DNA of 22,567 bases, taken from the IMG/VR virus record IMGVR_UViG_3300044815_000061, positions 1 through 22,567 of that record; one strand, given 5' to 3'. Positions within the stretch are counted from its first letter, which is position 1; each line of letters starts with the position of its first letter. The notes beneath the pieces were generated by a model, which did not search any database, was not told where the DNA came from, and worked only from the letters and a program-made list of their open reading frames with translations. This DNA is from a virus. Position numbers and translations under genes: made by a program. Below, piece by piece: positions 1 to 22,567 of the stretch.

Positions 1-80
1 GCGCGCACGCACAGTTCGCCGGCCATCTCCAGGCCGGCGACGAAGTGCGGTGCGACCACGCGCACCAGCTCCCGCGGCAT
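1..80 (-). CDS. N-terminal fragment of a small phage protein, cut by the left edge
   Basis: An open frame runs leftward off the window from an ATG at 80; a GTG at 83 is also in frame. The visible 26 residues begin MPRELVRVVAPHFVAGLE. The core 'VAPHFVAGLE' resembles the start of small conserved phage proteins that I recall only by pattern, so I give no function. The frame starts 5 bases after the stop of the upstream zinc-finger gene, which fits the tight operon spacing of this block. Most of the gene lies outside the window. Confidence 0.55.
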   Translation of the reverse strand, partial: MPRELVRVVAPHFVAGLEMAGELCVR

Positions 81-84
81 CACG

Positions 85-312
85 TCATCCAGCGGATGCG
101 CCTGCCGCTTCGATAGCTGCAATTTCTTCCTGAGTTGGTCCATGTCGTCTCCGCCAGCGCGCGTTGGCGGCGATCACACTATCCACAAACCCACAAAACC
201 CGCAAAAGCGGTTGCGTTTATCAGACGGATCAGACGAGCCGGTAAAGCATATGGGACAAATAAACAGATCCGCCGACAAATCCACAGCATCGCTTTGTTC
301 CGCTTTCAGCAT
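85..312 (-). CDS. Small zinc-ribbon-like phage protein
   Basis: This 75-residue protein has two CxxC-type knuckles, CPIC near residues 19-22 and CGFCGF near residues 37-42, the layout of a zinc ribbon that binds one Zn ion. The C-terminal third is basic then helical (RWRRRHGPTQEEI). I chose the ATG at 312 because a GGTGGA sequence lies about 6 bases upstream; an in-frame GTG at 324 has no such site. It follows the 151-residue gene by about 27 bases and is probably cotranscribed in the head module. A nucleic-acid or protein contact role is plausible from the fold only; the function is unknown. Confidence 0.7.
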   Translation of the reverse strand: MLKAEQSDAVDLSADLFICPICFTGSSDPSDKRNRFCGFCGFVDSVIAANARWRRRHGPTQEEIAAIEAAGASAG

Positions 313-339
313 CGCGCCGTCCACCCATTCGTTAGGCGA

Positions 340-795
340 TCAGTCTGGCACGGTTTGACTCTCGTTGGGAGCGTGATACGAGGTCTTAATGCCTTTTCCG
401 GCTGACCGGCGACCCTCCAGCCCCAGTCGCTGCACCTGGGTCGCTACCTGATTTCTGGCGGCAAACGTGTCCAAATCCCGCGCTTCGTCGGTGATCTCGG
501 TCGGCCGCTCCATCAACACCAGCCCGCCGCGGCAGATCTCCGCACCCGCAACGGCTCGCCGTCCCATCAATTCCGGATGCCTATCAGCCGGCACCGGCGT
601 CCATCCGTTCTGTTCGAGGTTGATAAGATTTTCCTGATCCTCCTGGCCGAACATCGTCTTGCGTTTCCACTCATAGGTCTGGCCGTTCGGAATGACGTTC
701 TGGTCGAAATCGAACCTGTTCGATCCGGTGCGCAGAATAAAGCGCTGCGGCACGCGCTGCTCGCTGCGCTGGGCGGCGCGAGGGGGGACTGTCAT
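340..795 (-). CDS. Conserved phage hypothetical protein, head-module operon
   Basis: This 151-residue, polar, arginine-rich soluble protein has no signal peptide or membrane helix. The middle, 'WKRKTMFGQEDQENLINLEQ', then 'GWTPVPADRHPELMGR', has the regular composition of a real folded protein. The start ATG at 795 has an AAAGG ribosome site six bases upstream. It sits 10 bases downstream of the gp49-family gene and upstream of the zinc-ribbon gene, with all reading leftward. In phages with this order, such proteins lie near the scaffold and capsid genes, so a structural or assembly role is possible. I do not recognise the family by name. Confidence 0.75.
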   Translation of the reverse strand: MTVPPRAAQRSEQRVPQRFILRTGSNRFDFDQNVIPNGQTYEWKRKTMFGQEDQENLINLEQNGWTPVPADRHPELMGRRAVAGAEICRGGLVLMERPTEITDEARDLDTFAARNQVATQVQRLGLEGRRSAGKGIKTSYHAPNESQTVPD

Positions 796-805
796 CGGGT
801 GCCTT

Positions 806-1084
806 TCAAGCGGCGCGATCGCGCCGGTATCGTGTCTCCGCCAACAGGAAACCGAACAGCTTCCAGAGCTTGTTGACGGCTTGCTGGCGGGCCAGCCGCT
901 CGCCGATGCTGCGGTTGAAGGTTTCTTCCGACACGCAGCCGGACTCGCCGCGGACCGAAAAGCCGTTGTCCAGGGTCAGATTGCAGACCGTGATCGTTTT
1001 GTTGTAGCGAAGATATTCTTCGTTGGCGATGCGCGATTCGATTTCTTCCAGCGTCACCCGCTCGCCGCTTGGGATGATGTTCAT
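806..1084 (-). CDS. Phage gp49/gp66-like family protein
   Basis: This 92-residue protein begins MNIIPSGERVTLEEIESRI. Its central stretch, 'GESGCVSEETFNRSIGERLA' and 'RQQAVNKLW', matches my memory of the N4 gp49 / Sf6 gene 66 family (Phage_gp49_66), whose function is unknown. The reading frame is open further upstream to 1195, but the true start is the ATG at 1084. That ATG overlaps the stop of the scaffold-like gene as ATGA, so translation is probably coupled. The conserved block ends with a hydrophobic 'LWKLFGFLLAETRY' helix. The family call is by pattern only. Confidence 0.75.
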   Translation of the reverse strand: MNIIPSGERVTLEEIESRIANEEYLRYNKTITVCNLTLDNGFSVRGESGCVSEETFNRSIGERLARQQAVNKLWKLFGFLLAETRYRRDRAA

Positions 1085-1980
1085 CCGCCTGTCCGCCTTT
1101 TCAGCGCCGCCATCTGCAGCACGTATCGCTCGTAGCGGCCGGGCACCCAGTTGCCGCTTGGGTCTTTGTGCCCCTGCACGGGGATGTCCGGGCATGTAAT
1201 GTCGGCCGCCTCCATCTGATCGGCGGTCAGCCGCACCTGCTTGGCGGCGGTCGGCTGGGCCACCTGCGCCCGGCGGGTGACCGGCATGTCGGTCGGGTCC
1301 TGCCGCCGCCGCGGCGGGTCGATCGGCTCGGGATCGTCCTGCGCGGGCCGCCGCTGGGCCGCCCCCCGCGCCACGGTCTCGTCGATAATCTCGAAATATT
1401 CGGGCGAATCGACGGCGATCCCTTCCGCCAGGGCGATCTGATGTCCGGCAAAGGTCTTCTGCCGCACCGCCGGATCGTCCATGAAATCCGGGTTTTTCTT
1501 GATCCAGGCGCGTTGGGCCTTGCTGTAGCTACTGAGGTCGACCGTATCGGACGCTGGTTCGGGTGCCTTGGCGACGCGGAGCTTTTCGCCGGCCAGCCAC
1601 ACCTTGTACTGCTTGTCGCTGTGCTGTCTGGCGCGCAGCTCGGCCAGATTGTCCTGTACTTCGGCCACCTCATCGAAGCGGCCTTCTGCCATCGCGTCGG
1701 CCAGCTGCCGGCGCAGCACCAGCCCCTGGGCGTCAGCCGCCTCCAGCCGGGTGGTGACCGCCTGTTCCTCGGACTCAAACCGCGCCGATGTTGCATTGGT
1801 CACCTGCGCCTCGGCACGGCTGCGCCCGCTTCGCTCGGTTTCCAGCTGCAGCTTCAGCGCGCGGGTCGCCCGCTGTTCGGTCGCCAGCATCGCCCGCACG
1901 TCTTCGTCAGAGACCGTGCCGCCGTTTACGTGGCCGTCGGAGGGGCGGATATCGTCGTCGTCGTCAATGGCGTCAGACAT
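1081..1980 (-). CDS. Probable head scaffolding protein
   Basis: This 299-residue protein is highly charged and lacks membrane segments. It opens with an acidic run (DAIDDDDDIR), then a predicted coiled coil across roughly residues 30-140, rich in Glu, Arg, Ala and Gln. A more ordered region follows near 'SYSKAQRAWIKKNPDF', then a Pro/Arg-rich linker and a C-terminal segment ending 'GRYERYVLQMAALKRRTGG'. This is the layout of internal scaffolds of tailed-phage proheads, and the position between portal and expected capsid agrees. The ATG at 1980 has GGGGGAGG upstream and overlaps the previous stop by eight bases (ATGTCTGA). A minor head protein is the alternative. Confidence 0.6.
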   Translation of the reverse strand: MSDAIDDDDDIRPSDGHVNGGTVSDEDVRAMLATEQRATRALKLQLETERSGRSRAEAQVTNATSARFESEEQAVTTRLEAADAQGLVLRRQLADAMAEGRFDEVAEVQDNLAELRARQHSDKQYKVWLAGEKLRVAKAPEPASDTVDLSSYSKAQRAWIKKNPDFMDDPAVRQKTFAGHQIALAEGIAVDSPEYFEIIDETVARGAAQRRPAQDDPEPIDPPRRRQDPTDMPVTRRAQVAQPTAAKQVRLTADQMEAADITCPDIPVQGHKDPSGNWVPGRYERYVLQMAALKRRTGG

Positions 1981-2203
1981 TGCCGGCCTCCCCCAGTGAG
2001 CGGCGGAGAACCGCGTTGCGCCAGCGCGCGATGTGGTCGCGTTGTTCCAGACCGGCACCGGCGGCCAGGACGACGCGGGCGTGGTTCGCCAGCTCCGGGT
2101 CTTCGGTCAGTGCGGTGGCGAGGTCATCTGTCGCCTGACACGTGATGCCGGGCTGCAGGGCGGTCTGCTGCATGCAGAGCGCGAGGTGCTGTTCCAACGT
2201 CAA
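1973..2203 (-). CDS. Small phage hypothetical protein
   Basis: This 76-residue protein is mostly helical by composition (MTLEQHLALCMQQTALQPG..., then 'ELANHARVVLAAGAGLEQRD'). The start overlaps the stop of the GroES-like gene as ATGA, and its own stop overlaps the scaffold start by eight bases. Both junctions indicate a translated link in the head operon. No catalytic or metal-binding motif is visible. I do not recognise it; a head-assembly accessory role is suggested by place only. Confidence 0.7.
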   Translation of the reverse strand: MTLEQHLALCMQQTALQPGITCQATDDLATALTEDPELANHARVVLAAGAGLEQRDHIARWRNAVLRRSLGEAGNV

Positions 2204-2604
2204 AGGATCATGTCCGGCCGCGGCAGGATCAGATGAACGTCGACATCCTCGATCGACCGACAGCGCCGTTTGCCGATTTCCAGGCCGAAGGTGTCGCCGA
2301 CCGAAAACACGATCCAGTCGCCGACCTTGGGCTTTACCGCGCCGAAACGGTGGGTGTCGTCGTCGGCGAAGGCGATCGGCCCCAGCCCGACCACCAGACC
2401 GACCTTGCCCTGATACTTGTCCTCGTCGATCGTCTTGTCGGGCAGGTAGATACCGCCCGCGGTCGACTTCGGCCGGACGTAGACGGCGACCAGTACCCTG
2501 GCCCCCAGCACTGTCACGTTGTCCAGAAACGGGGTTATTTCACGAAGAATGGAGTCTTTCGGATCTTCGTCATGCACCATCGAAATGGCGTGCGCCATGA
2601 TCAT
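2200..2604 (-). CDS. GroES-like co-chaperonin (phage-encoded)
   Basis: This 134-residue protein resembles GroES/Cpn10. 'TVLGARVLVAVYVRPKSTAG' near residues 31-50 followed by 'GIYLPD' corresponds to the first strand and mobile loop (GroES has a KSAGGI loop). 'GKVGLVVGLGP' and 'KPKVGDWIVF' match the later barrel strands. GroES caps the host GroEL ring during folding; phage versions such as T4 gp31 allow large capsid proteins to fold. About 30 extra residues precede the domain, longer than the usual 95-100 residue family length. Starts at 2604, 2598 and 2580 are all in frame. A palindrome directly upstream may affect expression. Confidence 0.85.
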   Translation of the reverse strand: MIMAHAISMVHDEDPKDSILREITPFLDNVTVLGARVLVAVYVRPKSTAGGIYLPDKTIDEDKYQGKVGLVVGLGPIAFADDDTHRFGAVKPKVGDWIVFSVGDTFGLEIGKRRCRSIEDVDVHLILPRPDMIL

Positions 2605-2625
2605 TAACCTAACGGTTAGGGTTAA
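2604..2625. promoter_or_regulatory. Near-perfect palindrome overlapping the GroES-like gene leader
   Basis: The 22 bases TTAACCTAACGGTTAGGGTTAA read almost the same on both strands; one extra G in the right half is the only break. It sits immediately upstream of the ATG at 2604 and covers the place where the ribosome site should be. It could be an operator for a dimeric regulator or an RNA hairpin that hides the start. The 58-base gap here is one of the larger spaces in an otherwise overlapping operon. Confidence 0.4.
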
Positions 2626-2662
2626 TGATCCGCGTCAGACGGACGGCGGCAGGAGAGCCGGA

Positions 2663-2908
2663 TTAGTCTTCCGGGTCGTCCTGCGGCGCGTCTTCGATCC
2701 GCGTCAGATCGTTAGCGGTGGCAAAAAGCCAGTCTATTGCCTGAAGAAATCCAATGATTTCACGTGCTTCTTCCAGCGTTTTCCATTTTCCGTCAATCAA
2801 ACGTTTCTTTTTGGCGGCATCCTCTTCGCGGATGCGCTCCACCAGCCGGTCCCACAGCGACGGGTCATAGTAGGTACGCAGCGCGTGGGAATCGGTCGGA
2901 AAGGGCAT
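2663..2908 (-). CDS. Small phage hypothetical protein, charged helical
   Basis: This 81-residue acidic protein starts MPFPTDSHALRTYYDPSLWD. A charged helix follows ('RIREEDAAKKKRLIDGKW'), and it ends in an acidic tail 'EDAPQDDPED'. The ATG overlaps the stop of the Gly/Pro-rich gene by one base (TGATG). No membrane helix or motif is visible. The function is unknown; its place between portal and co-chaperonin suggests a head-assembly accessory. Confidence 0.7.
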   Translation of the reverse strand: MPFPTDSHALRTYYDPSLWDRLVERIREEDAAKKKRLIDGKWKTLEEAREIIGFLQAIDWLFATANDLTRIEDAPQDDPED

Positions 2909-3369
2909 CAGCCACCCCGCTTGCCGTACATCTTGATCTTTGCCAGCCGGCCGGACGCACTGCCCGACCCGCCCTTTTTCAGACCAACGCCACCACCGCG
3001 CTTCATGCCGGGCGGCTTCATGACCGGTGGGCCGCCGATCCCCGGTGGCATCCCCGGCGGACCACCGGGCGGCGGGCCGGGCGGCGGGCCACCGGCCCCA
3101 GGCGGCATCGCCATGGGCGGACGCGGTGGCATCCCCGGTGGCATCCCCGGCGGACCACCGGGCGGCGGGCCACCCGGATGGCCGACGACGACGTTGACGG
3201 TGGTCTTGCCGCCATGCTTGCTGGTCCGCCCGCCACGGGCGCGTTCCATCGGGTCGGCGCGTTCTTCGCGCGCCTTGGAGGCGTGCGTGGTGTCCAGCGG
3301 GCCGCTCTTGCCGTAACCGAGCCGACTCAACAGCGAGTCGGCTTTCGCCGAGTGGTTGCCTTGCTTCAT
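2908..3369 (-). CDS. Gly/Pro/Met-rich low-complexity phage protein
   Basis: This 153-residue protein has a basic N-terminus (MKQGNHSAKADSLLSRLGYG), then a low-complexity block from about residue 65 to 118 built from GGPPG, MPPG and PPGGPP repeats. The C-terminus is basic and Gly/Lys-rich ('GGGVGLKKGGSGSASGRLAK'). The repeats include an exact 41-base DNA duplication, so the block likely grew by slippage or unequal recombination. Such segments form flexible polyproline-like linkers. The ends could bind DNA or protein. It lies in the portal-to-scaffold interval, and its role is not known. The frame is real because the flanking, non-repetitive ends look protein-like and the overlaps fit. Confidence 0.7.
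   Translation of the reverse strand: MKQGNHSAKADSLLSRLGYGKSGPLDTTHASKAREERADPMERARGGRTSKHGGKTTVNVVVGHPGGPPPGGPPGMPPGMPPRPPMAMPPGAGGPPPGPPPGGPPGMPPGIGGPPVMKPPGMKRGGGVGLKKGGSGSASGRLAKIKMYGKRGG
3038..3078. repeat. 41-base direct repeat, copy 1
   Basis: This segment, starting ATCCCCGGTGGCATCCCCGG and ending GGCGGGCC, occurs again without a mismatch at 3131-3171, 93 bases away start to start. Both copies are in the same frame of the Gly/Pro-rich gene and encode the same GGPPGMPPGM-type unit. Recombination between the copies would delete or add 31 codons in frame. Confidence 0.9.
3131..3171. repeat. 41-base direct repeat, copy 2
   Basis: This is the second, identical copy of the element at 3038-3078. 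The offset is 93 bases (31 codons), so the protein frame is kept. It marks the low-complexity block as a recently expanded or length-variable region. Confidence 0.9.
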
Positions 3370-3371
3370 CT

Positions 3372-3611
3372 TCAGTTTCCTTTTGTGGGCTTGTCCGCCT
3401 TCACCTTCGGCATCACGTCGCCGACGATCGCCACGGCCTCATCGTGGGTGTGGGCGGGGGTGACCACGGCGGTGCCGCCGGGCAGCTCCAGGCTGACGAT
3501 GTGGCCGCCCTTGGCGAGCCGCATGGCTTCCTCGGCGATGTCGTGGTGACTGGCGCCGGCTGCAGCCGGTTGCAGGACGAAGTGACGAATTTCTTGAACC
3601 AGTTTGCTCAT
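3372..3611 (-). CDS. Small phage hypothetical protein
   Basis: This 79-residue protein starts MSKLVQEIRHFVLQPAAAGA. It continues with 'HHDIAEEAMRLAKGGHIVSL' and 'GGTAVVTPAHTHDEAVAIVG', a small alpha/beta composition. The frame is open upstream, but the start is the ATG at 3611, which overlaps the previous stop as ATGA. The stop lies two bases before the next start. No motif I can name is present. Confidence 0.7.
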   Translation of the reverse strand: MSKLVQEIRHFVLQPAAAGASHHDIAEEAMRLAKGGHIVSLELPGGTAVVTPAHTHDEAVAIVGDVMPKVKADKPTKGN

Positions 3612-3790
3612 CGGTCGATCTTTCCAATAATGATCGGTGTCATTCCGCGCGGGACTGCGCGGAGCTTCCCGTCCGGCAGCTCCCATACATCGGCGGTCTC
3701 ACTGTCGAATTCTGGTCGCCGCAGCCAGCCATAGGCGGAGCATGGCAGTCTGGTGTGTTTGACTGGTCCGTCTTCCGGGATCGTGGTCAT
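3608..3790 (-). CDS. 60-residue hypothetical protein downstream of the portal gene
   Basis: The protein begins MTTIPEDGPVKHTRLPCSAY and ends 'GMTPIIIGKIDR'. The frame is open far upstream inside the portal gene, but the real start is the ATG at 3790, which overlaps the portal stop as ATGA. The stop overlaps the next start in the same way. It is compact and soluble with a single Cys. The function is unknown. Confidence 0.65.
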   Translation of the reverse strand: MTTIPEDGPVKHTRLPCSAYGWLRRPEFDSETADVWELPDGKLRAVPRGMTPIIIGKIDR

Positions 3791-6012
3791 TTCTTCTTTG
3801 CCGCCGGCTTCGGTCTGGCCTTCGCCGCGGTCACCGCACTTTCGGCCTGCAGCTTGGCGACATGCCGGGCGGACGCGGCCGATGTCTCCGCCGCATGGTG
3901 GTCGCTCGCCGCCTTCACATCGGCCGTGTAGCGCGTGGTTTGGTGCTCGGCCGATGTGGCACGTTCCTCGCGGCTGTGCTCGGCCGCCAGTCGCAGCTGT
4001 TCGATCTGCAGCCGCGTCGCCTCGATGCCGGTCTGATCCCGCGCGATGTTCTGCCGCGCCTGCATCTCTGCCTGTTTGGAGGCGGTTTCGGCCTGCAGCT
4101 CGGTGGTGCGGTGCTGACTCTCCAGCTCCGCTTCGGCCGCCTTGCGCTGCATGTCGATGCCGTCCTGCTTGACCTTGGCGATCTTCGCCTGCGCCTCGGC
4201 CATGCGCGCCTGTCCGATCAGCGGATCGGGCGGTGCGGCGCCGCCACCAGCCGCCGGCATCGGCGCCGGCTGCGGCAAAACGAAGGCGTCGGCGTCGTTC
4301 ACACCGATGGTCTTCCAGGCTTTCTTGTGAACGGCGATGCGGTCGTACAGATCCGGGTTGGTGCCGGCGACGGTGACCAAAGCCGTAGCAAGCTGGATGC
4401 GGTGAATCTGGCTTGGCACATTCGGGTCGGATGCCGGCACCAGATCCAGATTGGCGAACTCGGCGGCCTTGCTCCAGGTGCGGACCGAACCGGGGATCTT
4501 GTTCAGCGCTTCGGGATTGTCGATGAAACAATCGCGCAACAGTGCCAGCTCGCGCGCCTGGGCACGGTGCAGCCGCTTGTGGACGGCACTCATGGTCTGC
4601 GTGCTGATCTCGATCATCGACATCATCGTGCCCACCGGCGTGTTGGTGCGCCCCTCGCCGACTTCCACCTCGGCCATGCCCGCCATCCGCATCGCGTCCT
4701 GGCCGATCGCCTGGGCCAGCGCCATGAATTGGGGCGAGACATCCTTGTACGGCATCGGCATCAGCGCTTTGCGGATGTCGTCGAATGAACCGATGTCGAT
4801 GTCCGGCCACTCGCCCGGCCCCGGTCGGATATCGTTGGTCGACATCCGCACACCCTTGGCCTTCATGCCGCCGGGCGCGTTGGCATACATCCCCGATGTT
4901 ACCAAAAGTCGCCAAATTCCCCGTAATGCCCGCGTTTGGTTACCCAGCAGGTGCATGAAGCCCAGGCAGAGGAAATTAAACGAGGGGATCATGCCGTAAT
5001 GCACGAAGCGCTGGCGGCGGTTGAATTGCGGGTCGCCGTCTTTCCAGCCACGCCGCAAACTGAGGACTTTAGACGACTGTTTGTCCAATGTGACGATATA
5101 GGACACCGGCAGATCCGGCACCTTGGGCAGCGAGACGCCGTAGTCCCCCAGGTCCAGATCCGCCGTCACCTCATAGATCTCGTGCGGCACGTCCTGCGGG
5201 CGCGCCATGATCCCACTGATGCCGGCGATCCGGCCCTGCGCCAGTTTGGCCGGGTCCATCGTCGGTTGCGCGGTCGGGAGCGGTTCATCCACCCAATCGG
5301 CGAATTTCTGCATCCGCCGCACCATCACATCGGTCATTTCGCTCCGATGGGTGACCCTGAGCGCGGTTTCCAGGTCGGTCGCGTCCTCAGATACGATCAG
5401 ATCCTCAATGCCGACCGTTTCGGACACAGGTCGGCGGCGCAGGGGGTGCTGATAGACCTTTTTGAACATATTTCCGCTGTAAAACAGCGAAAATAGCCCT
5501 CGATCGGTGTCTGGATAGTATTCTGGCGCGCCAGTTGTCAGATATGCGTTCATATCCGCCTGGAAAGCGGCGGCAAGCGCGTCAAGTTCCGCTGTATCCC
5601 CCCCTAAAGTCTGCACTTTGCAGGGTCCGCCGGCCGGCATCAGCTCCGCGCCGGCATTCGACTGGGCGCGCACCACCGCTTCCAGCAGCAGCGGGTGGCC
5701 GACCTTGCTGGTCTTCTCCTTTTTGTCGTCGTCAATCTGCAAACCCAGCAGATCCATGCCGTTGGTGTAGCCCTGGATGAAGGCGGAGCGGCTTTTGATG
5801 TCCATCTCGACGCCTTCAAGCAGCTCATTGGCGATGCCGGCCGTGTCCAGACCGTCCCGCAGCGCCAGATTTTCGTTGAAGCCCTTGCCGGCGTCGCGCT
5901 GCTTGCGCACCGCGGGCGCGGTGATGGTGACACCCCCATCCGGGTCGACGGTGACCACCGTCTCGGTGGTGCCCAGGCCACCGAAGCCCGGCACGCCGGC
6001 CATGTCGTTCAT
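3787..6012 (-). CDS. Phage portal protein with long C-terminal coiled coil
   Basis: This 741-residue protein is the likely portal, the dodecameric ring at one head vertex through which DNA is pumped. The central region 'RRGWKDGDPQFNRRQRFVHY' followed by 'GMIPSFNFLCLGFMHLLGNQ' resembles large portals of podo- and siphoviruses. The last 140 residues, from about 600, form a Gln/Ala/Glu-rich coiled coil ending in a basic 'KARPKPAAKKK' tail, comparable to the barrel or crown helices of P22-type portals. The ATG at 6012 has a GAAGG site. The gene follows a small terminal gene and is translationally coupled to the next. The family call is by pattern; size and place agree. Confidence 0.85.
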   Translation of the reverse strand: MNDMAGVPGFGGLGTTETVVTVDPDGGVTITAPAVRKQRDAGKGFNENLALRDGLDTAGIANELLEGVEMDIKSRSAFIQGYTNGMDLLGLQIDDDKKEKTSKVGHPLLLEAVVRAQSNAGAELMPAGGPCKVQTLGGDTAELDALAAAFQADMNAYLTTGAPEYYPDTDRGLFSLFYSGNMFKKVYQHPLRRRPVSETVGIEDLIVSEDATDLETALRVTHRSEMTDVMVRRMQKFADWVDEPLPTAQPTMDPAKLAQGRIAGISGIMARPQDVPHEIYEVTADLDLGDYGVSLPKVPDLPVSYIVTLDKQSSKVLSLRRGWKDGDPQFNRRQRFVHYGMIPSFNFLCLGFMHLLGNQTRALRGIWRLLVTSGMYANAPGGMKAKGVRMSTNDIRPGPGEWPDIDIGSFDDIRKALMPMPYKDVSPQFMALAQAIGQDAMRMAGMAEVEVGEGRTNTPVGTMMSMIEISTQTMSAVHKRLHRAQARELALLRDCFIDNPEALNKIPGSVRTWSKAAEFANLDLVPASDPNVPSQIHRIQLATALVTVAGTNPDLYDRIAVHKKAWKTIGVNDADAFVLPQPAPMPAAGGGAAPPDPLIGQARMAEAQAKIAKVKQDGIDMQRKAAEAELESQHRTTELQAETASKQAEMQARQNIARDQTGIEATRLQIEQLRLAAEHSREERATSAEHQTTRYTADVKAASDHHAAETSAASARHVAKLQAESAVTAAKARPKPAAKKK

Positions 6013-6087
6013 AGGGAGCCTTCGGTGGCGGATCAGCGCGCAGCCGCGCCGGGATTTCCGCCCACCGGGTCGGTGTCGGCCACTCTA

Positions 6088-6462
6088 TCAGTGAGTTGGC
6101 ACGGCCGGCGCGAATTTATGCGCGGCCGGCGAACGGGACCGCGGCCGGCGGGATGGTTTCTCAGGCGAACGCGGACCGATCGCGCGCTGCCGCTCGAAAC
6201 TGTCGATACATTTCAGCAGCCAGCGAACCGCTTTTTCTTCCGGCCAGCCGAGCCGCAGCCGCTGCTGATAGAGATCGGCCACCTGCTCCGTGTCAGGCTT
6301 GATGGCGCCGGTGTTCAGCCGGTCCCGCAGCGCCTGGGGCAGCACGTCGAAGAATGCCATGCGCGCGCGCGCCTCCCTGGCCTGCAGCGCCAATTCGTTT
6401 TTGGGGGAGGTACGACCCCTGGCAGCCGTACCCCCCTTTGGTCGCGGTTGAGTCGGTGTCAT
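6088..6462 (-). CDS. Small basic phage protein upstream of portal
   Basis: This 124-residue basic protein has a helical middle ('REARARMAFFDVLPQALRDR', 'WPEEKAVRWLLKCIDSFERQ') and a disordered Arg/Pro/Ser-rich tail. The start is the ATG at 6462; a GTG two codons earlier is possible. The gene faces the methyltransferase cassette across a gap of about 30 bases, so a divergent promoter must sit in or near it. The location directly before the portal could suit a packaging or head-completion protein, but the known small-terminase pattern is elsewhere. The function is unknown. Confidence 0.65.
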   Translation of the reverse strand: MTPTQPRPKGGTAARGRTSPKNELALQAREARARMAFFDVLPQALRDRLNTGAIKPDTEQVADLYQQRLRLGWPEEKAVRWLLKCIDSFERQRAIGPRSPEKPSRRPRSRSPAAHKFAPAVPTH

Positions 6463-6493
6463 AACCACGTCATTGCTGGGGGGAAATCGTATT

Positions 6494-7201
6494 GTGAGCC
6501 TGATCCGCCGACTGACGGACTACGAAAACCCGAATTCCTGGGGATCGCGAATGCGACAACGCCGCAGTGTGGTGCTGAAGCGCCTGATTAGGGAGGCGGC
6601 CGAGCGGAATTGTGGGAATACGGTTCGCATCCTCGATATGGGTGGCGAAATCGGCTACTGGAAAACGTTCGGCGAGACTTTCCTGCGCCAGAATAGTGTG
6701 CATCTCACGCTGATCAACCTCGATTATAGCCGGTTGTCCCCACGCTCTCTGCCCGACCCGACGCTTTACACCGTGGCCGGCGGCGACTGCTGCGATCTGG
6801 CGGACCATATCGACCACTCATTTGAGATCGTGCATTCCAATTCGGTTATAGAACACGTCGGGGACTGGCAACGGGTGTTGGCCTTTGGCCGCAATGTCCG
6901 TCGATTGGCGCCCGCATATTTCGTCCAGACGCCGAATTTCTGGTTTCCAATCGAGCCGCATTTTGGCGCGGTGGGTTTTCAGTGGCTGCCCGAACCGGTG
7001 CGGGTGCGGATGGTCAACCGCCGCGCGATGGGGCAATTTCCCCAGGTCGGCGTCGATCGCGCGCATGAGTTTGTGCAAGAGGTGCGCCTGCTGACCGCGT
7101 GGCAGATGCGGCACGTTTTCCCCGACGCGCAAATCGTCGGCGAGCGGGTGTTCGGCTTCACCAAGTCATTCATGGCCGTCAGGCCGGGAGTGCCCGGATG
7201 A
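6494..7201 (+). CDS. Class I SAM-dependent methyltransferase (cassette B)
   Basis: This 235-residue protein has the Rossmann motif I 'RILDMGGEIGYW' at residues 45-56, an acidic strand end 'LINLDY' at 73-78, and 'SNSVIEHVGDW' at 115-125, the methyltransferase 11-type post-motif. The later 'FVQTPNFWFPIEPHF' followed by 'GFQWLP' resembles methyltransferases of surface-glycan clusters, so it may modify a small molecule or sugar rather than DNA. I chose the GTG at 6494 because GGGGGGA lies nine bases upstream; a TTG at 6473 is alternative. It reads against the head module and heads a three-gene plus-strand cassette, typical of a moron. The substrate is unknown. Confidence 0.8.
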   Translation: MSLIRRLTDYENPNSWGSRMRQRRSVVLKRLIREAAERNCGNTVRILDMGGEIGYWKTFGETFLRQNSVHLTLINLDYSRLSPRSLPDPTLYTVAGGDCCDLADHIDHSFEIVHSNSVIEHVGDWQRVLAFGRNVRRLAPAYFVQTPNFWFPIEPHFGAVGFQWLPEPVRVRMVNRRAMGQFPQVGVDRAHEFVQEVRLLTAWQMRHVFPDAQIVGERVFGFTKSFMAVRPGVPG

Positions 7202-7470
7202 ACGATGCGGATGTCTATCTGGTCTGGTCACACGAACACGGCGGCTGGTGGGGACCGGGCCGCAACGGCTACGTGCAAAAGGTTTCAGACGCCGGGCGAT
7301 ACAGCCGCGCCCAGGCGCTGGAGATCTGTTGCGGATCGGTGCCGGGCACCGCAGCCCAGCTCGGCGCGATGCCAGAATTGCCCGTGCGCTTGGCCGACGT
7401 TGCCGCGATCATCGCCGCCTATTTCGAGACATACCCCATCGAACTGGAGAACAGAGTGCCGTGGCTATAA
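7198..7470 (+). CDS. Small conserved phage protein ('VWSHEHGGWWGPG' type)
   Basis: This 90-residue protein begins MNDADVYLVWSHEHGGWWGP and continues 'GRNGYVQKVSDAGRYSRAQA'. The Trp/His/Gly-rich opening and 'AGRYSRAQAL' helix recall a small protein common in phages and mobile elements, whose role I do not know. The start ATG overlaps the methyltransferase stop as ATGA. It ends in 'ENRVPWL', and its last codons overlap the start of the next gene. Confidence 0.7.
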   Translation: MNDADVYLVWSHEHGGWWGPGRNGYVQKVSDAGRYSRAQALEICCGSVPGTAAQLGAMPELPVRLADVAAIIAAYFETYPIELENRVPWL

Positions 7471-7646
7471 GCAAGGCCAAGACGATCGCCGCTGAGTCGC
7501 TGACATTGGCGGGGACGATCGTCGCTATTCTGGTGGGCTGCGTGCTGCTGGTCGGCGATACCGCCATTGCCGTGCGGAACTGGCTATGGGATCGCTGGAA
7601 TAACTTCTGGATGGGGCCGGATGATGGCACGCGGCACGGGCCGTGA
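7461..7646 (+). CDS. Single-pass small membrane protein
   Basis: This 61-residue protein has one hydrophobic helix, about residues 15-37 ('LAGTIVAILVGCVLLVGDTA'), a short charged N-terminus and a Trp-rich polar C-terminus ('WLWDRWNNFW'). I chose the GTG at 7461, which overlaps the previous stop by ten bases; GGAG lies upstream. A membrane or lysis-related role is possible but unproven. It ends exactly where the convergent 7647-7985 gene ends, closing cassette B. Confidence 0.55.
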   Translation: MAISKAKTIAAESLTLAGTIVAILVGCVLLVGDTAIAVRNWLWDRWNNFWMGPDDGTRHGP

Positions 7647-7985
7647 TCACCTTGTAGCGCGAAACAACTTCCGATCGCGCTGGCTTTTCGTCGCCGCATC
7701 CGCCAGCCGGTCGACCAGCACCGGCGGCACGCGGTTGTTGGTCAGGTCACCACAGACCCGCTCAACACGGTCCTCTAGGCTTTTCTCAGGCTGCTCGGGC
7801 GCGTCGGGGATCAGCAACGGACCACCTGGATAACCGGTCGCACCCATCACCTTCATCCACTGCCGCACCGCGGCATCGTAGTCGAATTTGCCCTGGGCCT
7901 GCACCGGCGGATTCAGGTATTGCGGAGAAGGTCCATAGCCATAATAGGCGTTGTTGGTGCCGACCGGCCTGTAATCTTTTACCAC
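7647..7985 (-). CDS. Phage hypothetical protein downstream of terminase
   Basis: This 112-residue protein begins MVKDYRPVGTNNAYYGYGPS and has a Tyr/Pro/Gly-rich N-terminus, then a helical middle ('DYDAAVRQWMKVMGATGYPG') and a basic C-terminus. The GTG at 7985 is chosen because a full AGGAGG lies seven bases upstream. A TTG at 7991 is too close to that site. It converges with cassette B. The function is unknown. Confidence 0.65.
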   Translation of the reverse strand: MVKDYRPVGTNNAYYGYGPSPQYLNPPVQAQGKFDYDAAVRQWMKVMGATGYPGGPLLIPDAPEQPEKSLEDRVERVCGDLTNNRVPPVLVDRLADAATKSQRDRKLFRATR

Positions 7986-8141
7986 CGCCAACCCTCCTGT
8001 TGATCGCAGCTGGGCGGGATTTCACCGCCCCCGGCATGGTTCGCCCCACCGCACCCCACAACAAGGTTGCCTATCGGCTGGCTTTACGCTGACACCAATC
8101 CTGTCGGTCGTCCGCATCAGGGGGGGCCTACACGGATTTGC

Positions 8142-8324
8142 TCAGGCTCGGTCGCGCTCCATCTGGTCGCTCCGCTCTCCCCTGGGAAAGCAGGCGCAGC
8201 TCTCAAACTCAATCACCGTCTCGTCGATCGGCAGGAAATCCCAGTCGGGACACCAATGCGCCGAATTGCCGGTCAGCACCCTACCATGCGCGGCGCGGCA
8301 ATCGGTCACCCAATCATCGGCCAT
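8142..8324 (-). CDS. Small conserved phage protein with Cys/Trp motif
   Basis: This 60-residue protein has 'HGRVLTGNSAHWCPDWDFLP' at about residues 13-32, then 'IDETVIEFESCACF'. Small proteins of this style are common next to phage and plasmid genes, and I recall them only by pattern. The three Cys residues might bind metal. It starts 14 bases downstream of the large terminase stop and is read with it. There is no strong ribosome site, so the start is less certain. Confidence 0.55.
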   Translation of the reverse strand: MADDWVTDCRAAHGRVLTGNSAHWCPDWDFLPIDETVIEFESCACFPRGERSDQMERDRA

Positions 8325-8338
8325 GTGACGAATCGGAA

Positions 8339-9982
8339 TCAGACCCCGTACTCTTCGCGGACGGTCTGCTCGTTACCGTGAAACAACACTGCATCGTCGC
8401 GCTCCGCCTGGACTTCCGCAGTATGCTGCAGCAGCCCCATGTCGCGCAGCTTCTTGACCGCCGCCGACACGGTGTCGGTCAGGTCCTTCCAGCGCGACCG
8501 CGGGAACGTCGCGACTTCATCAATCACCATGTCCGCCCATTTCCGGGTCGGCGCATAAATCAGCCCGGCCGAGAAAGCCGGCGACGCCGCATGCAGCCGG
8601 GCGATCTTGTCGCCCTTCGGCACGTCCGCGAAAATGGTGAATTCCTCGGCGCGCATCAACCGGCGCATCTCCTGCATCACCGACAGACCGGACGCCTTGG
8701 ACTCGATCAGCACCCCGTCGGCCTTCCGCCGCCGCGCGGTGTCCAGCAGCTTCAGCACCAGCGCCCGCATCTCCATGCGCTCACGCCATGCCTCTAAAAG
8801 AATGATCTTGGGGTTCCTGGCCGTGTCCTGGAACACGCCCCAGACCGTGCAGGCCGACCAGTCGTTCTCTTCCTTCTCGGTGTACGCCGTGTCGGCCGCC
8901 ACCAGCACGTAATCCAGCGATGGATAGATCACCCGGCGCACGGTCCGCTGGCCTTCCTGGAAATCCCGCTCCCAGCTGTCTTCCTGCCCGACCGGCGGCC
9001 ACGCCAGCCACCACTCCCGCAGCACGATCCCACCACCGCGCATCGTCGGGATCTGCTGATACTGTCCGGCCCAGGCATGGGGACCGACCAAACGCCGCTG
9101 CTTGGCCGCCCAGCCGCTGTTGAACCGCTCGGGCCATAGCAACTCGCCGTCGACGCGACGCGGGTCGTCAAAGCCCAGGCCGGTGTGACAGTGCCGCCGG
9201 CTGTCGTACTCCAACGGCAACATCAGATGGACGAGGTTCGGGTCGTTCTCTTCCAGCAGGTGGCCGGACAGGTCGCCCTCATTCAGCCGCTGCATCACGA
9301 TCACCTCGGCGCCGAACACCGGATCGTTGCTGCGGGTCCGCCATACCTCGTCGTAGGCGCGGATCACCGCGGATCGCACCAGATCGCTTTCCACCTCGTC
9401 GGTCTTGTGCGGATCATCGATCAGCCGGATGGCGCCGCCTTTGCCCAGGCTTTCGGGGATGCCGGTGGAGATCCGGCTGCCACCGGCCAGGGTGTCGTAC
9501 TGACTTTGGTTGTCGCGGTCCTTGGCGATCACCACCCGCTGGCCCCATCGCTCCTGGAACCATTCGGTGCCGATCAGCCGCCGCGCGGTGACCCCATCGC
9601 CTTCGGCTTTGTTGGCACCGTAGCTGGCGCACAGGAAACGAACGCCCGGCCCGTGCAGCGGGAAATCCGGGTCGGTCGCCAGTATCCAGGTCCACACCGG
9701 CCACGCGATGGCGACCAAGTTGGTCTTGCCGAACCGGGGCGGGATGTTGATCACCAGCCGCTTGATCCGCCCGTCCGTAACTGCCTGCAAATGTTCGGCG
9801 ATGGCGTCCAGGTGCCAGCCAGGGACGAAAGTCGAACTGTCAAAGTAAGGCCACGCCCGGCGGAGGAACGCCGGCAGGCTGCGCTCGCACTCTAATTTGT
9901 ATTCCGACCACGCCAAAGCCTCGCGCACCAGAATCTCGGCGCGGATGGCGCTTGGCGCAGACTGGGACACGAAATCGACCAT
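8339..9982 (-). CDS. terL: Terminase large subunit (packaging ATPase and nuclease)
   Basis: This 547-residue enzyme cuts concatemeric DNA and pumps it through the portal into the prohead. The ATPase domain shows a Walker A-like 'PPRFGKT' at residues 81-87 and a Walker B 'IRLIDDP' at 185-191, with 'LASGGSR'-like coupling residues just before it ('LAGGSRIST', 165-173). The RNase H-like nuclease domain shows D364 in 'VAADTAY', E427 in 'LIESKASG' and D500/D503 in 'WKDLTDT'. Length is normal for the family. I chose the ATG at 9982; a TTG lies one codon earlier. The gene is divergent from cassette D. The small subunit is not adjacent but about 7.5 kb to the right. Confidence 0.93.
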   Translation of the reverse strand: MVDFVSQSAPSAIRAEILVREALAWSEYKLECERSLPAFLRRAWPYFDSSTFVPGWHLDAIAEHLQAVTDGRIKRLVINIPPRFGKTNLVAIAWPVWTWILATDPDFPLHGPGVRFLCASYGANKAEGDGVTARRLIGTEWFQERWGQRVVIAKDRDNQSQYDTLAGGSRISTGIPESLGKGGAIRLIDDPHKTDEVESDLVRSAVIRAYDEVWRTRSNDPVFGAEVIVMQRLNEGDLSGHLLEENDPNLVHLMLPLEYDSRRHCHTGLGFDDPRRVDGELLWPERFNSGWAAKQRRLVGPHAWAGQYQQIPTMRGGGIVLREWWLAWPPVGQEDSWERDFQEGQRTVRRVIYPSLDYVLVAADTAYTEKEENDWSACTVWGVFQDTARNPKIILLEAWRERMEMRALVLKLLDTARRRKADGVLIESKASGLSVMQEMRRLMRAEEFTIFADVPKGDKIARLHAASPAFSAGLIYAPTRKWADMVIDEVATFPRSRWKDLTDTVSAAVKKLRDMGLLQHTAEVQAERDDAVLFHGNEQTVREEYGV

Positions 9983-10044
9983 CAAACATCATTGCACGAA
10001 AGCAAAAACGGGCGCTCAATTTCATGACATTGGGGGCAAGTGCC

Positions 10045-10221
10045 GTGCAGACCTGGGTCTCGGATCGGCGTCGTTGTGTCTGTGTCGCGATATTCGTGAT
10101 GGTGGTGTGGCAGGCAACGCTGGTCGCCGGTTATCTGGCGGAACTGCCCGGTCGCGCGATCAACTATATCCGCTTCCGAAAGCCGACCCAGGCCGTGCTG
10201 CGGCATTTTGGAATGTTCTGA
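10045..10221 (+). CDS. Small membrane protein (cassette D)
   Basis: This 58-residue protein has one hydrophobic helix around 'VCVAIFVMVVWQATLVAGYL' and a basic C-terminus ending 'VLRHFGMF'. I chose the GTG at 10045, seven bases after a GGGGGC run. An ATG at 10024 would add seven residues but has no ribosome site. It begins cassette D, directly divergent from the large terminase. The product is probably inserted in the inner membrane; the function is unknown. Confidence 0.55.
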   Translation: MQTWVSDRRRCVCVAIFVMVVWQATLVAGYLAELPGRAINYIRFRKPTQAVLRHFGMF

Positions 10222-10222
10222 A

Positions 10223-10327
10223 ATGTCAGACTACGCCTGGATGTTTTGCATTTTCACGCTGGTCTGGTTAGTGGTCGGCTTGGTCCTGGCGTTTGCGCTG
10301 ACCACACGGGGGAGACGGCGGCATTGA
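10223..10327 (+). CDS. 34-residue single-helix membrane micro-protein
   Basis: An ATG at 10223 opens MSDYAWMFCIFTLVWLVVGL, followed by 'VLAFALTTRGRRRH' and a TGA. About 20 of the 34 residues form one transmembrane helix, and the C-terminus is strongly basic, which would hold it in the cytoplasm. It starts one base after the previous stop, and its stop overlaps the next start. Two tandem tiny membrane proteins here could be a holin/antiholin-like pair or membrane anchors, but nothing proves this. Confidence 0.6.
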   Translation: MSDYAWMFCIFTLVWLVVGLVLAFALTTRGRRRH

Positions 10328-10857
10328 ACAACGGGTTGATCGCGATGCGCCTCGGGTATGCAGATCCACCATACATTGGCTCGGCCCATCTCTATGGCGG
10401 CCACCCGGACTTTGCCGGCGAAGTGGATCATGTTGCGTTGATCGCGCGCCTGGAAAACGAGTATGACGGCTGGGTGCTTCACGCATCAGCAACGGCGCGG
10501 TCAATGGCGGTTTTGGCCCCGATGGTCGAGGCAGCCGGCGCGCGGTGGATGTCCTGGGTGAAGGGTTTCGCGGCGTTCAAGAAGAACGTCAGCGTCGCCT
10601 ATGCCTGGGAACCGGTGATTGTGAAGCCCGCACGCAAGCCGGTGGTAAGCAAGCGCTTGGTGATGCGGGACTGGATACAGGAAAGCATCACCCTCAAACG
10701 TGGCCTGACCGGCGCAAAACCAGAGGCGGTCTGCCACTGGGCATTCGAGATGGTGGGCGCCTGTCCTGATGATGAATTGGTTGACCTTTATCCCGGCACC
10801 GGCGCGGTGTCGCGCGCGTGGCAGACATGGCGCGGCAAGTTCGCTTTGCCGTCATGA
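10324..10857 (+). CDS. Short DNA methyltransferase with DPPY motif, beta-type motif order
   Basis: This 177-residue protein has motif IV 'YADPPY' at residues 12-17, the catalytic signature of amino-methyltransferases acting on adenine N6 or cytosine N4. The SAM-binding motif I-like 'LVDLYPGTGAVSRAW' is near the C-terminus, at 152-166. This circularly permuted order is the beta class, but no separate target-recognition domain is visible. 'KPEAVCHWAFEMVG' at 132-145 is shared by short phage methyltransferases that I recall. The start is TTG at 10324, with GGGGGAG nine bases upstream; ATG at 10345 is the alternative. It might protect phage DNA from host restriction. Confidence 0.8.
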   Translation: MNNGLIAMRLGYADPPYIGSAHLYGGHPDFAGEVDHVALIARLENEYDGWVLHASATARSMAVLAPMVEAAGARWMSWVKGFAAFKKNVSVAYAWEPVIVKPARKPVVSKRLVMRDWIQESITLKRGLTGAKPEAVCHWAFEMVGACPDDELVDLYPGTGAVSRAWQTWRGKFALPS

Positions 10858-11018
10858 GTGATGTCCGTCTCTCGGTAGAAACGCTTTTGGCGGGGTTCAT
10901 GCGACTGGTTCAGAGCGATAACCAATGTGACGTGACCGGCGCAGAATGCCGGGAGAAAGAACGGTGCGGGTGCTACCTGGAAATGCTGAATTGGTGCTCT
11001 GAAGCAGACCCTGCATGA
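10854..11018 (+). CDS. Cys-rich 54-residue protein
   Basis: The protein begins MSDVRLSVETLLAGFMRLVQ and has a Cys cluster 'CDVTGAECREKERCGCYLEM' then 'LNWC', five Cys over about 26 residues, fitting a small zinc-binding domain. The ATG overlaps the DNA methyltransferase stop as ATGA. It is probably translated with it. The function is unknown; nucleic acid or methyltransferase partner binding is a guess. Confidence 0.65.
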   Translation: MSDVRLSVETLLAGFMRLVQSDNQCDVTGAECREKERCGCYLEMLNWCSEADPA

Positions 11019-11305
11019 CCGACAATCCAAAACCCATCCCCATGCCGAGCGACCCGTACGCCGGCATGCCCAAGCTGGCCAAGCTGCTGGAGGCCGGCGA
11101 TGTCGCGCTGGTCGCCTGGACGCTGTGGAGCCGGTCGATCGAAATGCGCGCCACCGCCATCGCGTTCCGCGCCCGTGCGGATGCTATGGAACACATCGGC
11201 GACGATGGGGCAAAGTGGCTGCGGAAAGCGGCGACCCTGGAGCTGGCAGCCGACCGGCTGATGGGCGCGGCACTGGGGGAGCCATGGGAACCAAGCCCGC
11301 TGTGA
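11015..11305 (+). CDS. Small helical hypothetical protein
   Basis: This 96-residue protein has a Pro-rich start (MTDNPKPIPMPSDPYAGMPK), then Ala-rich helices with an Arg/Glu pattern ('RSIEMRATAIAFRARADAME'). It starts with an ATGA overlap and its end overlaps the next gene by 22 bases. The helical, soluble composition suggests a small DNA-modifying cassette partner, but no motif is visible. Confidence 0.7.
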   Translation: MTDNPKPIPMPSDPYAGMPKLAKLLEAGDVALVAWTLWSRSIEMRATAIAFRARADAMEHIGDDGAKWLRKAATLELAADRLMGAALGEPWEPSPL

Positions 11306-11478
11306 TAACCGACGCGATGGTGGAGCTGGCGGCACGGGCCTACGTCCGTGCGGTGCAGGAGACGTTCAAGGATTTTGAGCCGATCGACTACCGATCCGCC
11401 GACTGGCAGCAGTTCGAGGACACCGGCTGGCAGGATCTGCGCAGGCCGATCCGCGCCGCCCTGGAGGCGGTCATGTAA
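11284..11478 (+). CDS. Small hypothetical protein ending cassette D
   Basis: This 64-residue protein begins MGTKPAVITDAMVELAARAY and has acidic-aromatic segments ('ETFKDFEPIDYRSADWQQFE'). A GGGGGAG ribosome site lies just upstream of the ATG at 11284. It overlaps the previous gene by 22 bases and ends 15 bases from the convergent gene on the minus strand. The function is unknown. Confidence 0.65.
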   Translation: MGTKPAVITDAMVELAARAYVRAVQETFKDFEPIDYRSADWQQFEDTGWQDLRRPIRAALEAVM

Positions 11479-11493
11479 ACGGTGGTATCGGAT

Positions 11494-11673
11494 TTAGTGG
11501 ACATCAGTTGCGCCCTCCTTTGTGGCGAGACGGTAGAGCGCCGCGATCACCGCCCGCGACAATTTCTCCGCCTCGGCCGCAGTCCACCCAGATGTCCCGC
11601 CATCGGCGTTTCGCGTAATGATCCTATCGCCGTAGAGCCACGCTGGCGAATGGGTCGGCTGGTCCTTGCTCAT
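11494..11673 (-). CDS. 59-residue hypothetical protein, block E
   Basis: The protein begins MSKDQPTHSPAWLYGDRIIT and continues 'RNADGGTSGWTAAEAEKLSR' with a helical end. A GGGGACC ribosome site lies upstream of the ATG at 11673. It is the last gene of block E and converges on cassette D. The stop region overlaps another ATG followed by an ACC-ACC element (11475-11504), so it may have had a further downstream neighbour that was lost. The function is unknown. Confidence 0.65.
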   Translation of the reverse strand: MSKDQPTHSPAWLYGDRIITRNADGGTSGWTAAEAEKLSRAVIAALYRLATKEGATDVH

Positions 11674-11683
11674 TTGAGGTCCC

Positions 11684-11713
11684 CTAAACGGTGGTTGTGA
11701 TTTGGTCAGACAT
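11684..11713 (-). other. Nine-codon micro-ORF, remnant or leader (MSDQITTTV)
   Basis: This frame opens with ATG at 11713, overlapping the previous stop as ATGTCTGA, and ends with TAG at 11684. Its start resembles the 5' ends of nearby genes (MSD...TT). It could be a leader peptide that couples translation, or a remnant of a gene whose body was deleted. It ends 11 bases before the next ATG. Confidence 0.4.
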
Positions 11714-11903
11714 TTTCTGCATCCTTCGCAGCTTGGTAGGCCAAGTCAGCCAAGACGATCCCACTGTCCGGGTTATTCGCGCGCTTAGCTGCCTCGAACA
11801 ACGCGCGTGCTTCTATGGCTTTGCCACAGTCGTGCGGGCCGGAGAATACCTCTCCGCAGCATGAGCAGCGGCGCTTGGTGGTCTTGGATGCGTGGTCAGA
11901 CAT
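11706..11903 (-). CDS. Small Cys-rich protein, block E
   Basis: This 65-residue protein has 'RRCSCCGEVFSGPHDCGKA' near residues 11-29, a four-Cys arrangement typical of a zinc knuckle, then a helical C-terminus. The start shares the MSDxxSKTTK opening of the micro-ORF at 14212, base for base over most of 36 positions. It overlaps the previous stop by eight bases. It may bind nucleic acid; the function is unknown. Confidence 0.7.
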   Translation of the reverse strand: MSDHASKTTKRRCSCCGEVFSGPHDCGKAIEARALFEAAKRANNPDSGIVLADLAYQAAKDAENV

Positions 11904-12141
11904 TTTTCATACCCTTCAACTGGCCTACGGTGACGCGCAGCCCAGATTGGAACCTCGGCAGTGTGTTGATGGTCATCTTGTCTGGATCAGGCTCTGGCGT
12001 GTTCCAGTGGCCGATCGACAGAACCTCATCATCCGGGGCGCCGCTGTAGAGAAATAGGATCGCCCGCACGAATTCATCCGCCGATAGAATTCCAGTCTCA
12101 AAGCTGGTCAACTTGGTGGTTTCCGCTTCACGCTTTTTCAT
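11896..12141 (-). CDS. Small hypothetical protein, block E
   Basis: This 81-residue protein begins MKKREAETTKLTSFETGILS and has a helical body 'ADEFVRAILFLYSGAPDDEV' and a C-terminal 'LRVTVGQLKGMKNV'. The ETTK near the start carries the block E ACC-ACC signature. It overlaps its neighbours by 14 and 8 bases. The function is unknown. Confidence 0.65.
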   Translation of the reverse strand: MKKREAETTKLTSFETGILSADEFVRAILFLYSGAPDDEVLSIGHWNTPEPDPDKMTINTLPRFQSGLRVTVGQLKGMKNV

Positions 12142-12346
12142 TTACAGCCTCTGTTGCCGCGAGTTCCTTCAGCTTCGCGTCCCGGTCGGCCTCTCGGTCA
12201 AAGAACATCGGCTTGCCGTCCTTGAAAATATGCGCCCAGCCGTTCTTCCCGACCCGTGCCTGGATGGCATAAATCGGCTGCATGGTCTTGGTGTTGATCC
12301 AGTCGCATGGCCGAAAGCGTCGACGCTCTGCGATATGGTCAGGCAT
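12128..12346 (-). CDS. Small hypothetical protein with Trp/Phe-rich core
   Basis: This 72-residue protein begins MPDHIAERRRFRPCDWINTK and contains 'ARVGKNGWAHIFKDGKPMFF', a beta-like pattern, then a charged helix. The start overlaps the previous stop as ATGCCTGA, the eight-base junction seen elsewhere in this block. No motif I can name is present. Confidence 0.65.
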   Translation of the reverse strand: MPDHIAERRRFRPCDWINTKTMQPIYAIQARVGKNGWAHIFKDGKPMFFDREADRDAKLKELAATEAVNEKA

Positions 12347-12506
12347 GGCGGATCACCCTCGCAGCGTCGCGGATCGCAAACGTGACGGCCGCTTTGACGG
12401 CGGCAGGGACGGTCTTGCAGGCGCACTCGGGATAGCTGCACGCGAGATGAACGTTTGCCGCATCGCAGCCTATCCGGATCGCGGCGGTTATTTTGGTGGT
12501 GTTCAT
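12339..12506 (-). CDS. 55-residue Cys-containing hypothetical protein
   Basis: The protein begins MNTTKITAAIRIGCDAANVH, then 'CSYPECACKTVPAAVKAAV' and a basic end. Three Cys within eight residues hint at metal binding. The start overlaps the previous stop as ATGA, and its stop overlaps the next start by eight bases. The MNTTK opening has the block E signature. The function is unknown. Confidence 0.65.
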   Translation of the reverse strand: MNTTKITAAIRIGCDAANVHLACSYPECACKTVPAAVKAAVTFAIRDAARVIRHA

Positions 12507-12712
12507 TCGTCCCTGTCCGAAATATCGTGATCCGGTTCATCGAAGCCCACCACCAAGGTGTACGCCGGCTTGCCTGTGGCGGTGCTTGAGAATGTCACCC
12601 TGGCAACCTGGAACATCCCGTTGTCCAACGAGAATTGCAGCGTCGGCTCAAAGTTATCGACCATCTCGTGCAGGCGCTTGATGATCTCATTGACGTTCGG
12701 TTTTGGAGTCAT
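12503..12712 (-). CDS. Small hypothetical protein, beta-rich
   Basis: This 69-residue protein begins MTPKPNVNEIIKRLHEMVDN, with an N-terminal helix then beta-like 'FQVARVTFSSTATGKPAYTL' and an acidic tail 'DEPDHDISDRDE'. It starts two bases after the upstream stop and its own stop overlaps the next ATG. It is one of the few genes in this block without the ACC-ACC start signature. The function is unknown. Confidence 0.65.
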   Translation of the reverse strand: MTPKPNVNEIIKRLHEMVDNFEPTLQFSLDNGMFQVARVTFSSTATGKPAYTLVVGFDEPDHDISDRDE

Positions 12713-12714
12713 GA

Positions 12715-12873
12715 CTACCCGATCAAGCGCGATAATCGGCCCGCCGCTAGGCCGATGCCGACGAACATCACAAATGAGCCGTTTGATGACCCGGCGCAGC
12801 CGCCGACAATCAGCGCCAACGCAAAGATCACGAGCGGATCGCAGACCGCGTGTAGAATGTCTGCCCTGGTCAT
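12715..12873 (-). CDS. 52-residue membrane protein with two hydrophobic stretches
   Basis: The protein begins MTRADILHAVCDPLVIFALA, then 'LIVGGCAGSSNGSFVMFVGI' and ends with a basic 'GRLSRLIG'. Two hydrophobic stretches (about residues 13-27 and 33-44) could form a hairpin of membrane helices. The start overlaps the previous stop as ATGA. Size and topology fit many small phage membrane proteins, including holins, but no evidence decides this. Confidence 0.6.
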   Translation of the reverse strand: MTRADILHAVCDPLVIFALALIVGGCAGSSNGSFVMFVGIGLAAGRLSRLIG

Positions 12874-13112
12874 GTCGCGAGACACAGCCGGCTAGCCGTC
12901 AGGCACGCCTCCATTGCCGAGCGCTTTTCTGGCTCGCGATCAAGAATGCCTTGTATGGCGTGTGAGTAGGCGGCTGCATAAAAGGAGGCGGCATCACTCG
13001 CCGCTCCGGTCGCTACCTTGCAGGTCTCGCGCCACTTGCGCTCTTTCCGCGCTAGCCATGCGATGATCTGTTCGCGATAGGCGTCGACATCGGTGGTTGG
13101 GATTTCAGCCAT
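12870..13112 (-). CDS. Small helical hypothetical protein
   Basis: This 80-residue protein begins MAEIPTTDVDAYREQIIAWL and continues 'ARKERKWRETCKVATGAASD', a charged then Ala-rich helix. It has the block E Thr-Thr start and an eight-base overlap with the previous stop (ATGGCTGA). The function is unknown. Confidence 0.7.
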   Translation of the reverse strand: MAEIPTTDVDAYREQIIAWLARKERKWRETCKVATGAASDAASFYAAAYSHAIQGILDREPEKRSAMEACLTASRLCLAT

Positions 13113-13446
13113 GAGTTTCTGCGCTCCGCTTGCTCATCTCTGCCGCAAATTCCTTGATACGCGGCATCAGGTATTTGTCCCGCACGCGCTCAACGACACA
13201 CATGGACCCGTGGTGATGTGTCTCCCATCGCCGGCATCGGCGCTTGTGCATTTCCAGCATGTCGCTGAACTGGTAGATATTCCATGCGATGCTTCCGCGT
13301 TCGTCCCATTTGAAATACCACTGTGCGGTAAGGTCAGATTCGGATAGGGCATAAAGCTCGTCATCGAAGCGACCGACGAGGGATGTGATCGTGTCGCCGA
13401 TCGCTTTGTCCAGGTCGCCACTGGTCGTCTTGATCGGGTCAGACAT
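13105..13446 (-). CDS. Hypothetical protein, block E (113 aa)
   Basis: This protein begins MSDPIKTTSGDLDKAIGDTI and contains 'LTAQWYFKWDERGSIAWNIY', then a His/Arg-rich 'KRRCRRWETHHHGSMC'. The His/Cys-rich region may bind metal. Start overlap with an upstream micro-ORF is TAATG. Its ACC-ACC core is present with one base change (ACGACC). The function is unknown. Confidence 0.7.
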   Translation of the reverse strand: MSDPIKTTSGDLDKAIGDTITSLVGRFDDELYALSESDLTAQWYFKWDERGSIAWNIYQFSDMLEMHKRRCRRWETHHHGSMCVVERVRDKYLMPRIKEFAAEMSKRSAETHG

Positions 13447-13499
13447 TATCTGCGCCTTCCTTCAGCGCGGCGTTGATCGGCGTCCGATTTAGCGGCCAT
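13446..13499 (-). other. 17-residue micro-ORF between two block E genes
   Basis: The frame ATG at 13499 to TAA at 13446 encodes MAAKSDADQRRAEGRRR, strongly basic at its end. The TAA overlaps the next ATG (TAATG), and its start lies within the last codons of the upstream gene. It bridges a 42-base gap and could carry ribosomes onto the next gene, or be fortuitous. Confidence 0.35.
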
Positions 13500-13761
13500 T
13501 AGATGAAGCCTCCTGACGGACGACGGCAAAGCCTTCGTGAGCTAACCGCTTCAGCACGGCGTCGGCCCAATCCTCCGGTGACGAGTACATGCCTCGCCCC
13601 ATCAGTAGGCAGTACGCGATAGCATCGCGGGCGGCTAAGCTAGTAGCTTGCAATTTACCATCGATCCAATCGCAGCCGGTTCGGTGCCCTTCAGAGCGTC
13701 CACAGCGCGGGCATGCCGGGTTGGTCGTCGAAGGGATGTCGGTGGTGGTTCGCTCGATCAT
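13489..13761 (-). CDS. Zinc-finger-like small protein
   Basis: This 90-residue protein has 'CPRCGRSEGHRTGCDW' near residues 17-32, a CxxC plus spaced Cys/His set that can bind Zn. A helical part follows ('SLAARDAIAYCLLMGRGMYS'). The ATG at 13761 is chosen because it overlaps the previous stop as ATGA; a GTG at 13770 is in frame but has no ribosome site at a usable distance. The start has the Thr-Thr signature (ERTTTD). A nucleic-acid role is possible. Confidence 0.7.
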   Translation of the reverse strand: MIERTTTDIPSTTNPACPRCGRSEGHRTGCDWIDGKLQATSLAARDAIAYCLLMGRGMYSSPEDWADAVLKRLAHEGFAVVRQEASSNGR

Positions 13762-13970
13762 CTCTTGCACGCCTCAACCATGTCGGGTGCCATGGCTGCG
13801 CCACGGATCTGTCTGGCCACGCCAGAGACGATGGCCCGAGCACGCGGAGCACCCTTGCCTGTCACATGATCGGCCGCCGCCTCTACTTCGTGAGCCATCC
13901 GGACCATGACGGCCCTGAGATGTAGTAGACGTTGGACAGGATCGGGCTTGCTGCTGGTGGTTTCAGACAT
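13758..13970 (-). CDS. Small helical basic protein
   Basis: This 70-residue protein begins MSETTSSKPDPVQRLLHLRA, with an amphipathic helix 'VMVRMAHEVEAAADHVTGKG' and a basic end. The start overlaps the previous stop as ATGTCTGA and carries the TT signature. The reading frame is open upstream, but the overlap selects 13970. The function is unknown. Confidence 0.7.
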   Translation of the reverse strand: MSETTSSKPDPVQRLLHLRAVMVRMAHEVEAAADHVTGKGAPRARAIVSGVARQIRGAAMAPDMVEACKR

Positions 13971-14172
13971 CGCCGACATCCCCCTCATACCGGCGCGGGG
14001 GCGGGTAGAACTCGCGGAACATTGCCATGTCCGCGAGCGTGGGATTGTGATTTGCGAGCAGGTCGTCAAGCCGCTGAACGATCGCGTCTTTCAGTTCTGG
14101 CTTTACGCCAAGCTCGATGTGGTTCCTGGCCCATAGTAGAGCTGCTTTCAACACGCCGGGCTCAAGAGCCAT
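13963..14172 (-). CDS. Small hypothetical protein, block E
   Basis: This 69-residue protein begins MALEPGVLKAALLWARNHIE and continues 'LGVKPELKDAIVQRLDDLLA', largely helical, ending in a Pro/Arg-rich segment. The ATG at 14172 lies inside a 16-residue micro-ORF that starts at 14212. Upstream reading frame is open to 14295 but lacks support. The function is unknown. Confidence 0.65.
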   Translation of the reverse strand: MALEPGVLKAALLWARNHIELGVKPELKDAIVQRLDDLLANHNPTLADMAMFREFYPPPRRYEGDVGDV

Positions 14173-14212
14173 TGCAGTTCTTCTTGGTGGTCTTGGATAC
14201 GGGGTCAGACAT
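14162..14212 (-). other. 16-residue micro-ORF overlapping the next gene's start
   Basis: The frame ATG at 14212 to TGA at 14162 encodes MSDPVSKTTKKNCNGS. Its first 30 bases match the 5' end of the gene at 11903 with few changes. It overlaps the previous stop by eight bases and spans the next start at 14172. It may be a translational coupling leader or the remnant of a duplicated start module. Confidence 0.4.
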
Positions 14213-14504
14213 TCTGCATTCTCCCAAGTAGCCATTTCACCCAAGTCGCCGGGATGTCCCATCGTTGTTCGACGCGGAAATTGAGCTTCGCCCATTTTCC
14301 ATCGTCATCGAGTTTGTTCCACGGAACATCCACGCGCGGGTCACGGCTCGCCTCATGCCGGCGCAAATCCGCCATCGGGTTTTTGATCCATCGCCGGATC
14401 GACAGTTCACACCCAGATGTCAGACAGATGCCGTTCGCCATACCCCGATGAGATGCACTTCGGTCACAACCACAATGACATTTGGGTCGGCCGCGCCCGG
14501 TCAT
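14205..14504 (-). CDS. Phage protein with CHCGC and conserved helix
   Basis: This 99-residue protein contains 'GRGRPKCHCGCDRSASHRGM' near residues 3-22, followed by 'ANGICLTSGCELSIRRWIKN', a Cys-rich pattern that could bind Zn, then an acidic/basic helix. The ATG at 14504 is the working start; ATG at 14573 or 14441 are alternatives because no ribosome site is strong. Two other open frames overlap this start. The C-terminal 'WLLGRMQNV' overlaps the next start. The function is unknown. Confidence 0.6.
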   Translation of the reverse strand: MTGRGRPKCHCGCDRSASHRGMANGICLTSGCELSIRRWIKNPMADLRRHEASRDPRVDVPWNKLDDDGKWAKLNFRVEQRWDIPATWVKWLLGRMQNV

Positions 14505-14622
14505 TGGTTCTGCGTAGCGGACGTGCTCTATGGACGACGCAGCTTCGCCCCATCCACTGGTTCCGCCACGCATGGCTGCTTGCTTTCGGAGGCGACTTGC
14601 GCCCCAGTTTTTGTCGTTTCAT
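14464..14622 (-). CDS. Possible 52-residue basic protein overlapping its neighbour
   Basis: The frame begins MKRQKLGRKSPPKASSHAWR after an AAGGGGG ribosome site eight bases upstream. It continues with Arg-rich 'HRARPLRRTNDRARPTQMSL'. It overlaps the following gene by 41 bases in another frame. Basic composition of this kind arises readily in GC-rich shadows, but the ribosome site favours translation. Whether the product matters is unclear. Confidence 0.4.
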   Translation of the reverse strand: MKRQKLGRKSPPKASSHAWRNQWMGRSCVVHRARPLRRTNDRARPTQMSLWL

Positions 14623-14651
14623 AAATGTGGCCCCCTTGGAAAGCCGTCTTC

Positions 14652-15251
14652 TCAGACGGTCATGCGGTCTCCAGGCGCGTATACTGCCGCACCCCAACGC
14701 TGGAAACACTGCTCAAGCCGTTTCCTGTCCGGGTTATCCCCGTTATCCACAGGGCGAGCCGCGACCGGCGGCTGCATAAGAGTACTTGAATCTTTGTTGT
14801 ACTGGATTCCTCGCCGACTTTCGGTGAGCGGCACCATCGGACGAAAAGTGTAGGCATTCGAGGTGGTTAGGTTTTTGCCCCGGTCGACGCGGGTCCGGTT
14901 GATGACCTTGATCACCCCCAATTCCTCCAGGACGATGATCGCCAGCCCAACCGTCGAGGCGGCACATCTGGCCTCCTTGGCGATGGCGGCGTAGCTGGGG
15001 AAGCAGTTGCCGGTCGTCTTGCTGGCAAATTTGATCAGCGCCCGAAGCACGTTGACCCCGGTGCGCGTCAGAGGGCCGGGCGGGTGCTGCCCAGGCTCAC
15101 GCAGCTTGGCGCTGAGTTCGATCGCATAGACGATCAGCGCGTGGGCGATCCCCTTGGTCATCGGCAGCGAGTCGGGCAGGCCGTGTATCCGGTTGGCAAT
15201 CCGGCGGGCTTTGACCTGGGCATTGGTGCGCTTACGGCGGGTCGTCTTCAC
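14652..15251 (-). CDS. Winged helix-turn-helix protein, possible replication initiator or regulator
   Basis: This 199-residue protein has an N-terminal basic segment (MKTTRRKRTNAQVKARRIAN) and a winged helix over about residues 62-120: 'TRTGVNVLRALIKFASKTTG', then 'CFPSYAAIAKEARCAASTVG' with a turn and recognition helix, as in HTH_36 domains of plasmid/phage replication initiators and regulators. The C-terminus is Pro/Arg-rich and likely flexible. The start is GTG at 15251, with GGAG about nine bases upstream. It heads block E, so it may control the small-gene array or bind the right-end repeats. Confidence 0.7.
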   Translation of the reverse strand: MKTTRRKRTNAQVKARRIANRIHGLPDSLPMTKGIAHALIVYAIELSAKLREPGQHPPGPLTRTGVNVLRALIKFASKTTGNCFPSYAAIAKEARCAASTVGLAIIVLEELGVIKVINRTRVDRGKNLTTSNAYTFRPMVPLTESRRGIQYNKDSSTLMQPPVAARPVDNGDNPDRKRLEQCFQRWGAAVYAPGDRMTV

Positions 15252-15336
15252 GGCTTTTCTCCACCATGAAGTCGATCACCCTCACAAGGCCGTGAGCACA
15301 CCCCTCCAGCACCCCCAAGGGGGCTTGCGAAACCAC
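15232..15336 (-). CDS. Possible 34-residue protein overlapping the HTH gene start
   Basis: The frame runs from GTG at 15336 to TAA at 15232. It encodes MVSQAPLGVLEGCAHGLVRV then 'IDFMVEKSREDDPP', a plausible short amphipathic helix and acidic tail. It overlaps the HTH gene by 20 bases in another frame, a style seen across this phage. There is no strong ribosome site. Treat as tentative. Confidence 0.35.
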   Translation of the reverse strand: MVSQAPLGVLEGCAHGLVRVIDFMVEKSREDDPP

Positions 15337-15519
15337 CGGTGATCTGGGAATCTCTCGCTTGTCGAGGGCGTTAGAGATTCATCAGAATCTGCTTTGCTTT
15401 TTTGGGTGGTCTCCGGTTCTGCTGGGTAGGTCGGGCTTTTTGTGCTTTTCGGTCTGCTTTTCAGTGCGGGGGACCAACCTCAAATTCGGTTAGTTATCGC
15501 GGGATCGCGATCAGCAAAG
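15337..15519. promoter_or_regulatory. Leader region with two dyads between blocks F and E
   Basis: This 183-base gap precedes the HTH gene and block E. It holds ATCGCG-GGAT-CGCGAT (15496-15511), which includes the exact 10-base palindrome GATCGCGATC. A second hairpin is AGATTC-ATCA-GAATCT (15375-15390) followed on the plus strand by a T-rich run. An open minus frame of about 33 codons from a TTG near 15482 is lysine-rich but has no good start. Together this looks like a promoter/operator for leftward block E or a terminator for block F. Confidence 0.4.
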
Positions 15520-15741
15520 CTATCCAAGCACCGGTTGTTGCATCAAGGGGGTTTCTCCTAATTTGATGCGATTTTCTGCGTTGTCAGGGTCCAGAACCCG
15601 GCGCGACAGGAGGCAAAGGGTGCGCGAAGTGGCGTCCCGCGTGCCCGTCAAACGCTCCCATTCCGCCTGCTCAATCGCCGTCCAGGGGCCACCCTGCCAG
15701 AACAACAGCACCGCGTTGGCGAGTATTTTTGCGTTGTTCAT
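15520..15741 (-). CDS. Small hypothetical protein, block F
   Basis: This 73-residue protein begins MNNAKILANAVLLFWQGGPW and has 'ATSRTLCLLSRRVLDPDNAE', helical and charged. The start overlaps the previous stop by one base (TGATG). It ends block F before the 183-base leader. The function is unknown. Confidence 0.65.
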   Translation of the reverse strand: MNNAKILANAVLLFWQGGPWTAIEQAEWERLTGTRDATSRTLCLLSRRVLDPDNAENRIKLGETPLMQQPVLG

Positions 15742-15983
15742 CAGTGACTTCCCCCCTCAATCGACGCCTCGGCGCCGGCAATGCTGGCCTCCAGGCGCGG
15801 CAGCTGGCGGCGAACCGCGGCCAGCTTCTCACGCAACAAACGCCCCAGCTCGTCGTCCAATCTGGTCGCGGGATCGTTATCAAGCGCGTCGGCCAACATC
15901 GTCGCCGAAACCGCGATTAATCGCATCCGAGCCAGCGAAGCCTCCAAAATCAGATCCCTCAACACCTGCGAATCGGCCGCCAT
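15741..15983 (-). CDS. Helical hypothetical protein, block F
   Basis: This 80-residue protein begins MAADSQVLRDLILEASLARM and is almost all helix with repeating Leu/Ala/Arg/Glu ('LLREKLAAVRRQLPRLEASI'), a coiled-coil pattern. The ATG at 15983 overlaps the previous stop by one base, which selects it over the upstream frame extension to 16034. A small scaffold or adaptor is possible; the function is unknown. Confidence 0.65.
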   Translation of the reverse strand: MAADSQVLRDLILEASLARMRLIAVSATMLADALDNDPATRLDDELGRLLREKLAAVRRQLPRLEASIAGAEASIEGGSH

Positions 15984-16156
15984 CACTCCGCTCCCCTCTC
16001 GCGAATCGAGTCCTCCATAATCTGGATGTTCCACCGGATCAGAGTCATCGCCGCATAAAACTGCGCTAACCCCACCTCCAGAGAACGCACCGTAGTCGTT
16101 GCATTCCGCAGCAGCAGCCGGTGCGCCGCCAGCTGGTCCTCGGGCACCTCACTCAC
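15983..16156 (-). CDS. Helical hypothetical protein, block F
   Basis: This 57-residue protein begins MSEVPEDQLAAHRLLLRNAT and has 'LAQFYAAMTLIRWNIQIMED', an amphipathic helix. The GTG at 16156 is chosen because GGGGGG lies seven bases upstream, and it overlaps the previous stop by eight bases (GTGAGTGA). The two adjacent helical proteins might form a complex. The function is unknown. Confidence 0.6.
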   Translation of the reverse strand: MSEVPEDQLAAHRLLLRNATTTVRSLEVGLAQFYAAMTLIRWNIQIMEDSIRERGAE

Positions 16157-16742
16157 TGGCAATCCCCCCACCCGTCTGCACAAAGGCAACCTGCTCCTCC
16201 AGGGACGGCGGCAACGCCAAGGGCATCATCGCACCCGCCATCCGCCCGCCGTCCCGACGCGCCAGAACCGCCACACACGGCGTCATCCCAGACTCACGGA
16301 TCAACGCCAGCTGGTCCTCGCAGCGGACTATCCCAGCCGCACCCAGGCGTGTCGAAACCGCAAACGCAACCCCATCCCCCGCACCCTCATCAACAAACTC
16401 AATCACACCCGCCCAACTCGACACCCGAGCCCGCGCCGGCATCGGCACCGGCGGCGCCCACCTCTTGGCCTCGATCACGATCCCCGAATGCGGGGTGGCC
16501 GCACAAATAAGGAATCGTGCCCCCTGGATGGCCGGCGGCCCGTGACAGACGACAGTCCGGTCGCCGACCTTGAGCGCGGCGGAAACACAAAGCTGATCAA
16601 TCGTCTGACAAAGCCGCACCATCGCCGGCTGGAGAAACGCCTGCGTCTGCTCACCCGTCTCCGCCAACGCAGCAGCCAGCGCCGGGCGGTAAAGTCCCTC
16701 AAATCCCTGGGCAGAGTCTGACGCATAAAAACGAGCCTTCAC
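16149..16742 (-). CDS. Hypothetical protein, block F (197 aa)
   Basis: This protein begins MKARFYASDSAQGFEGLYRP and has several hydrophobic strands ('GARFLICAATPHSGIVIEAK', 'GVAFAVSTRLGAAGIVRCED'), suggesting an alpha/beta fold. There is no signal peptide or clear catalytic motif. The start is GTG at 16742, overlapping the previous stop as GTGA. It is the largest product of block F besides none with known name. I do not recognise it. Confidence 0.7.
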   Translation of the reverse strand: MKARFYASDSAQGFEGLYRPALAAALAETGEQTQAFLQPAMVRLCQTIDQLCVSAALKVGDRTVVCHGPPAIQGARFLICAATPHSGIVIEAKRWAPPVPMPARARVSSWAGVIEFVDEGAGDGVAFAVSTRLGAAGIVRCEDQLALIRESGMTPCVAVLARRDGGRMAGAMMPLALPPSLEEQVAFVQTGGGIASE

Positions 16743-17035
16743 TTTCGCGCCTGATCAAATGACAAATCGACATCAAGAACAAAATTGATGTCGGTCAACG
16801 GTCCACCGTTCGCGGCGCGTAAGAGATCCAGCCCCGCTTCCCGTGTCGGCGTGCGCCCAATGACGATCCGTAACGGCAGCCCGACGTTGGTCAGATCGAA
16901 CTCGTGCGCCAGACCTTCAGCCATGTACCCCCAGGACGGCTCAGGCATCAGAAAAGCAATCAAAGGCACGCCATCCGCCGACTTGTCGGCCGGCACAAAT
17001 GCAAATAGCACCTGTTGTTCAGGGTCCTTTGGCAT
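16739..17035 (-). CDS. Hypothetical protein, block F (98 aa)
   Basis: This protein begins MPKDPEQQVLFAFVPADKSA and has beta-like 'PLIAFLMPEPSWGYMAEGLA' and 'GLPLRIVIGRTPTREAGLDL', ending with an acidic strand. The ATG at 17035 is chosen because GGGGGG lies ten bases upstream; an ATG at 17053 and an upstream GTG-like start at 17071 are open. It precedes the long structured non-coding stretch. The function is unknown. Confidence 0.65.
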   Translation of the reverse strand: MPKDPEQQVLFAFVPADKSADGVPLIAFLMPEPSWGYMAEGLAHEFDLTNVGLPLRIVIGRTPTREAGLDLLRAANGGPLTDINFVLDVDLSFDQARK

Positions 17036-17158
17036 CCGATCGTAGCCCCCCATTGGCATAAGCCAAACCAACAGTAGGACGGGTTTTGTAACTAGGCTAG
17101 AGGTTTTCTGGGGGTTTTGGGGGGTTGGTCGTGCCTTGGTTGATACGAGGTTGAATTA

Positions 17159-17186
17159 CTACAAAATTTTTCTGAAAAATTTGTAG
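17159..17186. promoter_or_regulatory. AT-rich palindrome CTACAAA...TTTGTAG
   Basis: The left arm CTACAAAATTTTTC and right arm GAAAAATTTGTAG are reverse complements except for one A. The core is A/T, in strong contrast to the GC-rich surroundings. The outer CTACAAA/TTTGTAG ends resemble those of the palindrome at 17391-17422. It may be a binding site for a dimeric protein or a strand-opening element. Confidence 0.55.
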
Positions 17187-17230
17187 GCACGCGGAGACCG
17201 TCCCGAGAAAACAGAACGCGTCCAGGCAGT

Positions 17231-17260
17231 GGGGGCGGGGGGGGTGCCGCGGGGCCTGGG
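17231..17260 (+). other. G-quadruplex motif with opposite C-run
   Basis: Tracts of 5, 8, 4 and 3 G are separated by loops of 1, 6 and 3 bases, which fits the usual quadruplex rule. A C5-G-C8-T-C3 run about 60 bases on (17306-17323) would allow the opposite strand to do the same, or the two could pair as a long stem. Confidence 0.5.
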
Positions 17261-17390
17261 CGATGCCGATGATGCCGGGCGCCGCCACCCTGCTGCCCAT
17301 AAAGACCCCCGCCCCCCCCTCCCTGGCGTACAGCGGACGGACAGCGGACGCGGCGCGCGCGTACCACGGTAGATGGCCGGTCTCAGCGAT

Positions 17391-17422
17391 CTACACGCGA
17401 TAACTCTGAATATCGCGTGTAG
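17391..17422. promoter_or_regulatory. Perfect 12-base inverted repeat
   Basis: CTACACGCGATA and TATCGCGTGTAG are exact reverse complements separated by ACTCTGAA. It lies 17 bases beyond the small terminase stop. No run of T follows on either strand, so a simple intrinsic terminator is not supported. The right arm resembles ATATCGCGTATGTAG in the divergent promoter region at 18007-18021, so both may bind one phage protein. Confidence 0.65.
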
Positions 17423-17438
17423 CCGATAGCGTAACGGA

Positions 17439-17894
17439 TCAGCCATTTTGTTCCGGCTTCGCATCGGATAGGCTGCCTTCGATCAACAGCAACTCAGGCG
17501 GTTCGGCCGGGTTCGGTCGGTCCTGCTCGCGGCGCAGCTGGTCAAGCCGGCGGCGCAGTTCGTCGATCGGCACGTTGCGCAAGTCCCCGGCGCGGTGGGT
17601 GACGTCCACGGTTGAGCGCTCGCGGTATTTGTCAGGCTTCAAGCCTTTCAAAAGGAAAATCATCAGCAGGTCCGAGGACTTCATAGCGCGACGCTGGGCT
17701 TCGTCCTCTAGTGCCTCAGTGCCAAGCACCAGGGCCGCCTCCCAGTCAGCAGCGAAACCGGCATCCTCATTGCGCCAAGCGTAAATGGCCGGTCGGTGCA
17801 ACGCGTGAATGTCACACGTCAAAGTCACGTTGCCGGTTTTGCCCAGCGTGTCCAAAAAAGCAGCACGGATTTGACTGGTTCTGATCGTTCGCAT
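17439..17894 (-). CDS. terS: Probable terminase small subunit
   Basis: This 151-residue protein matches the small-terminase pattern: an N-terminal helix-turn-helix ('RAAFLDTLGKTGNVTLTCDI', then 'RPAIYAWRNEDAGFAADWEA'), 'LEDEAQRRAM', and the typical 'LLMIFLLKGLKPDKYRERST'. The C-terminus is acidic and Pro-rich. Small terminases bind the packaging site and recruit the large subunit. The ATG at 17894 is chosen; an ATG 25 codons earlier is in frame but lies in the divergent leader. It is unusual that terL is about 7.5 kb to the left. A DNA-binding regulator is the alternative. Confidence 0.7.
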   Translation of the reverse strand: MRTIRTSQIRAAFLDTLGKTGNVTLTCDIHALHRPAIYAWRNEDAGFAADWEAALVLGTEALEDEAQRRAMKSSDLLMIFLLKGLKPDKYRERSTVDVTHRAGDLRNVPIDELRRRLDQLRREQDRPNPAEPPELLLIEGSLSDAKPEQNG

Positions 17895-18057
17895 TTCTAA
17901 CCCATTACCCCAAATGCGTCCGATCACGCCACGGAATTGAAGGCCAATGGTCACAGTGTCGTGCAACACATGACTGTGTGTCCGTTGTCACATGACATGA
18001 TGTCGCATATCGCGTATGTAGTCGTCGGCTAACCAATCAACCGAAGGAGACGACACG
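17895..18057. promoter_or_regulatory. Divergent promoter/operator region
   Basis: This 163-base gap separates leftward terS from the rightward operon. It holds TGTCA-CA-TGACA (17986-17997), GACAT-G-ATGTC (17994-18004) and CATA-TCGCG-TATG (18006-18018). A possible rightward promoter is TTGTCA (17985-17990) with TATCGC 17 bases on, which these dyads would overlap. The rightward leader has a GAAGGAG ribosome site. It is the natural place for a genetic switch; binding by the XRE protein encoded at 21899 is possible. Confidence 0.45.
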
Positions 18058-18441
18058 ATGAGCGAAGCGACAGTTACAGGCCAATGGTTCGGGCTTCCCG
18101 TGCCAGCCGAGGCGCGGGTGGCCTGGGGATGCCGCGCCATCCTGGGGGGCCGAGGGTATCAACAGAGCGTCGACGTCGTGTCTGACCGGTGCCAGATGAC
18201 ACCTGGGCCAGTGCCGGCAGCGTTCGCCAAGTGGCTACGCGGGCCGTTGGCAAAGTGGCTGCACAGTGAGCCGCGCCGGACGTCCAAAGCCTATCCGCAG
18301 GGACGCCATTCAAGCCGCGGCATCGGCTACGTCGACCCCGGCGATGACGTGCTGTTCACATTCCACGCAGCACCGTTCCACGCCTACGCCAGCGCGAAGA
18401 AATCGTATGGCTATTTGTATGTCGTTGCCTGGATGGACTAG
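18058..18441 (+). CDS. Conserved phage hypothetical protein, ends at an amber codon
   Basis: This 127-residue protein begins MSEATVTGQWFGLPVPAEAR and has 'GYVDPGDDVLFTFHAAPFHA', then 'KKSYGYLYVVAWMD', with an aromatic, beta-like content. GAAGGAG lies upstream. The stop is TAG at 18439, but the same frame continues for 23 protein-like codons (RDAAEVAEQWAPPPIIRGPC, then YEQ) to a TAA at 18511. So the gene is either truncated by a recent nonsense change or read through. It is the first gene of block G. The function is unknown. Confidence 0.75.
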   Translation: MSEATVTGQWFGLPVPAEARVAWGCRAILGGRGYQQSVDVVSDRCQMTPGPVPAAFAKWLRGPLAKWLHSEPRRTSKAYPQGRHSSRGIGYVDPGDDVLFTFHAAPFHAYASAKKSYGYLYVVAWMD

Positions 18442-18502
18442 CGCGATGCGGCTGAGGTGGCGGAGCAATGGGCGCCGCCACCGATCATCAGGGGGCCTTG
18501 TT

Positions 18503-18775
18503 ATGAACAGTAAAAAGTGGACGCTCGCAGAAATCAAAGAGGCTAACACCGCGGCCGGTCAGTACTTTTTCAGTCGCGACACCATGAAGTTCTTTGGCGA
18601 CACCATGCGGTCATTCAAGGTCGACCATGACGACCAGGGCCGCGTCTACGTGGTGCGCGTCAAGCAGATGCGTGACCGGGACGGGCGCAACATGGGGGGC
18701 GTGGGTGACCGACGCGAGTTCGACCCTGCAACCGGCCACATCAGCACCGTCATTCGCGGGGGGACAGACCAATGA
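18503..18775 (+). CDS. Small conserved phage protein
   Basis: This 90-residue protein begins MNSKKWTLAEIKEANTAAGQ and continues 'YFFSRDTMKFFGDTMRSFKV', then 'RVYVVRVKQMRDRDGRNMGG' and 'REFDPATGHISTV'. Helix then beta strands, a layout I recall from small phage proteins of unknown role. A GGGGGCC site lies upstream of the ATG. It overlaps the extended frame of the previous gene. Its stop overlaps the next start. Confidence 0.7.
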   Translation: MNSKKWTLAEIKEANTAAGQYFFSRDTMKFFGDTMRSFKVDHDDQGRVYVVRVKQMRDRDGRNMGGVGDRREFDPATGHISTVIRGGTDQ

Positions 18776-18981
18776 GCAAGAAGGATTATGAGATGCTGGC
18801 CCAAGCACTGGCGAGTGTGCGGGCGCGCAAGTGGGACAGTGCCAGCGTCGCGATCGTCGACGATGTGTCACGCGCGATTGCATCGGAGCTGTTGAACACG
18901 AACCCGCAGTTCGACATGCGTCGGTTCATGGATGCCGCAGTCCGCGCGCCGGTGGTCATGTTTGAAATCAAGGGGGAATAG
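18772..18981 (+). CDS. Small hypothetical protein, block G
   Basis: This 69-residue protein begins MSKKDYEMLAQALASVRARK and is helical with 'DDVSRAIASELLNTNPQFDM'. The ATG overlaps the previous stop as ATGA, with GGGGGGAC upstream. It ends with TAG, showing TAG is used as a normal stop in this phage. The function is unknown. Confidence 0.7.
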   Translation: MSKKDYEMLAQALASVRARKWDSASVAIVDDVSRAIASELLNTNPQFDMRRFMDAAVRAPVVMFEIKGE

Positions 18982-18983
18982 TC

Positions 18984-19427
18984 ATGTCTGCGTTCGTTGT
19001 TGGTGAAGACACGATGAATAGGGTTGTGCGAGCCATTGTGTGCAGTGGTCACATACGCCGGTTTGGCGATTTCGATACCGCTATCGGCACCAATGCGCGA
19101 GCTATCGGACGCGCGCTGTACGCCATGAATATCGAGGCGATTATGCAGCGCTACCCGGACTGTCGCACCGACCCGGACAACATGCCGGGATGGCAGGGAT
19201 GCGAGATGATGCCGACGACTTACTATTTCGGTAATTTCAGGCGGCCGATGCGCGAAGCCGAGTTGGTTATCTGCCTGAAGGCAATGCATTGCCTCAGTTA
19301 TCAGTGCTCTGAAGGTGACGTGCCAAAAACACCGCTTTTCAAGGCGCTAGAAGAGGCTTGTGGCGTTATCGCTGGCGTGGTGGTGACTTCCCTTCCCGGC
19401 TACCAGTCCGCGCCATGGGGGGACTGA
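18984..19427 (+). CDS. Conserved phage protein ('MSAFVVG' family)
   Basis: This 147-residue protein begins MSAFVVGEDTMNRVVRAIVC and has 'ALYAMNIEAIMQRYPDCRTD', then 'LKAMHCLSYQCSEGDVPKTP', 'LFKALEE'. These features recall a widespread small phage/prophage protein whose role I do not know. It starts two bases after the previous stop, with GGGGGAATAG upstream. It ends four bases before the next ATG. A soluble cytoplasmic protein is expected. Confidence 0.75.
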   Translation: MSAFVVGEDTMNRVVRAIVCSGHIRRFGDFDTAIGTNARAIGRALYAMNIEAIMQRYPDCRTDPDNMPGWQGCEMMPTTYYFGNFRRPMREAELVICLKAMHCLSYQCSEGDVPKTPLFKALEEACGVIAGVVVTSLPGYQSAPWGD

Positions 19428-19430
19428 CAA

Positions 19431-19646
19431 ATGTATGATCTATCGGAACCCGCGGACCAGCCTGGGAGGTGCCCCAAATGTAGGGGCACCGGTCTGTATT
19501 GCTGGGGTGGCACGATCAACGGAAAGCCGGTGCATTCGGGACCGTGCCATTCCTGCAACGGAACCGGCAAGCAAGACAAGGCACAGATTGCGCGTAATCA
19601 AGCCTACAACCGCCACAAGATCAACCGGCTTATGAGGGGGGAATGA
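19431..19646 (+). CDS. DnaJ-type zinc-finger small protein
   Basis: This 71-residue protein has 'CPKCRGTGLYC' at about residues 14-24 and 'CHSCNGTGKQ' near 39-48, two CxxCxGxG repeats of the DnaJ cysteine-rich domain. Normally four such repeats bind two Zn ions; here two would bind one. The J domain is absent. The protein could bind unfolded protein, RNA or DNA. The start has GGGGGGAC nine bases upstream. The stop overlaps the next gene's first codons. Confidence 0.75.
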   Translation: MYDLSEPADQPGRCPKCRGTGLYCWGGTINGKPVHSGPCHSCNGTGKQDKAQIARNQAYNRHKINRLMRGE

Positions 19647-19648
19647 CC

Positions 19649-19840
19649 ATGCCGCAACTATTCAAACGCCTGACGTTGGCAGAGGAAACCGAAATGCGCC
19701 AGTGGGCGCGGGAGAATTACAAGCGTCTGGACCCGATCGACGGGGTTTGGCACCCCGTTGTGCAAGCAGAATGTGTGAAAATGAATGAGCTGTTCTATGT
19801 GAACCCGCCCCTTCCCGCGGGATGCCTGCCCTTCGACTGA
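19649..19840 (+). CDS. Small hypothetical protein, block G
   Basis: This 63-residue protein begins MPQLFKRLTLAEETEMRQWA, with 'YKRLDPIDGVWHPVVQAECV', helix then coil, and a Pro-rich end. An ATG at 19643 overlaps the previous stop, but the GGGGGG run is at the proper distance only for the ATG at 19649, so I prefer that one. The function is unknown. Confidence 0.65.
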   Translation: MPQLFKRLTLAEETEMRQWARENYKRLDPIDGVWHPVVQAECVKMNELFYVNPPLPAGCLPFD

Positions 19841-19849
19841 CCGCCACCA

Positions 19850-19888
19850 GTCGGGGATACTGGGGCATGACCCGCCGGTATCTCCGAC
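19850..19888 (+). promoter_or_regulatory. RNA hairpin in the leader of the next gene
   Basis: GTCGGGGATAC and GTATCTCCGAC can pair over eleven positions with one G-U pair and a 17-base loop. It falls in the 84-base gap after 19840. No T-run follows, so it is more likely an RNA structure that affects processing or translation than a terminator. A 15-codon frame from ATG at 19867 overlaps it. Confidence 0.45.
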
Positions 19889-19924
19889 CGATGGGGTCGA
19901 AACCGCAGCTATAGGAGGCGCGAA

Positions 19925-20104
19925 ATGCTGACATACAAAATTACGCTGAGTGGACTGGGGGGCGAGCTGGACTCGGTGGTCGTGCATGTGAACGCGGACG
20001 ATCAGGACGGGCTGCGGCTGCAGCTGATCAGCTGGCTGGAGACTGAGCGGGCGATCCTGGCCGCGGGCGACACGATCACCATCGAAGCAAAATGGGGGGG
20101 CTAA
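19925..20104 (+). CDS. 59-residue hypothetical protein, block G
   Basis: The protein begins MLTYKITLSGLGGELDSVVV and continues 'HVNADDQDGLRLQLISWLET', then 'LAAGDTITIEAKWGG', a beta-alpha-beta pattern. An ATAGGAGGCGCGAA leader gives the best classical ribosome site in this block. It lies between the hairpin and the 212-residue gene. The function is unknown. Confidence 0.75.
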   Translation: MLTYKITLSGLGGELDSVVVHVNADDQDGLRLQLISWLETERAILAAGDTITIEAKWGG

Positions 20105-20105
20105 A

Positions 20106-20744
20106 ATGTTCACCAAAGGGTTTGACGCCGACGTGACGCCGGGCGACGCGATCAAGTGCAGGGTCGACGGCTACACCTGCGTCGCGCGGATCTACCAGGA
20201 CGACGACAGCACTCCGCCATGGAAGGAGGAAGACGGGCACGGACCCGTCAGCAAATGCACCAGTCGCGCCAAACGCCCTGGCGAGCGGGTGCTAAACGAA
20301 GACCACGGCAGCCGACGTTACTACGACTGGGAGGCTGCGATCATCCAGGCCAAGAAAGAGGGGTGGGACGCGCCGCCCTATGGTGGCACGCCTGGACAGC
20401 GCGCGGAACGGGCTGTTGCACGCGACTTCGAGGCTATGCGCGCATGGTGCGCGGACGAGTGGTGGTATTGCGGGATCGCCGTTGTCGTCAGCCGGGCCGG
20501 CGTCAATCTGACCGGCAAGTATGACCATGCGCTCTGGCGCGTTGAGTGCAACTACCCCGACAGCGAGAACAAGTATCTGACCGAGGTCGCCAACGAGCTG
20601 TTACCGGATGCACTGGCCGCGGCAAAGGCCAAACTGGCGAAACTGTGCCGTGCGGACGTGCCTGATGAGCCCGGCGAGTTGCCTGACGCGGTGGTAGCGG
20701 CCTGGGACAGCGAACACCTTGATGACGACGACGAAACCGACTAG
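20106..20744 (+). CDS. Conserved phage hypothetical protein (212 aa)
   Basis: This acidic protein begins MFTKGFDADVTPGDAIKCRV and has 'YTCVARIYQDDDSTPPWKEE', later 'KYDHALWRVECNYPDSENKY', 'LTEVANELLPDAL', and ends in an acidic 'DDDDETD' tail. The middle block recalls a protein common in phages, with no known function. Start one base after the previous stop, with GGGGGGG just upstream. It is followed by a hairpin at 20757. Confidence 0.75.
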   Translation: MFTKGFDADVTPGDAIKCRVDGYTCVARIYQDDDSTPPWKEEDGHGPVSKCTSRAKRPGERVLNEDHGSRRYYDWEAAIIQAKKEGWDAPPYGGTPGQRAERAVARDFEAMRAWCADEWWYCGIAVVVSRAGVNLTGKYDHALWRVECNYPDSENKYLTEVANELLPDALAAAKAKLAKLCRADVPDEPGELPDAVVAAWDSEHLDDDDETD

Positions 20745-20756
20745 GTGTCACCAGTG

Positions 20757-20775
20757 GGGGGACCCTGCGTCCCCC
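20757..20775 (+). terminator. GC-rich hairpin, possible partial terminator
   Basis: GGGGGAC and GTCCCCC form an exact seven-base stem with loop CCTGC, 13 bases after the 212-residue gene stop. There is no T-run, so it is not a standard terminator. It could attenuate, or stabilise the upstream message end. Confidence 0.4.
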
Positions 20776-20798
20776 TGCCAACCGATGGGAGGCGAGCT

Positions 20799-20903
20799 AT
20801 GGACCGGCTGACCGGGGTCGAGACCAAGTTGGCCGTGCTGATGGCACTGGTCGGACTGAACATCGCGATGACCGCAACGCTGTTGGTCAAGACCTTCCAG
20901 TGA
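20799..20903 (+). CDS. 34-residue membrane micro-protein
   Basis: The frame ATG at 20799 encodes MDRLTGVETKLAVLMALVGL, then 'NIAMTATLLVKTFQ'. A GGGAGG ribosome site lies seven bases upstream. About 20 residues form one membrane helix. Next to it is another one-helix protein, so the pair may act together as a holin-like set, but this is inference from size and topology only. Confidence 0.65.
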   Translation: MDRLTGVETKLAVLMALVGLNIAMTATLLVKTFQ

Positions 20904-21091
20904 CTGACGACGAAGAACGCGACCTGAAAGGCAGGCTTATGATGGCAGATATTGCGAACAAGTCCGCTGACACCGCCCTGAAGGACGAGCAACGCCGGTG
21001 GGAACCGGTCAAAGCCATGTCGGCGGCGTTCGGTGCGGGGCTGGCGGTGGCTACTGGCCTAATCGCCCTGATCACCTGGGTGCTGAAATGA
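20900..21091 (+). CDS. Small membrane protein, holin-like
   Basis: This 63-residue protein begins MTDDEERDLKGRLMMADIAN, has a charged helix, then 'RRWEPVKAMSAAFGAGLAVA' and 'TGLIALITWVLK', one C-terminal membrane helix. The start is GTG at 20900, overlapping the previous stop as GTGA. Small phage proteins with a polar N-terminus and C-terminal helix of this kind are often called holins, but topology alone is weak evidence. No endolysin is seen nearby. Confidence 0.6.
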   Translation: MTDDEERDLKGRLMMADIANKSADTALKDEQRRWEPVKAMSAAFGAGLAVATGLIALITWVLK

Positions 21092-21552
21092 CCAAACCCA
21101 AACCCAAACCCAGAAAACCAGACACCCGCGTGCGGGGCCTGCAAGGGGTCGCCAGAGGCTTGCCGACGCCGGCTGACCACAGGGCAGGGATAGATGCCCA
21201 AGTGGCCGCCTGCAACCTCCCTGGGCAGCCCTGCGTGTGGGTCCGCTCCATACGCCTGGAGTGCGACACGTACAGCACCATCAACGCGGGGCATTTTTTG
21301 AGCGTGTGGCAGGTCGACGACGGCGAGTGGCGCGTCACCATCGAAGTGGCTGGGCAGGAAATCGTCATCGCCCACGCCACGACACCCCAGCACGGGATGC
21401 GCGCGGCGAATGCCTGGGCCGCTGGCCACGACTCCAGCCTGATCAAACTACGCCGGGCGATGCGCCATGGGGCCAGCACCTGGATCTTGGACGAAGCCGC
21501 CCTGGCAGCCAGCGCGGTGAATACAAACCAACAGGGGGACCCGACGCCATGA
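21088..21552 (+). CDS. Phage hypothetical protein (154 aa)
   Basis: This protein begins MTKPKPKPRKPDTRVRGLQG, a basic disordered opening, then a beta-rich middle 'LSVWQVDDGEWRVTIEVAGQ' and 'EIVIAHATTPQHGMRAANAW', then a helix 'SSLIKLRRAMRHG'. The ATG at 21088 overlaps the previous stop as ATGA. The frame is open upstream but lacks protein-like content there. The function is unknown. Confidence 0.7.
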   Translation: MTKPKPKPRKPDTRVRGLQGVARGLPTPADHRAGIDAQVAACNLPGQPCVWVRSIRLECDTYSTINAGHFLSVWQVDDGEWRVTIEVAGQEIVIAHATTPQHGMRAANAWAAGHDSSLIKLRRAMRHGASTWILDEAALAASAVNTNQQGDPTP

Positions 21553-21902
21553 CTCGCAACTACCATCCCGACACCGCCCTGCGCATGTCGATCGAACGGC
21601 AGGTGATCAAGCGCCTTGTCCAGTCGGCCCTGGCCGCGGGCTATGCCATCTCGGTCAACGACGGGGAGGAAATTACCGAACGGCGCTGCACTGACGTCGG
21701 CCGGATCATGGCCGCGGTGATGACCACCGACGAGGATTACCTGCACATCCACGCCGCCGGCCAGACGCACCGGTTCGGCTGGGTGCGGCTGATTTACGGC
21801 AACGACGGCTGGGACGTGATCTGTGACTACACCACCAACCTGGAACCGCTGATGGCGCCGGTGACCGCCGTGGCTGACCGGCTGGAAGCGCGGTTCGGAT
21901 GA
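21549..21902 (+). CDS. Conserved phage hypothetical protein (117 aa)
   Basis: This protein begins MTRNYHPDTALRMSIERQVI and has a helical N-terminal half, then 'HRFGWVRLIYGNDGWDVICD' followed by 'YTTNLEPLM', a strand-rich motif common in small phage proteins of unknown role. The start overlaps the previous stop as ATGA with GGGGGAC upstream. It precedes the XRE regulator by an ATGA overlap. Confidence 0.75.
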   Translation: MTRNYHPDTALRMSIERQVIKRLVQSALAAGYAISVNDGEEITERRCTDVGRIMAAVMTTDEDYLHIHAAGQTHRFGWVRLIYGNDGWDVICDYTTNLEPLMAPVTAVADRLEARFG

Positions 21903-22081
21903 CCGGGCGTGAACTGCGGGCTGCGATCGCCGAACGCGGGCGCACCCAGCGGGAATTTGCCGAGCACATCGCCGTATCCCCCCGCCAAGTGGTGCGCTGG
22001 TGCAAGCAGGATGCCGTGCCGCGGTATGTCGAGCTGGTGCTGAAGACCCTGCCGCGCCGGGTGCTGGTGGACGCGCGTTAG
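21899..22081 (+). CDS. XRE/Cro-type helix-turn-helix DNA-binding protein
   Basis: This 60-residue protein begins MTGRELRAAIAERGRTQREF and continues 'AEHIAVSPRQVVRWCKQDAV'. This is a full XRE domain: 'RTQREFAEHIAVSPRQVVRW' contains the two helices of the motif. Proteins of this size commonly act as Cro-like repressors binding short inverted repeats as dimers. It ends the rightward block and overlaps the last bases of the convergent gene. Targets could be the dyads at 17986-18018. Confidence 0.8.
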   Translation: MTGRELRAAIAERGRTQREFAEHIAVSPRQVVRWCKQDAVPRYVELVLKTLPRRVLVDAR

Positions 22082-22281
22082 CCGTCCCACCGCCCCGCTG
22101 GCGGTGCCTCCCCCCCACCCCCCGCCAAAGAGGGGCGCGGAAGCGCTGGCGGGGGCGGGATCAGCGGGCACAGGGTCGAATCCAGGTCGCACAGCACCCG
22201 ATGCAGCAACGCCAGTGCCGGCTCATCGCCCTCCAGGTAGCGCACCAACTCACGCACCACCGCTGCGGTCCGGTCAGACAT
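22078..22281 (-). CDS. Small hypothetical protein, right end
   Basis: This 67-residue protein begins MSDRTAAVVRELVRYLEGDE and has 'ALALLHRVLCDLDSTLCPLI', helical, then a Pro/Gly-rich tail. It converges on the XRE gene with four overlapping bases. The start sits just after one TTACCACCT repeat (reverse strand AAGGTGGTAA), so that element may control it or serve as its ribosome site. The function is unknown. Confidence 0.6.
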   Translation of the reverse strand: MSDRTAAVVRELVRYLEGDEPALALLHRVLCDLDSTLCPLIPPPPALPRPSLAGGGGEAPPAGRWDG

Positions 22282-22567
22282 GGGGTCTTACCACCTTTTG
22301 GGGTATTACCACCTCAAGCCTGAAAAAAACACAGCAATATCAATAAGATTACCACCTCGTACCACCTCCACCCCCCCCACCCACATCCTATAGAAAACCA
22401 CCACAAGCAAATACGACGTTGCGTATGTGTGTACTCGGGTATGTTACCTACTACCTCTCTATTCCCTCATTCTCTATAGAATCTCACTTTAGGTGGTAAG
22501 GTAGTAAGAGGTGGTAATATCCCAGTGGAATCATGGCATTACCACCTCTTACCACCTCACCCAAAAC
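22282..22567. repeat. TTACCACCTC repeat cluster in both orientations
   Basis: No gene is visible in these 286 bases. TTACCACCT or its close variant occurs at 22288-22296, 22305-22315, 22348-22358, 22360-22368, 22538-22548 and 22549-22558, and reversed at 22491-22499 and 22508-22518; degenerate copies lie at 22444-22457 and 22499-22507. Copies at 22508 and 22538 face each other across 19 bases. A/T-rich stretches and a C-run lie between. This layout fits iterons of a replication origin or a multi-site operator; it continues to the window edge. Confidence 0.75.

Follow-up and report, generated by a model that had tools for sequence, protein, structure and literature searches.

Start-associated sequences (SAS) have been described in Cluster K mycobacteriophages (PMC3203893) and in Cluster EF Microbacterium phages (PMC7302621), and they are also covered in PMC12699233. 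The known SAS is an asymmetric sequence of 13 bp that includes an SD-like part. It lies 3–7 bp ahead of the ATG, and most of its sites follow intergenic gaps that exceed 50 bp; it occurs in one orientation at small non-structural genes of different families, and a role in translation initiation has been proposed (PMC3203893, PMC7302621). At about half of the SAS sites, 17-bp inverted repeats, termed ESAS, are found upstream (PMC3203893, PMC7302621). On the recombination side, the nearest idea is that of conserved boundary sequences, which are cited in PMC3029335 as a proposed driver of phage mosaicism.

The repeat described here was found in a 22,567-base virus record, whose entire length is referred to as the window. 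The minus strand of the window encodes TerL (8339–9985) and a portal protein (3787–6012), and the repeat belongs to a block of small genes, block E, that lies on the same strand upstream of terL. Like SAS, the block-E repeat occurs in one orientation at the starts of unrelated small non-structural genes, includes an SD-like part, and recurs in a related phage on genes of different families. However, SAS are positioned upstream of the ATG and mostly follow gaps of >50 bp, whereas the block-E repeat reaches across the ATG to about 27–30 nt within the gene, and upstream ORFs overlap the block-E starts. With up to 3 mismatches, the SAS consensus sequences GGGATAGGAGCCC (Cluster K) and GGGAAAGGACCCC (Cluster EF) gave 5 and 4 matches versus 7.2 and 8.4 expected by chance, none of them at block-E starts, and no ESAS-type inverted repeat pair was found at these starts within 10900–15300. 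Because the sequence, the position across the ATG, and the gene overlap differ, block E is not classed as a SAS member, and by analogy it would work like SAS, as a variant extending across the ATG. The sequence-only reading from which this analysis started had already drawn the comparison with SAS, and it was right in kind with respect to the gene starts, the single orientation, the small-gene block, the unrelated proteins, and the recurrence in a relative. With conserved boundary sequences, as cited in PMC3029335, block E has in common a short sequence at junctions of unrelated genes, but all block-E copies are start regions, and no recombination product was identified. A limited search of open-licence papers turned up no account of start repeats that extend so deep into coding sequence, although such accounts may exist.

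The ten block-E sites at which the initial reading had placed ACCACC or ACGACC in frame and within 11 codons of an ATG were all confirmed in their coordinates, and the GTG gene at 15251 is an eleventh Thr-Thr case that it had not listed. Its assignment of these sites to ten small genes and leaders stands as far as the sites are concerned, but the ORFs at 14212, 11713, and 11504 comprise 16, 9, and 38 aa and are not ordinary genes. ACC/ACG-ACC is present in codons 2–12 of 7 of the 12 block-E ORFs of at least 55 aa, compared with 0.18 expected from within-gene codon shuffling, and seven such genes were reached in 0 of 20,000 shuffles; when all ORFs of at least 55 aa from 15251 to 11673 are considered, the motif is present in 8 of 14 versus 0.21. 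Codon-preserving shuffles, which had been named as a possible way to obtain as many sites by chance, thus fail to reproduce the motif. Shuffling of codons 2–12 among themselves resulted in 2.3 of 13 expected versus 7 observed, and N-terminal Thr richness is therefore no explanation of the motif; composition alone as the source of ACC-ACC was rejected on the same result. In GC-matched phage loci, early ACC/ACG-ACC was found at a rate of 1.5% (n = 1,628 ORFs, which are mechanical calls and not curated genes), and none of the 32 other ORFs of the window has an early ACS-ACC, which limits the motif to block E. From 11494 to 14504, the minus strand has nine exact ACCACC sequences, each no more than 33 nt downstream of an ATG, and the frame is always kept at ATG-to-core distances that range from 6 to 21 nt. 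In a hexamer ranking, ACCACC came first, a result that was not significant after correction and for which the background included the starts themselves.

The core had also been said to occur in the repeats at the right end of the window, but this link is unsupported. The right end contains seven exact copies of TTACCACCT in 22288–22557 versus 0.05 expected, five on the plus and two on the minus strand, which form direct and inverted repeats (22281–22567). As no block-E site shows the TTACCACCT context, the six bases common to both motifs are a coincidence, and the right-end repeats were rejected as a further instance of the block-E motif. In themselves, they are iteron- or operator-like. Also outside block E, a 67-aa ORF at 22281 (minus strand) starts with ATGTCTGACC (MSDRTAAV) and has no Thr-Thr.

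The Thr-Thr codons are the tail of a longer repeat, which begins upstream of the ATG and comprises up to about 45 nt in most copies (Table 1). The motif had been described as lying inside the coding region, and it does extend to +24 to +30 in the genes, but the DNA similarity already begins upstream of the ATG, and start windows are alike from about −14 to +30. The common order is an SD-like purine stretch, GCAGAAA, ATGTCTGACC, which often overlaps the upstream stop, and then (TCC)AAG-ACC-ACC; the 3′ part of the common sequence is AAGACCACC with three-base gaps. A repeat search detected 11874–11910 with 14183–14219 (37 nt, 89% identity) and, as a second set, 11690–11720 with 13423–13453 (81%) and with 13092–13122 (71%). 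Local alignment of the windows from −20 to +36 around each start gave the high-scoring pairs 14212/11903 (−7 to +30), 13446/11713 (about −13 to +24), 14212/13446, 13446/11903, 13112/11713, 11903/11713, 14212/11713, and 11713/11504, all nearly in register with the ATG. Ten start pairs, or eight without two self-overlaps, score at least 26, versus at most three in 300 random-window sets. For the start at 13970, no high-scoring alignment with other block-E start windows was found, and the starts at 12141, 12506, 13761, and 15251 have only the Thr-Thr core in common with the cassette. The ten genes that do not belong to the repeat family are still enriched in the core (4 versus 0.17 expected), and a copying model alone is therefore insufficient there. 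A second similar start pair on the minus strand, 13499/11504, is related by GGAGG..ATG(G/T)CC(G/A)CTAAATC from −15 to +17 (MAAKSDA / MSTKSDT).

Table 1. Copies of the block-E start repeat and occurrences of its core in the window.
Feature	Position	Strand	Details
Cassette copy	14183–14219	−	−7 to +30 of ATG 14212; alignment score 54; 89% to 11874–11910
ORF headed by the 14212 copy	14162–14212	−	16 aa, MSDPVSKTTKKNCNGS; 3′ end overlaps next gene start (14172)
Cassette copy	11874–11910	−	ATG 11903; gene 11706–11903, MSDHASKTTKRRC; copy matched by related contig G001
Cassette copy	13423–13459	−	ATG 13446; gene 13105–13446, MSDPIKTTSG; aligns −13 to +24 with 11713
Cassette copy	11690–11727	−	ATG 11713; 9-aa ORF 11684–11713, MSDQITTTV; precedes gene 11673
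Diverged cassette copy	13091–13122	−	ATG 13112; gene 12870–13112, MAEIPTTD; 71% to 11690–11720; aligns with 11713
Diverged cassette copy	11476–11504	−	ATG 11504; MSTKSDTTV; 0 to +29 aligns with 11713, common ACCACCGTTTA
Shortened copy, ATGTCTGAAACCACC	13956–13970	−	ATG 13970; gene 13758–13970; ATGTCTGA overlap and AACCACC common
Core only, ACCACCACC	13741–13749	−	Codons 5–7, gene 13489–13761 (MIERTTTD)
Core only, ACCACC	12495–12500	−	Codons 3–4, gene 12339–12506 (MNTTKIT)
Core only, ACCACC	12115–12120	−	Codons 8–9, gene 11896–12141 (MKKREAETTKLT)
Core, ACGACC	15240–15245	−	Codons 3–4, replication-initiation-like gene 14652–15251 (VKTTRRK)

On either side of the repeat, the flanking sequences are unrelated, in agreement with copies made by duplication or recombination. 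It is improbable, in our view, that Thr-Thr(-Lys) has been selected as an N-terminal peptide tag, for example for the targeting or modification of small phage proteins. In favour of a tag, the frame is kept despite the variable distance to the ATG, and genes that show no other DNA similarity still have the core, but the residues around Thr-Thr vary, copies of the repeat head ORFs of only 9–20 codons, and the best two copies are separated in their coding part by two substitutions that change the amino acid and by no silent one. These non-silent changes, together with a similarity that sets in ahead of the ATG, make a peptide tag less likely, and this suggestion of the initial reading is weakened, also by the ORFs of 9, 16, and 20 codons. 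The stub ORFs at 14212, 11713, and 11504, the last of which runs antisense into a plus-strand ORF, look like starts whose gene has been lost, or like leaders of the one that follows. That such short Thr-containing ORFs are leader peptides that sense threonyl-tRNA, stalling ribosomes and thereby controlling the next gene, is very improbable: the 9-aa and the 16-aa ORF directly precede genes, but they have no more than two or three Thr codons, full-length genes also begin with the same motif, and Rfam detected no leader or attenuator, nor any other known RNA family, in the window.

At five starts (14212, 13970, 13112, 11903, and 11713), the TGA of the called upstream ORF is located at +5 to +7 of the next start, and ATGTCTGA or ATGGCTGA serves as start and stop together. 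The predicted folding is weaker at motif starts (−11.1 kcal/mol) than at other starts (−14.4 kcal/mol) or in the region (−15.8 kcal/mol, sd 4.6), and this weaker folding fits, in combination with the stop/start overlap, a mode of initiation in which ribosomes are coupled. It may, however, simply follow from codons that are poor in G. A model in which early codons were selected solely for low G content and little structure, ACC being favoured in a GC-rich genome and the starts having no common origin, would agree with motif starts that are G-poor and weakly folding, but adjacent ACC-ACC is mostly lost when codons 2–12 are shuffled, is rare in the GC-matched phages, and the starts are alike over an extended sequence. 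We consider this explanation unlikely, as it is largely refuted by the start alignments and the shuffling of codons 2–12. The explanation that we favour, at about an even chance, is that block E contains several copies of one translation-start cassette, which duplication or recombination distributed over junctions of coupled genes. The cassette would consist of an SD-like stretch, a GCAGAAA-like spacer, ATGTCTGACC, and (TCC)AAG-ACC-ACC, and its copies would occupy gene junctions, many of which have the stop of one ORF overlapping the start of the following one (ATGTCTGA). Duplication or recombination would have spread them while small genes were gained, swapped, and lost, with the outcome that one start came to precede unrelated gene bodies, and sometimes a stub ORF alone. 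The cassette would then probably function as a ready-made, weakly structured initiation region for coupled translation. Against this explanation stand the four genes that have the core alone, and the finding that in no pair of genomes has a gene been swapped exactly at the repeat. A translation signal and a recombination site, the other two suggestions of the initial reading, both stay candidates.

For comparison, TerL relatives were taken from viral contigs and bacterial genomes, the bacterial ones being at most distant. The closest long relative, contig IMGVR_UViG_3300047170_000057 (G001; TerL 72%), matches the 11903 start at its positions 493–532 (83% over 40 nt, E 2.9e-5), and absence of the motif from related genomes, which would have spoken against it, is thus not what was observed. 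At this junction in G001, a frame ending in KNV-stop overlaps ATGTCTAA, and the copy heads a 20-codon ORF with the sequence MSNDASKTTDLSDLRAHVIA. Position 739 has another start, MAEQTTKAPDLG, some 600 bases ahead of terL. The repeat lies just upstream of terL, in the same place as in the window, and the gene bodies are unrelated to block E. This is the one relative with which the repeat is shared. Contig L002 (TerL 79%) lacks the motif and has at the adjacent minus-strand starts 480 and 730 a perfect 20-nt repeat of a different sequence, CATGACCCGCGTCTATCTCT (MTRVYL), with proteins that are otherwise different; therefore, the sequence varies between phages, and the habit recurs. A scan of 2.9 million viral contigs (IMG/VR) gave zero matches to the strict repeat pattern, and the looser form AATGTCT(2–14)TCCAAGACCACC matched G001 and eight low-GC contigs of one unrelated family, which were rejected, as the pattern is read there in another frame. 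Block-E proteins have no relatives in G001 or any other fetched locus; no homologues were found in IMG/VR (three queries), no convincing homologue in annotated phages (five queries), no match in PHROGs (seven proteins), and none above the cut-off in Pfam (ten proteins), and block E as DNA had no match in annotated phages.

These data bear on the possibility that the repeat is kept as a boundary sequence for exchange, with short homology at gene starts letting phages recombine whole small genes between genomes, which we regard as conceivable but rather unlikely. The similarity forms islands between flanks that are unrelated on both sides, the gene bodies differ between the window and G001, and the stubs of 9, 16, and 20 codons resemble footprints of lost genes. 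However, no exchange event was observed; G001 alone has the repeat, and none of the block-E genes has a relative there. Moreover, with repeats that are short and have diverged, most copies would recombine by homology only inefficiently, and a translation signal would equally be expected to keep this position and frame with respect to the ATG.

In a survey of 122 loci, gene starts that lie on the same strand and no more than 8 kb apart were compared, with windows shifted by 75 nt as control. Start-anchored similarity in register was found for 51 pairs in 17 loci, versus 1 pair in the shifted windows. Since similarity of TerL was the main criterion by which loci entered the survey, the fraction is not representative of phages at large. 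This alignment survey replaced an earlier exact-repeat survey, because the first-ATG rule misplaces the start by 12 nt in the ATGGAGATYGAYATG element, to which many of the 51 pairs belong. The element comprises a ribosome site and the ATG and is found in the freshwater viral contigs L109, L110, L123, L139, and L107, the first four of which have a TerL of about 38–40% identity; a single contig has it before as many as eight small genes. Like the block-E repeat, it recurs at small-gene starts, and codon 2 is often ACC; unlike the block-E repeat, it rarely extends more than slightly beyond the start codon, and an inverted repeat ACGGTC..GACCG often precedes it. This combination is reminiscent of SAS and ESAS. 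Most surveyed start repeats end near the ATG, like the known SAS, and a few reach at least 18 nt into the gene (the window, L002, L173, and L064). As a separate observation, L003 has upstream of terL a degenerate array with a 5-base period (4450–5350, about 6000–6450, and 7000–7420), made of roughly ACC-rich pentamers with C at position 3 in 88% and without a clean tandem repeat, and such an array was seen in no other fetched locus.

Phages carry fast-changing blocks of small orphan genes. A tentative and on balance rather unlikely extension of the cassette explanation is that a nucleic-acid element, which covers the start codon together with nine or ten codons at the head of the gene, passes as copies from one unrelated gene to another and acts both as a translation-coupling module and as an exchange seam, in which case the stub ORFs would be its footprints, and phages would differ in its sequence and agree in its purpose. 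If a start cassette is kept and only the gene that it precedes is replaced, this would show how genes can be expressed as soon as they are acquired. Start-associated sequences were reportedly named in 2011, and their role is said to have been left open then; with 51 start-anchored pairs versus 1 in 122 loci, such repeats can be found mechanically, and the role of start-associated sequences could thus be tested in many phages.

Follow-up and report, generated by a model that had tools for sequence, protein, structure and literature searches.

The repeat array at the right end of a 22,567-base tailed-phage fragment from IMG/VR (hereafter the window, the whole stretch of DNA analysed) is probably the iteron replication origin of this phage, and it would be served by a VapE/D5-kind helicase encoded just beyond the right end; we assign this reading, which is based on sequence comparison, a probability of roughly 80%. 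Established in this study are the array, the association of such arrays with VapE/D5 helicases in unrelated records, and the co-variation of the repeat with a helicase hairpin.

The right-end repeat array

The last 286 bases of the window (22282-22567) are non-coding and contained seven exact copies of the octamer TTACCACC in both orientations, as well as eight TACCACC heptamers, also in both orientations; the other 22,281 bases contained two exact octamers and five heptamers. Dinucleotide shuffles (n = 5,000) contained 0.04 exact copies on average and at most two, none reaching seven, and 8-mer repetition this frequent occurred in none of the other sampled 286-base windows of the record. Together with two variant copies, these results bear out the initial annotation, which had described at least eight copies in both orientations within non-coding DNA.

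Four copies in forward orientation come first, followed by ~120 bases of spacer, the reverse copies and, last, two further forward copies. The left set (22288-22366, forward) included exact plus-strand TTACCACC copies at 22288-22295, 22306-22313 and 22349-22356 (iterons 1 to 3) and a copy with one mismatch, GTACCACC, at 22359-22366 (iteron 4, plus strand). The right set (22492-22556, reverse and then forward) included exact minus-strand copies at 22492-22499 and 22510-22517 (iterons 5 and 7), a degenerate minus-strand copy, TTACTACC, at 22500-22507 (iteron 6), and exact plus-strand copies at 22539-22546 and 22549-22556 (iterons 8 and 9). Two close direct pairs (22349/22359 and 22539/22549, each 10 bp apart) were confirmed, as was an inverted pair previously placed near 22508/22538, whose arms (22495-22518 and 22538-22561, iteron 7 lying in one of them) were 92% complementary. 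The array also reaches the edge as described: 11 bases follow iteron 9 before the record ends, and 9 follow the final copy of the 10-base word. At its other side, the array begins just outside the start (22281) of a minus-strand open reading frame (ORF, 22078-22281).

The spacers had been called A/T-rich, which held in that the AT content of the array stretch exceeded that of the rest of the record (54% vs. 38%), but only moderately: the spacer was 54-59% AT, a modest contrast. The candidate melting region between the two iteron sets (22388-22489) was 59% AT. GC skew, which had been suggested as a check, did not switch clearly at the fragment end and was uninformative on the origin. In the window iterons, as in those of L017 and L011-L015, the base preceding TTACCACC was C or A rather than G. 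We detected no second array elsewhere in the record, and comparison of the array DNA to named phages and plasmids yielded only short, chance-level matches.

Similar arrays in unrelated records

Viral contigs were scanned for the motif alone, as two octamers at a distance of ten bases and blind to genes. The 50 loci retrieved were split by copy number, with dense loci defined as at least five copies in 500 bp, and their records were then searched for VapE (PF05272). VapE was present in 10/13 dense-array records versus 1/34 sparse records (p = 6e-7). Six dense records were near-identical, and after these were collapsed the association persisted (5/8 vs. 1/34, p = 4e-4). Dense, mixed-orientation TTACCACC arrays occurred in unrelated phage contigs and in cyanobacterial and Nitrospira DNA, usually beside and sometimes near a primase-helicase of the VapE or D5 type (SF3). 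Arrays in Leptolyngbya and in a Nitrospiraceae bacterium adjoined VapE-type genes, and other array neighbours included a D5_N/DUF5906 helicase (L035), a Prim-Pol (L036) and a P-loop ATPase (L051). In L017, which is also GC-rich, the left genes read toward the array and VapE is convergent on the right.

Record G019 had a similar array of forward set, spacer and reverse set, directly flanked by a homologue of the window gene at 21549-21902 (plus strand; phrog_22565, function unassigned), and a CHC2-VapE primase-helicase 6 kb from the array. A homologue of the same window gene was matched by tblastn in L055/L063 (37.5% over 144 aa), and most relatives of this gene had neither array nor VapE. A search with the G019 primase-helicase matched itself alone, and an alignment of VapE from nine families proved too diverse for use as a query. 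The initial annotation had suggested an initiator-bound origin or operator with its partner gene possibly just outside the fragment; the origin part of this suggestion is supported, and the support is entirely comparative, drawn from other records, because the partner gene would lie outside the record.

Arrays at VapE genes

Starting from VapE rather than from the motif, we analysed 80 enterobacterial prophage loci related to the L043 VapE, 78 of which had enough downstream sequence, and in ~76 of the 78 the 3' end of VapE was accompanied by an array in mixed orientation (L155 and L156 were weak). The repeat sequence varied among these loci, natural iteron classes including GTTACCACC, GTAACCACC, GTACCAACC and GTACCCACC. 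Nine loci used GTTACCACC, with 4-5 exact TTACCACC copies within ~560 bp and 0-2 in the remainder of the locus, among them E. coli prophages of strains Sx181-0-1, A34 and XH993, and the GTTACCACC and GGAACCACC classes were both present in complete E. coli chromosomes. Named phages with an array at the VapE 3' end were APSE-1/2, Yersinia phage YeP4, Kc259 and PS3, with shorter arrays in Jess A and ACF1. The same test did not find an array at the VapE gene of Mica, Aval, VarioGold, Javan100 or BM127P2, leaving five of ten named VapE phages with no obvious array at the gene. Given these five phages and a Pseudomonas VapE set in which arrays were weak or uniform, and which was too poor for a second test of the residue-to-base code described below, the occurrence of an array at VapE is not a universal rule.

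VapE and an array also occurred together on circular plasmids, among them pLAO97 and a Serratia plasmid of 12.9 kb, on which VapE was the sole replication-type gene listed in a plasmid gene table that is itself incomplete. The small circular enterobacterial plasmids L265, L266 and L267 (NZ_OX291476, NC_012209 and NZ_OP242302) carried VapE and an iteron array around an AT-rich stretch and have been typed only as non-mobilizable; they are probable VapE-type replicons.

Co-variation of the helicase wing and the iteron

Among 64 loci with at least three exact copies of a 9-mer, we distinguished 30 C-terminal hairpins and 10 iterons, and none of the 30 hairpins occurred with two iterons. The hairpin, predicted to belong to a winged helix, spans the C-terminal ~17 residues of the helicase; we numbered its residues with the Gly of the GY motif as 0. 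In helicase pairs 97-99.8% identical elsewhere, hairpin and iteron differed together. The VapE 3' ends of L096-L174 likewise combined near-identical VapE with differing hairpins and iterons, as if swapped as one cassette.

Near one-to-one pairs of residue and iteron position ranked at the top by mutual information. Residue 7 paired with iteron position 1 (Arg with G in 25/25, other residues with T in 5/5), residue 12 with position 2 (Lys with G, Gln with A, aliphatic residues with T), residue 5 with position 3 (Arg with G; Gln, Leu or Tyr with A; Thr, Ser or Val with T; one Gln with C), residue 15 with position 4 (Ile or Val with C or A), and residue 16 with position 6 (Trp with C in 24/24, Phe with A in 6/6). 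A simple code over 11 iteron classes fit 55/55 checks, and 1 in 100,000 permutations was equally good; both figures should be read in light of the code having been formulated post hoc, after data inspection, and of class GTCCCCACC having been based on near matches. The APSE phages, which were outside the training set, fit four of five code checks, their Trp pairing with A, and L041, L084, G010, L017 and G019 were compatible with the code as judged by eye.

The loci compared are related, and given that wing and array are physically adjacent and thus linked, their association may partly reflect linkage. Arguing against linkage alone, the Phe-A/Trp-C switch recurred in no fewer than two backgrounds, GTACC and TAGAC, with GTCCC as a less secure third, and the residue/base chemistry of the code is common in protein-DNA contacts. 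These patterns suggest that single helicase amino acids choose the bases of the repeat. Whether VapE-type initiators generally read their iterons through a near one-to-one residue-to-base code in the C-terminal winged-helix wing is, in our judgement, evenly poised. Under such a code, Arg at residue 7 would read G at iteron position 1; Lys, Gln or an aliphatic residue at residue 12 would read G, A or T at position 2; Arg, Gln or Thr at residue 5 would read G, A or T at position 3; and Ile or Val at residue 15 and Trp or Phe at residue 16 would correspond to C or A at positions 4 and 6, respectively. For the window phage, the code would predict a helicase hairpin with Thr, Ser or Val at residue 5, a residue other than Arg at residue 7, and Trp at residue 16. 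Wing and origin would be exchanged jointly between otherwise identical prophages, and therefore origin specificity could be predicted from sequence. We found no description of a wing/iteron code in the portion of the literature surveyed.

An AlphaFold2 model (mean pLDDT 78) predicted a winged helix with the code residues in the hairpin. The sole clear sequence relative of known structure was SaPI PriRep1 in complex with DNA (7pds), which matches the VapE domain of the array-linked helicases. A Foldseek search with the winged-helix model returned no significant match, and VIA-align Z values were middling (6.4 for 6qpq and 5.9 for PriRep1 7pds); the winged-helix fold call is generic as a result.

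Gene context and alternative readings of the array

Family matches of the Pfam/PHROG type identified a portal (3787-6012), a large terminase (8339-9985) and a small-terminase-like gene (17439-17969) in the window. Also present were an N4 gp49/Sf6 gene 66 family protein amid the structural genes (806-1195, minus strand), a GroES/Cpn10-like gene adjoining them (2200-2604, minus strand; Pfam E = 4.5e-7, PHROG co-chaperonin GroES), and a weak methyltransferase-like match (6473-7201) on the plus strand, opposite to the flanking structural genes. The left end of the window is truncated as well, given that the structural module of a 37 kb relative extends beyond the homologue of window base 1. A search of the record detected no VapE in the window, which stops at the point where such a gene would be expected, and we found no record extending the fragment beyond its right end. 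The structural relatives L006-L008 had neither array nor VapE and are themselves fragments.

The last plausible gene of the window is the short minus-strand ORF at 22078-22281 (67 aa), which points away from the array and had no family match. Beside it lies a plus-strand gene for a small XRE-like helix-turn-helix (HTH) protein of 60 aa (21899-22081; Pfam HTH_31/HTH_3 below cut-off, PHROG transcriptional regulator E = 5e-7), a candidate regulator near the array. The array could thus be an operator through which a phage regulator, such as this HTH protein, controls the minus ORF and a gene beyond the right end, consistent with the 200 bp between HTH gene and array, with the position of the array upstream of the minus ORF, and with mixed orientations, which fit operators too. 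However, in unrelated records the arrays track VapE/D5 helicases, not HTH genes, and often lie past the 3' end of the helicase gene; the repeat sequence co-varies with the helicase hairpin; and the small HTH genes that do occur near other VapE arrays share only generic similarity with that of the window. We therefore consider an operator improbable.

The sole recognisable initiator-like gene in the record encodes an O-like/HTH_36 winged-helix protein (14652-15251, minus strand) with PHROG replication-initiation O-like/HTH matches, possibly a second replication or regulatory protein. Its use of the array as an origin appears very doubtful: lambda-type iterons are found inside or beside the O gene, whereas the array is 7 kb distant, and TTACCACC arrays elsewhere accompany VapE/D5 helicases, not O-like proteins. 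A lambda-type ori was rejected, with no repeat family in 14000-15800 around the O-like gene and the array so far removed. That the array is a secondary cis site, either a copy-number or incompatibility locus or a second origin site as in phage P4, which has two separate iteron sites (ori and crr), with the true origin elsewhere, would suit the 6 kb between array and VapE in G019, but the window array has the two-set and spacer layout of complete origins and no second array was detected in the record, making this reading very unlikely.

A model for the proposed origin and comparison with known systems

Under the iteron-origin reading, an SF3 primase-helicase of the VapE/D5 kind would be encoded directly right of the fragment and would bind the TTACCACC iterons via its C-terminal winged-helix domain. 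After assembling on the two iteron sets, it would open the intervening AT-richer spacer and load there as the replicative helicase. For the window phage, we infer this neighbouring helicase, its repeat binding and the start of replication at the array. Several points count against the origin reading: the helicase gene would lie outside the window, the spacer is not strongly AT-rich, the G019 array is distant from VapE, and the O-like protein could be an initiator of another type.

The phage P4 alpha protein is a primase-helicase initiator with its own iteron site and would work in a similar way. The P4 site is mentioned in a study on phage-inducible chromosomal islands (PICIs), according to which AT-rich DNA at PICI origins is flanked by two sets of iterons, and a PICI pri-rep-ori was tested in a plasmid (PMC6092414). 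As described in this study and in one on SaPI Rep (PMC7581432), SaPI/PICI origins served by Rep (Pri-Rep) resemble the window in having short iterons in two sets around AT-richer DNA, and their array lies by a helicase of the VapE or D5 type that binds the iterons through its C-terminal domain; in SaPI Rep, this domain recognises iterons directly downstream of its own gene (PMC7581432). The window differs from SaPI/PICI elements in being a tailed-phage fragment with another iteron sequence, a predicted helicase gene off the contig, and an only moderately AT-rich spacer. SCCmec Cch2, an initiator helicase related to SaPI Rep, binds through its C-terminal domain and unwinds direct repeats beside its own gene (PMC7581432); its AAGTG iterons differ from those of the window in sequence and number, and it belongs to a Staphylococcus element, not a phage.

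At the VapE 3' end, APSE-1/APSE-2, YeP4 and Enterobacteriaceae prophages carry iterons in mixed orientation that surround an AT-rich stretch. The APSE (GTAACAACC) and YeP4 (TAGACAACC) iterons differ from those of the window, and the window phage has unrelated structural genes. The spacer at 22388-22489 is placed like the stretch between iteron sets in G019, APSE-1/2 and YeP4, and its placement also resembles that of the inter-set stretch of PICIs (PMC6092414).

Our results point to a replication origin as the probable function of an array that lay unannotated at the end of a contig, and predict the product of its missing neighbour gene. VapE, often annotated only by its misleading 'virulence-associated' name, recurs together with an origin-like array across phages, prophages and small plasmids. 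This type of origin is itself already known, and the residue-to-base code would be the surprising part, if upheld. The natural wing/iteron pairs represent a ready panel for investigating the evolution of origin specificity and the basis on which winged-helix initiators select DNA.
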